This document shows, piece by piece, positions 1-64,000 of a stretch of DNA of 64,000 nt. The notes beneath the pieces were generated by a model. It worked only from the letters and a program-made list of their open reading frames with translations, was not told where the DNA came from and ran no database searches. The stretch lies in NCBI RefSeq assembly GCF_004766125.1, contig NZ_SJSA01000002.1, positions 682,001-746,000 of the forward strand, given 5' to 3'. Both the position numbers and the translations under genes were made by a program. Every line of letters starts with the position of its first letter. The first letter of the stretch is position 1. This stretch comes from Duncaniella freteri (GTDB taxonomy: Bacteria > Bacteroidota > Bacteroidia > Bacteroidales > Muribaculaceae).

Positions 1-1584
1 ATCAGCGAGTTCGTAGCTCACCGCCACGAGGTGGTGATACGACGCACCAAGTTCGACCTCAGGAAAGCCCAGGAGCGGGCACACATCCTGGAGGGACTCA
101 TCATCGCATCACAGAACATCGACGAGGTGATCAAGATTATCCGCGCCGCCGCCGACACCAACGAGGCCCGCGAGAGGCTTAAGGAACGCTTCGCACTCAC
201 CGATCCGCAGACCGCTGCAATCGTTGAAATGCGTCTGCGCCAGCTCACAGGTCTCGAACAGGACAAGCTACAGGCCGATTACGAGGCTCTTGAAAAAGAG
301 ATCGCACGCCTCGAACTCATCCTTTCCGACGACTCAGTGTGCCGTGCCGTCATAAGGGACGAACTTATCGAGATCCGCGACAAGTACAGCGAGCCGCGCC
401 GCACCGACATCGACTATACCGCAGGCGACTTCAACGCCGAGGACTTCTATGCCGACGACGATATGATCATCACCATATCCCACCGCGGCTACATCAAGCG
501 CACTCAGCTCAGCGAATTCCGCGCACAGAACCGTGGCGGAGTGGGAGCAAAGGGGTCTGACACCCGCGACGAGGATTTCATCGAGCACATCTACCCCGCA
601 TCGATGCACAATTACATGCTTTTCTTCACTCAGAAAGGCCGCTGCTACTGGCTCAAAGTCTACGAGATTCCCGAAGGAGCGAAAAACTCAAAAGGCCGTG
701 CCATACAGAACATGCTCAACATCGAGCCCGACGACGCCATCAAGGCATTCATCTGCACCAAGAACCTTGGAGACGAGGAATTCGTTAACACCCACAATCT
801 CGTGTTCGCCACCAAGAAAGGCGTTATCAAAAAGACAAGCCTCAAAGCCTACTCTCGCCCGCGCGCCAAGGGAGTCAACGCCATAATAATACGTGAAGGC
901 GACGAACTTCTCAGCGTGGAAATGACCGACGGCAACAGCGAAATACTCATGGCAAACCGCAACGGACGTGCCATCAGGTTCCACGAAAGCAAGGTCCGCG
1001 AGATGGGACGCATGTCAACCGGTGTCCGCGGCATGGCTCTCGACGGAGACAACGACGAAGTGGTAGGACTCATATGCATGCCTGCCGACACCATTAACAA
1101 TGTAATGGTGCTCAGCGAACGTGGCTACGGCAAGCGCACTGCTCTCGACGTTGACGTAGAAGTCGATGGAAACACCGAGCGTGTCCCCGTCTACCGCATC
1201 ACCAACCGTGGAGGCAAGGGCGTACGCACAATGAACATCACCGAACGCACCGGCAAGCTTGTTGCCATCGTGAGCGTCAACGACGGAAACGACCTCGTGA
1301 TCATCAACAAGAGCGGTATCACCCTCCGCATCCATGTCAGCGACATCAAGGTGCAGGGAAGAGCCACACAGGGCGTGCGCATCATCAACCTCGACAAGCG
1401 TGGCGACTCAATCGCATCGGTATGCTGCGTCGATTCCGATCCCGAAGAGGAAGTGACCGAAGTCGAAGCTCAGGACGAACTCCTCGAAGACCTTATCGAC
1501 GATACCACCGTCGAAGAGATCGACGAGATTGAGGAAATCGACGATGAGGAGACCTCTGCTTCCGATGACGAATCCGAAGAATAA
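1..1584 (+). CDS. gyrA: DNA gyrase subunit A, C-terminal part (5' end outside window)
   Basis: The reading frame is open from base 1, beginning ISEFVAHRHEVVIRRT, so the gene starts upstream of the window. The 527 residues seen cover the end of the breakage-reunion/coiled-coil region (the hydrophobic helices around the RLRQLTGLE motif) and the C-terminal beta-pinwheel that wraps DNA. Pinwheel blades show as repeated basic Gly-rich turns: QNRGGVGAKG, RPRAKGVNAI, STGVRGMAL, NRGGKGVRTM and GRATQGVRI. QNRGGVGAKG sits at the GyrA-box position and points to gyrase rather than ParC. The last 45 or so residues are strongly acidic (repeated EE, DE, EI) and probably disordered. The catalytic tyrosine region is not in the window. 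GyrA works with GyrB to introduce negative supercoils. Confidence 0.96.
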   Translation: MSEFVAHRHEVVIRRTKFDLRKAQERAHILEGLIIASQNIDEVIKIIRAAADTNEARERLKERFALTDPQTAAIVEMRLRQLTGLEQDKLQADYEALEKEIARLELILSDDSVCRAVIRDELIEIRDKYSEPRRTDIDYTAGDFNAEDFYADDDMIITISHRGYIKRTQLSEFRAQNRGGVGAKGSDTRDEDFIEHIYPASMHNYMLFFTQKGRCYWLKVYEIPEGAKNSKGRAIQNMLNIEPDDAIKAFICTKNLGDEEFVNTHNLVFATKKGVIKKTSLKAYSRPRAKGVNAIIIREGDELLSVEMTDGNSEILMANRNGRAIRFHESKVREMGRMSTGVRGMALDGDNDEVVGLICMPADTINNVMVLSERGYGKRTALDVDVEVDGNTERVPVYRITNRGGKGVRTMNITERTGKLVAIVSVNDGNDLVIINKSGITLRIHVSDIKVQGRATQGVRIINLDKRGDSIASVCCVDSDPEEEVTEVEAQDELLEDLIDDTTVEEIDEIEEIDDEETSASDDESEE

Positions 1585-1645
1585 ATTTCCACTCTCCAAA
1601 ACTGAATTCTTAATATATCTACTCAATTCTAATAACCCTACTATT

Positions 1646-2869
1646 ATGAAAAAGATCTGCGTCCTGACACTCGGCATCATCGCCGCAGCGTCCATGTCAG
1701 CCCAGACTGCCACCGTCAAGGAGGCTGAGAAAGCTTTTAAGGGTGTTAACTCTTATAGCAGCTATCAGAATGCCGTAAAGACCATCACTCCGGCATTCTC
1801 CGATCCCGAGACATCGGGCAATGCACAGACCTACTGGATACCCGGCAAGGCAGGCTTCAAGCTCTATGATGATATGTACGGTCAGAAAATTATAGGCAAG
1901 GATGTCAACCTCGACGACATGGGTTCTGCTCTTCTCGATGGATACAACTACGCCCTCAAGGCTCTTAAGGTTGACACTGTGATTGACAAGAAAGGCAAAC
2001 CGAAGACCAAGTTCTCAAAGGAAATCGCAGGCACTATCGCCAACCACCACAATGACTTTGCCAACGCCGGCTCGGCTTTCTGGGACTCCAAGAACTATCC
2101 TAAAGCCTATGAGGCTTTCATGGCATATGTCGCTATACCCAACAACAAGAGCCTCGGCGAGTCAACACCGAAGGCTCTCCCCGACACTATTGCCGCACAG
2201 ATGGCCTACTATGCCGGACTCGCAGCATGGCAGGCAGAAAAGCTCCCTGAAGCCGCTGCCGCATTCGAGGAAATGATGCGTATCGGATATGACGACATAT
2301 CAGCTTACGACTATGCCTACTCAGTCGCATACCAGATGAACGATGAGGCAAAGAAACTCGAATACTCAAAGATTGCTTTCGAAAAATTCGGCACTGCAAA
2401 ACCCGACTTCCTTCAGCGCATAATCTCATCCTACATCACCGATAAGAAGTACGATGAAGCCCGCGAGCTTCTTGAGAAAGCAATCCAGGCCGATCCCAAG
2501 AACGGCACCTACTACTATCTCATAGGTGTACTCTACGACGACAAGGGAGAAAAAGAGAAATCACAGGAATCATTCAAGAAGGCTGTCGAAATCGATCCCG
2601 AAAACGCTATGGCAAACTTCAGCTACGGCACATCACTCATTCAGCAGTACGAGCGTCTCGACGAAAAGACAGGCGACATGAGCCAGGCCGACTACAACAA
2701 GTATCGTGCCGAGACCATGAACCCCCTTCTTAAAGAGGCTTCAGTATACCTCGAAAAAGCCTATAAGCTCGACGACTCCATGAACAACGCCCTCACCAAC
2801 CTCAAGATTGTTTACTACAATCTTAACGACGGCGAGAACCTCAAACGTGTTGAGAACCTTCTCCTCTAA
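1646..2869 (+). CDS. Exported tetratricopeptide-repeat protein
   Basis: A 407-residue protein starting MKKICVLTLGIIAAASMSAQ, a typical signal peptide with predicted cleavage near SAQ, so it should be periplasmic or surface-attached. Several TPR-like helical pairs are visible in the second half, for example around ARELLEKAIQADPKNGTYYYLIGVLY and the following FKKAVEIDPENAMANFSYG unit. The middle has further helix pairs (AYYAGLAAWQ, LPEAAAAFEEM). An upstream in-frame TTG inside gyrA would give a longer frame, but the ATG at 1646 with its signal peptide is clearly the better start. It follows gyrA by 61 nt and is closed by a strong terminator. TPR proteins are scaffolds; the partner cannot be told from the sequence. 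Confidence 0.85.
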   Translation: MKKICVLTLGIIAAASMSAQTATVKEAEKAFKGVNSYSSYQNAVKTITPAFSDPETSGNAQTYWIPGKAGFKLYDDMYGQKIIGKDVNLDDMGSALLDGYNYALKALKVDTVIDKKGKPKTKFSKEIAGTIANHHNDFANAGSAFWDSKNYPKAYEAFMAYVAIPNNKSLGESTPKALPDTIAAQMAYYAGLAAWQAEKLPEAAAAFEEMMRIGYDDISAYDYAYSVAYQMNDEAKKLEYSKIAFEKFGTAKPDFLQRIISSYITDKKYDEARELLEKAIQADPKNGTYYYLIGVLYDDKGEKEKSQESFKKAVEIDPENAMANFSYGTSLIQQYERLDEKTGDMSQADYNKYRAETMNPLLKEASVYLEKAYKLDDSMNNALTNLKIVYYNLNDGENLKRVENLLL

Positions 2870-2912
2870 TACATCCGACAAGACAGAGAATACTCTCGAC
2901 ATTTAAATACTC

Positions 2913-2982
2913 AAAAGGAGGGTGTGTCAGAATATTGTGGAATTAAAAAATACCGCTAATCGATGACACGCTCTCCTTTTTT
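2913..2982 (+). terminator. Rho-independent terminator after the TPR gene
   Basis: A 17-bp stem (2913-2929 with 2964-2980, containing two G.U pairs) closes a 34-nt loop, and the second arm runs into a run of six T at 2977-2982. It separates the gyrA/TPR unit from the DUF1599 gene. Confidence 0.8.
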
Positions 2983-3016
2983 CTATACATTGAACTTTCA
3001 TCACTTACCCTGTTAA

Positions 3017-3559
3017 ATGTCAACACTCGACCAATTCGACTCCGCCCTCTCCCTCTGCCGTGACATCTTCTCAAAGAAGCTTCGCGACTATGGTGCCTCA
3101 TGGCGCATCATGCGCCCTCGCTCGATCACTGACCAGCTTTACATCAAGGCAAAGCGTATCCGCACTCTTGAAGAGGAAGAAGCGATGGTCAACGAGGGTG
3201 TGCTCGGCGAATTCATGGCTATCATCAATTATGGTCTAATGGGGCTCATTCAGTTGCAGATCGGTTACGCCGACTCTGCCGACATCTCGCCTGAACGCGC
3301 CCTGGAGCTATATGATGAAAAGGTAAGGTTGGCACGTGAGCTCCTGGCAGCTAAGACCCACGACTATGGCGATGCATGGCGTGGCATGAGGGTAAACTCC
3401 TACACTGATTTCATTCTCACAAAGATACAGCGCGTCAAAGAGATCGAAGGAAACTCCGGGCGCACCATTGTATCGGAAGGCATCGACTCTAACTACCTCG
3501 ACATCATCAACTATGCCGTCTTTGCAGTCATCAAACTCACACAAGAGCCACAATCTTAA
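3017..3559 (+). CDS. DUF1599 (nucleotide modification associated) domain protein
   Basis: A 180-residue cytoplasmic protein made of two copies of one motif. The first copy has KLRDYGASWRIMR followed by TDQLYIKAKRIRTLEE and an INYGLMGLIQL helix. The second has KTHDYGDAWRGMR, TDFILTKIQRVKEIEG and INYAVFAVIKL. This matches the DUF1599 family, which is common in Bacteroidetes and usually carries two such copies; the biochemical role is not established. The ATG at 3017 gives the full first repeat. The 3' end overlaps the start region of the DoxX-like gene that follows, so the two are probably co-transcribed and translationally linked. Confidence 0.85.
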   Translation: MSTLDQFDSALSLCRDIFSKKLRDYGASWRIMRPRSITDQLYIKAKRIRTLEEEEAMVNEGVLGEFMAIINYGLMGLIQLQIGYADSADISPERALELYDEKVRLARELLAAKTHDYGDAWRGMRVNSYTDFILTKIQRVKEIEGNSGRTIVSEGIDSNYLDIINYAVFAVIKLTQEPQS

Positions 3560-4823
3560 GGAGCTGCTCTCACATCCTGCCGTTGTATGGATTCTACGAA
3601 TCGTCATCGGCGCGGTATTCATCCTCTCAGGCTTCGTCAAAGGTATCGATCCGTGGGGAAGTGTGATAAAGATATCCGAGTATTTCACTGTGTGGGGATT
3701 GGACATTCCTCGCTCCCTCATCGCCTGTGCGGCATTCGCTCTCGGAGCCTATGAATTCGTATGGGGATTCCTGCTGCTGCTCGGGTGCTACCGTAGAGTA
3801 TCGGTATGGGCACTGTCCGCCATGATGGCATTCATGCTCCCTCTCACCCTCTACATCGCCATTGCATCTCCGGTTGACGATTGCGGATGCTTCGGCGACT
3901 TCCTCATCATATCCAATACTGCGACTTTCATAAAAAATCTTTTCATCTCCGCCGGACTCATCTGTCTTATTCTATCCAACACAAAGGTCTCCGGAGCATT
4001 CATCCCATACATACAGTGGATCGTTGGCGGACTCGTCACAATCTACATTCTCACCATCGAACTTTACGGCTACAACGTGCAGCCGCTCATCGACTTCCGT
4101 CAATATTCCATAGGCACGTCGCTCATCCCTTCCGAAAGCGACGACGAGGATTCCGGTACTACCGTCTACGAGTTCACTTACTCCAAGGACGGCGAGGAAA
4201 GGACTTTCACCATCGATTCCCTGCCCGACTCCACATGGACATTCGTCAGCCGTCGGCTCATCGGCGGGAACGTGCTGTCCACCGACGGATTCACCATTGT
4301 TGAGGACGGCGAGGACATCACCGCCGACATAATCGACCCCGATACCGAACAGTTCATCATCACAATACCCGACATTGACAACGTCGATCTCTCTTATACC
4401 TACCTTATAAATGAACTGAACGATTTTATCTCCGGACACGGAGGCTCGCTCGTGGCACTCATAAACAGCAACGAGGAAGGGCTGGAGCGATGGAAGGACA
4501 TATCCATGGCCGCCTATCCCATTTACCAGGCCGACCCGAAAATGCTCAAGGAGCTGGCACGCGGACATGCCGCACTTGTCTACCTCGACCATGGCTCGGT
4601 GCAATGGAAACGCACCCTGTCGTCAATCGGTTACACATTCGTCACCGAGACCGATCCTGGTAGCCTTATTCCTAAACTTGACCCGAACACAGGCTATGTG
4701 CTGAAACTTATCACCGCTCCGTTTGTTATAATACTGCTTATACTTCTGGCACTCGATCACAGCGGCAAACTCCTCGCCTGGCATCTCTCCCACCGCCGCA
4801 TCCTCAAATCAAAAAAACAATAG
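3513..4823 (+). CDS. DoxX-like integral membrane protein
   Basis: About 436 residues. The N-terminal half has four or five membrane segments of DoxX type (WILRIVIGAVFILSGFVKGIDP, then a Phe/Leu-rich segment around LLLLGC and another around FMLPLTLYIAIA), with the family-like PVDDCGCFGD loop between segments. A periplasmic, acidic 200-residue domain follows, then a final membrane helix near LITAPFVIILLILLAL and a basic tail. This architecture, directly behind a DUF1599 gene, recurs in Bacteroidales and is catalogued there as a BT_3928-like family. The start is uncertain: the first ATG is at 3513, overlapping DUF1599 by 47 nt, and a TTG at 3468 is also possible. A role in electron transfer or lipid/redox balance is only a guess from DoxX. 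Confidence 0.75.
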   Translation: MPSLQSSNSHKSHNLKELLSHPAVVWILRIVIGAVFILSGFVKGIDPWGSVIKISEYFTVWGLDIPRSLIACAAFALGAYEFVWGFLLLLGCYRRVSVWALSAMMAFMLPLTLYIAIASPVDDCGCFGDFLIISNTATFIKNLFISAGLICLILSNTKVSGAFIPYIQWIVGGLVTIYILTIELYGYNVQPLIDFRQYSIGTSLIPSESDDEDSGTTVYEFTYSKDGEERTFTIDSLPDSTWTFVSRRLIGGNVLSTDGFTIVEDGEDITADIIDPDTEQFIITIPDIDNVDLSYTYLINELNDFISGHGGSLVALINSNEEGLERWKDISMAAYPIYQADPKMLKELARGHAALVYLDHGSVQWKRTLSSIGYTFVTETDPGSLIPKLDPNTGYVLKLITAPFVIILLILLALDHSGKLLAWHLSHRRILKSKKQ

Positions 4824-4826
4824 ACA

Positions 4827-6167
4827 ATGCGTTGGGACACCCTGATATCCGATAAACGGCTCGGTCTGGAACACTACCACGACCCGAAACCTGGAGCACG
4901 CAATGATTTTCAGCGTGACTTTGACCGCCTTGTGTTCTCATCCCCTTTCCGGCGGCTCCAGAACAAGACCCAGGTGTTCCCGCTTCCGGGCAACATCTTC
5001 GTCCACAACCGTCTTACTCACAGCCTCGAAGTATCTTGTGTGGGACGATCGCTGGCTCGTGAGGTAGCCATCCGTCTGCGCTCGCGCTACTCTGACGACA
5101 TCACCATACTCGATAGCCTCAGCTACATCGGTGATATCGTGGCGGCGGCATGCCTCGCCCATGACCTCGGCAACCCTCCGTTCGGACATTCCGGCGAAAA
5201 AGCCATACAGGCATATTTCAGTGAGGGTGCGGGCCGATCGCTCAGGGACAAGCTTTCTCCAAAAGAATGGGATGACCTGACCCACTTCGAAGGTAACGCC
5301 AACGCATTCCGGCTTCTCACCCACAGATTCAACGGACGCAGGAAAGGTGGATTCGCCATGACCTACTCCACCCTCGCCTCCATTGTCAAATATCCGTTTG
5401 AATCCTCCCTTGCAGGTTCCCATGGAAAATTCGGCTTCTTTACATCCGAAAAGGACGATTTCATAAAGGTTGCCGACGAGCTTGGCATGACCCGGCTCCA
5501 CACCGGGGACGGAGAGATAAGATATGCTCGCCACCCGCTCGTATACATAGTCGAGGCTGCCGACGACATATGCTACGAGATAATGGATATCGAGGATGCC
5601 CACAAACTGAAGATACTGTCGACCGACGAGATCATACCTCTGCTGCTCGGATATTTCGATGACACCCGCAAGGCACGCATCGAACATGTTATGTCAAACG
5701 TCGATGATCCCAACGAGCGTATAGCCTACCTGCGGTCATGCATCATAGGGATACTTGTGGAGAAATGTGCGGATGCCTTTGCGGCGCATGAGCAGGAAAT
5801 ACTTGACGGCTCATTCAGCGGTTCGCTCCTCGACCATATCACCCCGCTTGAGAAGGAATGCTACCGCAAGTGCGAGGAACTGTCCTGGAACAAGATATAC
5901 TGCGCGAGCGATGTCGTCGAGATCGAACTGGCAGGCACACGCATCATATCATTCCTTATCGACGAGCTTGTCAATGCGGTCAGCGACCCCACGCTCAACT
6001 ACTCCAGGCTGCTCCTTGCAAAAGTCCCCGAACAGTACGAAATCAACTCTCCCACCCTCTACGGAAAGATCCAGGCAATACTCGACCACATCTCAGGAAT
6101 GACCGATGTGTATGCTCTCGACCTTTACCGCCGACTTAACGGGATGAGTCTTAAAATCAACAATTAA
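4827..6167 (+). CDS. dgt: dNTP triphosphohydrolase (dGTPase family)
   Basis: A 446-residue HD-superfamily enzyme that hydrolyses dNTPs to the nucleoside and triphosphate, controlling dNTP pools. The family start is visible: FSSPFRRLQNKTQVFPL, then NRLTHSLEVS (first metal His), then AACLAHDLGNPPFGHSGEKA (the HD pair and the conserved His-Ser-Gly), and a later metal Asp in EAADDICYEIMD. The length fits the family. It begins 3 nt after the DoxX-like gene and ends 2 nt before the TPM gene, so it lies within an operon. Substrate preference (dGTP or a broader range) cannot be read from the sequence. Confidence 0.92.
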   Translation: MRWDTLISDKRLGLEHYHDPKPGARNDFQRDFDRLVFSSPFRRLQNKTQVFPLPGNIFVHNRLTHSLEVSCVGRSLAREVAIRLRSRYSDDITILDSLSYIGDIVAAACLAHDLGNPPFGHSGEKAIQAYFSEGAGRSLRDKLSPKEWDDLTHFEGNANAFRLLTHRFNGRRKGGFAMTYSTLASIVKYPFESSLAGSHGKFGFFTSEKDDFIKVADELGMTRLHTGDGEIRYARHPLVYIVEAADDICYEIMDIEDAHKLKILSTDEIIPLLLGYFDDTRKARIEHVMSNVDDPNERIAYLRSCIIGILVEKCADAFAAHEQEILDGSFSGSLLDHITPLEKECYRKCEELSWNKIYCASDVVEIELAGTRIISFLIDELVNAVSDPTLNYSRLLLAKVPEQYEINSPTLYGKIQAILDHISGMTDVYALDLYRRLNGMSLKINN

Positions 6168-6169
6168 CT

Positions 6170-7465
6170 ATGATACAGCATATCAAGCGTCACTTCATAT
6201 TACTTGTCAATATTGTTTTAGTTCTTACCGCATCGGCAATGACCGTCGACGAGGTCCCCAATGTGCACCTCGCATCACGTGCGCGCTACGTCTCCAATCC
6301 ATCGGGTGTTCTGTCCGAATCAGCTGTAAGTAGCCTTGATGCCGCCATAGCCCGCCTATGGGACAAGACTTCGGTTGAAATGGTGGTGGTTGCGATCGAC
6401 AGGATCGATCCGTCGATGACTCCTGAGGAATTCGCCACTGCCCTATTTGAGAAATGGGGTATCGGAAAGAGCGATAAGGACAACGGTCTGCTGCTGCTCA
6501 TATCGCGCGATGACCGCGCCGTGCAGATACGCACCGGTTACGGTCTTGAAGGGGTGGTCCCCGACATAATCGCCGGCCGCGTCATACGCGACGAGATAGT
6601 CCCGAGGTTCCGCAACGGCGACTACGACGGTGGCACACTGGCAGCCGTCAACCGCCTCTCTGCAGTGATCCTCGATCCCTCTGTACGCGAGGAGCTGATG
6701 TCTGCACAAAAGAACGACACCCCAAAATCCATATCCGACGGCTTTGACGGAGAAGAGGTGTTCTCATTCTTCCTTAAGGGAGCTTTGGCAATAGCCCTCA
6801 TCATGCTCGCAATAATCATATACTACATCCGGTCATCACGACGCATGGACGATGTGGAGCGGTGGAGATATCTCAACACCCTCTGGGTCCCGGCTGCTAT
6901 AGTAGCGTTCGCCACTCTCGGCATCGGAGCCATACCGTTTGCCATACTCTCCTGGAAGATGCACCGCGTGCGCCGTCACAGACGCTCATGCCAGCACTGC
7001 GGGGCTCGTATGGAACTTGTCGATGAGGTACACGACAATGATTATCTCACCCCGGCTCAGGACCTTGAAGAGAAACTAAAGTCGGTCGACTATGACGTGT
7101 GGCATTGCCCTAAATGCGCACAGACCGATATCTACCCATACGTCAACCGCTCCGCCAACTACATTGAGTGCCCCAACTGCCACGCCCGCACCATGACCCT
7201 GTCTGACCGTCGCATACTCCGGCAACCCACCACACACCGGGAAGGGGAAGGTGTCGATATCTACTATTGCCGCAACTGTGGCAACCATCACCAGAAACGT
7301 TTCGGCATCCAGCGCAAACCCGACATGGAGGCGGCTGCCGCAGGAGCTGTTCTCGGAAGCATGCTCGGAAGACGCCGCGGAGGCTTCGGTGGAGGTGGAG
7401 GCTTCGGCGGTGGCTCCTTTGGCGGAGGTTCAACCGGTGGCGGTGGCGCAGGCGGCTCATGGTGA
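6170..7465 (+). CDS. TPM-domain membrane protein with zinc ribbons and Gly-rich tail
   Basis: A 431-residue protein with an N-terminal signal/anchor (about residues 6-24). A TPM (YgcG) domain then spans roughly residues 35-180, containing SNPSGVLSESAVSSLD, the KDNGLLLLISRDDRAVQIRTGYGLEG core and GRVIRDEIVPRFRNGDY. Two membrane helices lie near residues 200-255. A cysteine-rich region has four CxxC knuckles (CQHC, CPKC, CPNC, CRNC), probably one or two cytoplasmic zinc ribbons. The tail is made of Gly with Phe, Ser and Thr. TPM proteins are linked to membrane protein maintenance and photosystem repair in other lineages; here the role is unknown. It sits 2 nt behind dgt. Confidence 0.85.
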   Translation: MIQHIKRHFILLVNIVLVLTASAMTVDEVPNVHLASRARYVSNPSGVLSESAVSSLDAAIARLWDKTSVEMVVVAIDRIDPSMTPEEFATALFEKWGIGKSDKDNGLLLLISRDDRAVQIRTGYGLEGVVPDIIAGRVIRDEIVPRFRNGDYDGGTLAAVNRLSAVILDPSVREELMSAQKNDTPKSISDGFDGEEVFSFFLKGALAIALIMLAIIIYYIRSSRRMDDVERWRYLNTLWVPAAIVAFATLGIGAIPFAILSWKMHRVRRHRRSCQHCGARMELVDEVHDNDYLTPAQDLEEKLKSVDYDVWHCPKCAQTDIYPYVNRSANYIECPNCHARTMTLSDRRILRQPTTHREGEGVDIYYCRNCGNHHQKRFGIQRKPDMEAAAAGAVLGSMLGRRRGGFGGGGGFGGGSFGGGSTGGGGAGGSW

Positions 7466-7537
7466 CAACCGCATGCCATACCCTAATATCCAACAATATA
7501 TACTCCCAATATACTCCCACTGTAACACGCCCAATCA

Positions 7538-8905
7538 TTGATCACACAAATAGCTGACTTTCTGTGCGGTTATCCGCTCTTCATCCTTCTGATAGGGGGA
7601 GGTTTCTTCCTGTTCTTCTACTCAGGAATGGTGTCGCTGCGCCGTCTCCCGGATGCGATGCGCGTATTGCGCGACAGGCATAGCCGCGAATCGGGCAACC
7701 AGATATCATCTCTACAGGCTCTTGCGTCAGTGGTGGCAGCCACTGTAGGCATGGGCAACATTGCCGGAGTGGCGATCGCCCTGGTCATGGGTGGTCCGGG
7801 TGCCATATTTTGGATGTGGGTAAGCGCGCTCGTCGGCATGTCAACCAAATTCCACGAGGGAGTCCTTACCACGCGCTACAAAGTAGCCTTGCCCGACGGC
7901 ACTCCCGCAGGAGGCACCATGCACATAATCGACAGGGGGCTTGGTCCGCGCTGGCACTGGCTTGCGGTGACTTTTGCTGTGGCAGGAATGTTCGGTACAC
8001 TCTGCATCATGAACGCCAATCAGCTCACCGAGGCAGTAGTCGCCACATTCACCACCCCTCAATGGCTTGGGAGCAATCACTTCATCAGTACACTCGCTTC
8101 GGCATCAGGCTGGAGCCACCTAAGCGTGTTCCGCCTCATTGTCGGACTGTCAATCGCAGTGGTTGTCACCCTCGTAGTCATCGGCGGAGTCAGGAGGATA
8201 GCCCATGTCGCCACATGGCTTGTGCCGTTCATGGTAGGATTATATTTCCTGAGCGTGCTCTACATAGTGGTGACCCACATATCCGAAGTCCCTGAAGTGT
8301 TCCGCTCCATCTTCACTGAAGCATTCAGTCTGCGTGCCGGCTGGGGAGCCTTGGCAGGGATCGCCATCATCGGAGCCCGACGCGCCGCCCTCGTCAACGA
8401 CGCAGGCGTGGGCACGGCAACCATAATGCACGGAGCATCGACCAACACCAATCCTGCCCGCGAAGGGCTCATAGCCATGCTCGGTCCGGGCATAGATTCC
8501 GGGCTTGTGTGCACCCTCACGGCTCTCGCCATACTCCTGTGCGGCGATATCGAGGCTGCAGGAGGCATAAAGGGTCTTGAGGTGGCTATGGGAGCATTCG
8601 GCAAGGCGATCCCCTACGGCGAATACCTGCTCATGCTCATAGTGCTCTGTTTCGCATTGTCATCAATGTTCAGCTACAGTTTCTACGGACGCCGGTGTGC
8701 CGCCTATCTGTTCGGAGAGAAACGCGCTCGCGCCTACACATGGTTCTTCATAGCCACAATGGTGATATTCGCTGTCATCCCACTCGGCATAGCCGTAGGA
8801 TTCTGCGACCTGTTTTATGCCCTTATGGCATTTCCAACCATGATCACACTGCTGCTTCTGCGCAAGGAGGTTAGACAGGAAATCAAAAAGTTTTCAACAT
8901 TTTAA
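7538..8905 (+). CDS. Sodium:alanine/glycine symporter (AGCS family)
   Basis: A 455-residue inner-membrane protein with about ten hydrophobic segments. Family marks are the FYSGMVSLRRLPDAMR start region, ASVVAATVGMGNIAGVAIAL (sodium-site region), GGPGAIFWMW and MHGASTNTNPAREGLIAM. It imports alanine or glycine with Na+. The frame is closed by a stop only 12 nt upstream of the TTG at 7538, and the next ATG would remove the first membrane segment, so TTG is the probable start codon. No promoter is obvious in the 72-nt gap, so it may be read from upstream. Confidence 0.9.
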   Translation: MITQIADFLCGYPLFILLIGGGFFLFFYSGMVSLRRLPDAMRVLRDRHSRESGNQISSLQALASVVAATVGMGNIAGVAIALVMGGPGAIFWMWVSALVGMSTKFHEGVLTTRYKVALPDGTPAGGTMHIIDRGLGPRWHWLAVTFAVAGMFGTLCIMNANQLTEAVVATFTTPQWLGSNHFISTLASASGWSHLSVFRLIVGLSIAVVVTLVVIGGVRRIAHVATWLVPFMVGLYFLSVLYIVVTHISEVPEVFRSIFTEAFSLRAGWGALAGIAIIGARRAALVNDAGVGTATIMHGASTNTNPAREGLIAMLGPGIDSGLVCTLTALAILLCGDIEAAGGIKGLEVAMGAFGKAIPYGEYLLMLIVLCFALSSMFSYSFYGRRCAAYLFGEKRARAYTWFFIATMVIFAVIPLGIAVGFCDLFYALMAFPTMITLLLLRKEVRQEIKKFSTF

Positions 8906-8927
8906 CACGTTTTGTTACTCCCCGGCA

Positions 8928-8957
8928 TTGATTATCCGAAGATTTTTGGTTACTTTG
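8928..8957 (+). promoter_or_regulatory. Bacteroidetes-type promoter of parAB
   Basis: TTG at 8928-8930, then exactly 19 nt, then TTACTTTG at 8950-8957, close to the TAnnTTTG -7 consensus. It leaves a leader of about 55 nt before parA. Confidence 0.6.
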
Positions 8958-9017
8958 CAAAGAAATTGCCATGACTCGCCACCTACCTGACGTCAGCATG
9001 GCAGATATACCGAAGAT

Positions 9018-9782
9018 ATGGGCAAAATCATCGCTATAGCCAATCAGAAAGGGGGTGTGGGCAAAACCACCACCACCATCAATCTGGCGGCGTCTCTCGC
9101 CGCCGAGGGTCAGCGTACCCTGATCATCGATGCCGACCCTCAGGCCAACGCCACCTCAGGCTACGGAATCGACCCAAAGACAATGCCGTCGTCCATATAC
9201 GAGTGCCTCGTGGACGACTATCCTATTGACGGCTCCCAGGTTGCCACCTGCTGCGAAGGGCTCGATCTCGTAGGCTCGCGTATCGACCTCGCCGGAGCTG
9301 AAATCGAACTCATCAACAAGCCTGCGCGAGAGAACGTGCTGAAGAGGGCGATATCATCGGTGACCGACAAATACGACTACATCCTCATAGACTGCTCCCC
9401 ATCGCTCGGACTGATCACAGTCAACGCCCTCACGGCAGCCGACTCCGTGATAATCCCTGTCCAGGCCGAGTACTTTGCTCTCGAAGGCATAACCAAGCTG
9501 CTCAACACCATACGCATCATAAAGTCACGTCTGAACCCCTCTCTTGAGATCGAAGGCTTCCTCCTCACGATGTACGACGCACGTCTGCGCCTTGCCAACC
9601 AGATATACGAGGAGCTTAAAGGACACTTCGGCTCAATGGTATTCGACAGCGTGATCCCGCGCAACATACGTCTGAGCGAAGCTCCGAGCCATGGGCTCCC
9701 TGTGATACTCTACGACCCATTGTCGCGCGGCTCCACATCACATATCGCACTCGCAAAAGAACTCATCGCAAAAAATTCATAA
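9018..9782 (+). CDS. parA: Chromosome partitioning ATPase ParA (Soj)
   Basis: A 254-residue deviant Walker-type ATPase. Signature motifs are NQKGGVGKTTTTINLAASL (Walker A with the second lysine), LIIDADPQANAT (Walker A' Asp) and YILIDCSPSLGLITVNAL (Walker B). With ParB it positions and segregates chromosome origins. It has its own promoter and is followed after 57 nt by parB. Chromosomal parAB usually lies within the origin half, but no parS-like palindrome was seen in this window. Confidence 0.96.
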   Translation: MGKIIAIANQKGGVGKTTTTINLAASLAAEGQRTLIIDADPQANATSGYGIDPKTMPSSIYECLVDDYPIDGSQVATCCEGLDLVGSRIDLAGAEIELINKPARENVLKRAISSVTDKYDYILIDCSPSLGLITVNALTAADSVIIPVQAEYFALEGITKLLNTIRIIKSRLNPSLEIEGFLLTMYDARLRLANQIYEELKGHFGSMVFDSVIPRNIRLSEAPSHGLPVILYDPLSRGSTSHIALAKELIAKNS

Positions 9783-9839
9783 CGACAACCCCTTCTCTCC
9801 GGGACCACTGACCCACCCATCCGGATTAAACAAACAATC

Positions 9840-10727
9840 ATGGCAGTAATCAAGCGACCCGCGCTCGGACGCGGACTCGATTCACTCATAGCAATGGACG
9901 ACGCGCCGGCACGTGATGCCTCGGCGATCAACGAGATCGAACTATCGCGCATATCCCCCAACCCCGACCAGCCGCGAAGCATATTTGACGAAGAGGCTCT
10001 CGAAGAGCTCAGCCGCTCCGTGACAGAATTCGGCATAATCCAGCCGATATCACTGCGCAAGACCGGTCCTGACACCTATCAGATCATCGCGGGAGAGCGT
10101 CGCTACCGTGCCGCCCTCATGGCAGGGCTGACCACAATCCCCGCCTATATACGCACAGCCGACGATGCCGTCGTTACCGAGATGGCACTCATCGAGAACA
10201 TACAGCGCGAGGACCTCAACGCCATAGAGATCGCTCTGACTTTCAAAAAGCTCATCGACCGCTACGGACTCACCCAGGAACGACTGAGCGAACGCATCGG
10301 CAAAAAGCGTGCCACCATCGCCAACTTCATACGTCTTCTGCGACTCCCTGCCGAAGTCCAGCTCGGACTCCGTGACAGGCGCATCGACATGGGTCATGCA
10401 CGCGCCCTGCTGAGCATCGACGACCCCAAGCTACAGCTTAAGATATATAACGAGATACTCAAACAAGGGCTCTCTGTGAGGCGTGTCGAGGAACTTGCAA
10501 AGAAGTACCGCGAAGCAGGTCCCGAAGAGGAAAATCCCGCCGAAAAAGCCGAGAAAAGATTTTCTAACAAAGATTTCGATATTTTAAGAGACCACCTTTC
10601 CCACCGCTTCTCGACCCCTGTAAAGGTGTCGTGCGACGCTTCAGGCAAAGGCAAAATATCTTTCTCGTTTCGTGACGACGATGAACTTCAAAGATTAATT
10701 GCTATCTTTGACACTGCAAAACAGTAA
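9840..10727 (+). CDS. parB: Chromosome partitioning protein ParB
   Basis: A 295-residue parS-binding CTPase. The N-terminus has LGRGLDSLI and ISPNPDQPRSIFDEEALEELSRSV. The CTP-binding motif GERRYRAALMAGL is present, followed by ALIENIQREDLNAIE and a helix-turn-helix around LTQERLSERIGKKRATIANFIRLLRLP. The C-terminal dimerisation region follows a charged linker. It spreads from parS and loads SMC. It is the second gene of the parAB operon, and the next start codon is 7 nt away. Confidence 0.96.
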   Translation: MAVIKRPALGRGLDSLIAMDDAPARDASAINEIELSRISPNPDQPRSIFDEEALEELSRSVTEFGIIQPISLRKTGPDTYQIIAGERRYRAALMAGLTTIPAYIRTADDAVVTEMALIENIQREDLNAIEIALTFKKLIDRYGLTQERLSERIGKKRATIANFIRLLRLPAEVQLGLRDRRIDMGHARALLSIDDPKLQLKIYNEILKQGLSVRRVEELAKKYREAGPEEENPAEKAEKRFSNKDFDILRDHLSHRFSTPVKVSCDASGKGKISFSFRDDDELQRLIAIFDTAKQ

Positions 10728-10734
10728 CCACGCA

Positions 10735-11610
10735 ATGCAAGCCACAACGGAAACACCCGTGTTACATACCAGCAGATATCTTGTGGCACCGATAATCGCA
10801 CTCATACTTGCGACTGTCGGGTCACTTGGCGTTTACGCCCAGACTGCTCCTGCCAACGATAACCCCACCACAGCGACAACCCCTGTACGTCCGGTCAAGC
10901 CCACACGTGGCAACCGCCCGGTGCGTCCGGAACACCGCACCACATCACCCATATCCCAACTGCCCGACACTATTCCGGTAGGCAAGGAGGTAGCTCTTCC
11001 TGCCATGGTAGTTGAGGACAGCGTGTCAGCCACAGGTCCGGACTTGAAGATAATCCCTGTCGACTCCATCCCCATTGTGAACTCAGCACAGATGGAAAAG
11101 ACATTCACCTTCAATCCCGACCCAACGCGCGCCGTGTGGATGTCAGCACTCTGCCCCGGACTGGGACAGCTCTACAACCGCCGCTACTGGAAGCTCCCCA
11201 TAGTGGTAGGAGCATTCATGGGGCTTGGCTACGCCACATCATGGAACAACACAATGCTCCGCGACTACACCACTGCCTACAGCGACATCATGGACAACGA
11301 CCCCACCACCAAGAGCTATATGGACTTCTTCGCTCCCACTGTGAAAGAAGAGGACCTTGACCGTTCCTGGCTCACCAACCTCCTGCGCTCGCGCAAGAAC
11401 TACTATCGCCGCAACCGTGACCTCTGCATAATATGCATGGTAGGCGTCTACCTCATCGCTATGGTCGATGCCTACGTGGATGCCCAGCTTGCCCACTTCG
11501 ACATAGCTCCGGACCTGTCGATGGATGTGGCACCCACACTCATGAACAACGATATACGCAACGGCGTATCACGCCCGAGCATAGGCCTGTACTGGGCTCT
11601 CAACTTCTGA
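10735..11610 (+). CDS. DUF5683 domain membrane protein
   Basis: A 291-residue protein starting at the ATG 7 nt after parB; an in-frame TTG at 10699 inside parB is rejected. Residues 15-35 form a signal/anchor ending near VYAQ. A Pro/Thr-rich periplasmic linker follows (about residues 38-110), then the DUF5683 core RAVWMSALCPGLGQLYNRRYWK, with membrane helices at IVVGAFMGLGYATSW and LCIICMVGVYLIAMVDAYVDAQL. The family is widespread in Bacteroidetes and its function is unknown. Its position between parAB and a lytic transglycosylase suggests a tie to growth or cell-wall work at division, which is inference only. Confidence 0.85.
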   Translation: MQATTETPVLHTSRYLVAPIIALILATVGSLGVYAQTAPANDNPTTATTPVRPVKPTRGNRPVRPEHRTTSPISQLPDTIPVGKEVALPAMVVEDSVSATGPDLKIIPVDSIPIVNSAQMEKTFTFNPDPTRAVWMSALCPGLGQLYNRRYWKLPIVVGAFMGLGYATSWNNTMLRDYTTAYSDIMDNDPTTKSYMDFFAPTVKEEDLDRSWLTNLLRSRKNYYRRNRDLCIICMVGVYLIAMVDAYVDAQLAHFDIAPDLSMDVAPTLMNNDIRNGVSRPSIGLYWALNF

Positions 11611-11708
11611 CGACTAATCCCTATTCCTGCGTGCCGCCCGGCTACGCACATACCAAATATACTATACCGCACACCGGGCGTCATGCTGTCAACATATTCT
11701 TCCTTGCA

Positions 11709-13460
11709 ATGAAAAAGATCCTTACAACAGTTCTACTTGGCTTAGGCGGTGCCGTAGTGGCATCTGCCATAACATTGCCGTCAATCCTTGAGCTACGTCA
11801 TTCAATAACGGACGACAACATCATAGCTCCGGAGAGTTTCGAGACTCAGACACGCCTGCTTGAAGAGAACTTCTATCTGAAGAATTACGTAGTGCCAGGT
11901 GTGGATCTCGGCAACTCCTACACAGCCACACCACAGGAATACCAGGAACGCCTCGCCAAGCTCCCCACGGTGATAGATCTCCCCTACAACTCGATTGTGA
12001 AGAACTATATCGAGATGTATCTCGACCGCAAACGAGGGCTCGTTGCCGACATGCTTGCACTGCACAATTACTACGGACGTTTCTTTGAAGAGGAACTGCT
12101 GAAAGAGGGTATGCCCCTGGAGCTTGAATATCTCCCCGTAATAGAGTCAGCCATCAATCCCAATGCCGTGTCGCGTGCCGGTGCCGTAGGCCTATGGCAG
12201 TTCATGCCGGCAACCGCAAAGGGTCTCGGCATGGAGATCAACTCGCTTGTCGACGAACGCCGTGATCCAAGAATGTCATCACGACTCGCCGCACGCTATC
12301 TCAAGCAGCTGCACGACATCTACAATGACTGGTCACTCGCTATCGCCGCTTACAACTGCGGACCAGGCAATGTCAACAAGGCTCTGCGCCGGGCAGGAGC
12401 AGAAGGCGAAGTGAAAAAGGATTTCTGGGACATCTATGACTTCCTCCCTGCCGAGACACGAGGCTATGTGCCGGCGTTCATTGCCGCCAACTACGTGATG
12501 AACTACTACAGTCATCACGGCATATCGCCCACAATTGTGAAAAGGCATCTCACCACCGACACCGTACAGATCAACAGGCATGTGCATTTCAATCAGATAG
12601 CTGCTGTACTCAACATCCCAGTAGACGAAATAAGGATGCTTAATCCTCAGTTCCTCAAGGATATGATTCCCGGCGACTACCGTCCCTACAGTCTCACACT
12701 ACCAACCCAGCAGTGCCTGAGCTATATAATGAGCGAGAAACGCATCCTCGAATATGACAAGGACCTCTATGCCCGACGCACGACAGCCGAACCCGGAGGC
12801 TCCACATCGACAACCCCCGCCATCGTATCGGACGGAGGCAAATCCAACCTCGCCAATGCAGAGAAACAGACATCCAATGCCCCGGTCAACAATGAGATAG
12901 CATCGCAAGCCACCGAACGCATAGTGACAAAGACCCACGTGGTGGAGCGCGGAGAGAACATACGTGACATAGCCAAACAGTATGGTGTCTCGGCCACCGA
13001 CATCAAACGCTGGAACAAGCTGCGCCGCGGCAAAGTCAAAGCCGGCGACAGGCTTACCATCGAGGTGGTGGAGCATATAACTCCTGACGAAGTGCGCGTA
13101 CAGGCTGCTCAGGAGGTCGCTCAGGTATTCCCCCACAACGATCAGGAATCAAACTCACCTGCCGAAACAGCATCTTCATCAAAAAGCGTAAGCGCACCCA
13201 AAGCAGCCGAGAAAAAAGCACAACCTGCGGCAAAGAAGAACACCCAGCAGACCAAAGCAGCCCGCACCACAACACACGTTGTAAAAAAGGGTGAAACTCT
13301 TGACCGCATATCCCGCAAATACGGCACAACAGTGGCTGCGATCCAGGCTGCAAACGGCATGAAGAAAACCGATACAAGACTACAGATAAACCAAAAACTC
13401 AAAATCCCTGCAAAGGGCGGTACTCAAAAGAAATCGACCTCACGCAAACGCCGTAGATGA
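11709..13460 (+). CDS. Membrane-bound lytic murein transglycosylase with LysM repeats (MltD-like)
   Basis: A 583-residue exported enzyme starting MKKILTTVLLGLGGAVVASA. The lytic transglycosylase domain is centred on residue 146: PVIESAINPNAVSRAGAVGLWQFMPATAKGLGM gives the catalytic Glu and the GLWQFMP motif, followed by AIAAYNCGPGNVNKAL. Two LysM modules follow, at about residues 407-452 (THVVERGENIRDIAKQYGV) and 520-567 (THVVKKGETLDRISRKYGT), separated by a Lys/Ala-rich linker. The enzyme cleaves the MurNAc-GlcNAc bond of peptidoglycan to give anhydro ends, and LysM binds the glycan. Its stop overlaps the start of the next gene (ATGA). Confidence 0.92.
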   Translation: MKKILTTVLLGLGGAVVASAITLPSILELRHSITDDNIIAPESFETQTRLLEENFYLKNYVVPGVDLGNSYTATPQEYQERLAKLPTVIDLPYNSIVKNYIEMYLDRKRGLVADMLALHNYYGRFFEEELLKEGMPLELEYLPVIESAINPNAVSRAGAVGLWQFMPATAKGLGMEINSLVDERRDPRMSSRLAARYLKQLHDIYNDWSLAIAAYNCGPGNVNKALRRAGAEGEVKKDFWDIYDFLPAETRGYVPAFIAANYVMNYYSHHGISPTIVKRHLTTDTVQINRHVHFNQIAAVLNIPVDEIRMLNPQFLKDMIPGDYRPYSLTLPTQQCLSYIMSEKRILEYDKDLYARRTTAEPGGSTSTTPAIVSDGGKSNLANAEKQTSNAPVNNEIASQATERIVTKTHVVERGENIRDIAKQYGVSATDIKRWNKLRRGKVKAGDRLTIEVVEHITPDEVRVQAAQEVAQVFPHNDQESNSPAETASSSKSVSAPKAAEKKAQPAAKKNTQQTKAARTTTHVVKKGETLDRISRKYGTTVAAIQAANGMKKTDTRLQINQKLKIPAKGGTQKKSTSRKRRR

Positions 13461-14806
13461 ACAACGGACAGCGCACACAGTTCGCCACGCGCCTCGGCGT
13501 TATAGCCACCACCGTCGGATCTGCGGTAGGCTTGGGCAATATATGGCGTTTCCCATACGAAGCAGGGGTACACGGCGGAGGAGCATTCCTGCTCATCGAT
13601 CTGTTCTTCATATTTATAATCGGTGTACCTGTGGTATGTGCCGAATTCATTATCGGACGTCGCACAGGCTCCAATATCCGTGGAGCATTCCGCTCGCTAT
13701 CCCCTGGAAAAGCATGGGGATGGGTAAGCTACATCGGCATCACGGCATCGATCCTTATCCTCAGCTTCTACTCTGTGGTCGCGGGATGGACATTGGAGTA
13801 TACCATAAGATCGATATCAGGATTCGGAGGTGCCACCACTCCCGAGGGGTTGCATGACCAGTTTGACGCTTACGCCTCAAGCGACATCGGACCTGTGGTA
13901 TGGACCATGATATTTCTTGCCGTCAACTATGTGATACTCGTGCGCGGTGTACAGAAAGGGATCGAAAAGATGAGCAATATACTCATGCCCATGCTGTTCG
14001 TTATCCTTATAATATTTGTAGCCAATTCACTCATGATGCCTGGGGCTGCCGAAGGATTGAAATTCCTATTTATGCCCGACTTCTCGCAGGTCACACCGTC
14101 AGTGGTGCTCAGTGCCATGGGGCAGGCATTCTTCTCACTGAGCCTCGGGCTCGGTTGCCTTATCACCTATTCAAGCTATTTCACAAAGGGCACTCCACTC
14201 GTAAGGACCGCACTCATCACGGCAGGGCTTGACACATTTGTGGCAATACTTGCAGGCGTAATCATATTTCCGGCAGTGTTCACATTCGGACAGGAACCGG
14301 CAGCAGGCCCGAAACTTGTATTCGAGGTGCTACCGTCCATATTCATGCACATCGGGGGAGGAGTGTTCTGGTCCACGCTTTTCTTCTTCCTCCTTTTTCT
14401 CGCATCCATCACCTCCACCATATCCATGGCTGAGATCTCCATTGCATACTTTGCTGAAGAATTCGGGATGTCGCGTCGCGCCTCCACCGCGCTCACCATC
14501 GGTATAGCCATGATTCTCGGCACACTGTGCGCACTCTCCTTCGGGTCGCTGAACTGGCTGAAAGTCTTCGGGATGACGATATTCAACTTCTTTGACTACT
14601 TCTCCTCCAATATTCTCCTCCCTGTCGGCGGCATGATCATCTCCCTCTTCGTCGGATGGGTCCTGGACCGCGGAATCATCAGAGGAGAACTTATCAACAG
14701 TCACGGAAGAAGCACCGTCAGCGTCAGCATCATAGTGTTCTGCCTGCGATGGCTCGCACCTTTGTGCATCGGGCTTGTCTTCATCTTCGGTCTTGGCATA
14801 TTCTGA
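13457..14806 (+). CDS. Sodium-dependent neurotransmitter-type (NSS/SNF) transporter
   Basis: A 449-residue membrane protein of the bacterial NSS family, which imports amino acids or related solutes with Na+. TM1 carries the hallmark TRLGVIATTVGSAVGLGNIWRFPYEAG, with the unwound-helix Gly/Asn used for substrate and sodium. TM6 is AMGQAFFSLSLGLGCLITYSSYF. About eleven membrane segments can be counted. Its ATGA overlap with the transglycosylase gene indicates translational coupling. An opposite-strand reading frame covers the last 476 nt. Confidence 0.92.
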   Translation: MNNGQRTQFATRLGVIATTVGSAVGLGNIWRFPYEAGVHGGGAFLLIDLFFIFIIGVPVVCAEFIIGRRTGSNIRGAFRSLSPGKAWGWVSYIGITASILILSFYSVVAGWTLEYTIRSISGFGGATTPEGLHDQFDAYASSDIGPVVWTMIFLAVNYVILVRGVQKGIEKMSNILMPMLFVILIIFVANSLMMPGAAEGLKFLFMPDFSQVTPSVVLSAMGQAFFSLSLGLGCLITYSSYFTKGTPLVRTALITAGLDTFVAILAGVIIFPAVFTFGQEPAAGPKLVFEVLPSIFMHIGGGVFWSTLFFFLLFLASITSTISMAEISIAYFAEEFGMSRRASTALTIGIAMILGTLCALSFGSLNWLKVFGMTIFNFFDYFSSNILLPVGGMIISLFVGWVLDRGIIRGELINSHGRSTVSVSIIVFCLRWLAPLCIGLVFIFGLGIF

Positions 14807-15100
14807 CGCAAGTTTCCTCTTCCTTGCCCTCTCCCTGGCAGCCCGTGACCGCGCCATAGCCCGGTCGATCTCGGGCAGCAGCAACATATAGGCTACTTCG
14901 GACAGTGCACCGAAATCATCAGGATTGAACGGTATACCGTTGATATGCTTGCACATCATCACGATAACCTCTCTGTTCTCAGGTGACGGCAGGACACTGT
15001 TGATCCTCATCATCATATCCATATAGAACTTCTCAGAAACAGGCATCGCACGTTTCTCCTTTTTAGTTCGGGGCTTCCTTTCTTTAGTCACAGCAGTCAT
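14330..15100 (-). CDS. Small basic hypothetical protein with long antisense extension
   Basis: From the ATG at 15100 the minus strand has an open frame of 256 codons. The first 98 or so residues lie outside the neighbouring transporter gene and look like a real protein: a Lys/Arg-rich start (MTAVTKERKPRTKKEKRAMP), helical segments with MCKHINGIPFNPDDFGALSEVAYMLLLPEIDRAM and a basic tail ARSRAARERARKRKL. A -7 box (TAACTTTG) lies 19 nt upstream of the start codon. The rest of the frame is antisense to the NSS transporter, is rich in Glu, Asp, His and Gly, and resembles a shadow rather than an evolved domain. The true stop may have been lost. The protein family is not recognised. Confidence 0.5.
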   Translation of the reverse strand: MTAVTKERKPRTKKEKRAMPVSEKFYMDMMMRINSVLPSPENREVIVMMCKHINGIPFNPDDFGALSEVAYMLLLPEIDRAMARSRAARERARKRKLASEYAKTEDEDKPDAQRCEPSQAEHYDADADGASSVTVDKFSSDDSAVQDPSDEEGDDHAADREENIGGEVVKEVEYRHPEDFQPVQRPEGECAQCAENHGYTDGERGGGATRHPEFFSKVCNGDLSHGYGGGDGCEKKEEEEKRGPEHSSPDVHEYGR

Positions 15101-15118
15101 AGTTGTAAAATTTTTCAG

Positions 15119-15126
15119 CAAAGTTA
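15119..15126 (-). promoter_or_regulatory. -7 box for the minus-strand hypothetical gene
   Basis: TAACTTTG on the minus strand matches TAnnTTTG and lies 19 nt before the start codon at 15100. No convincing -33 TTG at 19 nt spacing was found. Confidence 0.4.
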
Positions 15127-15213
15127 TACCCACACAATGCCAAAATAGTGCGATAATGTCGCATCGAAATATAAAATCCTGCTCCGATGAGTGGGATTTT
15201 CCATATATTTTAC

Positions 15214-15221
15214 TAATTTTG
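15214..15221 (+). promoter_or_regulatory. -7 box of the hut operon
   Basis: TAATTTTG matches TAnnTTTG. It leaves a leader of about 105 nt before ftcD. The leader holds a tiny frame (MFQLLISV) without histidine codons and no clear terminator, so no His attenuator is seen. Confidence 0.45.
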
Positions 15222-15330
15222 CCCTTGATGTTTCAACTACTCATTTCCGTCTGAAAAGCCTCAGGAAAGATAGACTGTCACATAGCTAACAGAGTGTAAC
15301 GATAAACCCAACCTTAAAAATAATAAATCA

Positions 15331-17031
15331 ATGGAAACAAAGCTGATAGAGTGTGTACCTAATTTCAGCGAAGGTCGTGACAAAACCGCTATTAAAGCAA
15401 TAACCGATGCGATATGCAATGCATCATCCGTGCGTCTGCTCGATGTTGACCCGGGAGAAGCCACCAACCGCACGGTAGTCACATTCGTAGGAACCCCCGA
15501 AGATGTAATCGAAGCGGCATTCCAGGGTATCAGGAAAGCAGCCGAAGTCATAGATATGAGCAAGCATCACGGCGCGCATCCCCGCATGGGAGCCACCGAT
15601 GTGTGCCCGTTTGTCCCTGTAAGCGGTGTCACTCTCGAAGAGTGTGCCGAACTGTCCCGTCAGCTTGCCCGCAGGGTGGCTGACGAATTGCATATACCGG
15701 TCTACTGCTACGAGGCGGCAGCATTCACCCCCGAGCGCAAGAACCTTGCCGTATGCCGCAAGGGTGAATACGAGGCTCTCGCCGACCGCCTTGGCAAGCC
15801 TGGCAGCGGTGCCGATTTCGGCGACCGTCCTTTCGATGATGAAGTGGCACGCACAGGAGCTACAGCCATCGGAGCCCGCAATTTCCTCATCGCAGTCAAC
15901 TTCAACCTCAACACCACCTCCACACGCCGTGCCAATGCAATAGCATTTGACGTGCGCGAAAAGGGACGCCCCATGCGCGAAGGGGGCAAGCCCAACGGCA
16001 AACCGCTCAAGGCTGAGGACGGCACCCCGCTCATGCAGCCCGGCACCCTGCCCTGCACCAAGGCGATAGGATGGTTCATTGACGAATACGGCATAGCACA
16101 GGTGTCGATGAACATCACCGACATCACCACTACCCCACTCCATGTGGCGTTCGATGAAGTGAGCCGTGCAGCCAATGCTCGCGGAATCCGAGTAACAGGC
16201 ACCGAAATCGTGGGACTCGTGCCCAAGAGTGCCATCACCGATGCCGGCCGCTACTTCCTTCACAAGCAGCAGCGTTCATCAGGCATACCCGAGAGCGAAA
16301 TAGTACGTATGGCAGTCAAGTCAATGGGGCTTGACGAACTGAAACCGTTTGATGCAAACGAGAAGATCATCGAGTATCTGATAGCCTCGGACAACGCCGG
16401 GGAGAAGAAACTCGTTGACATGACATGTAAAGAATTTGCCGATGAGACCGCATCCGAATCACCGGCACCCGGCGGAGGCTCCATCTCGGCATACATGGGG
16501 GCACTCGGAGCCTCTCTTGCCACAATGGTAGCCAACCTGTCAGCCCACAAGGCAGGATGGGACGACCGCTGGAAAGAGTTCTCAGATGCTGCCGAGGAGG
16601 GTCGTGTGCTTGTCGACACCCTCACCGCCCTTGTCGATGAGGACACCCAGGCATTCAACCGCATCATGGCAGTATTCTCGATGCCCAAAGGCACGGATGC
16701 AGAAAAAGCAGCCCGCGCAGAAGCGATGGAATCGGCAACAGAATACGCCACACGAGTGCCACTGCGCACAATGGAACAGGCCATCAAAGTGTTCCCTCTC
16801 GCACAGAAAATGGCAGAGGAAGGCAACCCCGCATCAGTCAGCGATGCAGGAGTGGGAGCACTCGCAGCGCGAGCAGCAGTGCGCGGAGCCTGCCTCAATG
16901 TGAAAATCAATGCCGCAGGGCTTAAGAACCGCGCCCTCGCCGACGAGCTTGTGGCTCGCGCAGAGGCTATTACCGCAGAGGCTGAGCGACTTGAGGCTGA
17001 CGTGCTTAAGACAGTAGAATCAAAAATCTAA
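15331..17031 (+). CDS. ftcD: Bifunctional glutamate formimidoyltransferase / formimidoyl-THF cyclodeaminase
   Basis: A 566-residue fusion for the last steps of histidine breakdown. The N-terminal transferase (about residues 1-330) starts LIECVPNFSEGRD and has the catalytic His region KHHGAHPRMGATDVCPFVP; it moves the formimino group of formiminoglutamate to tetrahydrofolate. The C-terminal cyclodeaminase (about 365-560) has the folate-site motif SPAPGGGSISAYMGALGASL and releases ammonia to give methenyl-THF. The fused form is like the animal enzyme and is usual in Bacteroidetes. It is first in the hut operon, 16 nt ahead of hutU, so histidine is routed to glutamate plus one-carbon units. Confidence 0.95.
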   Translation: METKLIECVPNFSEGRDKTAIKAITDAICNASSVRLLDVDPGEATNRTVVTFVGTPEDVIEAAFQGIRKAAEVIDMSKHHGAHPRMGATDVCPFVPVSGVTLEECAELSRQLARRVADELHIPVYCYEAAAFTPERKNLAVCRKGEYEALADRLGKPGSGADFGDRPFDDEVARTGATAIGARNFLIAVNFNLNTTSTRRANAIAFDVREKGRPMREGGKPNGKPLKAEDGTPLMQPGTLPCTKAIGWFIDEYGIAQVSMNITDITTTPLHVAFDEVSRAANARGIRVTGTEIVGLVPKSAITDAGRYFLHKQQRSSGIPESEIVRMAVKSMGLDELKPFDANEKIIEYLIASDNAGEKKLVDMTCKEFADETASESPAPGGGSISAYMGALGASLATMVANLSAHKAGWDDRWKEFSDAAEEGRVLVDTLTALVDEDTQAFNRIMAVFSMPKGTDAEKAARAEAMESATEYATRVPLRTMEQAIKVFPLAQKMAEEGNPASVSDAGVGALAARAAVRGACLNVKINAAGLKNRALADELVARAEAITAEAERLEADVLKTVESKI

Positions 17032-17047
17032 GAACACACAAATATAT

Positions 17048-19069
17048 ATGACAGTTTCAGAAACTTCCGATTTCCAGGCTCAATTGAAACAGGGAATACC
17101 TGATGTGCTCCCCCCCGTCCGTCCGCGTGACGAATCAGTGAGCCATGCTCCCCGACGCAAGCAGATACTCACCCCCGAAGAGGAGCGACTCGCCCTCAGG
17201 AATGCACTGCGATATTTCCCGCAGAAGTTCCATGCCGAACTGGCACCGGAGTTTGTAAACGAACTCCGCACATATGGGCGCATATATATGTACCGTTTCC
17301 GCCCCGACTACAAGATGTATGCCCGCCCGGTGGAAATGTATCCCGCAAAGTCTCAGCAGGCAGCCGCGATAATGATGATGATCCAGAACAATCTGGACCC
17401 TGCCGTGGCACAACATCCGCATGAGCTCATCACTTATGGCGGCAACGGCGCGGTGTTCCAGAACTGGGCACAGTATCTCCTCGTAATGAAATATCTGTCG
17501 GAAATGACCGACGAGCAGACTCTCGTGATGTACTCAGGCCATCCACTCGGGCTATTCCCATCACACAAGGAGGCTCCGAGAGTAGTGGTCACCAACGGTA
17601 TGGTCATCCCCAATCACTCCAAGCCTGACGATTGGGAAAGGATGAACGCGCTCGGCGTATCGCAATACGGACAGATGACTGCCGGCTCATATATGTACAT
17701 AGGCCCGCAGGGTATTGTGCACGGCACCACCATCACAGTGCTCAATGCAGCCCGCCGCCGCTTCACCGAGTCACGCCGCTCCACATCGGGAATGCTATTC
17801 GTGTCATCGGGTCTCGGAGGCATGTCGGGCGCACAACCCAAAGCCGGAAATATAGCCGGAGTGGTAAGCGTGGTAGCTGAAATAAATCCCAAGGCTGTCG
17901 AGAAACGTCATGCACAGGGATGGGTAGATGAGGTTCACGACTCTCTTGACGAACTTATCCCACGCATACGTGAAGCACGCGCAGCCGGAAAGGCAGTGTC
18001 GATGGCTTATCTCGGCAATATCGTCGACCTTTGGGAACGCCTCGCAGCCGAAGGCGAGAGCGTTGACCTGGGATCGGACCAGACATCGCTCCACAATCCG
18101 TGGGCTGGAGGATATTATCCGGCAGGACTTACATTTGAGGAGTCAAACGCCATGATGGCTGACAATCCTGAGGAATTCCGCAACCGCGTGCAGGATTCAC
18201 TGCGCCGTCAGATTGCCGCTATCAATAAGCTTACTGATGCCGGAATGTACTTCTTCGACTACGGCAACGCATTCCTGCTCGAAGCGTCACGCGCAGGAGC
18301 CGATGTGATGAAAGCCGACGGAGAGTTCCGCTATCCGTCGTACGTTCAGGACATCATGGGACCACTGTTCTTCGACTACGGTTTCGGACCGTTCCGCTGG
18401 GTGTGTGCATCAGGCACACCGGAGGATCTTGCAGTCACCGACCGCATCGCCGCCGAAGTGCTTGAAGAGATAGCCAAGACCGCACCGGAAGATATACGCG
18501 GACAGCTCGATGACAATATACACTGGATCAAGTCGGCGGCGGAGAACCATTTAGTGGTGGGCTCTCAGGCGCGCATTCTTTATGCCGATGCTGAAGGACG
18601 TGCCAAGATAGCACTTGCCTTCAATGAAGCTATCCGCCGTGGCGAACTTTCAGGCCCTGTAGTGCTCGGACGTGACCACCATGACGTGTCAGGCACCGAC
18701 TCGCCCTATCGCGAGACCTCAAACATCTATGACGGCTCAAGCTTCTGTGCCGACATGGCTGTCCACAACGTGATCGGCGACTCCTTCCGCGGAGCTACCT
18801 GGGTGTCTCTCCACAACGGTGGCGGCGTAGGCTGGGGCGAGGTGGTCAACGGAGGCTTCGGCATGGTGATCGACGGAAGTCCCGAATCAGACACCCGCAT
18901 AAGCCGTATGCTCCTCTGGGATGTCAACAACGGTATAGCGCGCCGCTCATGGGCACGCAACAGCGGTGCTATCGACGCTATCAGGCGAGAGATGGACCGC
19001 ACACCCGGCATGACAGTCACCCTGCCCAACTTCGCCGACGACTCAGTGCTCGACAACGCTCTTGCATAA
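17048..19069 (+). CDS. hutU: Urocanate hydratase
   Basis: A 673-residue enzyme, about 120 residues longer than the classical HutU of proteobacteria, as is usual for the Bacteroidetes/animal-like form. It hydrates urocanate to imidazolonepropionate with tightly bound NAD+. Visible family blocks are ELITYGGNGAVFQNWAQY, MYSGHPLGLFPSH, the Gly-rich NAD region SSGLGGMSGAQPKAGNIAG, QTSLHNPWAGGYYP, VLGRDHHDVSGTDSPYRETS and SLHNGGGVGWGEVVNGG. It is the second gene of the hut operon. A 95-nt gap with a strong hairpin separates it from hutH. Confidence 0.96.
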   Translation: MTVSETSDFQAQLKQGIPDVLPPVRPRDESVSHAPRRKQILTPEEERLALRNALRYFPQKFHAELAPEFVNELRTYGRIYMYRFRPDYKMYARPVEMYPAKSQQAAAIMMMIQNNLDPAVAQHPHELITYGGNGAVFQNWAQYLLVMKYLSEMTDEQTLVMYSGHPLGLFPSHKEAPRVVVTNGMVIPNHSKPDDWERMNALGVSQYGQMTAGSYMYIGPQGIVHGTTITVLNAARRRFTESRRSTSGMLFVSSGLGGMSGAQPKAGNIAGVVSVVAEINPKAVEKRHAQGWVDEVHDSLDELIPRIREARAAGKAVSMAYLGNIVDLWERLAAEGESVDLGSDQTSLHNPWAGGYYPAGLTFEESNAMMADNPEEFRNRVQDSLRRQIAAINKLTDAGMYFFDYGNAFLLEASRAGADVMKADGEFRYPSYVQDIMGPLFFDYGFGPFRWVCASGTPEDLAVTDRIAAEVLEEIAKTAPEDIRGQLDDNIHWIKSAAENHLVVGSQARILYADAEGRAKIALAFNEAIRRGELSGPVVLGRDHHDVSGTDSPYRETSNIYDGSSFCADMAVHNVIGDSFRGATWVSLHNGGGVGWGEVVNGGFGMVIDGSPESDTRISRMLLWDVNNGIARRSWARNSGAIDAIRREMDRTPGMTVTLPNFADDSVLDNALA

Positions 19070-19081
19070 CCATATCATCAT

Positions 19082-19118
19082 GATGGTGATGTGGCATAAA
19101 TCGCGCCACATCACCATC
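19082..19118 (+). other. Intra-operon hairpin between hutU and hutH
   Basis: A perfect 14-bp stem (19082-19095 with 19105-19118) closes a 9-nt loop. No long T-run follows, so it looks more like an mRNA-stabilising or processing hairpin, or a weak terminator, than a full terminator. Confidence 0.7.
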
Positions 19119-19164
19119 CTTACTCAAAACAATAACCAAGAATCATAATCATACAAACAATAGT

Positions 19165-20643
19165 ATGAACCACGAAATATCCTCCGAATGGCTGACCATT
19201 GAGAAGGTCGAAGAGATACTCAATCAGCATGCATCATTGTCACTCTCAGAAGAGGCTGTGGAACGTATCGAAAAGTGCCGCAGATACCTCGATGAAAAGA
19301 TGGAATCACAGACCGATCCTATATACGGAATCACCACCGGATTCGGATCGCTCTGCAATATATCGATCGACAAGGAGAGCCTGACACAGCTGCAAAAGAA
19401 TCTTGTGATGTCACATGCGTGCGGACTCGGTGACCGTGTGGCACCACAGATAGTACGACTGATGCTCCTGCTCAAGATACAGTCGCTCTCCTACGGCAAT
19501 TCAGGAGTGCAGTTAGCCACAGTGCAGCGGCTCATCGACTTCTACAATGCCGACATCCTCCCTGTTGTGTTCAGCCAGGGATCACTCGGAGCATCCGGCG
19601 ACCTCGCACCCCTCGCCAACCTCAGCCTCCCTCTGCTCGGACTCGGAGAGGTGATGTGGCACGGACACATCATACCTGCATCAGAGGCTCTTGACAATAT
19701 GGGATGGCGTCCTATCGACCTGCAATCAAAAGAGGGTCTCGCACTGCTCAACGGCACCCAGTTCATGTCAGCCCATGCTGTGGACGCGCTCATCAAGGCT
19801 CTGCGCCTGAGCCGCCAGGCCGACAAGATCGCAGCCATGTCGCTCGATGCATTTGACGGCAGAGTGGATGCTTTCGGCGATGAGGTGAACCGTGTGCGCA
19901 ACCACAAGGGACAGATCGAAACAGCAGCCACAATCCGTGAATACCTCAAAGGCAGCGAGATAGCCGCTCACCCCAAGAAGCATGTACAGGACCCCTACTC
20001 TTTCCGCTGCATCCCGCAGGTTCACGGCGCAGCCAAGGACACCATAGCATATGTGAAAGGGAAGATCGAGGATGAGATCAACAGCCCTACTGACAATCCC
20101 ACAATATTCCCCGACCAGGATATTATAGTTTCAGCCGGCAATTTCCATGGCGAGCCTATCGCACTGCCAATGGATTTCCTTGCCATCGCACTCGCCGAAC
20201 TTGCAAACATCTCCGAACGCCGTATCTATAAACTCATCTCGGGTGTGCGTCAGCTACCGTCGTTCCTTGTGGCAAAACCGGGCGTGAACAGCGGTTTTAT
20301 GATACCTCAGTATGCAGCCGCCTCTATCGTGAGCCAGAACAAGGGTCTTTGCTGGCCCAACAGTGTCGACTCCATTCCCTCTTCCCAGGGACAGGAGGAC
20401 CATGTGTCAATGGGCTCGAATGCAGCTACCAAACTGATACGTGTGGCAGAGAATGCCGAACGAGTGCTTGCCATAGAACTGTTCAACGCCGCTCAGGCTC
20501 TCGATTTCCGCCGTCCGCTCAAATCGTCGGATACAATCGAGGAATTCCATAATGCATTCCGTCGTGAAGTGCCTTTCATACAGACCGATACAGTGATGTA
20601 TCCGTTCATTGAAAAGTCAGTCCAGTTCCTCCGTCAGAATTAA
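19165..20643 (+). CDS. hutH: Histidine ammonia-lyase
   Basis: A 492-residue enzyme converting histidine to urocanate and ammonia. The electrophilic MIO cofactor forms from Ala-Ser-Gly in FSQGSLGASGDLAPLANLSLP. Other family blocks are YGITTGFGSL, QKNLVMSHACGLGD, GLALLNGTQFMSAHA, QDPYSFRCIPQVHGAAKD and SSQGQEDHVSMGSNAA. Length is close to the family norm. It catalyses the first step although it is third in the operon; hutI follows 6 nt later. Confidence 0.96.
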   Translation: MNHEISSEWLTIEKVEEILNQHASLSLSEEAVERIEKCRRYLDEKMESQTDPIYGITTGFGSLCNISIDKESLTQLQKNLVMSHACGLGDRVAPQIVRLMLLLKIQSLSYGNSGVQLATVQRLIDFYNADILPVVFSQGSLGASGDLAPLANLSLPLLGLGEVMWHGHIIPASEALDNMGWRPIDLQSKEGLALLNGTQFMSAHAVDALIKALRLSRQADKIAAMSLDAFDGRVDAFGDEVNRVRNHKGQIETAATIREYLKGSEIAAHPKKHVQDPYSFRCIPQVHGAAKDTIAYVKGKIEDEINSPTDNPTIFPDQDIIVSAGNFHGEPIALPMDFLAIALAELANISERRIYKLISGVRQLPSFLVAKPGVNSGFMIPQYAAASIVSQNKGLCWPNSVDSIPSSQGQEDHVSMGSNAATKLIRVAENAERVLAIELFNAAQALDFRRPLKSSDTIEEFHNAFRREVPFIQTDTVMYPFIEKSVQFLRQN

Positions 20644-20649
20644 CACAGT

Positions 20650-21882
20650 ATGCTCCTTATAAAGAACATAGGAGCGATAGTCGGCGTGCGTGATCACGCC
20701 GACTGTCCGCTTCGCGGTGAAGTGATGAACCACCTCCCTGAGCTTCACGATGCATGGCTGATGACAGACGGTGACAGGATACATTCCTTCGGTAAAATGT
20801 CGGAATGTCCGGAACGTGCCGACGAAGAGATTGATGCCCGCGGAGGTTGGCTCTTCCCTGCATTCTGCGACTCACACACCCATCTGGTGTTTGCCGGAAA
20901 CCGTGAAAAGGAATTCGTCGACAAAATCAACGGTCTGAGCTATGCGGAGATAGCCGCCCGAGGAGGAGGCATACTCAATTCCGCTGACCGTCTGCACGGC
21001 TACACCGAGCAACAGCTATTTGAGGAAGCGGCACCACGACTTGACGCCATAATAGCCTCGGGCACAGGTGCAGTAGAGCTAAAGAGCGGATATGGACTGA
21101 CTCTTGAAGATGAGTTGAAGATGCTCCGCGTGATAGCCCGCATAAAGGAGGAATATCCGTTGGCAGTGCGCTCAACATTCCTTGGAGCACATGCCGTAGG
21201 CCGTGCCTATGAGGGCAGGCAGGAGGAATATGTCGACTATGTGTGCCGCGAGATGATTCCTGCTGTGGCGGCCGAAAGGCTTGCCGACTATGTGGACGTG
21301 TTCTGCGAGCAGGGATTTTTCACAGTTGAACAGACCGACAGGATATTCAACCATGCCGAACGCTACGGCATTACCCCCCGCCTTCATGCCAATCAGCTCC
21401 ACTGTTCAGGCGGAGTGCAGGTGGGAGTAAAACACGGAGCTGCATCTGTGGACCATCTTGAGAACATCGGCCAGACCGAGATAGACATACTCGCGACCTC
21501 CGACACCATTGCAACCGTACTTCCGGGAGCCTCATTCTTCCTGAATATGTGTCACGCCCCTGCACGCGAGCTTATCAAGGCTGGTGCCGCTGTAGCCATT
21601 GCCTCGGACTATAATCCCGGCTCATCACCGTCAGGCGACATGCGGTTCATGTCGTCGCTCGGATGCATACAGCTGCGGATCACTCCGGAGCAGTCGCTCA
21701 ATGCGTCCACTCTCAACGGAGCGGCGGCAATGGGGCTTGCCGAGAGCTACGGATCAATCACTCCGGGCAAGACGGCTTCATTCTTCCTCACGCGTCCACT
21801 CCCCTCTGCCGCCTATCTGCTGTATTCCTATACTGAACCTCTCATTACCAAAGTATTCCTCCAAGGCAGGAACTTTTTATAG
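20650..21882 (+). CDS. hutI: Imidazolonepropionase
   Basis: A 410-residue amidohydrolase that opens imidazolonepropionate to formiminoglutamate. Metal-binding motif CDSHTHLVFAGNREKEF is present, followed by RGGGILNS, VELKSGYGLTLEDELKML, LGAHAVGRAYEG, LHANQLHCSGGVQVGVKHGAASVDHLE and ASDYNPGSSPSGDM. It is the last gene of the hut operon and its end is followed by a strong bidirectional hairpin shared with the converging gene at 21979. Confidence 0.96.
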   Translation: MLLIKNIGAIVGVRDHADCPLRGEVMNHLPELHDAWLMTDGDRIHSFGKMSECPERADEEIDARGGWLFPAFCDSHTHLVFAGNREKEFVDKINGLSYAEIAARGGGILNSADRLHGYTEQQLFEEAAPRLDAIIASGTGAVELKSGYGLTLEDELKMLRVIARIKEEYPLAVRSTFLGAHAVGRAYEGRQEEYVDYVCREMIPAVAAERLADYVDVFCEQGFFTVEQTDRIFNHAERYGITPRLHANQLHCSGGVQVGVKHGAASVDHLENIGQTEIDILATSDTIATVLPGASFFLNMCHAPARELIKAGAAVAIASDYNPGSSPSGDMRFMSSLGCIQLRITPEQSLNASTLNGAAAMGLAESYGSITPGKTASFFLTRPLPSAAYLLYSYTEPLITKVFLQGRNFL

Positions 21883-21897
21883 GACCATAGAACCATA

Positions 21898-21971
21898 TTT
21901 TATAATAGGCCAAATGACCAGCGACTATATTAAAAAAACTATAGCCCCTGGTCATTTGGTCTATTATAAAA
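21898..21971. terminator. Bidirectional terminator between hutI and the converging operon
   Basis: Two 24-nt arms (21898-21921 and 21948-21971) are complementary except for one G.U pair, with a 26-nt spacer that has its own 5-bp stem (CTATA/TATAG). The outer arm ends are A/T tracts, giving T-rich ends in both directions. Confidence 0.8.
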
Positions 21972-21978
21972 TTCTTAA

Positions 21979-23907
21979 TCAGAGAGTAAGATCGAATGTC
22001 TTTGTGACAGGGGGCATGCATATTGAGGCATCACACACCTGATAACGTATCTTGCAGGTCACTACCCCTGTGCCTGAGCCTTTGATGCGCTGACGGAACA
22101 CCCCTGTGCCAATATAGTAAGTGGTAGCAGTAGCCGAAGGTGACGGCGCAGGAAGCACCAGTTCTCCGACTTTTTCATACCCCTCAGGCAGTTCCACTGT
22201 AATTTCGGTAGGTATAAACGAATCTCCGCCGGCAAGAGTGGCGTAGGTATGGAACCCGTCATGAACAGTCATAGTGACCACCACATCCTTAGTGCCGTCA
22301 GGACCGTCAGCCAACTCAGCCTTAAGAGCCACCGGATTATCGGCATCAGTCACACCGGCAGGTACGGCTGGCACCACAGGAGCATTCCCATCCGACTTGT
22401 CGCGTACCGAATAGTCGTTTCCGGGGACAGCCGGATCAAGCGTATCCACGAGCCAGAGCCATCCGCCGCTTTCGGTGAAGAACATTCGGTCGCGGTTGGC
22501 ATCAAGCCATGATTTCCACTGTGCTGGGGTAGAGAAACGGCAGAGAGTGTAACGCTCAAGGAGCCGCCTGCCCTTTTCGGCATCATTGCCGCCATTCTCA
22601 AGAAGCTCGACCGCCTTGTAGAGCAACCGTATATCATTGTTGGCAATCTTCAGTGAGCGGGCATCCTGGTCGACCACAATCCCATAAGCACCATCGGTGG
22701 TAAAGTATGGACGATTTTTGTCGTAATAGCGGGCGTATTCCTCCTCATCCTCACCGAATATCTCATAAAGCTTAGGATCCTGTTTCTGCAAATACTGATC
22801 GTACGGCTCCTGCACAGGCTTCTCAGGTGCCGGAAACTTCAGATACATCTCATCAGCAGGCAAAAGCTTCTCTCCTGCCGCTTTCCTGGATTTCACGGCA
22901 GTTATCATACTATCCATCATATGATAAAACTTCATATTGGTATCAAATCGGTCCTTCCAACATGCGCGTGAGACTGTATACTTAGCGGCTGTCGCCCTAT
23001 CGCGGGTGGCTATACCCTCGTCCTTCTTGCGTGCTATGACATGCCTGCCGTTAAAATCCTTCATATACACTATGGCATTGGCAAGTGCCGCCTTGGCAGG
23101 CTCGGTCATATCAGACGGCTTGGCGGCAAAACCCCAATGGAAAAAGTTGCCGTGACGCCCTATGGCTACAGCATCAATGCTCTTGGCGCATACACCGCTC
23201 GAAATAATCTCCGCTTCGGGGGAGTCGGTATAGCCCCACGGACGCGACACCATGCCTATGCGTTTTCCGTTCTCAGGGGTCACCGCACTATGCACAAGCC
23301 ACATTTCGGTCAGTTCAGGAAGAGTGTAACCGTAGATAGGACAATATTCTTTTGCATTTTCGGGAGTTGGCAGCATCTCTGATCTGATGCTGACTTTGAA
23401 GGGACCGTTGAATATGGCGTGATCCTTTTTCCAATTGTGGGCATAGTTATCGAGACACAGACAGAACCAGTCGTTCTTTGTGCCGACCGAGCGTCCCAGA
23501 TCCTCGCTCATCTCAGCGATACATACTGCGGCACGGTCAAAATCGTCGGGGAGATAGGCGGGACGGATGTACTTTATGATCCTGCCTTTATCGTCAGTCT
23601 CACGTACGGCGGGACGTATCGCTTTAGGACGACCGTCAAACACTGTGACATCATATCCGTCCGACATTCCGGAGGTGTAGTCCTTGCCGTCGACAGCCCT
23701 GACCTTATTGAAACGTTGCTTCAGGAACTTTGTAAAATCGGCTGTACGCTCCTTCACTGACTTCGCGATCACAGCCGAATCGATGGAGACCCCACCTATG
23801 GTATTGATGTCGGGAGAACCTCCCACATAGAGAACACTCACGTCCTCCTTGGCTTGGGCAGAGAGCATAACAGCCCCTGAAGCCAATAATGCTATCAGCT
23901 TTTTCAT
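21979..23907 (-). CDS. Exported protein with DsbD/DsbC-like C-terminal domain
   Basis: A 642-residue exported protein with signal peptide MKKLIALLASGAVMLSAQA. The C-terminal 130 or so residues resemble the N-terminal domain of DsbD (disulfide corrector type): KDVVVTMTVHDGFHTYATL, ITVELPEGYEKVGEL and the terminal VCDASICMPPVTKTFDL with a CxxxxC pair before PP. The N-terminal 450 residues (VSVLYVGGSPDINTIGG...) are not recognised. The frame extends 15 codons upstream of 23907, but that ATG gives a clean signal peptide. It is last in the operon behind two TlpA-like genes, which supports a role in periplasmic thiol-disulfide exchange. The sequence just before its start codon is one arm of a 33-bp inverted repeat. 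Confidence 0.75.
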   Translation of the reverse strand: MKKLIALLASGAVMLSAQAKEDVSVLYVGGSPDINTIGGVSIDSAVIAKSVKERTADFTKFLKQRFNKVRAVDGKDYTSGMSDGYDVTVFDGRPKAIRPAVRETDDKGRIIKYIRPAYLPDDFDRAAVCIAEMSEDLGRSVGTKNDWFCLCLDNYAHNWKKDHAIFNGPFKVSIRSEMLPTPENAKEYCPIYGYTLPELTEMWLVHSAVTPENGKRIGMVSRPWGYTDSPEAEIISSGVCAKSIDAVAIGRHGNFFHWGFAAKPSDMTEPAKAALANAIVYMKDFNGRHVIARKKDEGIATRDRATAAKYTVSRACWKDRFDTNMKFYHMMDSMITAVKSRKAAGEKLLPADEMYLKFPAPEKPVQEPYDQYLQKQDPKLYEIFGEDEEEYARYYDKNRPYFTTDGAYGIVVDQDARSLKIANNDIRLLYKAVELLENGGNDAEKGRRLLERYTLCRFSTPAQWKSWLDANRDRMFFTESGGWLWLVDTLDPAVPGNDYSVRDKSDGNAPVVPAVPAGVTDADNPVALKAELADGPDGTKDVVVTMTVHDGFHTYATLAGGDSFIPTEITVELPEGYEKVGELVLPAPSPSATATTYYIGTGVFRQRIKGSGTGVVTCKIRYQVCDASICMPPVTKTFDLTL

Positions 23908-23909
23908 AA

Positions 23910-23942
23910 AAAAGTTGCTTATGTCCGTTGTTGTATCTTTTC
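23910..23942 (+). repeat. Left arm of a 33-bp inverted repeat flanking a tlpA-like gene
   Basis: These 33 nt are the reverse complement of 25150-25182 at 30 of 33 positions. The outer 17 and inner 10 positions match perfectly and the three mismatches lie in the 6 nt between. This arm lies 3 to 35 nt upstream of the start codon of the gene at 23907. Confidence 0.85.
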
Positions 23943-23994
23943 TTTTTTCCAAATGTGAAGCCGCGGCCAGAAGCCGCGAGACAACACATATATA

Positions 23995-25095
23995 TTACTT
24001 AACGAGCTCGGCGAGCTTGGCGTCAAGTTCTTCTTCTCCGTCGAAGCGGCCTACCATCTTACCCTCGGCATCAACGATGAACTTAGAGGGGATGTACTGG
24101 ATAGCATAGTTGTCGGAATTCTTGCCACCCTCGTCGAATACGTTGCTGTAAAGCTCAAGACCGCTGTTCTGAGTGTTGATGAATTCCTTCCATGCGTCCT
24201 GGTCACGGTCGAGAGACACTGCGAGGATAGCGAAGTTCTTATCCTTGTAAGTGTCATAGATGCTCTTTACGTGTGGGAGTGAAGCACGGCATGGACCGCA
24301 CCATGTAGCCCAGAAGTCGATAAGCACAACCTTACCCTTGAGGTCGCTGAGCTTGACATCATTGCCGTTCTGGTCCTTTCCTGAGATTTCTGGAGCCTGC
24401 GCGCCGGGCTGGATAGCTTCAAGAGCGGCGATGTACTTGGCGGTAGCCTCGTCAGCAGCCTGAACCTCGGGAGTGAAAGAGTTGTAGATCTCCTTGAGCT
24501 CTTCAAGGCTAAGATCGTTCTTCACCTGCTGAAGCACCATGGGAGAATAGAGAGATGCAGGATGAGTCTTGAGGAAGTTCATCTGAGCGTCCTTCACCTG
24601 AGAGATGAGACCGTCATATACAGTCTGGAGAGAATCCATCTTAACAGAATCGTTCTGAGCAGCCATGAATTCCTGGCGCAGAGGCATTATCTGAGCATAC
24701 ACTGCCTCCTGGATGCTGCTGAGAGAGTCGTTCTGAGCATTGATTTCAGAACCTGAGATCTCAGCCTTGGAGTAATCGTCGCCATTGAGAGCGATGGTGA
24801 TTGTACCCGGCTCGATGATCATCTGACGCATCTTCTTGTTAGTGTAAGAGGGCTCGCCAGAGTAGATGGTGCACTGCTTGGGAAGCTCGATGTTGCCGGT
24901 GAATGTGAAAGCACCGTTAACTACGGCTACGCTGTCCTTAAATACAGAGTCTCTGTCCACCATAAAGTGGAGACGTACCCACTCTCCGTCGGGAAGGTCG
25001 GTAGTACCGTTGATGGTGTACTCGGTAGAGGGCTTTGAGTTACAAGCACTCATGACAACAAGCATGCCGAGACCGAGAATTGATAATTTTTTCAT
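23995..25095 (-). CDS. TlpA-like thioredoxin-fold lipoprotein with DUF4369
   Basis: A 366-residue predicted lipoprotein: MKKLSILGLGMLVVMSAC is a lipoprotein signal with Cys at residue 18. An N-terminal DUF4369 domain (about 25-130, TINGTTDLPDGEWVRLHF) precedes a helical linker and a C-terminal thioredoxin fold (about 230-366) with the active site FWATWCGPCRASLPHV. Such proteins are periplasm-facing reductases or oxidases of the TlpA/ResA type. A paralogue lies directly upstream at 25264-26406. A -7 box at 25188-25195 suggests its own promoter. The frame could start at 25149, but ATG 25095 gives the lipobox. Confidence 0.88.
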   Translation of the reverse strand: MKKLSILGLGMLVVMSACNSKPSTEYTINGTTDLPDGEWVRLHFMVDRDSVFKDSVAVVNGAFTFTGNIELPKQCTIYSGEPSYTNKKMRQMIIEPGTITIALNGDDYSKAEISGSEINAQNDSLSSIQEAVYAQIMPLRQEFMAAQNDSVKMDSLQTVYDGLISQVKDAQMNFLKTHPASLYSPMVLQQVKNDLSLEELKEIYNSFTPEVQAADEATAKYIAALEAIQPGAQAPEISGKDQNGNDVKLSDLKGKVVLIDFWATWCGPCRASLPHVKSIYDTYKDKNFAILAVSLDRDQDAWKEFINTQNSGLELYSNVFDEGGKNSDNYAIQYIPSKFIVDAEGKMVGRFDGEEELDAKLAELVK

Positions 25096-25149
25096 CTTGT
25101 TATGGATGTTAGAAAATGATTGGATAGTTAGTTGTGTGTCCGTTGTCAA

Positions 25150-25182
25150 GAAAAGATACGAAAAGGGACATAAGCAACTTTT
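25150..25182 (+). repeat. Right arm of the 33-bp inverted repeat
   Basis: Partner of 23910-23942. On the minus strand it begins about 5 nt after the -7 box at 25188-25195, so it would be the very 5' end of the tlpA-like transcript. Confidence 0.85.
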
Positions 25183-25187
25183 GAAAA

Positions 25188-25195
25188 CAAAAGTA
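25188..25195 (-). promoter_or_regulatory. -7 box upstream of the tlpA-like gene at 25095
   Basis: TACTTTTG on the minus strand matches TAnnTTTG. The -33 region at the normal spacing is poor. It would give a leader of about 85 nt starting in the inverted-repeat arm. Confidence 0.45.
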
Positions 25196-25263
25196 CAATA
25201 AATATTTGTAACTTACGCCCTTTTCGGTAATATTTCTACTCCCAGAGGTCTATAAGACAGCGT

Positions 25264-26406
25264 TTATCTGAAGATCTCGGCAAAGCGTGCATCGAGCTCC
25301 TCGTTGGTATCCATCTTACCGATCACAGTGCCGTCGGCTGCAATCAGGTACTTGGTGGGGAGATAATGGACCGCATACTTGTCGCTTTGGTCGCCTGACT
25401 TATCGTAGCCGGCAAACTGTCCGTCAGGGGTGGTGTTCATCTTGAGTCCGCGAAGGATATTGTGATAATCCTCAATGCCTTCCTCCACAATCACCTCTTT
25501 CCATTTGTCCGGAGATGAGTCATTGTCTGCCACGCAGAACACCTCGAATCCCCTATCGTGATACTTATTGTAAAGCTCTCTGACATGAGGAAGGGCGGCA
25601 CGACATGGGCCGCACCATGTAGCCCAGAAGTCGATAAGCACAACTTTGCCCTTGAGGTCGCTGAGCCTTATCTCCTTTCCGTCGGGGTTATTGCCGATAA
25701 GGTCAGGGGCTGGTTTTCCCGGCTGGATCGACTCAAGAACTTCGAGTTCCTGTGCCACCTCCTCTGCGGAAGCCTGCACTTCCGGAGTAAGACCATCGAA
25801 TGCGGCTTTAAGATCGGGATAGGACATATGTCCGGCTGTCATATTCAGGAGGACAGCGGAATAGTAGGATGCAGGATGAGACTTGATGAACTCAATTGTC
25901 ATTGTATCATAAATATTCCCGAGAGAGTCGGATTTTGCTTCAAGTGCCGGACGTGCAAGCTGATCGGCACCCTGCATAGCCTGACGCACCGACTTTATCT
26001 CCTCCTGTATGGGGCGTATAAGAGCCTCGTACTCGTACATCTCATCCTGAGTCCTTGAACCTGATATTTTCGCTCCGCTGAAATCCTCGGCAGTAAGACC
26101 TGTCACGGTCATCTCGGAAGGCTCAAGATATATGCCGGCACGTGTCTTGCTTTCCCAGTTCATGACGTCGCCCATGTAGAACGTCGCACTGACCGGAACC
26201 TCAGCAATGCCGGTAAACGCAAATGTCCCATCAGCAATAACAGTACTGTCAGTCTTTACCGAGTCATTCCGAGCATACACAAGATAGATAGTCTGCCCGT
26301 CGGCACCGTCAATTGTGCCTTTGAGATCGAACTGATTGGCAGGGCGGGAGTTGCAGGCTGTCAACACTGCGACAGCACCGAGTGCAAGAATTGATAATTG
26401 TTTCAT
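25264..26406 (-). CDS. TlpA-like thioredoxin-fold lipoprotein with DUF4369 (paralogue)
   Basis: A 380-residue lipoprotein starting MKQLSILALGAVAVLTAC (Cys at residue 18 would be lipidated). DUF4369 (about 23-130, FDLKGTIDGADGQTIYLVY) is followed by a thioredoxin domain with WATWCGPCRAALPHV. It is a tandem paralogue of 23995-25095. Around the active site the two genes share a 35-nt identical stretch (24296-24330 and 25610-25644), then 20 of 22 nt, suggesting recent duplication or gene conversion. It lies 128 nt behind the susD-like gene, across a 103-nt hairpin. The long upstream extension to 26526 runs through that hairpin and is not likely coding. Confidence 0.88.
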   Translation of the reverse strand: MKQLSILALGAVAVLTACNSRPANQFDLKGTIDGADGQTIYLVYARNDSVKTDSTVIADGTFAFTGIAEVPVSATFYMGDVMNWESKTRAGIYLEPSEMTVTGLTAEDFSGAKISGSRTQDEMYEYEALIRPIQEEIKSVRQAMQGADQLARPALEAKSDSLGNIYDTMTIEFIKSHPASYYSAVLLNMTAGHMSYPDLKAAFDGLTPEVQASAEEVAQELEVLESIQPGKPAPDLIGNNPDGKEIRLSDLKGKVVLIDFWATWCGPCRAALPHVRELYNKYHDRGFEVFCVADNDSSPDKWKEVIVEEGIEDYHNILRGLKMNTTPDGQFAGYDKSGDQSDKYAVHYLPTKYLIAADGTVIGKMDTNEELDARFAEIFR

Positions 26407-26422
26407 TGTGATTGAATTAATA

Positions 26423-26525
26423 TGCAGGGACACAGGGCGGAGTGTATATGGTGGAGATGTCTTGAAAAAGCTGTTTGTTTTTGTGTTTCTGAAGCTACAG
26501 CTCGCTCCGCCGGTGTGTCCCTGCA
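26423..26525. repeat. 103-bp hairpin element between susD-like and tlpA-like genes
   Basis: The ends are inverted repeats: an 11-bp perfect outer part (26423-26433 with 26515-26525) continues into a GGCGGAG/CTCCGCC stem with a short slip between (26434-26442 with 26505-26514). The 62-nt centre is A/T-rich. It could be an mRNA structure within the operon or a small MITE-like insertion. Confidence 0.65.
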
Positions 26526-26534
26526 AAATTAAGA

Positions 26535-27974
26535 TTAGTTCATATAAGGCTTGAAATTGGGATTATTGTTGATGACGTTCTGAGGTATCGGGAACACCCA
26601 TAGTGACGACTCGGGGGTGAGAGTCATGTCTATTTCGACAAGTGTGCGCCTGTAGGTCTCCTTGTAGTCATCGAGCTGTGTCCAACGCTTCTTGTCGACG
26701 AACGACCATACCGACATCATGTTCTCTCCAAGGGCAGTGCTCTTGAGATGCCCGATGGCTGTAGCCTTGTCGTTCACGGAACCTTCGAGGGGAGCATACA
26801 CCGAAGGGTCGATACGGTTAACACGGATCTTGTCAAGATGCCCCATGGCTTCATTGTAATGCCCCTCGCCGATGGCACATTCGGCAAGCACAAGATACAT
26901 CTGAGTGGAACGCAGACCTATAACAGGCCACGAAGAATCCATATCCATAGTCATGAAAAGCCCGGGGACACCTATCATCATCTGAGAAGGATCCATAAGT
27001 CCTTCATATGAAGCATTAAGAGTGTTGAACCTGTCATGAATCAGATGTCCCGGTTCAAGCTGACCGACATTCAGCCATGTGTTGTAGAACTCGATATTAT
27101 AGTCAGCGAAATAGTCCTCCGGACATTCAAGCTTCTTACGCAGGATAGCCTGATAAGGGGCCCCGGTTATACCTCCATAGCATGTGGTAAGCATGCTGTT
27201 ATAATCGGCTACGGTGCTCTTTATATCCAAAGCCCTCCGGGCATCCTGCGCGGCAAGGTCATATCTCTGCATCGACATGTGCACGAGCGCGCGGATGGCA
27301 TAAAGACAAGGCTTGCTGAAACGTAGCTGATTGACTGCCGACTCAGGAAGGGCATCAAGCTCGTCGGCAGCATCAAGGTCAGCTATGATATTGTCATAGA
27401 ACACATCCAATGTCACCGGTTCGGTAGGTGACTTTATGTCCTGGTCCTCTTTGACATATGACAGAGCCACGGTATGAGACGCTGTGGCAGGATTGTAGGC
27501 AGGCGCAAATTTCTGAACAGCAAGAAAGTGGAAGTAAGCACGCACCACATATGCCTCAGCCTTCAAAGCAGCCTTGGTGGCACCATCACCATCGGCAGCA
27601 TCCACCATCGACAGAATCGGGTTGGCGATACGCCCTATGTATTCATAGCACCCTGAATACCATGCATCGGATGCGGTAAGCTCCGGAAGTTTTTCATCAT
27701 GTCCGGCCTCATCCCATCCCATAATAATGGAATTGGTAGTCTTTACAGGCACTTTTAGGATGGTTGACAATGGAGAGTACGCATATATAAGGTCACCGCA
27801 CACCTCCTGCATTGTCGTCGCCCTGAGGCTGTAGTCGGCATTAAGGAGCAGTTCAAGGTCCTGGGTACGGTTAAGCAAGTTCTTGCCTTTGGCATCGATC
27901 TCAGTGAAGTCCGAACATGATGACATTGCAATCGCACTTACAATCATACCCGCCGCTATATATTTGATTTTCAT
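26535..27974 (-). CDS. SusD/RagB-type outer-membrane nutrient-binding lipoprotein
   Basis: A 479-residue lipoprotein: MKIKYIAAGMIVSAIAMSSC gives a lipobox with Cys at residue 20. It has the SusD helical TPR-like scaffold, seen in ALKAEAYVVRAYFHFLAVQKFAPAY and LRSTQMYLVLAECAIGEGHYNEAMGHLDKIRVNR, and the usual C-terminal block ending in ITPxx-like FPIPQNVINNNPNFKPY. It forms a lid over the partner SusC barrel, whose gene ends 63 nt upstream. The substrate cannot be read from the sequence; no glycoside hydrolase lies nearby, so it may be a peptide, metal chelate or other non-glycan ligand. Confidence 0.92.
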   Translation of the reverse strand: MKIKYIAAGMIVSAIAMSSCSDFTEIDAKGKNLLNRTQDLELLLNADYSLRATTMQEVCGDLIYAYSPLSTILKVPVKTTNSIIMGWDEAGHDEKLPELTASDAWYSGCYEYIGRIANPILSMVDAADGDGATKAALKAEAYVVRAYFHFLAVQKFAPAYNPATASHTVALSYVKEDQDIKSPTEPVTLDVFYDNIIADLDAADELDALPESAVNQLRFSKPCLYAIRALVHMSMQRYDLAAQDARRALDIKSTVADYNSMLTTCYGGITGAPYQAILRKKLECPEDYFADYNIEFYNTWLNVGQLEPGHLIHDRFNTLNASYEGLMDPSQMMIGVPGLFMTMDMDSSWPVIGLRSTQMYLVLAECAIGEGHYNEAMGHLDKIRVNRIDPSVYAPLEGSVNDKATAIGHLKSTALGENMMSVWSFVDKKRWTQLDDYKETYRRTLVEIDMTLTPESSLWVFPIPQNVINNNPNFKPYMN

Positions 27975-28037
27975 ATTTTTCAAAATTAACGTATTGTTGA
28001 TACTCTTTATTAATTTCAATCTCTAAACTAAAAATTA

Positions 28038-31000
28038 TCAGAGATTAAGATTAAGCCCTACCATATAGGAGGTGGGCCTGCGTATTCCAAGTGTCTCAGG
28101 GTCAACGCCAATATCATTGGCAGTCCACAAAGCCTTAGGATTGTTGACCTGGAAACTGACTGTGAGCAGATTTATTCCGAAACGGCGCAGCCAAGTCTCA
28201 GGAATTGTGTAACCGAGCACAATATTGCGAAGCTTAAGGAATGAGGCATCGCGGACTGCGGTATTCGAGTAACTCGGCTCAGAGCCTATCAAGGTGGAAG
28301 AGTAAATGCCAAGCCCCGGGACATCGGTCTTATTCTCAGGGGTCCATGCGTCAACAAAGTAAGAAGCCATTGGAGATGTGAACGTGTTGAACACTTCCGT
28401 CTGAGCCAATGCACGCATTTTGTGTCCGCCATAATATGCAAGCACGAAACCAAGGCTCAGCCCATTCCACTTGAAGGTGTTGTCGATACCCATAATGTAC
28501 TTGGGGTCGCTCTGTCCGGAGAATTCAAGTATATCTATACTCCTGCCTGAAGCGTTATGCTGCACAGCCCCATTCTCCACATAGAAAAGAGTCTGCCCCT
28601 CCTGCCCTATCTTGTCAGAGATGCCGGCGAAACGATAGCTCCACATGGCATTGACCGGATATCCGACCTTATAAGGCTTGCTGATAAGCTGATGGGCTAT
28701 GGTTGCCGGGTTCTCGACATCGGTGACCTCGTTGGTATTGTAGGTGAATGTCAAACTTGTAGTCCAGGAGAAATCACGACGGCTACGAGGCACAAACCAG
28801 TCATAGCTTGCAACAAGCTCGACACCACGGTTGCGTATGGATGCTGCATTGGCGACAATGGAAGTGAATCCGGTTGTCGGATCGAGATTAATGCCGTTGA
28901 ATATATCTTTGCCGACCTTATTATAGAAATCGAATGATCCGCGCAGACGATAGTTGAATAGGCTGAAATCGAGACCGACGTTGGTGGTACGGTTCTGCTC
29001 CCAACGCAAATCAGGATTGGCAGGAGAGGTCACTGTGCCAAACGGCAGATTGGTATTGCCGTTGATCTCTCCGGCTGAGGCTGTCATCACAGATGTAGCA
29101 CCCTGATATATATTGCCTGTCACACCATAGGACACTCGCAGCTTAAGGAAGCTTAGCCAAGGGGCAAAATCCCGTACGAAACCCTCGTTATGCACATTCC
29201 ATCCGGCACCTACCGACCACAGAGGCTTGCCACGGAACTTGGAATTGAGACCGAACACATCGGCATAGTCCTTACGGAACGAACCGAACACATTGTACTT
29301 CTCATCGTAAGTGTATGTGAGGTTGGCATATCCTGAGCCGTAACGGTGATTGACCTCGGGTACGAGACCCATACCATCCTCCATATAGGGACCGAACACA
29401 AACTGATTGCAAGGGTAGCCTCCGGCCTCCAACATGAATAGCGGGCTGTTGCGCATCTGGCTAAGCTTGCCGAAGTCGACAGTGTGAGTGGAGCTTGACT
29501 GCAACTGCTCATCGTATCCGAGAGCAAGAGCCTTGGTGCCCTTGCTGGTTGTCTCGCGGAACTCCAGACCGGCTATGGCTGCAATATCGTGCTTGCCGAA
29601 TGTGCGGGAGTAGTTTAGCTGACCGCGGGCAGTCCAGTAGTTGCCCTCGATCTCATTGGTCTGAAGGAAACCGCCCGAGCGTGGAGTATAGTAATCCACT
29701 GTGCCCTCGGCAGTGCGGTAAGCGAATGCGTTACGCATAGATCTCGCAGCATGGCTCTTTTCCGTTGCAAGATGCTTCTGATTCTGAGTGTCAACCTCAT
29801 AGATGAACTGAGCATTAGCAGTAAGACCGGGAAGAATCCTGAAGAGCAGATCGCCATGGTAACGCATGTTCTGACGACGGTCGGTCTGAGTGTTGTTGTA
29901 CATCTCATCCACGACATTCACGCCAAGATTGTGCATACCTTCACCCGGATCCCACCATTCATTACCGTTATACCATGGGTACTGAAGCTTGATAGAGCCA
30001 TCTGCATTATAGAAAGGATAGTAAGGAGCAAAAGCCCATGGGTTATCAGCCGAACTGTTATAATCAGATCCATAAGTACGATCGGTAGAGTATATAGAGT
30101 TGATCGACACTGTGGCAGTAAGCCATTTGGCAATATCGAAGCTACCTTTGTAAGATATGTTAAGCCACTCGGACTTGTGATTGATCATGCCGCTGTTGTC
30201 GTGCTTATAATTCAGGACAATGCTGTTGCGCGACTTGTCGGACGCACTGCGCAGGGCGATGTTGTACTGCTGGACCAACTGACGGCGATACACATTGTCG
30301 GCATAGTCACGAGCAAAGTTGTTGCCTTTCAGCCCGTCAATTATGCTGTTGAGCTGATTACGGTCAATGGCTCCTGTGGCAAGCTGATAATAAGAGTAGT
30401 CGATAAGACTCGGGTATGCCTGTCCGGTTTTCAATCCCTGAAGGAAACTTTTAATATTCTGCTCAGGGTCATTGTTGCGGACGTCATCCTTGACGAAATA
30501 TTTGTATTCCATATATTCAGTCTCAGCCTTGATGTGCTCTTCGGGAGTCATATAGAAATTGTCGTGATAGTCCATGTTCCTGTTCTCGTACCATGTGAGG
30601 TTGGCAGAAAAATCTATATCGATCTTACCTTTCTTTTTAGCATTCTTGGTTGTGACCACTATAATGCCGTTGGCAGCACGCGCACCATATATAGCGGATG
30701 CGGATGCGTCCTTGAGCACATTGACACTCTCGATGTCATAAGGATTGATATCATCGAGGCTACCCTCGATAGGCAGACCGTCAACCACAAGCAGCGGAGC
30801 AGTAGAGCCGCTGAGGGTGCCGACGCCACGGATGATGGGCTTGCCCCCATAGGTGGATAGACCTGCGACACGTCCCTCAAGATTGTCAAGCAGGTTGAGG
30901 GTATAACGCTCCTCAAGCTTTTCGGAGCTTATTGTTGCCACGGAGCCAGTCATTTTTTCTTTCTTGATGTCCTGATAGCCAGTCACAACCACTTCGCTCA

Positions 31001-31571
31001 TCATGGTGACATGTGTCTCCATATTGAAACGTATGTCGTGCATATTCTTAGGGGTCACTTTCACCGACACAGGCTTCATGCCGACAAACACTGCCGTGAC
31101 CATAGGATTGAGAGCTGTGACGTCAGATATGGTGAATTTTCCGTCAACATCACTGACCGTTATCTTGGTGGTGCCGTCAATCATGATGGTGGCACCGGCG
31201 AGAGGCTCGTTCTCCTCGACATCGTAGACAACACCTTTTATATCACCTTTAACAATGTCGACACCGACATTTGGGCGTTTGAGTATGACAGTCTTATCAA
31301 CCACTTCATAGTCGAGAAACATATTGACAGATATGACACGATTAAGCATCTGCTCAAGGGTCAGACCAGTGTAATTGCATGTCACCGGGCTTTTTGCCGC
31401 CTTGAGTATATCTTTCTGATAGACAAACTCCAGCCCGGTATCGTGCTTGAGAGTGTTGATCACAGCCTCGGGCGTGGCTTTGTCGAATGAGACATTGTAC
31501 GCTCGCGCATAACCGTCGAGCGGCACAAGCAATGTGACCGCCAGCAACAGGGCTAATAGTACTTTCTTCAT
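28038..31571 (-). CDS. SusC/RagA-type TonB-dependent outer-membrane transporter with STN domain
   Basis: A 1177-residue transporter. Order: signal peptide (1-23); STN domain (about 25-95, FDKATPEAVINTLKHDTGLEFVYQKDIL), which is the signalling module that talks to an anti-sigma factor; carboxypeptidase-regulatory-like domain (about 108-195, IKGVVYDVEENEPLAGATIMI); TonB box region (SEVVVTGYQ); plug (MTGSVATISSEKLEERYTLNLLDNLEGRVAGLSTYGGKPIIRGVGTLSG, LLVVDGLPI); and a 22-strand barrel ending YMVGLNLNL. Together with FecR and the ECF sigma factor next door it forms a trans-envelope signalling unit that should induce this operon when its ligand is present. Confidence 0.95.
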   Translation of the reverse strand: MKKVLLALLLAVTLLVPLDGYARAYNVSFDKATPEAVINTLKHDTGLEFVYQKDILKAAKSPVTCNYTGLTLEQMLNRVISVNMFLDYEVVDKTVILKRPNVGVDIVKGDIKGVVYDVEENEPLAGATIMIDGTTKITVSDVDGKFTISDVTALNPMVTAVFVGMKPVSVKVTPKNMHDIRFNMETHVTMMSEVVVTGYQDIKKEKMTGSVATISSEKLEERYTLNLLDNLEGRVAGLSTYGGKPIIRGVGTLSGSTAPLLVVDGLPIEGSLDDINPYDIESVNVLKDASASAIYGARAANGIIVVTTKNAKKKGKIDIDFSANLTWYENRNMDYHDNFYMTPEEHIKAETEYMEYKYFVKDDVRNNDPEQNIKSFLQGLKTGQAYPSLIDYSYYQLATGAIDRNQLNSIIDGLKGNNFARDYADNVYRRQLVQQYNIALRSASDKSRNSIVLNYKHDNSGMINHKSEWLNISYKGSFDIAKWLTATVSINSIYSTDRTYGSDYNSSADNPWAFAPYYPFYNADGSIKLQYPWYNGNEWWDPGEGMHNLGVNVVDEMYNNTQTDRRQNMRYHGDLLFRILPGLTANAQFIYEVDTQNQKHLATEKSHAARSMRNAFAYRTAEGTVDYYTPRSGGFLQTNEIEGNYWTARGQLNYSRTFGKHDIAAIAGLEFRETTSKGTKALALGYDEQLQSSSTHTVDFGKLSQMRNSPLFMLEAGGYPCNQFVFGPYMEDGMGLVPEVNHRYGSGYANLTYTYDEKYNVFGSFRKDYADVFGLNSKFRGKPLWSVGAGWNVHNEGFVRDFAPWLSFLKLRVSYGVTGNIYQGATSVMTASAGEINGNTNLPFGTVTSPANPDLRWEQNRTTNVGLDFSLFNYRLRGSFDFYNKVGKDIFNGINLDPTTGFTSIVANAASIRNRGVELVASYDWFVPRSRRDFSWTTSLTFTYNTNEVTDVENPATIAHQLISKPYKVGYPVNAMWSYRFAGISDKIGQEGQTLFYVENGAVQHNASGRSIDILEFSGQSDPKYIMGIDNTFKWNGLSLGFVLAYYGGHKMRALAQTEVFNTFTSPMASYFVDAWTPENKTDVPGLGIYSSTLIGSEPSYSNTAVRDASFLKLRNIVLGYTIPETWLRRFGINLLTVSFQVNNPKALWTANDIGVDPETLGIRRPTSYMVGLNLNL

Positions 31572-31637
31572 TGTAAGATTGTTTTTTGAAGGGGTTAAAT
31601 AAAAAAGATTGATAATGATGTCTCTCTATATATAGGA

Positions 31638-32810
31638 TTACAGTTGCCTTGTGATGAGGACTTTGTCGCCATGAGTAATGAATTTAAGACCGCCGCTTTT
31701 CTCGATTATGGAGATTGCCGTTGCGAAGTCGGCATAACGCGGTATGCTTCCCATAAACACGATATTCTCAAGCTCAGTTTCGGCAAACTCGTAAGTAATA
31801 TCATACCATCGGCTCAAATCACGCATTATCGAGGCGAGCGGCTGCTCCTCGAACACAAAGCGTCCGTTTCTCCAGCCAGTGATGACAGAGGGGTCGACCA
31901 CCTTCATTTCCACTTTTGGGTTGTTGCGGTCGAGCATTGCCTGATGACCCGGAGACAGCATAACCTCTCCGGAATGGAAATCGCGGCGAGTGAGAGATAT
32001 CGACCCCTCCTCAAGAGTAGTATAGACTATGGGGTCGTCGGCATAGGCACGGACATTGAAGGAAGTGCCGTAGACGCGGATAGTCTGTTCGGGGGTCTCG
32101 ACATAGAAGGGGCGCGAAACATCGTGCTTTACAACAAAATAAGCCTCGCCTGTCACCTGGACGCGGCGTTCGCCAGGACTGAATACCTCGGGATAACGCA
32201 GAGTGGACTCGGAATTGAGCCACACTTCGGTGCTGTCCTCAAGTACCACCTTGAATTCTCCTCCGCGAGGCACATCCAGGCACAGTTCCGGGACACGGTC
32301 GACAGGACAGTTATGCGACAGGAGTATCCGATTGCCAACCTGAGAAGTGTCCTGCGCACGGAGTGTGACAGCTGAACCTGACGTGGATGTGAGGCGTGCC
32401 CGGACCGAGCCCGGAAGGATTTCGTCAAGACGCCTGACCTTCACCGAATCATCCGCTTCCGCCATTGGGGCATTTCCGGTGGAAAGACTTATACCATCAC
32501 CCACATTATATATATGACAGGCGACACCTATCCCGATAACCACTGCCACAACTGCCGCCACAGATACAAACCTTGACCACAGCCTGCGGCGCGAGGCAGA
32601 TATGCGGCGTGACATATCCTCCATAGGACGCTCGATGCGCACAAGCTCGCGACGCGCGAGCTGGCGGGTGATATAATCCTCATCGGCAAGACGATGCAGG
32701 AGGGCCTGACGCTCGGGAGAGCCCTCAGCCCACCGACGGAGCTCTTCAAGCTCACCGGAGGTGCATTTTCCGATCATGTATCGGTATAGAAGTCTTTTTA
32801 CTGATTCCAT
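31638..32810 (-). CDS. FecR-family anti-sigma factor
   Basis: A 390-residue protein. The N-terminal cytoplasmic part (1-85; YRYMIGKCTSGELEELRRWAEGSPERQALL) is the sigma-binding region. One membrane helix at about residues 90-110 (FVSVAAVVAVVIGIGVACHIY) is followed by the FecR periplasmic domain (LDVPRGGEFKVVLEDSTEVWLNSESTLRYPEVF, then GEAYFVVKHDVSRPFYVETPEQTIRVYGTSFNVRAY). The C-terminal DUF4974-type domain (ISLTRRDFHSG... to end) contacts the STN domain of the SusC protein. It is divergent from its sigma gene and first in the susC operon. The ATG at 32810 is chosen over an upstream frame extension. Confidence 0.92.
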   Translation of the reverse strand: MESVKRLLYRYMIGKCTSGELEELRRWAEGSPERQALLHRLADEDYITRQLARRELVRIERPMEDMSRRISASRRRLWSRFVSVAAVVAVVIGIGVACHIYNVGDGISLSTGNAPMAEADDSVKVRRLDEILPGSVRARLTSTSGSAVTLRAQDTSQVGNRILLSHNCPVDRVPELCLDVPRGGEFKVVLEDSTEVWLNSESTLRYPEVFSPGERRVQVTGEAYFVVKHDVSRPFYVETPEQTIRVYGTSFNVRAYADDPIVYTTLEEGSISLTRRDFHSGEVMLSPGHQAMLDRNNPKVEMKVVDPSVITGWRNGRFVFEEQPLASIMRDLSRWYDITYEFAETELENIVFMGSIPRYADFATAISIIEKSGGLKFITHGDKVLITRQL

Positions 32811-32908
32811 TTTTACTGCCTTTACACAGATAGAGCGCAATGGATGTGAAAAGGTATATCAAATTTTTACACTTTTTGCAAGAAATTTTGTTAATCATAA
32901 TTTCAGGT

Positions 32909-32938
32909 TTGGGATATTGGAGAAAATCGTTAAATTTG
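32909..32938 (+). promoter_or_regulatory. Consensus Bacteroidetes promoter of the ECF sigma gene
   Basis: TTG at 32909-32911, exactly 19 nt, then TAAATTTG at 32931-32938, a perfect TAnnTTTG. The predicted transcription start is at or within a few bases of the GTG start codon at 32943, so the mRNA may be leaderless. Confidence 0.75.
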
Positions 32939-32942
32939 CAAT

Positions 32943-33560
32943 GTGTTTAATTACGACCACATCTATAAATCCTTCCGTTCAGGGAAGCTTGAACCCTTCT
33001 ACGAGAATTTATATCCCGGGCTGCTTGTTTATGCCTCAAGGCAGCTCGGGGATGAATTATCCTATCTGGCAGAGGACTGTGTGCAGGATGCAGTGATGGA
33101 TTCATTCAATGAGCGTCACAGGCTCGGGAATTCAATGGCATGGTATTCCTACATGCTTAAGAGCATATTCCACAGTTCGGTAAGCCTGGTGAGGAAGAAT
33201 AATTCACGTAACAACTACCTTGATTCAGGGGTTGCAGAGCAAGCAACTCCCGACCTTGATGTGGCGATTCTTGAACAGGAGGCACTGGATATGCTCTACC
33301 AGGCAATAGAGACACTGCCACAGAAGTATCGTGTAATACTCAGAATGAGCTTTGTAGAGGGGCTCAGGAATGCCGAAATAGCCAAGAGACTGGGGATTGC
33401 TGAAATCACGGTAAAAAAGCAGAAAGCCCAGATGCTGGCAATGCTGCGCGACAAGCTGCAATTACCCCCCCATTATATTTTCCTTATTATCAAGTTATTA
33501 CACTTATATACAATAATTATATGTGACATGGTGGAGCATCGGTGTCTAAACATATCTTAA
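32943..33560 (+). CDS. ECF-type RNA polymerase sigma factor
   Basis: A 205-residue sigma-70 family protein of the FecI-like class found beside FecR/SusC in Bacteroidetes. Region 2 is YPGLLVYASRQLGDELSYLAEDCVQDAVMDSF. Region 4 has the helix-turn-helix EGLRNAEIAKRLGIAEITVKKQKAQMLAMLRDKL after LPQKYRVILRMSF. The best start is GTG at 32943 (VFNYDHIYKSF), because a shorter ATG start would lose region 2. An ATG at 32941 is in another frame. It carries a hydrophobic tail after region 4 (HYIFLIIKLLHLYTIIICDMVEH) that is unusual for this class. The adjacent minus-strand fecR-susC operon is the likely target. Confidence 0.9.
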   Translation: MFNYDHIYKSFRSGKLEPFYENLYPGLLVYASRQLGDELSYLAEDCVQDAVMDSFNERHRLGNSMAWYSYMLKSIFHSSVSLVRKNNSRNNYLDSGVAEQATPDLDVAILEQEALDMLYQAIETLPQKYRVILRMSFVEGLRNAEIAKRLGIAEITVKKQKAQMLAMLRDKLQLPPHYIFLIIKLLHLYTIIICDMVEHRCLNIS

Positions 33561-33562
33561 CA

Positions 33563-33595
33563 ATGAGATGTTTTAATTTCATAAAAACATCTCAT
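33563..33595. terminator. Perfect 12-bp hairpin after the sigma gene
   Basis: Arms 33563-33574 and 33584-33595 are perfectly complementary with a 9-nt loop. It starts 2 nt after the sigma stop codon and ends 4 nt before the channel gene start, so it could both end the sigma transcript and limit translation of the channel gene. Confidence 0.6.
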
Positions 33596-33599
33596 CACT

Positions 33600-34313
33600 A
33601 TGTCATCCGCAAATACCGTCCCGGCAACTGTGCCTGAAAGACCGAGAAGACCACGAATAATCGAGGTGATGAACCTCATCGTGCTAATACTGTCGGTGCT
33701 GCTCATTGTGTTCATTTCGGTAGACACCTTTAAGAAAGTCAATTTTCTGGAGAACCATTCCTATATGGTATTTCAGCTATGGGTGTGCATTTTCTTTATT
33801 GCCGATTTCTTTATGGAGCTGACCTATAGCGACAAGAAATGGTCGTTCGTGAGGCGCAGGCTCGCATTCCTGCTGCTGTCGATCCCCTATCTCAATATAA
33901 TAAACCTTACAGGGATGCATCTGTCGGGCGATGTGCTCTACTTCGTGCGGTTCATACCTCTGGCACGCGGCGCGCTTGCCATGTCGATAGTGATCGGATA
34001 TCTGTCGAGCAATGCTGTGACAAGCCTGTTCATGTCGTATATAGTGATCCTGCTTATGATCACATATTTCTGTTCGCTCATATTCTATGCAATGGAGCAG
34101 CCGGTCAACTATCAGGTGACCACCTATTGGTCCGCATTATGGTGGGCACTGATGAACATGTCGACTGTGGGCTGCGACATATCGCCAGTGACTGTAGCCG
34201 GGAAAATAGTAGCAGTGATCCTCCCCATAGCAGGGATGATCGTATTCCCGCTGTTCACAGTGTATCTCACAAATTTCCTGACGGGTTATGTGAAAGGGAT
34301 GGCAGAGAAATAA
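33600..34313 (+). CDS. Potassium-channel-like membrane protein
   Basis: A 237-residue inner-membrane protein with six hydrophobic segments, at about residues 22-44, 53-75, 85-105, 118-135, 140-165 and 200-228. A re-entrant pore loop precedes the last one. The pore sequence YWSALWWALMNMSTVGCDISPVT sits where K+ channels have TVGYGD; here the filter reads T-V-G-C-D-I, with Cys for Tyr and without the second Gly. There is no Arg-rich S4, so voltage sensing is unlikely. It is best called an ion-channel (Ion_trans_2-like) family protein; K+ selectivity is uncertain. It stands alone between the sigma gene and the ABC-F gene. Confidence 0.75.
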   Translation: MSSANTVPATVPERPRRPRIIEVMNLIVLILSVLLIVFISVDTFKKVNFLENHSYMVFQLWVCIFFIADFFMELTYSDKKWSFVRRRLAFLLLSIPYLNIINLTGMHLSGDVLYFVRFIPLARGALAMSIVIGYLSSNAVTSLFMSYIVILLMITYFCSLIFYAMEQPVNYQVTTYWSALWWALMNMSTVGCDISPVTVAGKIVAVILPIAGMIVFPLFTVYLTNFLTGYVKGMAEK

Positions 34314-34353
34314 ACGTAAATCATATTGATTTTCGGTTTACGGGAATTTTTCG

Positions 34354-34361
34354 TACCTTTG
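34354..34361 (+). promoter_or_regulatory. -7 box of the ABC-F gene
   Basis: TACCTTTG, a full match to TAnnTTTG, lies 32 nt upstream of the start codon. The -33 element is weak. Confidence 0.5.
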
Positions 34362-34384
34362 CACCTTGAAATTTAGCGAGATAA

Positions 34385-36007
<1,623 letters not shown>

Positions 36008-36020
36008 GGCAAAGAACCTC

Positions 36021-36081
36021 ATATATACCACAACACCCCTCCGACCGTTAATACAAGTCGGAGGGGTGTTGTGGTATATAT
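36021..36081 (+). terminator. Terminator after the ABC-F gene
   Basis: A perfect 25-bp stem (36021-36045 with 36057-36081) and an 11-nt loop, rich in G/C in the centre and A/T at the base. It ends only 9 nt before the IS left end. Confidence 0.85.
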
Positions 36082-36160
36082 AAAACTATTACTGTCCGCT
36101 AAACTTTTTTAGTAGCGGTTGAAAATTAGGGCTGGCACCTATTGCAGGAGTCAGCCCTAA

Positions 36161-36199
36161 ATGGTTATTTTGATGTCGCCAAACTATCTTAAATAACCA
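36161..36199 (+). promoter_or_regulatory. Hairpin covering the transposase start codon
   Basis: ATGGTTATTT at 36161-36170 is the reverse complement of 36190-36199, whose last base is the A of the transposase ATG. A second stem lies just upstream (36126-36134 with 36152-36160). Transcripts entering from outside would fold and hide the start codon. Confidence 0.65.
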
Positions 36200-37422
36200 T
36201 GAGTAAAAGTAGTAATTTCTTCGGACAGCCGACATATGGTCAGCTGATAAAATCACTTGATCGTGAAAAAATAGTTGAAATCAGCCGAAAACACGGCGGA
36301 GAGAAGTATGTCAAGAGCTTTGACGGCTATACGCATTTGCTTACGATGCTATATGCTGTCATACAGCGCTTCGATTCATTGCGTGAGATAGAGACTTCTA
36401 TGACAGCCGAGGTACGCAAACTCCATCATGTAGGCATTGACACTGTGCCCAGGCGGAGCACCTTGTCGGATGCAAATGCCAGACGTTCAGAGAAGTTCTT
36501 TGAAGATGTATACCGCGACTTGTATGCAGCCAATAAAGACATTCTTTCCTCGGACAGCCGACGCAATGGCACGGAAGAGTGGATAAGACGGCTTAGAATC
36601 ATCGATTCCACTACAATCACGTTGTTCTCCAATGCTATTTTCAAGGGTGTTGGCCGTCATCCGAAGACGGGAAAGAAGAAAGGCGGCATCAAGGTACACT
36701 CGGTCATACATGCCAACGAGGGCGTTCACTGCGACGTACAGTTCACTTCGGCAGCGACCAATGACTCCTTCATGCTTGCACCGAGCCATTACAGCCACAA
36801 CGAGATAGTAGCACTTGACCGTGCATATATCAACTATGCCAAATTCGAGGAACTGACGGATCGAGGGGTGGTATATGTAACCAAAATGAAGAAAAACCTC
36901 AGTTATGAAATACTTGTGGACTGTATGCACCAGAATCCGCAGGGACTGATGGAGTACCGTGAACAGGTCGTAGTGTTCCGTAAAGACGGCATCAACCACA
37001 TTGCAAGAATAATCACATACGTTGACATTAAGAAAGGCAAGAAGCCAAAACTTATATCGCTTCTCACCAATGACTTCGACATGCCTCTGGAGACAATCGT
37101 GGCCATCTACCGTCGCCGATGGCAGATTGAGTCGCTTTTCAAGCAGATAAAGCAGAACTTCCCTTTGCGATACTTCTATGGCGAAAGTGCCAATGCCATA
37201 AAAATACAGATTTGGGTAACGCTCATAGCTAATCTGTTGCTCTCGGTCTTACAAAGCACCTTGCAAAGGCGTTGGAGCTTTTCTGGACTGGCTACAATCG
37301 TCAGAATTGTACTGATGTATTATCTGAATCTCGAAAAGTTCCTAAATCAGCCCGACGCTGACTTGAAAATCATGCTCGCAGAGGCCTCGGAATCCCCTCC
37401 TGAAGATCCCGAAAACTGCTGA
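36199..37422 (+). CDS. IS4-family transposase
   Basis: A 407-residue DDE transposase. It has an N-terminal DUF4372-like domain ([22 protein letters not shown]) and a catalytic core with first Asp in [11 protein letters not shown], second Asp in [16 protein letters not shown], and the IS4 YREK motif [15 protein letters not shown] (Y-x2-R-x3-E-x6-K) supplying Glu. The frame is intact, so the element may be active. The start ATG lies at the base of a hairpin. The tail after the catalytic core is Pro/Glu-rich. Confidence 0.93.
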
Positions 37423-37450
37423 GGGGGCTTGTCAAATACAAAAAGTAAGC

Positions 37451-37476
37451 CCAACTTCTGCTGTTCAAGAAGTTGG
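37451..37476. other. Hairpin near the IS right end
   Basis: CCAACTTCT at 37451-37459 pairs with 37468-37476 across an 8-nt loop. It lies between the transposase stop and the right terminal repeat, and probably serves as the IS terminator or blocks inward transcription. Confidence 0.55.
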
Positions 37477-37529
37477 ACTCACCCTTTTATGGTTTAGCGG
37501 ACAGTAAAATTATAAAACCAGAATTTTCT

Positions 37530-38312
37530 CTACAGTTCGATCGACCACTTGTCGGTGGCTACATATGCAGGAAAACGTCGGCGACCTTCATGCAGAGACT
37601 CTTTGTCAAGGACAGCATAAATAAGCCCCTTACGTGTGTCATGGACAGGCTTTCCGAGATTGTCGTATATACCCGAATCACTGTCGAGATATTCTCCGTA
37701 GGCATCCTTGCCCGAACGGTCGGCACCGACAACATATATCTGATTCTCCACAGCACGCGCAGCAAGGAGTATCTTGAACTGATCGGCACGCGAGTGGGGC
37801 CAGTTGGACGGCACAATGAGTACATCATACATATCGTCAGGACGATTGCGTGTCCACACTGGGAAACGGATGTCAAAACAGATGACTATACGGAATACCC
37901 ATCCGAGATAGCTGATGCGCGGAGCCATATCGCGTCCCGGGGTGTAGACTTTATCCTCGGTCGACAGCGGGAACAGATGACGCTTGTCATAGAAAGTGAC
38001 GGTGCCCGAAGGCTCCATAAAGAAGCCACGGTTGAAGTAGTGCCCTGCCCCATCGGTAACAAGGAAGCTTCCTGCGACAGCAAAGCCGAAACTTTTCGCC
38101 CAACGACGCAGAGACTCCACAGTGGTGCCGTCATTGCTCTCAGCCAATTTCTCAACCGAATCAATGTCAGGGACAAAAGCGGTGGTGAACAGTTCGGGGA
38201 GGACCACCAGATCGGTGTCAGGCTCCACCAGCCTTAAGGCGCACTCCACGGCGATAATGTTTTCCTCCGGCGAGGCATACACAATGTCGAAAGGTATGGC
38301 ACAAATCTTCAT
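37530..38312 (-). CDS. Omega-amidase / carbon-nitrogen hydrolase (nitrilase superfamily)
   Basis: A 260-residue CN-hydrolase. The Glu-Lys-Cys catalytic set is visible: VVLPELFTTAF (Glu), FYDKRHLFPLSTED (Lys) and IVICFDIRFPVW (Cys). The later VPSNWPHSRADQFKILLAARAVENQ block matches the YafV/Nit2 omega-amidase branch, which deaminates 2-oxoglutaramate and related omega-amides. It overlaps the upstream acyltransferase gene by 4 nt. The converging IS right end is 24 nt from its stop. Confidence 0.88.
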   Translation of the reverse strand: MKICAIPFDIVYASPEENIIAVECALRLVEPDTDLVVLPELFTTAFVPDIDSVEKLAESNDGTTVESLRRWAKSFGFAVAGSFLVTDGAGHYFNRGFFMEPSGTVTFYDKRHLFPLSTEDKVYTPGRDMAPRISYLGWVFRIVICFDIRFPVWTRNRPDDMYDVLIVPSNWPHSRADQFKILLAARAVENQIYVVGADRSGKDAYGEYLDSDSGIYDNLGKPVHDTRKGLIYAVLDKESLHEGRRRFPAYVATDKWSIEL

Positions 38313-38851
38313 TCGGCAGAGAATTTATCGGATCGTATCCCTTGAAACCCGCGATAGTACTCCTTGACCGCACGCATGTCAGCCTGGATATCGCCTGTAG
38401 GGGTAAAAGTCTTTTCCAGATGCACCAGCTTGCGCTCTGCATCAATCGCGCCGAGCGCCACAGGGATCTTAGCCTCATAGGCTATGTGGAGGAAACCTGT
38501 GTGCCACTCGGTGACACGCGACCGTGTACCCTCAGGGGCTATGGCAAGGCACAGGCGTGATGATTCGTTGAACTTACGTATAATAATATCTGTCAACGAC
38601 GGACCGCCACGCTTGCGTGACACAGGGATACCGCCAAGAGCCCGGAAAAGATATTTCATAGGGAAGAAGAACCAGGATTCCTTCATAAGGAACCCGGCCT
38701 TGCGACCCAATGACCAATAGGCGAACTCACAGAGCAAGAAATCCCAGTTGGATGTGTGGGGTGCTACACAGACGATGCTCTTCGGATAGTCGGGGACAGA
38801 ACATATCACCCGCCATCCGAAGAGCTTCAATACGCTTTTACAGAATCCCAT
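38309..38851 (-). CDS. Lysophospholipid acyltransferase-family protein (PlsC-like)
   Basis: A 180-residue acyltransferase with the H-x4-D motif in VAPHTSNWDFLLCEFAY and the acceptor motif IAPEGTRSRV, as in 1-acylglycerol-3-phosphate acyltransferases. It lacks long membrane segments apart from the hydrophobic start and the FFFPMKYLFRALGGIPV stretch. It is short compared with PlsC (about 240), fitting a small Bacteroidetes subgroup. The exact acceptor lipid is unknown. It lies 9 nt after the hypothetical gene 38861-39265. Confidence 0.85.
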   Translation of the reverse strand: MGFCKSVLKLFGWRVICSVPDYPKSIVCVAPHTSNWDFLLCEFAYWSLGRKAGFLMKESWFFFPMKYLFRALGGIPVSRKRGGPSLTDIIIRKFNESSRLCLAIAPEGTRSRVTEWHTGFLHIAYEAKIPVALGAIDAERKLVHLEKTFTPTGDIQADMRAVKEYYRGFQGIRSDKFSAE

Positions 38852-38860
38852 TATACGCTA

Positions 38861-39265
38861 TCAATTCGCCTCACCCTCGGCAAATCCGAGTTCGAGTATA
38901 TGTTTCATCTGCGCCTTGCGTTCCTCGGGGGTGGACACATTCGGCACGGCGGCATTCATCTCCTTGAGGATCTCCTGAATACGCGCGTTGAAATGCTCTC
39001 TGAGCTTGGCATAGGAAGCCTTGAAATAGGCTCGACGAGCCATAATATATTCCTTTCTGGAATTATAGCCTGACGGCACTCCTGGGAAGTCGATGCTCAC
39101 AAGCCTGAGAGCTGACTGCTGAAGATCGGCAAGCTGATAGATGATCTCATTGAGCTTTTCGCGGCTTATGCCGGGGATTGCTAACTTAGCTAACACACAT
39201 TCGCCTGCGAGAGCTCCGCAGATACGATGAATCTCTTTTTTAAGGAGTCGTTTGTTGGCTGCCAT
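38861..39265 (-). CDS. Conserved-looking helical hypothetical protein
   Basis: A 134-residue cytoplasmic protein, mainly helical and highly charged (KRLLKKEIHRICGALAGE, EIIYQLADLQQSALRLV, the ARRAYFKASYAKLREHFNARIQEILKEMN helix). No signal peptide, membrane segment or known motif is seen. It follows thrC by 33 nt and precedes the acyltransferase, so it is part of the long minus-strand gene run. Codon use matches its neighbours. Function unknown. Confidence 0.7.
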   Translation of the reverse strand: MAANKRLLKKEIHRICGALAGECVLAKLAIPGISREKLNEIIYQLADLQQSALRLVSIDFPGVPSGYNSRKEYIMARRAYFKASYAKLREHFNARIQEILKEMNAAVPNVSTPEERKAQMKHILELGFAEGEAN

Positions 39266-39298
39266 AAGTATATATGTTTAGAATGGATGATTTTTTCT

Positions 39299-40618
39299 TT
39301 AAACAACGGTCTGTGCGTTTTCGTTCATAAGAATCTTCTTAAGTGCCTCGTACGAGGCTGATATGCGCGGATGGGTGGATCGATGAGCCGAATCCTGAAT
39401 GTCCTTGACCTTGAACTCAACACCTGTGGCATCACTGACGGCACGAGGGAATTTAGAGGGATGGGCTGTGGCAAGGAATATCCCTTTCTCGCCCGGCCTG
39501 AGGTCATCGCGCAATGCCGCGAGAGCCGCTGCTCCATGCGGATCAAGGAGATAGGAATCAGCGGAATATGTACGCGACATGGACCCGAGAATATCCTCGT
39601 CGGTATATGAATACCCTTTGACAAACCTTGACAACGGTCCGTAGTCACTCCCGAACAGGTCGAGAATGCGCGAAAGGTTGGATGGATTGCCCACGTCCAT
39701 GGCACATGCCACCGTACGTACTGCCCTACGCGGTATGAACTTACCGGACAAAAGATAATTGACGGTAACGTCATTGGCATTGTTGGCAACAACAAAGCGA
39801 GTCACCGGCAACCCCATCCTCCATGCAAGAAGACCGGCTGTGAGATTGCCGAGATTGCCGGAAGGGACCGACACCACCACATCGTCGGGGAAACCACCTT
39901 CACTGCCGACAAGCGAAGCGTAGGCATGGAAGAAATAGAACATCTGAGGAAGAAGGCGGCAGATGTTGATGGAATTGGCAGATGTGATGTCAAATTCCTG
40001 GCGAAGTTCGACATCGGCAAATGCTTCTTTGACAAGACGCTGGCAGTCATCGAATGTGCCAAGGACCTCTATGGCATGCACCTGGCTGCCAGGTACATTG
40101 AGCCGGTCAAGCTGCATGCGTGACAACCGTTCAGAAGGATATAATATGAAGAGTTCAACCCCCGGAACGTCCTTGAATCCTGCTGCGACGGCACCACCCG
40201 AATCTCCGGATGTAGCCAACAACACTTTCACCATACGAGATTCAGACCGAGATGACAATCGGCTGATCACGCGCGCAAGGAACCGTGCGCCGACATCCTT
40301 GAACGCAAGTGTCGGACCATGAAACAATTCGAGAGAATATATGTCTTTATCAATCCTGACAAGCGGTATGTCAAACGAGAATGTGTCATTGACGATTTCC
40401 CTTATATCAGAAGAATCGATATCGGATCCAAGCATCAAATCGGCAACGACAAAAGCTATGTCGCGGATGCTCATTCCTGATATATTATTGAAGAATGCCT
40501 TAGGTATCACCGGAATACGTTCAGGCATGTACAGACCACCATCGGGCGCGAGACCGTTCATGACGGCTTCCCTCAGTGTGGCTGAGGGTGCTTTTCGATT
40601 AATGCTGTAGAATTTCAT
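39299..40618 (-). CDS. thrC: Threonine synthase
   Basis: A 439-residue PLP enzyme that turns O-phosphohomoserine into threonine. The PLP lysine is in FHGPTLAFKDVGARFLARV. Other blocks are YSINRKAPSATLREAVMNGLAPDGGLYMPE, LLATSGDSGGAVAAGF and VVSVPSGNLGNLTAGLLA (phosphate-binding loop). The length fits the shorter bacterial/fungal-type enzyme. It starts 6 nt after the small lipoprotein gene in the same run, so it is not next to other threonine genes. Confidence 0.95.
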   Translation of the reverse strand: MKFYSINRKAPSATLREAVMNGLAPDGGLYMPERIPVIPKAFFNNISGMSIRDIAFVVADLMLGSDIDSSDIREIVNDTFSFDIPLVRIDKDIYSLELFHGPTLAFKDVGARFLARVISRLSSRSESRMVKVLLATSGDSGGAVAAGFKDVPGVELFILYPSERLSRMQLDRLNVPGSQVHAIEVLGTFDDCQRLVKEAFADVELRQEFDITSANSINICRLLPQMFYFFHAYASLVGSEGGFPDDVVVSVPSGNLGNLTAGLLAWRMGLPVTRFVVANNANDVTVNYLLSGKFIPRRAVRTVACAMDVGNPSNLSRILDLFGSDYGPLSRFVKGYSYTDEDILGSMSRTYSADSYLLDPHGAAALAALRDDLRPGEKGIFLATAHPSKFPRAVSDATGVEFKVKDIQDSAHRSTHPRISASYEALKKILMNENAQTVV

Positions 40619-40624
40619 ATATTC

Positions 40625-40939
40625 CTAAAATAACACTTTTGCCAACGAGTCCTCCTCCTCGGTGATACAGTCAACGAAGCCGCGCTCATAGTCGGCAGAA
40701 GCCTGTGGACCGAGACGGTCATTGATGTTGGTGATACGTGCCCTCACATCGAGCAGAGCATCCTGCAAGGCTGCTTCGTCATCACTCACTGCAATGACGC
40801 GCCTGGCATGCTCACGACCGAGCGAGTAGGCTTTGCGGTCCTTCACATCGGGACTGACATTGCCTTTGGCTCCGCATCCGACCACCACCGATGCAAAGGT
40901 AGCGAAAATAATTGAAAGAAGTGTATTCCTAAGCTTCAT
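40625..40939 (-). CDS. Small predicted lipoprotein
   Basis: A 104-residue protein starting MKLRNTLLSIIFATFASVVVGC, a lipoprotein signal with Cys at residue 22. The mature part is charged and helical (REHARRVIAVSDDEAALQDALLDVRARITNIND, QASADYERGFVDCI). No family is recognised. Its start lies inside the last codons of ispH (11-nt overlap), so it is translationally coupled. The alternative start at 40972 would lose the signal sequence position. Confidence 0.7.
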   Translation of the reverse strand: MKLRNTLLSIIFATFASVVVGCGAKGNVSPDVKDRKAYSLGREHARRVIAVSDDEAALQDALLDVRARITNINDRLGPQASADYERGFVDCITEEEDSLAKVLF

Positions 40940-41810
40940 GAAATTTTTTTGAAATGTAATCGGTAAGGGCATCTCTCACCTGCTCCATCAGCCATCGCGG
41001 AGTAGATGTGGCTCCACATATGCCTACAGACTCGGCACCGCTTATCCAGGAAGAGTCAAAATCATCGGATGACGATACAAGATAGGTGCGTGGGTTCACT
41101 GCCCGGCATTCATTGTAAAGCACCTTGCCGTTGCTGCTTTTGGCTCCAGCCACAAAAAGCACCACATCATGAGCTCCGGCAAACTCCCGCAGATGGTTGA
41201 CCCGGTTAGCTACCTGACGGCATATTGTATCGAAATACCTGAAACTTACGCCCGGGGCTTTCCGACGCTCTATCTCCCGGGTCATTTCGGCAAATCCGCT
41301 CAGCGGCATTGTGGTCTGGGAATAGAGCGCGATGTCGCGGCTGAAATCTATACGGTCGAGCTGAGACAGGTTCTCCACCACAATCGCCTCTCCATTGGTC
41401 TGCCCTACAAGGCCGTTGACTTCGGCATGTCCTGCCTTGCCATATATCACTATCTGCGGGCGAGGCTCATCATTGTCGTAAGTGTCCTTGATGCGACGCT
41501 GAAGCTGCAACACCACAGGACAAGTGGCATCGACAAGCTCTATGCCGAGCCGAGAAGCCACGGCATATGTCGATGGCGGCTCGCCATGGGCTCGTAAAAG
41601 CACCCTCGATCCACACAGGCGCGGAAGATCGTCGTGAGTTATGGTCGACAACCCTTTTCTCTCCAGGCGTTCCACCTCATCACTGTTGTGGACAATATCA
41701 CCAAGGCAATAGAGAGGCGCGTCGGTACGCTCCAACTCCTCCTCAGCCTTGCGTATGGCAGTCACCACTCCGTGGCAAAACCCTGAGCGGGCATCTATCT
41801 CTACCAACAT
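40929..41810 (-). CDS. ispH: 4-Hydroxy-3-methylbut-2-enyl diphosphate reductase
   Basis: A 293-residue iron-sulfur enzyme for the last step of the MEP isoprenoid pathway, making IPP and DMAPP. Three conserved Cys ligands are seen in RSGFCHGV, VDATCPVVLQLQRR and GICGATSTPRWL. The substrate-site motifs IYGKAGHAEVNGLVGQT and VAGAKSSNGKVLYNEC are present. The start codon overlaps the cmk stop (TGATG), a typical coupled junction; fused or adjacent cmk-ispH is common in other bacteria too. Confidence 0.95.
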   Translation of the reverse strand: MLVEIDARSGFCHGVVTAIRKAEEELERTDAPLYCLGDIVHNSDEVERLERKGLSTITHDDLPRLCGSRVLLRAHGEPPSTYAVASRLGIELVDATCPVVLQLQRRIKDTYDNDEPRPQIVIYGKAGHAEVNGLVGQTNGEAIVVENLSQLDRIDFSRDIALYSQTTMPLSGFAEMTREIERRKAPGVSFRYFDTICRQVANRVNHLREFAGAHDVVLFVAGAKSSNGKVLYNECRAVNPRTYLVSSSDDFDSSWISGAESVGICGATSTPRWLMEQVRDALTDYISKKFHEA

Positions 41811-42510
41811 CAGCCTAAAGATGAGATACGACTTCTGTAGAGGTCAAGTAGCCAAGAGTTCTGCTCATCGATAGTCATTGATGAGTTGTCGAGACGCACG
41901 GCATCATCGGCACAACGCAAGGGACCCTCGGCACGGGTCTCATCAATATGGTCGCGGGTGCGAACATTGTCGAGGACTTCCTCGAATGTCACACCGGCAC
42001 CCTTCTCAACAAGTTCCTTATAACGGCGTTCAGCCCTACGCTCAGCCGAGGCGTCGCAGAACACTTTCATCTCGGCATCGGGGAAAACGACTGTGCCTAT
42101 GTCGCGTCCGTCCATGACTATCCCCTTTCTCTCCCCATAGACTGCTGCATTCTTACAAGAGCATGACGCACCTGGGGGATAGCTGCCACGGGTGATACAC
42201 AGTTGCTCACCTCAAGGGTGCGGATATCAGTCTCCACAATCTCGCCGTTGAGAGTCGTTGACTGGGAGTTTCCGTCAACAAGGAAGTCAATGCTTATATC
42301 AGGTAGAGCAGCAACGATGGCATCCACATCAGGATCCACACCTTGAGCCACCATGCCATGACGCATGGCCCAAAGAGTTACGGCACGGTACATTGCGCCT
42401 GAATCGATGTAACGATAACCGATCTCAGATGCGAGACGGCGAGCCATAGTGCTTTTGCCTGACGAGGAATATCCGTCGATGGCTATAATGATTTTAGGTT
42501 CAGAACTCAT
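41810..42510 (-). pseudogene. cmk: Cytidylate kinase, split by a one-base frameshift
   Basis: Two frames together make a whole CMK. The 5' part (42510 to 42118, 130 residues) has the P-loop IAIDGYSSSGKSTMARRLA and the NMP-binding region (RYIDSGAMYRAVTLWAM). It then runs out as MGRERG and a TAG. The 3' part (42115 to 41810, 101 residues) starts MDGRDIGTVVFPDAEMKVF, the conserved DGRDIG motif, and includes the LID-type arginines (ERRAERRYKEL). Adding one G to the GGGG run (minus strand; CCCC at 42133-42136) restores MGERKGIVMDGRDIG, as expected for the family. CMK phosphorylates CMP/dCMP and is normally essential, so a sequencing error is possible. The TAG is followed 2 nt later by ATG, so re-initiation could make a split enzyme. 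Confidence 0.85.
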
Positions 42511-43534
42511 ATAAAGTTGTAGAAAGATTAAGCATTATTGTTGTAGCTCCGGTGTGGGGCTGAGCCATGGCGACACCAAGAGCAAAATTGCGCACATTCA
42601 ATCCGAGACAAGCAGAGAATCCTGAAAGGATGCTACGCCTGTAGGTAGACATGTCAGTGCGCGTACGATAATTGTATCCAAGCCCGAAGCGGAAATTATC
42701 GGACGCACGGAAATCCGCACCAAACACGAGGTGGCGGAACAGATTGGACACAAAACGGTCCTTAACCTGCGGCTTGCCGCCGTCAGAGCCGTCGCCATTG
42801 TCATAATAAGGCAAATGCCACTTGGTGAGATCGTGGGCTGTGAGCGAGAGAATGAGAGGAACACTTCCGAGCCCTTTGCTGACACCGAGTCTCACATCGA
42901 CAGGCACACGCTCATACCGACGGTCAAAACGCTTCACCTGTCCTCCGAGATTGGCAACCACAGCCGAAAACGACAAGTCACTGTCAGGGTCGTAATAATT
43001 CACACCGATATCGGTAGCAATTGCCATTGCAGAATACGCATCATAGGATGAGTAGACATATTTAAGGCTCGCCCCACCCCGCCAATTGCCGGTGATATCG
43101 TGAGCATAAGTGGCAGATACCACCATGTCCTTAGGTGAAAAATCACCTGTCAGCACTCCGTTTATGTCAGCTCCCTTGATATCTCCATAGCCTAAATACT
43201 GCACTCCGACAGCCCACGCGCCATGCTCTCCGGCTTTCATGCCAAATTTCACTCCGGCAAAATTGCTGTCGCCGACATAGCGCATATAATTGACACCCAA
43301 CTGCATTCCCACCTCCGGTCCGAGCAATCCCGGATTGCGGTCGGAGGCATTTATGTCGTCATCTATATTTGAGATGTTAATCCCACCCAAGCCGTAGGCA
43401 AGAGTGGACGACGGAACATTCAGAAAAGAATAGAACGTGTCACCACTACCCTGAGCCCATGCGGAAAATGCACACAGACCCAAAGCACCCAGCAAGAACG
43501 TCACTCTAAAGATATTGCCTGGACGGAGTTTCAT
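42500..43534 (-). CDS. porQ: Type IX secretion system protein PorQ
   Basis: A 344-residue outer-membrane beta-barrel-like protein with signal peptide ending CAFSAWAQ. The N-terminal block GDTFYSFLNVPSSTLAYGLGGINISN and the repeated aromatic/Gly beta strands (GVKFGMKAGEHGAWAVGVQYLGYG, RFGLGYNYRTRTD) match PorQ, which works with PorU, PorV and PorZ in the attachment complex of T9SS. The 3' end overlaps cmk by 11 nt, and the gene follows prephenate dehydrogenase by 50 nt. A T9SS cargo-type gene lies at 48721-50049. Confidence 0.88.
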   Translation of the reverse strand: MKLRPGNIFRVTFLLGALGLCAFSAWAQGSGDTFYSFLNVPSSTLAYGLGGINISNIDDDINASDRNPGLLGPEVGMQLGVNYMRYVGDSNFAGVKFGMKAGEHGAWAVGVQYLGYGDIKGADINGVLTGDFSPKDMVVSATYAHDITGNWRGGASLKYVYSSYDAYSAMAIATDIGVNYYDPDSDLSFSAVVANLGGQVKRFDRRYERVPVDVRLGVSKGLGSVPLILSLTAHDLTKWHLPYYDNGDGSDGGKPQVKDRFVSNLFRHLVFGADFRASDNFRFGLGYNYRTRTDMSTYRRSILSGFSACLGLNVRNFALGVAMAQPHTGATTIMLNLSTTLYEF

Positions 43535-43584
43535 ATATAATCTGAACGTTCACACCGGGCACTTTATTGTGAGTGCAGAGAAGT

Positions 43585-44358
43585 TTACTTTATATGTTCG
43601 CGTGCCTCTAACAGATATCTCGACATAGCTTCGGAATCATGAGCCTTGACTATCTCAAGCAACTCGTTGAGTTTGCCCACTATACCTTCAAGCTGTGACG
43701 AGGTGTGAGGGTTGAAAAGAATCTCGCTCACCAGATAATCGTCCTCACTCATTAGCCCTTCGGCAATCTGCATATGACGCTTGAAAGTGGTGCCCGGAGC
43801 CTCCTGGTGCTTCATGACAGACGCGAATGCGAGAGTAGCTGCAAACGGTATCGAAAGCGAATAGGCGATAGTCTCGTCGTGCTGCGCGAAGGTGTACTCA
43901 ACGATGTTGAGCCTAAGCCTGGTATAAAGGTCCCTGAAGAACACTTTGCCAAGATGATCACCCTCCGAGATGATTATGGCGTTCTCGTTGCTAAGGTTGC
44001 TAAGCGATGCAAAGGTAGGTCCGAACATGGGATGTGTGCTCACAAAAGGATGTCCGCATCCGGCATAGAATTCCGGCAATCCGGTCTTGACCGACGCAAT
44101 GTCACTGATGATGCATCCGTCGGGCAGATAAGGCATCACCTGGCGGAAGGCATCAATGGTGTATTTAACCGTGGATGCATTTATGACCAACTGAGGCAGG
44201 AACCCATCCACCTCCTCAATATCGGAGAACCTTCTGGCATTGAACGTGAAACGCAGACGCTTCGGGTCGGGGTCGTAGACAGCGACATCGTGGTCAAATG
44301 ACAACAGGTCACAGAAGAAGGAGCCCATCTTTCCGGCTCCAAGTATAAGGATTTTCAT
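43585..44358 (-). CDS. tyrA: Prephenate dehydrogenase
   Basis: A 257-residue NAD(P)-dependent enzyme for tyrosine synthesis. The Rossmann start MKILILGAGKMGSFFCDLL and the conserved HPMFGPTFASL block with STVKYTIDAF are present, followed by the helical dimer domain. It is shorter than enteric TyrA and lacks the ACT and chorismate mutase parts; the mutase is on the upstream gene. It overlaps that gene by one base. Use of arogenate instead of prephenate cannot be excluded. Confidence 0.88.
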   Translation of the reverse strand: MKILILGAGKMGSFFCDLLSFDHDVAVYDPDPKRLRFTFNARRFSDIEEVDGFLPQLVINASTVKYTIDAFRQVMPYLPDGCIISDIASVKTGLPEFYAGCGHPFVSTHPMFGPTFASLSNLSNENAIIISEGDHLGKVFFRDLYTRLRLNIVEYTFAQHDETIAYSLSIPFAATLAFASVMKHQEAPGTTFKRHMQIAEGLMSEDDYLVSEILFNPHTSSQLEGIVGKLNELLEIVKAHDSEAMSRYLLEAREHIK

Positions 44359-45437
44359 TACGACTGCTTTTTATTGTTTAGCTCCACCTGTATGCGCACC
44401 GACTCCTCGTGGATTGTCGACAGTATCGAACGCATGAAATCCTCGCTCATGCCCATTGACTTGGCAGCAAGCACACGCGTGGTCATGATATCATCGTAAC
44501 GCCCTGCCTGGACTACAGGCATGTTGTGCTCCTTCTTGAAAGCACCGATCTCACGCGACACATTCATCCGCTTTCCGAGCACTTCGATCAGTTCGTTGTC
44601 AAGCTGGTCGATCTGACGACGCAGATGCACAAGATTCTCGGTGGGGACAGGAGCGTCACGGAACACAAGATTGTCGAGAATAACACCAAGCACCTCGGGA
44701 GTTATCTGCTGGTTACGGTCGCTCCACGCACAGTCAGGATCGCAATGGCTCTCTATGATAAGACCGTCGAATCCCATATCGAGGGCCTGCTGGGAGAGGG
44801 AGGCAATGAGTTCGCGCTTGCCTCCTATATGACTCGGGTCACATATTATAGGAATGGAGGGGAAACGGCGGCGCAGCTCCAAAGGTATGCGCCACTGCGG
44901 ATGATTGCGATAAATCTGCGGTCCGTAAGTGGAGAATCCGCGATGTATGACACCAAGACGGCGGATACCTGCGTTATAGAGGCGTTCGAGCGCACCTATC
45001 CACAGGTCGAGGTCGGGATTGACAGGATTCTTGACAAGCACTGGTATATCCTTGCCCGCATCTTTAAGCACATCGGCAATCTCCTGCATTGCGAACGGAT
45101 TGGCAGACGTGCGCGCACCTATCCACAACAGGTCTACTCCATATTCAAGAGCCGCCTCGACATGACCTCGGTTAGCCACTTCGGTCGACACTTTCATACC
45201 GGTCTCCTCCTTTACCTTATTGAGCCAAGCAAGCCCCGGAACACCTATACCCTCGAAGCCTCCCGGCTTGGTGCGAGGCTTCCATATGCCTGCACGAAAT
45301 ACTTTTATGCCTGCACGCGCAAGACCGCGGGCTGTGGTCAGGACCTGTTCTTCGGTCTCTGCGCTGCACGGACCTGAAATTATGATGGGACGGTTGAGCT
45401 CAACACTGTCTATAGCGAGCGGGAGAATATTTTCCAT
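44358..45437 (-). CDS. Bifunctional DAHP synthase / chorismate mutase
   Basis: A 359-residue fusion. Residues 1-260 form a type I beta DAHP synthase: IIISGPCSAETEEQVLTTA, FRAGIWKPRTKPGGFEGIG, VLVKNPVNPDLDLWIGA and IPIICDPSHIGGKRELI. Residues 265-350 are an AroQ-type chorismate mutase: LVHLRRQIDQLDNELIEVLGKRMNVSREIGAFKKEHNMPV. The enzyme makes the first shikimate intermediate and also commits chorismate to Phe/Tyr; the mutase domain commonly gives feedback control in this fusion. It lies between the aminotransferase and tyrA in the Phe/Tyr operon. Confidence 0.93.
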   Translation of the reverse strand: MENILPLAIDSVELNRPIIISGPCSAETEEQVLTTARGLARAGIKVFRAGIWKPRTKPGGFEGIGVPGLAWLNKVKEETGMKVSTEVANRGHVEAALEYGVDLLWIGARTSANPFAMQEIADVLKDAGKDIPVLVKNPVNPDLDLWIGALERLYNAGIRRLGVIHRGFSTYGPQIYRNHPQWRIPLELRRRFPSIPIICDPSHIGGKRELIASLSQQALDMGFDGLIIESHCDPDCAWSDRNQQITPEVLGVILDNLVFRDAPVPTENLVHLRRQIDQLDNELIEVLGKRMNVSREIGAFKKEHNMPVVQAGRYDDIMTTRVLAAKSMGMSEDFMRSILSTIHEESVRIQVELNNKKQS

Positions 45438-45479
45438 GTTATTCTTATCTTATTTTGTAGTATAGAGAATATTGTAAGA

Positions 45480-46646
45480 TTATTTTGACATAGCCTTCCG
45501 TATGCGGTCAAGAGCTTCGGAAAGCTTTTCCTCAGGGGCGCAAAGGGAGATACGGATATACCTCTCACCGTTATGTCCGAATATGAATCCAGGGGTCACA
45601 AACACCCTTGCCTCATCAAGAATCCTGTCGGCAAGACGCTCTGAGTCCACCTCAGGATCGCTTATGCGCCCCCACAGGAAAAGTCCCGACTGAGAAGGGT
45701 CGAACGTGCAGCCTAAAGCCTCCATGATGCGCTCGGCTATGACACGCCTTGAGGCATAGGCGGCATTCAGGCTTTCGTGCCAGCCAGCCTCCTCCTCAAG
45801 AGCCTTGGCGGCAGCAAGCATAAGCGGCTTGAACTGACCGGAATCGATATTGCTCTTGATGCGCAGTATCCATGACAGGAACTCCGGGTTGCTTATAGCC
45901 ACCCCTACACGCCATCCGGGCATATTGTGGCTCTTGCTTAGCGAGTTCAGTTCTATGGCTATCTCCTTTGCTCCCGGCACAGAAAGGATGCTCATAGGTT
46001 CAGGATTGAGAATAAACGAGTATGGATTGTCATGCACGATGACTATTCCGTGACGCCTTCCGAAATCGATAGCCTTCTCAAAAGTCTCCCTGCGGGCTTT
46101 AGCACCTGTAGGCATATGCGGATAATTGAGCCACATAAGTTTCACACGAGTAAGGTCGAGACGTTCGATCGCATCGAAATCAGGCTGCCAACCGCTATCC
46201 TCCGTAAGATCGTATGTGACAACTTCCGCTCCTGCCATACGGCTTATGGATGAATATGTTGGATAGCCCGGGTCGGGTATCAGCACCTTATCTCCGGGAT
46301 TCAAGAAAGCAAGGGATATGTGGGTCACCCCTTCCTTAGAGCCGATGAGAGGCTGTATCTCGGTGAGAGGGTCGACCTCTACCCCATACCATCTCCCATA
46401 CCATCGGGCAAACGCCTCACGGAGCTGTGGAACACCGACATGTGGCTGATATCCATGATTGGAAGGGTCATGGACAGCTTCAGCCATAGTCGTTATGACG
46501 CCTGAGGGTGGCGGAAGGTCGGGACCTCCGATCCCGAGCGATATTATATCAATGCCCCGGCTACGAAGAGCTGATATCTCTTTAAGTTTTGTAGAGAAGT
46601 AATATTCCTTTATCTGCTGTACTCGTTGTGAGGGTTGAATATTCAT
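45480..46646 (-). CDS. PLP-dependent aminotransferase, class I
   Basis: A 388-residue fold-type I aminotransferase. Features: NIQPSQRVQQIKEYYFSTKLKEI start, ISLGIGGPDLPPPS, PLIGSKEGVTHISLAF, LMWLNYPHMPTGAKA (cofactor Asn/Pro), IVHDNPYSF (Asp/Tyr) and the PLP lysine in IELNSLSKSHNMPGWRVG, with Arg in ERYIRISLC for the substrate carboxylate. Placed between pheA and DAHP synthase, it most likely transaminates phenylpyruvate and hydroxyphenylpyruvate. A TTG at 46700 overlapping the pheA stop is possible, but the ATG at 46646 matches the family start. Confidence 0.88.
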   Translation of the reverse strand: MNIQPSQRVQQIKEYYFSTKLKEISALRSRGIDIISLGIGGPDLPPPSGVITTMAEAVHDPSNHGYQPHVGVPQLREAFARWYGRWYGVEVDPLTEIQPLIGSKEGVTHISLAFLNPGDKVLIPDPGYPTYSSISRMAGAEVVTYDLTEDSGWQPDFDAIERLDLTRVKLMWLNYPHMPTGAKARRETFEKAIDFGRRHGIVIVHDNPYSFILNPEPMSILSVPGAKEIAIELNSLSKSHNMPGWRVGVAISNPEFLSWILRIKSNIDSGQFKPLMLAAAKALEEEAGWHESLNAAYASRRVIAERIMEALGCTFDPSQSGLFLWGRISDPEVDSERLADRILDEARVFVTPGFIFGHNGERYIRISLCAPEEKLSEALDRIRKAMSK

Positions 46647-46696
46647 TGCTGACAAGTATTTTTTCCGGCATGAGTCACGCCATAAATTATAAACGT

Positions 46697-47542
46697 TCAA
46701 TGAGTCACTTTTGCTTCGGAGTATTCACCGAGAATACTTAAATCACGAATCAGAGGTCGCACCGCATCGATAGCCTGATGCAAACGCAGCAGGCTGTCGA
46801 ATGTCAGGTCCACATAAAAGCGGTACTCCCATTCCCTCCCGACAATCGGGGTGGACTGTATCTTGGAAAGGTTGATGTCATAGAATGAGAGTATGGTAAG
46901 GATCTTTGACAGCGCACCCTGGGTGTGAGGGAGGGTGAACACAATCGATGCCTTGTCGATATCCTGCTCCCCCGGACCTATCTCACCTGCGGTGAGAGCA
47001 TCGGCAAGAATGAGGAACCGGGTGAAATTACGCTTGTTGGTCTCAATACCACGCTCAAGTATATCAAGTCCGTAAAGCCCTGCGGCATATTCTCCGCACA
47101 CAGCGGCATGCCCCACAAGGTTATCACGAGCAATCTCCTCGGCACTCCCGGCAGTGTCGAACCGCTCCACAATCTTGAGATTGGGGTGACGACGCAGGTA
47201 TTGCTCACATTGCATAAGAGCCATCGGATGAGAGTTCACTTCAGTGAGCCGGTCAATCTCCTGCCCGGGAAGCGCACACAACACATGTGAGATGCGCATC
47301 TTCAATTCACCTATCACCTTGAGGGTGCTCTGCCGCAGGAGTTCATGGTTCTGAAGTAACGGTCCGGCAATAGTGTTCTCCACTGCCATGATACCCAAAA
47401 GCGAGGAGTCGGACGAAAGAGTGTCAAACATTGCCGGGAACGACTCACACGGAATTGTCTCGACCTCCTCTCCCTCAAAGTAAAGATGGGCAGCGGCATC
47501 ATGGAAGCATCCTGCCACCCCTTGAATAGTGATCTTTTTCAT
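46697..47542 (-). CDS. pheA: Prephenate dehydratase
   Basis: A 281-residue enzyme turning prephenate into phenylpyruvate. The catalytic domain (1-180) starts ITIQGVAGCFHDAAAHLYF, with MAVENTIAGPLLQNHELL and the TRF motif in KRNFTRFLIL. The C-terminal ACT domain (about 195-275) has HTQGALSKILTILSFYDINLSKIQSTPI and binds Phe for feedback inhibition. There is no chorismate mutase domain, which is on the DAHP synthase two genes later. It is the first structural gene behind a Phe/Tyr leader peptide and terminator. Confidence 0.95.
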   Translation of the reverse strand: MKKITIQGVAGCFHDAAAHLYFEGEEVETIPCESFPAMFDTLSSDSSLLGIMAVENTIAGPLLQNHELLRQSTLKVIGELKMRISHVLCALPGQEIDRLTEVNSHPMALMQCEQYLRRHPNLKIVERFDTAGSAEEIARDNLVGHAAVCGEYAAGLYGLDILERGIETNKRNFTRFLILADALTAGEIGPGEQDIDKASIVFTLPHTQGALSKILTILSFYDINLSKIQSTPIVGREWEYRFYVDLTFDSLLRLHQAIDAVRPLIRDLSILGEYSEAKVTH

Positions 47543-47556
47543 TTCACCTGTATCTT

Positions 47557-47596
47557 AAAAAATCATCCCGCCTCCTTTGTGTCAAGGAAGCGGGAT
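47557..47596 (-). terminator. Attenuator terminator in the pheA leader
   Basis: On the minus strand a 13-bp stem (47584-47596 with 47565-47577, one G.U) with a 6-nt loop is followed by T6 (47557-47562). It stands 14 nt before the pheA start codon. Its 5' arm (positions 47587-47595) can also pair perfectly over 9 bp with 47663-47671, the bases right after the leader peptide stop codon, forming an exclusive antiterminator. Confidence 0.85.
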
Positions 47597-47662
47597 ACTG
47601 TATTGTCGATTGCTTATCGGCTATATGCCTTGTTGATCATTCATCGGATTATGTACGCAATG

Positions 47663-47671
47663 TCCCGCTTC
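47663..47671 (-). promoter_or_regulatory. Antiterminator segment of the pheA leader
   Basis: GAAGCGGGA on the minus strand, immediately after the leader TAA, is fully complementary to TCCCGCTTC in the terminator 5' arm (47587-47595). A ribosome reaching the leader stop would cover it and favour termination. A ribosome stalled earlier leaves it free to block the terminator. Confidence 0.75.
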
Positions 47672-47731
47672 TTATTTTTTTGCAAAATAAAAATAATAAA
47701 AAAAGGAATATGCGTAAAATCGTGAATTCAT
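47672..47731 (-). CDS. Phe/Tyr-rich leader peptide of the aromatic operon
   Basis: A 19-residue frame, MNSRFYAYSFFYYFYFAKK, ends in TAA. Five Phe and five Tyr codons occur, eight of them in a nine-codon run apart from one Ser (YSFFYYFYF). It begins about 31 nt after the predicted transcription start and lies ahead of pheA, the aminotransferase, DAHP synthase/chorismate mutase and tyrA, exactly the Phe and Tyr pathway. With the antiterminator and terminator downstream it forms a complete ribosome-stalling attenuator. There is no Shine-Dalgarno sequence, as is normal in this phylum. The peptide itself need have no function beyond its translation. Confidence 0.8.
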   Translation of the reverse strand: MNSRFYAYSFFYYFYFAKK

Positions 47732-47766
47732 ATCAAAATTGATAACTTTTGCTTTCAATTACGCAG

Positions 47767-47798
47767 CAAAGGTAGGATATATTTTACAAATCACCAAA
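47767..47798 (-). promoter_or_regulatory. Promoter of the pheA operon
   Basis: On the minus strand TTTGG (47794-47798), 19 nt, then TACCTTTG (47767-47774), a full match to the Bacteroidetes consensus. Transcription would start near 47762 and give a leader of about 220 nt. Confidence 0.7.
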
Positions 47799-47880
47799 AA
47801 TTTATTTAAAAATATCACAAACAAATGGATTGACAGCAGATTGATGACCTACCGGATATGACCACAACACATTGTATATG

Positions 47881-48468
47881 TCAAATTATCAGACTTTCAA
47901 CAGGTCTTTTGGGCACACAATGATTATCGTCGGCATCACGATAGTACCTGCAATCTCCATCATCAGTCTTCTCCACGATTCTTACACGCTCTGAGGCATA
48001 TCCCATAGCCAACACATAGCGAGGCCTATATCGTCCGGACAGTCCGAGAGCCTTGGCTACAGCAGCAGAATCGAACGCTTTGATTATACAGCATGAAATC
48101 CCTAACGCCACAGCTCCGAGCGTCAATGCCTGCAAGTGCAGACCGTCATCACAAAGGCAGTCATTCGCGATCTCTGTGTCAATACATTGCACAATATAGG
48201 CAGATGGACGTTCGCCACAACCAGGGCCATCCCAATCCTTGTAATACCCCGCCCAGGCAAGGGCGGGAAAAACAGATTCTCTCTCATGGGGGGCTGTCAC
48301 TATACGATAGCGCAACGGCTGTAGGTTCCTACCTGAAGCACACAGCCTTACAAGCCCCACAATCCTTTCAACAGTGCTTTTTTCAATCCCATGAGACTCA
48401 TCAAACCTCCTGACAGAACGGTCCGCAAGAAGCATATCCTCCAATATCTGAAATCTATTATCAGTCAT
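47881..48468 (-). CDS. Nitroreductase-family protein
   Basis: About 195 residues of the FMN-dependent nitroreductase fold: LLADRSVRRFDESHGI (phosphate-binding Arg-Ser-x-Arg-Arg-Phe start), LVRLCASGRNLQPLRYRIV (FMN site) and LHLQALTLGAVALGISCCIIKAF. The substrate is unknown. The frame stays open to 48591, but a -7 box at 48565-48572 implies a start further down; ATG 48468 (MTDNRFQIL) fits the family best, ATG 48495 being an alternative. It stands apart from the pheA operon, whose promoter lies between 47767 and 47798. The 82 nt before that hold nothing else recognised. Confidence 0.8.
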   Translation of the reverse strand: MTDNRFQILEDMLLADRSVRRFDESHGIEKSTVERIVGLVRLCASGRNLQPLRYRIVTAPHERESVFPALAWAGYYKDWDGPGCGERPSAYIVQCIDTEIANDCLCDDGLHLQALTLGAVALGISCCIIKAFDSAAVAKALGLSGRYRPRYVLAMGYASERVRIVEKTDDGDCRYYRDADDNHCVPKRPVESLII

Positions 48469-48564
48469 AACATCATTGATTGATGGAAATATCATACTTA
48501 ATCTACTGTGTCTAAAATATGGATACATTGATATCAGATACCCGATACCCGCACCATATACCGA

Positions 48565-48572
48565 CAAAGTTA
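48565..48572 (-). promoter_or_regulatory. -7 box for the nitroreductase gene
   Basis: TAACTTTG on the minus strand matches TAnnTTTG; transcription would begin near 48560. No -33 element at 19 nt. Confidence 0.4.
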
Positions 48573-48687
48573 CAAAATAATGCGATAACAAGCCTCACTA
48601 TCGGCCGGCTTATAATAAAAAGAATCTACATGACACGTCACTATGGCGCAATCCGAAAATACTGTTTCCAAATATCGCTTTTTTGTA

Positions 48688-48695
48688 GTAACTTT
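48688..48695 (+). promoter_or_regulatory. -7 box for the T9SS cargo gene
   Basis: TAACTTTG on the plus strand matches TAnnTTTG, 25 nt before the start codon at 48721. No clear -33 element. Confidence 0.45.
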
Positions 48696-48720
48696 GTAAG
48701 TTAAATGACGCACCTGAGAT

Positions 48721-50049
48721 ATGAACCGTGTACATCTACTCATAGCCCTTATATCCACCATGCCAAATTACGCCATGGCTGATATATCATTTTCATGGCA
48801 TGGTGCATCACCGGCTCAGGCAAAGATCATAAATATACCAGCACCCAAATCCTCGGGGATTGACTGCGGGATCAATGTAGCATATGGAACCGACGGATTG
48901 AGGATGAGATATGACGCAACATCATCACCCGCAGATGTCAAGTGGTACCGATTTTCCGGCATGGGTGCCGCTTATGCCGATGAGATTGCCTCAAGCGGCA
49001 AGGATTCCACAGCTTCGTGGATAGACAATCCACAAGGAGATACGGGATATATAATCGAGGATGGTGACAAAAGGCTTTACATCTGGCTCACCGACTACAG
49101 CCGGCATCCGTTGTCGCTCGGAGAGCTTTCGGCTCAGGCGGACCATGATTGCGGGAACATGAATCTCAAGTGTACAGGCAAAGGGGATGAGATACACTAT
49201 TACTCTATCACAGGCAGACGCATGACGCTTTCGAGAGATATGTCACTCACATATACGTCCCTCATATGGGACGACGCACAAAAGAGTTTTGCAGAAAGCC
49301 CTGTAACATCATCTCTCGATCATCTCTCTCCAACTCTACATGTTGAAGCTCCGTTATGCGCGACATCATTCACCCTGACAGGAGACCGATTCTTGCGAGA
49401 ATGGGGATGTGAGCAGACATACATCTCCCCCACTTTCCAGCCACACAGCATCCTGGCTCACACACAAGCCATACAGTCAACACGATATAACGACAATGAG
49501 ATATCAGGACCACAGAACGGCACCACACTTGGCGGTTCTGCCCCATGCACAGTGAAATTCATAGCCGATGTGACTGATGCTGCGGTGTTTCATGAATGGC
49601 AATTCTCCCATCACCGAGACTTTGAGGACATAATATTCCGTGCCTCCGGAACTGAACTGACTCATACATTCACCGAACATGGCTCCATATATGTGCGTTT
49701 ATACTGTGCGAACGACGATGCCTCGTGCGAGTATTTCGGTGAAACATATGAAATATTCACAGGCACATCCTCACTGAAATGCCCTAACGCATTCTCACCG
49801 TTAAACATGGACGGCGTGAACGATGTATGGAAAGTGAGCTATTCATCAATAATAGATTTTGAATGCCATATATTCAACCGCCACGGCACAAAGATCGTAT
49901 CCCTGACGGACCCATCACAAGGATGGGACGGCAAGCATGGAGGGAAATATGTACCCGCAGGAGCATATTTCTACACTATACGTGCCCTCGGAGCCGATGG
50001 CAAGAGGTATGAACTGTCAGGCGACATAAATATTGTAGAATACAGATAG
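48721..50049 (+). CDS. Secreted protein with T9SS type B (gliding-motility-associated) C-terminal domain
   Basis: A 442-residue exported protein with signal peptide MNRVHLLIALISTMPNYAMA. The middle holds beta-rich segments, with a PKD-like stretch near residues 275-345 (CTVKFIADVTDAAVFHEWQF, then HTFTEHGSIYVRLYC). The last 85 residues are the type B sorting domain: CPNAFSPLNMDGVNDVWKVSY, FECHIFNRHGTKIVSL, QGWDGKHGGKYVPAGAYFYTI and a final INIVEYR. Such domains target proteins through T9SS. porQ in this window supports an intact T9SS. The passenger function is not recognised. The gene has its own -7 box. Confidence 0.85.
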   Translation: MNRVHLLIALISTMPNYAMADISFSWHGASPAQAKIINIPAPKSSGIDCGINVAYGTDGLRMRYDATSSPADVKWYRFSGMGAAYADEIASSGKDSTASWIDNPQGDTGYIIEDGDKRLYIWLTDYSRHPLSLGELSAQADHDCGNMNLKCTGKGDEIHYYSITGRRMTLSRDMSLTYTSLIWDDAQKSFAESPVTSSLDHLSPTLHVEAPLCATSFTLTGDRFLREWGCEQTYISPTFQPHSILAHTQAIQSTRYNDNEISGPQNGTTLGGSAPCTVKFIADVTDAAVFHEWQFSHHRDFEDIIFRASGTELTHTFTEHGSIYVRLYCANDDASCEYFGETYEIFTGTSSLKCPNAFSPLNMDGVNDVWKVSYSSIIDFECHIFNRHGTKIVSLTDPSQGWDGKHGGKYVPAGAYFYTIRALGADGKRYELSGDINIVEYR

Positions 50050-50116
50050 ACACAATAGAAAATTCCAATCTTTATATACCTATATACAACAAGTTTTCTC
50101 ATAAATATCAACGACA

Positions 50117-51106
50117 ATGAATCTCAACCGTATATTATTTCTCGGCTCGGTAACAGCAATAATACTTGTAGGAGCATTCGCGCCTATGGAGTCAGTGTCG
50201 GCAGGAGAGCCTGCGGTAGCCAACGACCATACATCCTCTTCCTACACGGACCTTTCCACAGTGAATTCACCGGAAATCCCCGCATCGGTAAAATTCGCGG
50301 GAAAGGAAATCTCCCTTGACCCCATCGACATGTGGGAACGCCTCGACCGTGAGCTCACAGCCATGAGCTATACCCATGGCAACACCCTGCTTGCCATAAA
50401 GAGAGCCAACAGATATTTCCCTGTTATTGCCCCAATCCTTAAGGAGCAGGGTGTGCCCTCCGATATCATCTATCTTGCCGCCATCGAATCGACTCTCAAC
50501 CCTCATGCCGTATCGGTAGCCAAAGCAGCAGGGATGTGGCAATTCATGCCCTCGACCGCCAAAGAGTACGGTCTGGAGGTCAACGATGAGGCGGACCAGC
50601 GATATGATGTGGAAAAATCGACACGCGCCGCATGCAAATATCTCAAAGACGCCTATAAAAAATACGGTAACTGGGAATCAGTGGCAGCAAGCTACAACGG
50701 AGGCATGGGCAGAGTGAGCAAGGAGCTGGCAGCCCAGAATGCCACATCGGCTTATGACCTATGGCTTGCCGACGAGACTATGCGCTACATATTCCGGCTC
50801 CTGGCTATGAAGATGATAATGGAGAATCCTCAGAAATATGGATTCAGCCTTCGTGCCAACCAACTGTACCAACCCATCGAATACACTACAGTAAATGTGA
50901 ACGGAGCCATAGAGGACTGGCCTGCATGGGCCAAAGAGAAAGGGATTGACTACATTACACTTCGCGAGCACAATCCGTGGATACGAGCAAAATCCCTCAC
51001 CAATAAATCAGGGAAGTCATATACTGTCAAAATCCCTACACAGCAGTCTCTCTCCCGTTCAAAGCAGAAAACCACTGTATACAATCCATCGTGGGTCACA
51101 GAGTAA
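50117..51106 (+). CDS. Lytic transglycosylase (SLT domain)
   Basis: A 329-residue exported murein hydrolase. Signal sequence about residues 5-30. The SLT domain (about 95-230) has the catalytic Glu in YLAAIESTLNPHAVSVAKAAGMWQFMPSTAKEYGL and the SVAASYNGGMGRVSKEL block. The C-terminal part (VNGAIEDWPAWAKEKGIDYITLREHNPWIRAKSLTNKSGKSYTVKIP) resembles a degenerate LysM-like module. It is shorter than the transglycosylase at 11709 and without clear LysM repeats. uvrA follows 15 nt later, so the two may be co-transcribed. Confidence 0.88.
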   Translation: MNLNRILFLGSVTAIILVGAFAPMESVSAGEPAVANDHTSSSYTDLSTVNSPEIPASVKFAGKEISLDPIDMWERLDRELTAMSYTHGNTLLAIKRANRYFPVIAPILKEQGVPSDIIYLAAIESTLNPHAVSVAKAAGMWQFMPSTAKEYGLEVNDEADQRYDVEKSTRAACKYLKDAYKKYGNWESVAASYNGGMGRVSKELAAQNATSAYDLWLADETMRYIFRLLAMKMIMENPQKYGFSLRANQLYQPIEYTTVNVNGAIEDWPAWAKEKGIDYITLREHNPWIRAKSLTNKSGKSYTVKIPTQQSLSRSKQKTTVYNPSWVTE

Positions 51107-51121
51107 CATTTTTTTGATTCT

Positions 51122-53983
51122 ATGAAAGGGTCCAATACTGAACGTAACTCATCAAACTCATCAGCCGGCAAGATTCCCACACTCGAAGTGATGGGGGCTC
51201 GTGTGCACAACCTGAAAAATATTGACGTATCCATACCTCACGGAACTCTCACTGTAATCACAGGGCTGAGCGGAAGCGGAAAATCGTCACTCGCATTCGA
51301 CACAATCTATGCCGAAGGACAGAGGAGGTACATCGAGACATTCTCCTCCTACGCACGCAATATGCTCGGGAACCTTGAGCGGCCGGATGTCGATAAGATC
51401 ACCGGACTTGCACCGGTGATAGCCATAGAACAAAAGACTATCAACCGCAATCCGCGATCCACAATAGGCACTGTCACTGAGGTCTACGACTTCCTGCGTC
51501 TGCTGTATGCCCGTGCGGGGACAGCTGTCAGCTACGTGACAGGCGAACCGATGGTCAAATACACACGTGACCAGATAGTCAATCTCATACTTGAGCGTTA
51601 CAACGGAAAGAAGATCTATATACTCGCCCCTGTGGTGCGCAACCGTAAAGGACATTACAAGGAGCTTTTCGAACAGATGCGCAAGAAAGGATTCCTAACA
51701 GCACGCGTAGACGGAAAACTTTGTGAGCTTACTCTCGGAATGAAAGTGGACCGCTACCGAAACCACGATATAGAGCTTGTGATCGACCGTCTTAAAGTGT
51801 CACACAAGGACCTCACACGCCTTGAAGCCACAGTGGCAGACGCGCTACGCCAGGGTGACAAACAGGTGATGGTCTACGATGTGGACGATGACAAGGCTTC
51901 GTATTTCTCTCAGGCACTGATGGACCCTGTAGGCGGACTGTCATACCGCGAGCCAGCCCCCCACAACTTCTCGTTCAACTCCCCTATGGGAGCGTGTCCA
52001 TGCTGCAAAGGACTCGGATATGTCAACATCATTGACCGCGACAAGATAATCCCCGATGCAACCCTGTCAATCCACCAGGGAGGCATCGTTCCCTTAGGGA
52101 AATATCGCAATTCGATGATATTCTGGCAGATCGATGCCATATGCAAAAAATACGGACACACAGTAAAGACTCCCATCTGCGACCTGAGCGAAGAGGCGTT
52201 GAGCGACATTCTCAACGGCACCACCGAGCGTCTTGTAATCGACAATGACACCATGGCGACCCAAAACTTCTTCCAGACTTATGACGGACTGGTGAAGTAC
52301 ATAGAGATGCAGCAAGGGGAGGAAGCAACGGCTGCCGCAAAGAAATGGAGCGAGGGGTTCTTCACTCGTGGAGAATGCCCCGAATGCCATGGCGACCGCC
52401 TTAACAAAGAGGCACTGCACTTCTTTGTCGACGGCAAGAATATAGCAGACCTGTGCCGTCTTGACATATCAGACCTCTACGAATGGACATTGGGACTGGA
52501 GGAGCGTCTCGCCCCTACTTCAAGACTCATTGCCGGGGAAATCATGAAGGAGGTGAGAAGCCGACTGAGGTTCCTTATAGATGTAGGGCTCGACTATCTT
52601 CAATTGTCACGTCCGTCAGCAACACTGTCGGGCGGAGAGAGCCAGCGCATACGTCTTGCCACACAGCTGGGAAGCCAGCTTGTAAATGTGCTCTACATCC
52701 TTGACGAGCCATCGATAGGACTGCATCAGCGCGACAACCGCCGTCTGATCAACTCTCTTAAAAATCTTCGCGACGCATCCAATTCGATACTTGTGGTGGA
52801 GCATGACAAGGATATAATGCTTGAGGCTGACCACATAGTGGATATCGGACCTAAAGCCGGGCGAAAGGGGGGCGAAGTAGTGTTCTCCGGAACGCCCGGA
52901 GACATGCTTGAAACCTCTACTCTTACTGCAAAATACCTCAATGGAGAGCTTTCACTCCCGATCAACACCCACCCACGTAAAGGCAACGGAAAAAAGATAG
53001 TGCTCCGGGGTGCGAAAGGGAACAATCTGCGAGATGTCACCCTAACTCTACCGCTCGGCAAGCTCGTATGCGTGTCGGGGGTATCGGGCAGCGGAAAATC
53101 CACTCTTGTGAACGCTACCCTCCAGCCTATCCTCAGCCAAAAGCTTTACAGGTCACTCACACCGCCGCTTCCCTACGATACTATCGAAGGGATCGAGAAT
53201 ATTGACAAGGCAGTACGTGTGGACCAGTCACCTCTCGGCAAATCACCACGCTCCAATCCGGCAACCTACACCGGAGTGTTCACTGCCATACGCGACCTCT
53301 TCGCCTCTCTTTCGGAAGCAAAGATACGAGGCTACCGTCCAGGCAGATTTTCATTCAATGTCGCAGGTGGCAGGTGCGAGACATGTTCAGGGAACGGATA
53401 CAAGACGATCGAGATGAACTTTCTACCTGATGTGCTTGTGCCGTGCGAGACATGCTCGGGAAAACGCTACAACCGTGAGACCCTCGAAGTGAGATACAAG
53501 GGCAAGTCCATAGCCGATGTGCTCGACATGACAATCAATCAGGCTGTCGACTTTTTCCAGAACATACCCGCAATCCTTGGGAAAATCAAAGTGCTCCAGG
53601 ATATCGGACTCGGATACATAAAACTCGGGCAACCATCCTCCACCCTCTCAGGCGGTGAAAATCAGCGTGTGAAACTTGCCGCAGAACTCTCTCGACGTGA
53701 CACCGGCAACACCCTGTTCATCCTTGACGAGCCGACAACAGGGCTGCATTTCGATGATATACGCGTGCTGTTAGGAGTGCTCAACCGCCTCGTAGACAAG
53801 GGTAACACCGTGCTGGTAATCGAACACAACCTTGATGTGATATGTGCAGCCGACCATATAATCGACATGGGTCCGGGCGGAGGCAAGAACGGCGGCAATA
53901 TAATAGTCACCGGGACTCCCGCCCAGATAGCAAAGACCGATTCCCCTACCGCCCCATTCATTCGGGAGCAGATGGAATGCTGA
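51122..53983 (+). CDS. uvrA: Excinuclease ABC subunit A
   Basis: A 953-residue damage-sensing ATPase for nucleotide excision repair. The first ATPase has Walker A TGLSGSGKSSLAFDTIYAEGQRRY near residue 45 and signature LSGGESQRIRLATQLG. The zinc modules are CPCCKGLGY/CPECHGDRL and CETCSGNGY/CETCSGKRY. The second ATPase has Walker A SGVSGSGKSTLVNATL and signature LSGGENQRVKLAAELSRRD with LDEPTTGLH. The UvrB-binding region lies in about 120-270. It is full-length and normal. It converges on the helicase gene at 54009 with only 25 nt between stops and no terminator hairpin. Confidence 0.97.
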   Translation: MKGSNTERNSSNSSAGKIPTLEVMGARVHNLKNIDVSIPHGTLTVITGLSGSGKSSLAFDTIYAEGQRRYIETFSSYARNMLGNLERPDVDKITGLAPVIAIEQKTINRNPRSTIGTVTEVYDFLRLLYARAGTAVSYVTGEPMVKYTRDQIVNLILERYNGKKIYILAPVVRNRKGHYKELFEQMRKKGFLTARVDGKLCELTLGMKVDRYRNHDIELVIDRLKVSHKDLTRLEATVADALRQGDKQVMVYDVDDDKASYFSQALMDPVGGLSYREPAPHNFSFNSPMGACPCCKGLGYVNIIDRDKIIPDATLSIHQGGIVPLGKYRNSMIFWQIDAICKKYGHTVKTPICDLSEEALSDILNGTTERLVIDNDTMATQNFFQTYDGLVKYIEMQQGEEATAAAKKWSEGFFTRGECPECHGDRLNKEALHFFVDGKNIADLCRLDISDLYEWTLGLEERLAPTSRLIAGEIMKEVRSRLRFLIDVGLDYLQLSRPSATLSGGESQRIRLATQLGSQLVNVLYILDEPSIGLHQRDNRRLINSLKNLRDASNSILVVEHDKDIMLEADHIVDIGPKAGRKGGEVVFSGTPGDMLETSTLTAKYLNGELSLPINTHPRKGNGKKIVLRGAKGNNLRDVTLTLPLGKLVCVSGVSGSGKSTLVNATLQPILSQKLYRSLTPPLPYDTIEGIENIDKAVRVDQSPLGKSPRSNPATYTGVFTAIRDLFASLSEAKIRGYRPGRFSFNVAGGRCETCSGNGYKTIEMNFLPDVLVPCETCSGKRYNRETLEVRYKGKSIADVLDMTINQAVDFFQNIPAILGKIKVLQDIGLGYIKLGQPSSTLSGGENQRVKLAAELSRRDTGNTLFILDEPTTGLHFDDIRVLLGVLNRLVDKGNTVLVIEHNLDVICAADHIIDMGPGGGKNGGNIIVTGTPAQIAKTDSPTAPFIREQMEC

Positions 53984-54008
53984 AAAATCCGCGACAAGCA
54001 TCGAGCAC

Positions 54009-57000
54009 CTACAGCTCAACGATGTCGCCTGAATCAAGATAGTAAAGAAATCCTCGCACACACGGACATCCTATGGAACGGAAGAACTGCATGTAACCGT
54101 TCACCTGTCTCTTATATCTCTTAGGGTCCTGCGAACCTGTCTTGTAATCAATCACATGGACCTCCCCGTCAGCTGTCCATACAACACGGTCGGCCCTGCT
54201 TATCTCCCCACTTGCAGTGAGGAGCTCGCGCTCCATATACACTTTGTCGAACCCCTCATACCAGTTCTTTGCACGAGGATCACTGACACGCGCATCCACA
54301 ATATCTCTAAGATCAATAAAGTCACGCGAGGTCAAACGTCGGGCGTCAGGAGTGCCTCGCAATAGACGGAATGCCGTGTCGACATCTTCAGCCCTGCGTA
54401 TATGCGACATCAGACCATGAAGAATCAGTCCTCGTTCACGTGCCACCTCGATACGGTTGAGCCGTTCGGCATCGACATTAGTATTCTGCCACACCGACTC
54501 CACCGAGGTAGATTCATAAGCCACCATAAGCTCAGATGCAGCCGGGTGCATCGCAGTTCCTTTACGGCTGTCCGACATCTGCCTGCATGTAGGGCTTCCG
54601 ACACGAAACTCCATATCGTCATCAAGCGACAGAGGCATATAGTCCTTATCGCCGCCACTCGTAATCCCCTCATAGAGAATACGTGACACATTTACTTTCT
54701 TGCCATCGCCCAATGCGCCCCTGTCGCTTTTGGAGAGCTTTACTCCAATAATAAGCTCGTCTATGGCACGAGTGAAAGCAACGTAAAGGAGATTGGTCTT
54801 GTCGAGCAATTCCTCACGACGGATCTCGGCATACTGTTCGGCAAAAGATGTGACCGAAAGTGAAGAGCTCACAGTCAACGGCATCATGGGCGGAAGTATA
54901 TCATCAGGAATACCGGGAATGCAAGGCAACTCAAACCATGCCAGATCGCCACCCGACTTACCTGCCGACATCTCGCCAAACGGAATATGCACACACGGAA
55001 ATTCCAGTCCTTTGGACTTGTGTGCAGTGAGGACATTGATTGCCCGCGCTTCAGAACTGCCTGATATGGAAGCCTTCCTGGACCCGGCATCATCCCACCA
55101 TTGAAGGAAAGAGCGGATATCGGCATGCCCCTGCCCCACAAACTTGACCACAAGATCAACAAATGCCGCTATATACACACTCTCTGATTCACGCATAGCA
55201 GGTGATAACCGAGTGGATATTATACTTTCGACAAGCGATACAAGATCAATGCCATGGAGTGACAATGCCTCTCCGGAAGAGCCTCCCGCATCCTCATTGC
55301 CATCCCCTCCATCAGCCCTCTTTTTCATTCTTTCGATCGCCGAAAGCAGAGCCTTGTCAGGGGCAATACCGGAGGCATGTATGCTTTCATAATCATTAAG
55401 CATCACTGCGATCTCTCGGCTGCTTCTCTTTCGCTTGTCCGATACGACATCCACATCGGAAAGCATGCGGAGGCGGCTTATGATGTTGACTACGGCATCA
55501 GAACGTGATATAAGCAAGGAATCCTCCGAGATGATATCAAATTTAGGGAAATTCTCATCGGAAGCCATTAGTGCCTCAAGGTAGCGTATCACCTTTGCGC
55601 CCTCTTTTTTGTTACGCACAAGCACTGCAATGTCACAAGGACTGTAGCCTGACGAAAGCTGCCTGCGCATCTCGCTTGCCATGACTTCGAGAGAGGAATC
55701 CTCGGTGTAGGACTCGGAATCAAAAAACTTCACACGCACATATCCATGATGGTCACAATGCTTTGACGAGACCTGCTGAACCACATTGGAGTAAACATCG
55801 TCAAACCCATACAACCTGGATATCGCCACAAACAACGAATTATTGAAATTGACCACTTCGGCAGAGGACCTCCAGTTGGTGTTCTCTGTTATGGAATCTC
55901 CACGCACAAGTGAATTGCCTTCCGCCCAATCCTCCCGATGGAGATTATGGAGAAGTGAAGGGTCGCTGTTACGGAAACGGTAGATACACTGCTTCTCGTC
56001 ACCTATCACAAGGCTGTCGTAATCATAAGCAAGACTCTCCCTTAAAAGAGGCCGCATATTGTACCATTGGCTCAAAGAGGTGTCCTGGAACTCATCAATA
56101 AGATAATTATGATAACGAGTGCCAAGCTTCTCATACAGAAAAGGAGAATCCTCATCACCTATAATCTTGGCAAGCAGAGAATTGGTGTCACTCAGGAGGA
56201 GGGTCGAGTTCTCACGACGGAAGCGGTCGATAAGCTCCATCAGCGCGTTAACCAGACCAAGCTGATAAAGGTTGCCACGTATTATCTCCAGAAGGCTCAC
56301 CGACTCGATGCACTTCTCGATGGAAAGCATCGCTGTCTCCATCATCGCCTCAACCTCGGGCGATATAAACGCACTCTTTTTGCTATTCTTTTTCGCTGCG
56401 GCTTTCCATATGGATGAGGGGTCCTCTATGACCGAGCGTATGGTCTTAGGCACACTGTCGTACTTCTTCCACCCGCTCTCGCTCCAGGCCTTCACAATCT
56501 TCAAACCGACACTGCTGACGATATCAGAAATCTCAGGACGTGATTCGATATATCCAACTGTGGCACGACACACTTCAGCAGTGTTCTTTTTGATCTCAGA
56601 TATCCGATCGAACACAGTACTACAGAACTGATGAAACCTATCGGAATCAGCAAGATAGTCCATTATGCGCGCCTCATTGTCCTTGAATGTGTCATTGTGT
56701 ATAGCCCCTATAAAATTTATGAGGTCGTCATGCACATTTCCGCTCCTGTTGAAAAGGGTGAATGAATTGCCGTTCTCTATAAGGCTTTTCATATATCCTG
56801 TGATCCACGTCTCTATCTCGCGGGACCGGCGCGTAGGCCTGCTGTGGTTGAGCGACTGGAGCAACTGATCGACACTCATGGTGATCACCTCCCTGTCGTC
56901 AAGCTCAAGAGCATAATTGGCTGACACATCTGCCTCGTGGGCAAATGAGCGCAACACCATCTGAAAAAACGAATCGATGGTGGATATGCTGAAACGGCTG

Positions 57001-57350
57001 AAATCATAGAGAAGGCTCCTGAGCGCGTCCTTTGCTGCAACGCCAAGAGCCTCGGATGTGCAACGGAACACCCTGCATAACTCATCCTCATAAGGGCTCT
57101 TCCTTTCCCAGTCACGCTCACATCCGGCAAGCACAGCAAGCTCGTGGATGATGCGGGATTTCATCTCCTCGGTAGCCTTGTTGGTGAATGTCATCGCCAA
57201 CACGTTTCTATGACCAGACGGAGTACTTCCGGGACGGTTCAATTCATATAGCCCCTGCTCATTCTTATGCCCGAGTATGAATTTTATGTACTCACGTGCA
57301 AGTGTAAATGTCTTTCCCGAGCCGGCTGATGCCTTATATATGTCAATCAT
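54009..57350 (-). CDS. UvrD-type helicase/nuclease (AddA-like)
   Basis: A 1113-residue superfamily 1A helicase with a C-terminal nuclease. Motifs: Walker A YKASAGSGKTFTLAREYIKF, motif Ia AMTFTNKATEEMKSRII, motif II YLIDEFQDTSLSQWYN, motif III DSLVIGDEKQCIYRFR, motif IV INVLTAHKSKGLEFPCVHI region and motif VI NLLYVAFTRAIDELIIGV. The C-terminal PD-(D/E)xK nuclease shows HGLMSHI and EVHVIDYKTG. This fits the AddA subunit of AddAB double-strand break repair. A matching addB-like gene is not adjacent. Its start overlaps the SUI1 gene by 4 nt. Confidence 0.9.
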   Translation of the reverse strand: MIDIYKASAGSGKTFTLAREYIKFILGHKNEQGLYELNRPGSTPSGHRNVLAMTFTNKATEEMKSRIIHELAVLAGCERDWERKSPYEDELCRVFRCTSEALGVAAKDALRSLLYDFSRFSISTIDSFFQMVLRSFAHEADVSANYALELDDREVITMSVDQLLQSLNHSRPTRRSREIETWITGYMKSLIENGNSFTLFNRSGNVHDDLINFIGAIHNDTFKDNEARIMDYLADSDRFHQFCSTVFDRISEIKKNTAEVCRATVGYIESRPEISDIVSSVGLKIVKAWSESGWKKYDSVPKTIRSVIEDPSSIWKAAAKKNSKKSAFISPEVEAMMETAMLSIEKCIESVSLLEIIRGNLYQLGLVNALMELIDRFRRENSTLLLSDTNSLLAKIIGDEDSPFLYEKLGTRYHNYLIDEFQDTSLSQWYNMRPLLRESLAYDYDSLVIGDEKQCIYRFRNSDPSLLHNLHREDWAEGNSLVRGDSITENTNWRSSAEVVNFNNSLFVAISRLYGFDDVYSNVVQQVSSKHCDHHGYVRVKFFDSESYTEDSSLEVMASEMRRQLSSGYSPCDIAVLVRNKKEGAKVIRYLEALMASDENFPKFDIISEDSLLISRSDAVVNIISRLRMLSDVDVVSDKRKRSSREIAVMLNDYESIHASGIAPDKALLSAIERMKKRADGGDGNEDAGGSSGEALSLHGIDLVSLVESIISTRLSPAMRESESVYIAAFVDLVVKFVGQGHADIRSFLQWWDDAGSRKASISGSSEARAINVLTAHKSKGLEFPCVHIPFGEMSAGKSGGDLAWFELPCIPGIPDDILPPMMPLTVSSSLSVTSFAEQYAEIRREELLDKTNLLYVAFTRAIDELIIGVKLSKSDRGALGDGKKVNVSRILYEGITSGGDKDYMPLSLDDDMEFRVGSPTCRQMSDSRKGTAMHPAASELMVAYESTSVESVWQNTNVDAERLNRIEVARERGLILHGLMSHIRRAEDVDTAFRLLRGTPDARRLTSRDFIDLRDIVDARVSDPRAKNWYEGFDKVYMERELLTASGEISRADRVVWTADGEVHVIDYKTGSQDPKRYKRQVNGYMQFFRSIGCPCVRGFLYYLDSGDIVEL

Positions 57351-57670
57351 TTCACCCTGTATCCCATGGTGACAAGCAGTCTCTTCACTTTTTCAAGCGC
57401 ATCACCCTGTATCAGTATCTCACTACCTCTTGACGATCCTCCTGTACCGAGGCGGGTCTTCAGGGCAGCAGCTACCTCCTGAACCTCCTCTTCGGAACAT
57501 GTGAAGCCCTCAATCAGAGTGGCAGTCTTGCCCTTGCGCCCTTTCCTGTCAATTGACACATGAAGAATGTCAGCAGCCTTACCGGCTGACGGCTCCTGCT
57601 GGGGCACAAACTCCTCACGGCTGAGTGTGCCATCCTCCACTTTGCTGGCTAAAAGATCTTTCCAGTCCAT
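57347..57670 (-). CDS. SUI1/eIF1-like translation factor (YciH family)
   Basis: A 107-residue protein with the SUI1 domain in the C-terminal 75 residues: ILHVSIDRKGRKGKTATLIEGF, LKTRLGTGGSSRGSEILIQGD and KVKRLLVTMGYRVK. The central basic loop RKGRKGK and GTGG turn match the family, whose bacterial members are thought to act on initiation fidelity or under stress. The N-terminal 30 residues are variable. It overlaps the helicase gene by 4 nt and follows the small lipoprotein gene by 10 nt. Confidence 0.88.
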   Translation of the reverse strand: MDWKDLLASKVEDGTLSREEFVPQQEPSAGKAADILHVSIDRKGRKGKTATLIEGFTCSEEEVQEVAAALKTRLGTGGSSRGSEILIQGDALEKVKRLLVTMGYRVK

Positions 57671-57680
57671 TGGTCACGTA

Positions 57681-58130
57681 TTACTTAACATCCTTCATTG
57701 ATTCCGAATCAAAAATGCTGTCGACATTCTCATAGTCCACCTTGGACGGATTGTCAATCGACTGGACCAAAGTAGAGAGCGACATGGCATATCTGTCCTG
57801 GTCAACAGGAAGATGGGAATAATAATATTTTGCAGAATCGGCATTCTCTGAGAAAGCACTGCGATAGCATCTGATGGCGAGGTCGAGAGCTTCGGCCTCG
57901 TCGGTACGGTCATAAAGCTGCATATATAGAATCGAAAGCCGACATAGCTCAGAGGCTGTGATGCCACCAGCATTGCCGGTGTCTGACAATATCGCATCAC
58001 ATATGCGGCGAGATGATGCCGCATCCTCAGCAGCAAATGCCATCTCGGCAGACGTCACACGTTCCGCCACAGAAGCATCACCGCATGAAGCCATCACAAA
58101 TGCCAACAATGATAAAAAAACATAACGCAT
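57681..58130 (-). CDS. Small predicted lipoprotein, helical
   Basis: A 149-residue protein with lipoprotein signal MRYVFLSLLAFVMASC (Cys at residue 16). The mature part is helical with TPR-like pairing (RVTSAEMAFAAEDAASSRRICDAILSD, LCRLSILYMQLYDRTDEAEALDLAIRCYRSAF) and an acidic end. No firm family. It begins 95 nt after nrdJ ends and may share its transcript; no terminator hairpin is seen between them. Confidence 0.7.
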   Translation of the reverse strand: MRYVFLSLLAFVMASCGDASVAERVTSAEMAFAAEDAASSRRICDAILSDTGNAGGITASELCRLSILYMQLYDRTDEAEALDLAIRCYRSAFSENADSAKYYYSHLPVDQDRYAMSLSTLVQSIDNPSKVDYENVDSIFDSESMKDVK

Positions 58131-58225
58131 AACGCCCTCCGTTTTTTTAATTATACTATAAATACATTCATACCGTCACACATCCGATCCGAAGAATGAG
58201 ACTGCATACAAGAATTCACTTTGCA

Positions 58226-60799
58226 TTAACCGCAACGCGAATTGCCGCACGAGGTACATATGAGGCAGCCTTCCTGATATATCAGTGTCTCCTGTCCGCA
58301 ATGAGGACATTTCTGTCCATTGGCAGGAGTGCCTGATGGAAGATATTTCTTAAGCGCACGCTCCACACCCATCTTCCAGGTGTTGATACTGTGAGAGTTG
58401 AGTTCAAGACCATTGACGAGTTTTACCACCTGGTCAATAGGCATGCCGTAACGCAGGACTCCGGATATGAGTTTGGCATAATTCCAATACTCAGGATTGA
58501 ATTTGTCAGACAGTCCTTCTATAGTGGTCTTAAGTCCTCGCTTATTGATGAACTGGAAGTCATAACGCTTGGAGCCCTTATCGTCCACAGCCTTGATGAT
58601 CTTGCCCTTGCTAACAGATTTGGGACAGAATATACCGTCCTCATCATCAGCAAGGCCTGTGAAAATCTCGTAAGGACGGCCGTCGACAAGCCCTACGAAG
58701 GCAATCCACTTTTCTTTGTTGTTCTGGAATCGCACGACATCAGCCTCAAGTTCCATTGGGCGTTTGAGCATAAGGGGCTGTGCAACAGAGTCGGATGACG
58801 GTTCAAGGCCATCTTTCTCAGCCTTGCTGGCATCCTTTTTCTTTTTCTCATTCTCAGCTGCTATGAGCACTCCTGAACGGCATCCGTCGCGATAGATGGT
58901 GCAACCCTTGCATCCTGCTTTCCATGCTTCAAGATAGAGCCGGTTGACCAGGTCGACATCCACGTCTGCCGGAAGGTTGATGGTAACCGAGATAGAGTGG
59001 TCAACCCATTTCTGGACGGCACCCTGCATCCTTACCTTTTCAAGCCAGTCAATATCGTTTGCTGTAGCCTTGTAATATGGGGAACGAGCCACGAGGCTGT
59101 CGATCTCGGCCTGCGAATAGTCGTCACGCACTTCGATACCGTTGACACGCATCCAGTCGATGAATTTTGGATGATACACCACATATTCCTCAAACTTGTC
59201 ACCTGACTCATCAACGTAGTCAACACGTGTCTCCACATCGTTGGCATTGATCTTTCGGCGACGTTTGTAGACCGGCATGAACACTGGCTCTATGCCGGAA
59301 GAGGTACGGGTCATGAGCGATGTGGTGCCTGTGGGAGCTATCGTTAGACAGGCTATATTCCTGCGGCCATGCTTCTCCATCTCTGCCACAAGTTCGGGAG
59401 CGAAATCACGCAGACGTGATATGTAGGGGTTATTGCGCTCACGCTCGGCATCATACACCTCAAAGGCTCCACGCTCCTTAGCCATCTGCACGGATGACCC
59501 GAATGCGGCGACGGCAAGTGCGCGATGCACGTTAACCGACATCTGTGTGGCTTCAGCGGTGCCATAACGCAATCCGAGAGCCGCAATCATATCCCCCTCG
59601 GCAGTGGTGCCAAGTCCGGTGCGACGGCCCTTGAGGGTCTTGGCTCGGATTTTTTTCCAGAGGTTAAGTTCGGTCTCCTTGACTTCGGAGGTCTCGGGGT
59701 CTCTCTCGATCTTACCTATTATGGTGTCAATCTTCTCCATCTCCAGGTCGATTATATCGTCCATAATGCGCTGAGCCTTGGCAATATGCCCGGCAAAAAG
59801 TTCGTAATCGAACTCGGCATGATCCGTGAACGGATTCTTTACATAGGAGTAGAGATTGACGGCTAAAAGACGGCAACTGTCGTAGGGGCACAAGGGTATC
59901 TCGCCACATGGATTGGTCGATACGGTCTGGAAACCGAGATCGGCATAACAGTCGGGCACAGATTCACGAGTGATGGTGTCCCAGAAGAGGACTCCCGGCT
60001 CGGCTGATTTCCATGCGTTGTACACGATCTTGCCCCATAGAGCGCGGGCATCAGTGTCGATGCTCACCTCGGGCTTGTCGCTCCACACCGGGAACTGGCG
60101 GCGGTACACCTCTCCGCTCTCCACGCATCGCATGAAGTCGTCGTCGATCTTAACTGACACATTGGCTCCTGTGATCTTACCCTGCTCAAGCTTGGCATCA
60201 ATGAAGCGTTCCGAGTCAGGATGCTTTATGGATACTGTGAGCATAAGGGCCCCACGGCGGCCGTCCTGTGCGACCTCGCGGGTAGAGTTGGAGTAACGTT
60301 CCATGAACGGCACAAGGCCGGTGGAGGTCAGGGCTGAATTCTTCACTGGAGTCCCTTTGGGGCGCAGATCGCTGAGGTCATGCCCCACTCCGCCGCGACG
60401 CTTCATGAGCTGCACCTGCTCCTCGTCAATCTTTGCTATACCGCCGTAGGAATCAGGATGTCCGTCAAGCCCTATCACAAAACAGTTGCTCAACGAACCG
60501 ACCTGGAAATCATTTCCTATACCAGCCATGGGACTGCCCTGCGGCACTATGTAGCGAAATTTGTCGAGAAGCTCCATGATGTCCTCCTCGCTCATTGGGT
60601 TAGGGTATTTGCGCTCTATGCGGGCAAGCTCGGAGGCTATGCGATGATGCATATCCTCGGGGGTGCGTTCATAGATGTGTCCGTCGGAATCCTTCAGCGC
60701 ATATTTGCTGACCCACACGCGGGCAGCAAGCTCATCTCCGTCGAAATATTTCACAGAGGCATCATAAGCCTCATCGTAGGTATATGTTTTGAGTTCCAT
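58226..60799 (-). CDS. nrdJ: Adenosylcobalamin-dependent (class II) ribonucleotide reductase
   Basis: An 857-residue enzyme reducing ribonucleotides with B12. Visible: an ATP-cone-free start, first active-site Cys in GSLSNCFVIGLDG, NPCGEIPLCPYDSCRLLAVNLYSYV with the radical Cys, and the phosphate-binding CLTIAPTGTTSLMTRTSSGIEPVF. In the tail, a TSCxxCxxG-like zinc ribbon (QKCPHCGQETLIYQEGCLICTSCGNSRCG) provides the reducing cysteines. It needs no NrdB partner and works with or without oxygen. The 158-nt upstream region has a promoter but no B12-box, so no cobalamin riboswitch is seen. Confidence 0.94.
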   Translation of the reverse strand: MELKTYTYDEAYDASVKYFDGDELAARVWVSKYALKDSDGHIYERTPEDMHHRIASELARIERKYPNPMSEEDIMELLDKFRYIVPQGSPMAGIGNDFQVGSLSNCFVIGLDGHPDSYGGIAKIDEEQVQLMKRRGGVGHDLSDLRPKGTPVKNSALTSTGLVPFMERYSNSTREVAQDGRRGALMLTVSIKHPDSERFIDAKLEQGKITGANVSVKIDDDFMRCVESGEVYRRQFPVWSDKPEVSIDTDARALWGKIVYNAWKSAEPGVLFWDTITRESVPDCYADLGFQTVSTNPCGEIPLCPYDSCRLLAVNLYSYVKNPFTDHAEFDYELFAGHIAKAQRIMDDIIDLEMEKIDTIIGKIERDPETSEVKETELNLWKKIRAKTLKGRRTGLGTTAEGDMIAALGLRYGTAEATQMSVNVHRALAVAAFGSSVQMAKERGAFEVYDAERERNNPYISRLRDFAPELVAEMEKHGRRNIACLTIAPTGTTSLMTRTSSGIEPVFMPVYKRRRKINANDVETRVDYVDESGDKFEEYVVYHPKFIDWMRVNGIEVRDDYSQAEIDSLVARSPYYKATANDIDWLEKVRMQGAVQKWVDHSISVTINLPADVDVDLVNRLYLEAWKAGCKGCTIYRDGCRSGVLIAAENEKKKKDASKAEKDGLEPSSDSVAQPLMLKRPMELEADVVRFQNNKEKWIAFVGLVDGRPYEIFTGLADDEDGIFCPKSVSKGKIIKAVDDKGSKRYDFQFINKRGLKTTIEGLSDKFNPEYWNYAKLISGVLRYGMPIDQVVKLVNGLELNSHSINTWKMGVERALKKYLPSGTPANGQKCPHCGQETLIYQEGCLICTSCGNSRCG

Positions 60800-60856
60800 T
60801 GTCAGTTAATAGGGGGTGCTTTCGAGGGTATTTTCCAAGTATGGATTTCGCAGGTG

Positions 60857-60888
60857 CAAAGTTGACGAAATTTCCTTTATGTACCAAA
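60857..60888 (-). promoter_or_regulatory. Promoter of nrdJ
   Basis: On the minus strand a TTTTGG element (ending at 60884), 19 nt, then CAACTTTG (60857-60864), one base off TAnnTTTG. It leaves a leader of about 52 nt. Confidence 0.55.
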
Positions 60889-60957
60889 ATTTTTGACGGC
60901 AATTTATTAACATCTGAATAAAATGTCGTAACTTGCAGTGACATTTTCAACACGAAC

Positions 60958-61719
60958 ATGAAACCTCAATCAATAGACAATTATTTCACCACACGGGGCA
61001 CAGTACGCGCCTATGACCCTGACCGGCAGGTGGACCCCAATCTCATACGCCGTCTCGTCAGTGTTGCCGCCCAGGCTCCCAACACAGGCAATATGCAGAT
61101 CTATTGCGCAGTCATGACCACTGATCCTGACGAGATAAAGGCTCTCGCCCCAGCCCATTTCTCACAGCCGGCAATAATGAATGCCAAATCGGTGCTCACA
61201 TTCTGTATTGATTTCCGCCGCTATCACCGCTGGTGTCAACTCGGAGGAGGAGAACCCGGGCTCAACAATCTGCAAGGATACACATGGGGAGTGCTCGACA
61301 CAGCCATATTCGCCCAACAGTTTGTGACGCTTGCCGAACTGGAAGGGCTCGGCACATGCTATCTCGGCACTACGACATACAACGCGCCGATGATTGCCGA
61401 TACCCTGAAACTTCCGAATGGCGTTGTACCGGTCATAACCGTAACCGTAGGATATCCTGCTGAAAATCCACTGGTGTCCGAACGTCTCCCCCTCAATGCA
61501 ATCCTGCACGACGGGGTTTACCACGACCCGACTGACGAGGATCTGAAAGATTTCTATTCCGAAAAAGAATCAATGGAATCATACAGGAGATTCGTAGAAG
61601 AGAACGGCAAAGAGAATCTCGCACAACTCTATGCCCAGGTGCGTTATCCGCGAGCCTCCAACGAGCATTTCTCTGCCGTGCTAAAGAAATTCATAAAAGC
61701 CCAGGGTATAGATATATAG
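60958..61719 (+). CDS. Nitroreductase-family NAD(P)H oxidoreductase (NfsA-like)
   Basis: A 253-residue flavin reductase. NYFTTRGTVRAYDP gives the FMN phosphate Arg; AAQAPNTGNMQIYCAV, SVLTFCIDFRRYHRWCQLGGGEPG and LEGLGTCYLGTTTYNAPMIADTL follow, with VTVGYPAENP near the end. The length and C-terminal tail (ENGKENLAQLYAQVRY) match oxygen-insensitive NfsA-like enzymes. Its natural substrate is unknown. It is divergent from nrdJ and ended by a strong hairpin. Confidence 0.88.
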   Translation: MKPQSIDNYFTTRGTVRAYDPDRQVDPNLIRRLVSVAAQAPNTGNMQIYCAVMTTDPDEIKALAPAHFSQPAIMNAKSVLTFCIDFRRYHRWCQLGGGEPGLNNLQGYTWGVLDTAIFAQQFVTLAELEGLGTCYLGTTTYNAPMIADTLKLPNGVVPVITVTVGYPAENPLVSERLPLNAILHDGVYHDPTDEDLKDFYSEKESMESYRRFVEENGKENLAQLYAQVRYPRASNEHFSAVLKKFIKAQGIDI

Positions 61720-61749
61720 GCAATATTTAAGCGATATATTACAATCAAT

Positions 61750-61789
61750 CGTCCCCTGAGAGTTTCTTTAAAGAGACTTTCAGGGGACG
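61750..61789 (+). terminator. Hairpin after the nitroreductase gene
   Basis: Two 20-nt arms (61750-61769 and 61770-61789) are complementary with two G.U pairs and almost no loop. It is GC-rich at the base (CGTCCCCTGA/TCAGGGGACG). It marks the end of the core region before the AT-rich polysaccharide cluster. Confidence 0.7.
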
Positions 61790-61839
61790 ATAATGTTGTG
61801 GCATATCCTCACTAAATTGAAACAACAGAGATATAAACC

Positions 61840-61955
61840 AACGTGTATTTGATATAAAAATGGAACAATCATCCACTTAGCATGAAACTAAATGGATGAT
61901 TGCTTTATTCATGATTCGCGAAATCATGTAGAAATCCTTATATCAAACTCACGTT
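61840..61955. repeat. Nested inverted repeats at the edge of the polysaccharide cluster
   Basis: Outer 18-bp arms (61840-61857 and 61938-61955) match at 16 of 18 positions. Inside are a 15-bp hairpin with one mismatch (61866-61880 with 61888-61902), a likely bidirectional terminator, and a 7-bp one (61910-61916 with 61922-61928) around TTCGCGAA. The right outer arm includes the first two bases of the complement of the wecG-like stop codon. Confidence 0.65.
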
Positions 61956-62685
61956 AATATAATTTAGTCCTAAGTGTGTCCCATGTAAAAAGTATGGGAA
62001 ATTCTATCAGTACATTGTATAATCGACACCATAATCCTTTTTCGTGGAAGAGTCGGTAGAATGCTCGCAGATTATATTTATTAACCCATTTCGGATAATA
62101 GTTGATGTCACTGGCAGATTGATGGAGAAAACCTCCACAAGTGAATACAATTCCTTTGTAACCAGCGTTTTTCAAGTCAAGGGCGAACTGTTCTTGCAAA
62201 GGTGATCCCATCCCAATTATAGCAAAATCACTTTTTGATTTTATTATATCAGCAATAGCCTTTTTCCTGTCATCATTGTCTATGAAATAACCGTTCCGAT
62301 AACCTGCAATCTTCATTTTAGGATAATTTTTATAAAACTGCTTGATGGTTGCTTCAAGTACATCCTGCTTCGTTCCTAAAAAATAGATACTCCTGTCAGT
62401 CCCTATATTATTGAGGTAAGAAAACAAATCAACAGCCATTCCTGACATATCGAAACTAAGTCTCGGCACTCGCTTCATCCATAATAGACGGATTAACCAG
62501 CACATAGTCATGCCATCAACAAACAGGCCATCCATTGAATTGTAGAGTTCCGGGTGACGGCGTACAAGATGATAAGAAAATGGATTGACACATGTGTTAA
62601 CCCGCCCAACCCCCACAGCAAAAGTACCGTAAGGATATGTCAAAGCGGAGTCTGCGATTTTTCGCACAAACTCACGGTTATTCAT
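61954..62685 (-). CDS. WecG/TagA/CpsF-family glycosyltransferase
   Basis: A 243-residue glycosyltransferase family 26 enzyme. Blocks: VNTCVNPFSYHLVRRHPELYNSMDGLFVDGMTMCWLIR (Asp in DGMG-like position), RSIYFLGTKQDVLEATIKQF and FAIIGMGSPLQEQFALDLKNAGYKGIVFTCGGFLHQSAS. Such enzymes transfer ManNAc-type or related sugars onto lipid-linked carriers in teichoic acid, enterobacterial common antigen or capsule synthesis. Codon use and base composition are AT-rich compared with the rest of the window, consistent with a transferred surface polysaccharide locus. It is the last gene of that locus. Confidence 0.88.
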   Translation of the reverse strand: MNNREFVRKIADSALTYPYGTFAVGVGRVNTCVNPFSYHLVRRHPELYNSMDGLFVDGMTMCWLIRLLWMKRVPRLSFDMSGMAVDLFSYLNNIGTDRSIYFLGTKQDVLEATIKQFYKNYPKMKIAGYRNGYFIDNDDRKKAIADIIKSKSDFAIIGMGSPLQEQFALDLKNAGYKGIVFTCGGFLHQSASDINYYPKWVNKYNLRAFYRLFHEKGLWCRLYNVLIEFPILFTWDTLRTKLY

Positions 62686-62729
62686 AAATTTAATAGTCGT
62701 TTATTAATAAATTATATTAAGTACTGAAA

Positions 62730-63488
62730 CTATATTAAGTGCTTTACAATTAGCTCTTTTATGCGGTCAGCCAATTTCTTAGCATTATTTTTTCCTATTA
62801 ATTTCCCAACAAACTGATAAATCTTTTCCTTAATTCCATACCATGAAGCTGCGAAATGGTGTATGGAATAGGTATTATCTGTTATTCCCATCTCTCCCGT
62901 TTCATAAGATTTAGGGCTGAAAAATTCATGTGGGAACACTGCTATCTCTGTTGATGTATCCACTCCATGAGCATCGTGAATACTATTCACATCATGGAGT
63001 ATCCAATTCTGATGAAACAAAATGTCTTTTACGACTTCCGGCATTACTTTTGTGTCAAGTATACCATTTCCCAAATCAAAAGATTTATCAGAATAATAGT
63101 CCAAACATTGTTTCACCCATTTTCGATTTTTTGATACTCCAATTGCAGCAACTTCAAGACCTTTTCGGGGACTATTTTCATAGCATATCATATCATCCAA
63201 CTCTAAAAAGGCATCAAATGATTTCAACACCTCAACATCACTATCAAGATATATTCCGCCATGATGGTATAATGCATATAATCTTATATAATCAGCTGCA
63301 AATGCATATTTTCTCTTTTCAAATGCTTGATCAACCCATCTTGACTTTCCTTTGGGGAATATTGAAAAGTCCCATTTTATAAACCTATAACCCTTTAGAT
63401 ACTTATGCCATGTGTCCACACATTTTATCAGTTCTTGTGGCATTGGGTCTTCACTAAGCCAACAATAATGTATTATTTTGGGTATCAT
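62730..63488 (-). CDS. Glycosyltransferase family 32 (capsular polysaccharide type)
   Basis: A 252-residue glycosyltransferase starting MIPKIIHYCWLSEDPMP, with the sugar-nucleotide DxD motif in GGIYLDSDVEVLKSFDAFL and the donor-site block FEKRKYAFAADYIRLYALYHHGG. This matches the Gly_transf_sug (Och1/GT32-like) family common in capsule and O-antigen loci. The acceptor is unknown. It overlaps the polymerase gene upstream by 4 nt and precedes the wecG-like gene by 44 nt. AT-rich. Confidence 0.88.
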   Translation of the reverse strand: MIPKIIHYCWLSEDPMPQELIKCVDTWHKYLKGYRFIKWDFSIFPKGKSRWVDQAFEKRKYAFAADYIRLYALYHHGGIYLDSDVEVLKSFDAFLELDDMICYENSPRKGLEVAAIGVSKNRKWVKQCLDYYSDKSFDLGNGILDTKVMPEVVKDILFHQNWILHDVNSIHDAHGVDTSTEIAVFPHEFFSPKSYETGEMGITDNTYSIHHFAASWYGIKEKIYQFVGKLIGKNNAKKLADRIKELIVKHLI

Positions 63489-64000
63489 TTTAAGATAATG
63501 GTATTTCTATTGAGTCTTACTTTATGTACGCCCCAATAATATGTTGCGATAGAGATGATTGTAAAAAAGAAAAAGTTATTAAATACATTAACCGTAAAGT
63601 ATGTTAATCCAATACCAGTTATAATTATTAAGGATCTCTTAAAAGACAACCCATGTAATAGCAGAAGAAATAGGACACCTCCTAATACTCCAAGATTACA
63701 AATTATCTGGAAAAGCATATTGTGCATATCCAGTATTTCTACTCCGTTAATAGTAATTCCATGGAAAGATTTAGAACTTAGAGATTCATAGTAATGCCAC
63801 TTATTATCATCTCCTAAACCATATCCAATAAGAGGGTTGTTGGCTAAAAGTGTCATAAGGCTATTCCAAGAGCCTATAAGCCTGAAATTAGATGAGCCAT
63901 CATTTCCAGCAGTTATTATAGCCAATCTGTCAAATAATGAATGACTTAGCGTGAAGATTACAGCGATGATACTTGCAATAAGACCTCCTGAGACAAGCAA
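63485..64000 (-). CDS. O-antigen polymerase/ligase-like membrane protein (5' end outside window)
   Basis: The frame is open to the window end, so the N-terminal part is missing; 171 residues are seen. Hydrophobic segments include the start (SGGLIASIIAVIFTL), NLGVLGGVLFLLLLHGL, IIITGIGLTYFTV and NNFFFFTIISIATYYWG. A periplasmic loop has FRLIGSWNSLMTLLANNPLIGYGLGDDNKW and DMHNMLFQIICNLG, the pattern NxPLxGxGxG...HNxxLQ typical of the Wzy/WaaL (PF04932) family. It would polymerise or ligate the repeat units made by the neighbouring glycosyltransferases. Confidence 0.78.
   Translation of the reverse strand: MLVSGGLIASIIAVIFTLSHSLFDRLAIITAGNDGSSNFRLIGSWNSLMTLLANNPLIGYGLGDDNKWHYYESLSSKSFHGITINGVEILDMHNMLFQIICNLGVLGGVLFLLLLHGLSFKRSLIIITGIGLTYFTVNVFNNFFFFTIISIATYYWGVHKVRLNRNTIILK

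Follow-up and report, generated by a model that had tools for sequence, protein, structure and literature searches.

Does the short, Phe/Tyr-rich open reading frame (ORF) that precedes pheA in the Duncaniella freteri window (the whole stretch of DNA analysed here, 64,000 nucleotides; all positions below refer to it) control the aromatic amino acid genes that follow, and by what device? The original prediction proposed a ribosome-stalling attenuator working as a simple two-state switch, with the antiterminator segment placed directly after the leader stop codon and no separate region 1. The Phe/Tyr leader-peptide attenuator in front of a joint operon, with a conserved antiterminator, holds up in the present analysis, but the two-state switch without region 1 does not. 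We consider it very likely that the leader is a ribosome-mediated transcription attenuator in which one leader peptide reads both charged tRNA-Phe and charged tRNA-Tyr. Judging from the sequence, it very probably switches the Phe/Tyr genes on only when either amino acid is short. What is presented below on the elements of the sequence and how they are conserved, on pairing, and on the agreement between leader codons and operon content was obtained by computation.

Elements of the leader and the operon downstream

All the elements of the proposed attenuator were recovered on the minus strand at their predicted positions. The leader starts with a -33 element, TTTG (47795-47798), and a -7 element, TACCTTTG (47767-47774), which are separated by a spacer of 20 nt (between 47798-47795 and 47774-47767) and which, from the consensus (TTTG and TAnnTTTG), we take to be a promoter of the Bacteroidetes type; transcription would start a few nucleotides 3' of the -7 element, at about 47763-47760. 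The leader ORF, MNSRFYAYSFFYYFYFAKK followed by a stop codon (47672-47731), consists of 19 codons, 10 of which are Phe or Tyr codons, and is predicted to be translated; an aromatic ORF is kept at this place upstream of pheA in related genomes. Region 2, GAAGCGGGA (47663-47671), adjoins the leader stop and represents the 5' arm of the antiterminator; over 9 bp it is perfectly complementary to a portion of region 3, TCCCGCTTCCTT (47584-47595), a match not equalled in any of 200 shuffles. Region 3 is both the 3' arm of the antiterminator and the 5' arm of the terminator, in which it pairs with region 4, AAGGAGGCGGGA (47566-47577). Together with the T6 tract (47557-47562), this hairpin forms an intrinsic terminator located between the leader ORF and pheA. 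The stem, for which 13 bp had been predicted, is indeed present along with the T6 tract, but its contiguous part is 12 pairs long, with one G-U pair among them, and two flanking pairs would bring it to 14. The energy of the terminator hairpin is -23.9 kcal/mol, and the folding of the leader beats that of all 200 dinucleotide shuffles (z -5.65).

The operon that follows on the minus strand consists of four genes identified by domain matches, which bears out the claim of a joint Phe/Tyr operon. The first is pheA, encoding prephenate dehydratase (PDT; 46697-47542; PF00800, 2.9e-50), followed by a class I/II aminotransferase (45480-46700; PF00155, 3.8e-60), a DAHP synthase fused to chorismate mutase (DAHPS-CM; 44358-45437; PF00793, 1.1e-36 and PF01817, 6.3e-21) and prephenate dehydrogenase (PDH), of the tyrosine branch (43585-44358; PF02153, 9.7e-8). 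The aminotransferase ORF is listed with a TTG start and the domain scan covered 45480-46640; translation more probably starts at an internal ATG. When both strands of the whole window were scanned, a single module consisting of an aromatic ORF, a terminator and a 2:3 helix was detected, namely the pheA leader. Elsewhere in the same genome, no leader was seen by eye in the upstream regions of leuA, ilvD and thrA, HisG had no match, and a single chorismate-binding enzyme was detected.

Searches against Rfam, the families of which include Phe_leader, yielded no matches at the gathering thresholds in the window and in 16 relatives; at E<=10, eight matches covered the leader, none of them to an amino acid leader family. 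The T-box likewise had no match at the gathering threshold in the window and was not among the eight leader matches at E<=10. Leader-peptide attenuators are known from the enterobacterial pheA, pheST and trp genes, and the window leader shares with these an ORF rich in codons for the product, a terminator 5' of the first gene, mutually exclusive 2:3 and 3:4 hairpins and a protector hairpin 1:2. It differs from these systems in reading two amino acids, in having a Bacteroidetes-type promoter and in lacking an Rfam match; pheL of E. coli, in particular, contains Phe codons only.

Conservation of the leader, terminator and promoter

Upstream regions of pheA were compared for 170 loci, comprising the window, 80 related loci and 89 of 138 further matches; a leader ORF was scored when it contained at least six aromatic codons in 12, and a terminator when its energy was below -8 kcal/mol. 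An aromatic leader ORF was detected in 142 of the 170 regions, and each of these 142 has a terminator. In the comparison of related pheA upstream regions that had been proposed as a check, the aromatic runs turn out to be kept in most of the regions. At least one ORF counted among the 142, that of locus L092 (genome G127), was judged to be false. The 28 loci without a scored leader include five that are cut by contig ends (L004, L038, L054, L075 and L129), one with a weaker leader (L021), 11 in which pheA lies behind a coding frame and 11 that are unexplained. The coding frame located, by eye, immediately 5' of pheA (L034, L048, L050, L052, L056; L057, L062, L065, L066, L072 and L073) comes in two repeated arrangements, and the attenuator seems to be absent from these 11 Muribaculaceae-like loci.

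A wider sample from the phylum consisted of 49 matches, namely the 29 best loci and a further 20 whose genomes lie outside the class. The aromatic ORF is present in 26 of the 29 best loci (the misses are L176, L184 and L199) and in none of the 20 further loci from outside-class genomes, where the best score was 5. Under a stricter definition, which requires seven or more aromatic codons together with a terminator and a 2:3 helix, the module is present at 161 of 219 loci, again with none among the 20 further outside-class loci. Three of the 29 best loci, L171 (G308), L174 (G427) and L194 (G360), are also labelled as outside the class and nevertheless have an aromatic leader ORF before pheA; these leaders could result from transfer or from classification, and, as labelled, they show the device extending beyond the class.

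The promoter is conserved along with the leader. The motif TTG-N18-23-TAnnTTTG occurs at most 110 nt 5' of the leader ATG in 116 of 158 leaders, with 0.8 expected from mononucleotide shuffles, and TAnnTTTG alone is found upstream in 139 of the 158, compared with 10.6 expected. The module is also specific in its location: in the 80 related loci (1234 strand-kb), 57 modules were found at the leader site and three elsewhere.

Two further observations were made in these loci. Trp codons are present within the aromatic run at 25 of 158 loci, in certain lineages, and some leaders may read Trp as well. Four loci (L002, L020, L021 and L031) are titled Paenibacillus, Pseudoflavonifractor, Clostridium and Lachnospiraceae, and encode PheA proteins that are 74-91% identical to that of the window; these are probably mislabelled metagenome bins.

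Competing hairpins and the proposed mechanism

The antiterminator is supported by several comparisons. In 116 of 141 leaders, a 2:3 helix of the observed strength is reached by at most 5% of 200 dinucleotide shuffles. When region 3 of each leader was paired with region 2 of another leader, the mean 2:3 energy was -11.96 kcal/mol (sd 0.22), compared with -16.46 kcal/mol for the leaders' own partners (130 unique leaders, 10,000 permutations). Several distinct pairing codes are found among the leaders, including GAAGCGGGA/TCCCGCTTC, GACAGGATTT/GAATCCTGTC, AAGGTGGGAT/ATCCCACCTT and CGAGGCT/AGCCTCG.

The position of region 2 was measured in 128 leaders, which remained after removal, from the 142, of six whose aromatic run and terminator are over 120 nt apart (L090, L094, L096, L128, L144 and L165, all of the tandem type described below), six near-duplicates, L092 and L016. 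The distance from the last aromatic codon to the start of region 2 has a median of 12 nt (interquartile range 10-14, range 5-20), whereas the position of region 2 relative to the stop varies from -60 to +8. The constancy of the former and the variability of the latter imply that the ruler of the device is the aromatic run and not the stop codon. The stop precedes region 2, as it does in the window, in 49 of the 128 leaders, and lies inside or beyond region 2 in the other 79, so that the placement of region 2 directly after the stop, which had been taken for a feature of the design, is not conserved.

Region 1, for which the original prediction saw no need, emerges from the pairing of the leader coding sequence around and after region 2. 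In the window it comprises codons 2-10 and the U-rich Phe/Tyr codons of the leader ORF (within 47672-47731), to which the pairing tests below refer. In the minimum free energy structure, UACGCA and the U-rich ORF codons pair with a stretch that runs from the stop to UGCGUA, and region 2 is buried. The resulting hairpin 1:2 (47654-47716, minus strand) is closed by an outer pairing of UACGCA (47716-47711) with UGCGUA (47659-47654), inside which UCCUUUUUUUAUU pairs with AAUAAGAAGCGGGA. Across the family, the mean energy of the outer 1:2 helix is -12.00 for the leaders' own partners and -8.48 for swapped ones (sd 0.22; n=128, without L092 and L016); an earlier swap test likewise had the own partners stronger by approximately 5.2 kcal/mol, a value to be read as a difference only, its absolute mean being unreliable. 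Synonymous codon choice favours the pairing as well: random synonymous recoding of the ORF weakens 1:2 (mean z -1.38, n=128), with 46 of the 128 leaders at p<=0.05, and in the window the hairpin scores -21.9 against -16.3 for the recodings (p=0.02). These pairwise swap and synonymous tests do not allow for shared ancestry. No consensus structure emerged from RNAalifold when 55 leaders aligned with MAFFT were examined; by eye, the register of 1:2 shifts between sequences, and for these reasons the swap and recoding tests were used instead.

The effect of a ribosome on this competition was modelled by folding only the RNA 3' of an assumed ribosome footprint, with the transcript made up to region 3. 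In the window, every A-site position from codon 1 to codon 18 leaves the antiterminator with a probability, P(2:3), of 0.95 or more, and this drops to 0.00 once the ribosome has reached codon 19 or the stop. Of the 128 leaders of the family, 125 have a P(2:3) of 0.5 or more if the ribosome stalls three codons short of the last aromatic codon, and 122 do so if this codon itself occupies the A site; a ribosome at the stop brings P(2:3) below 0.5 in every one of the 128. The freeing of an exclusive antiterminator by a stalled ribosome is thus a computed property of these leaders. For the full-length window RNA at equilibrium, 3:4 prevails wherever the ribosome is, so antitermination has to be kinetic, with the choice made during transcription; classical attenuators likewise decide during transcription.

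The following scheme would accommodate these results. Three mutually exclusive hairpins would compete, the protector 1:2, the antiterminator 2:3 and the terminator 3:4. When Phe or Tyr is short, the ribosome would stall in the aromatic run and mask region 1, leaving region 2 exposed approximately 12 nt ahead; the exposed region 2 would then form 2:3 as RNA polymerase completes region 3, and the operon would be transcribed. When both Phe and Tyr are ample, the ribosome would proceed to the stop and mask region 2, 3:4 would form and transcription would stop. When the leader is not translated, 1:2 would tend to sequester region 2. In this scheme, we infer that the promoter is used, that ribosome and polymerase are coupled, that the ribosome stalls and that transcription terminates in the cell.

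The principal alternative dispenses with region 1, such that untranslated RNA would form 2:3 and be read through, and termination would occur only with a ribosome at the stop. This possibility draws on the thermodynamic model of ribosome-free RNA, in which 80 of the 128 leaders reach a P(2:3) of 0.5 or more, so that a lock by region 1 is not general in the model, and on the 49 of 128 leaders, the window included, in which the stop precedes region 2. It has to contend with the advantage of 1:2 over both swapped partners and synonymous recodings, and with the ribosome-free P(2:3) of 0.05-0.08 in the window, where region 1 has the effect of a protector in the model. On balance, we regard a switch without region 1 as unlikely.

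Leader codons, operon content and tandem modules

If the attenuator senses what the operon makes, the leader codons can be compared with the genes downstream. Among 136 loci drawn from the 80 related loci, the further matches and the phylum search, all with more than 1.2 kb of sequence downstream of pheA, the module occurs together with at least one partner gene in 103, with a mean Tyr fraction of 0.49, and without any partner gene in three, none of which has a Tyr codon in the run; 28 loci have partner genes without a scored module, and two have neither. A second set comprised 69 Bacteroidales genomes, of which 67 are represented among the 89 further matches used above (59 from one group of 60 and eight from the other group of 29) and two are additional matches of that search; the first 20 of the 69 were chosen with knowledge of the leader composition and the others by availability; partner genes, that is, the aminotransferase, DAHPS-CM and PDH, were sought in the downstream stretch that was read. 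An aromatic ORF is present in 64 of these 69 genomes. All seven genomes whose run contains at most one Tyr codon (G208, G024, G014, G089, G213, G034 and G273) have a pheA without partner genes within the first 5.1-5.5 kb downstream, or 2.3 kb in G273. By contrast, 56 of the 57 leaders with at least two Tyr codons precede at least one partner gene: all three in 34 cases, DAHPS-CM and PDH in 13, the aminotransferase and DAHPS-CM in four, DAHPS-CM alone in four and the aminotransferase alone in one. The exception, G127, was judged to be a false ORF, with no module in the set of 136 loci. Because nine of the 56 lack PDH in the stretch read, the codon rule tracks the joint operon and not the tyrosine gene itself. 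Of the five genomes without a scored leader, one has partner genes and four have none.

Where the operon is split and the region upstream of the Tyr operon could be read, the latter has a mixed Phe/Tyr leader of its own in six of six genomes (G014, G089, G034, G024, G208 and G127; loci L252, L255, L256, L264, L265 and L266). The Tyr operon of G089 has two leaders, the first with a poor 2:3 helix (-5.8). In G273, no leader was found in the 168 nt upstream of the PDH frame, and no PDH was found in G213. When 40 PheA proteins were placed in a tree, the three tested rows that have Phe-only leaders (L087 and L089 together, L108 apart) required two label changes, which fits an origin of such leaders in two separate events. 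Given that the leader codons vary with operon content, the specificity of sensing can be read from evolution, and this variation amounts to a natural experiment on that specificity.

These data also bear on two other readings of the leader. TnaC exemplifies leaders with peptide-specific arrest, and by analogy the nascent chain might sense a small molecule, with MTRFYAY as the arrest motif; the good conservation of the M-T-R-F-x-x-Y N-terminus among Muribaculaceae leaders would agree with this. The same stretch, however, is part of region 1, with codons fitted to the pairing; since synonymous choice favours 1:2, the conserved MTRFYAY start looks, from the recoding tests, to reflect an RNA constraint at least in part. 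Elsewhere in Bacteroidia the leader peptide is highly variable except for its aromatic content, and the Tyr codons are gone where the partner genes are gone, all of which makes peptide-specific arrest very improbable. Also very improbable is a non-regulatory origin, in which some unrelated short RNA would own the terminator and a U-rich tract would yield the aromatic ORF as a by-product, for although Phe and Tyr are easily encoded by such tracts, just three modules occur elsewhere in the 1234 strand-kb of related loci, conservation extends jointly to the ORF, the promoter, region 2 and the terminator, and the F/Y content tracks operon content.

The multi-amino-acid leaders thrL and ilvL of E. 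coli resemble the attenuator described here in that a single leader senses several amino acids made by the operon. The differences are that the amino acids and the phylum are other ones and that Tyr is absent, or nearly so, from the leaders of pheA genes that lack the partner genes downstream. The promoters and translation starts of Bacteroidia differ from those of E. coli, and the present results extend textbook attenuation, with strong comparative support, to this class. The kind of device is already known, given the attenuation clues in print for Flavobacterium and Bacteroides thetaiotaomicron and the mgtCBR tandems. In the parts of these reports available to us, 'strong clues' of leader-peptide attenuation before amino acid operons are described in Flavobacterium psychrophilum (PMC9723704), and B. 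thetaiotaomicron is noted to have short ORFs that call leader peptides to mind within its long 5' UTRs (PMC7366714); those parts name no Phe/Tyr leader, pairing tests or link between codons and operon. The Phe/Tyr family, the codon-operon link and the tandem forms were not found in searches of an open-access library; a comparative survey of attenuation (Lopatovskaya et al., 2010) may cover Bacteroidetes.

Two modules in series are located upstream of pheA at 14 loci (L090, L091, L094, L095, L096, L116, L128, L143, L144, L150, L152, L158, L165 and L179), the first modules of L143, L144 and L158 being weaker; L163, considered as a 15th tandem locus, was judged spurious. The two terminators are spaced 141-161 nt apart in 13 of the 14 loci, and the 2:3 codes of the two modules differ. 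In all 28 comparisons, the own 2:3 pairing of a module is stronger than the pairing across modules, with means of -14.9 and -17.1 for the former and -9.4 and -8.0 for the latter; random pairs of single-module loci, which include related loci with a shared code, have a mean of -11.7. The sequences thus suggest that tandem modules may be insulated from each other. Tandem attenuators with two short ORFs and stem-loops controlling transcription are described in the Salmonella mgtCBR operon (PMC3641672); by comparison with the part of that report consulted, the Bacteroidia tandem loci differ in repeating the aromatic signal in both modules, with cross-pairing weaker than own pairing.

We consider it probable that the leaders belong to a Bacteroidia-wide, uncatalogued attenuator family which acts as a re-programmable sensor: where the operon is split, the pheA leader would shed its Tyr codons and the Tyr operon would have a mixed leader of its own, and several lineages would stack two modules with orthogonal 2:3 codes as a two-step Phe/Tyr check. 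Tandem modules with separate pairing codes would serve as ready-made parts for graded control; the window leader itself consists of a single module.
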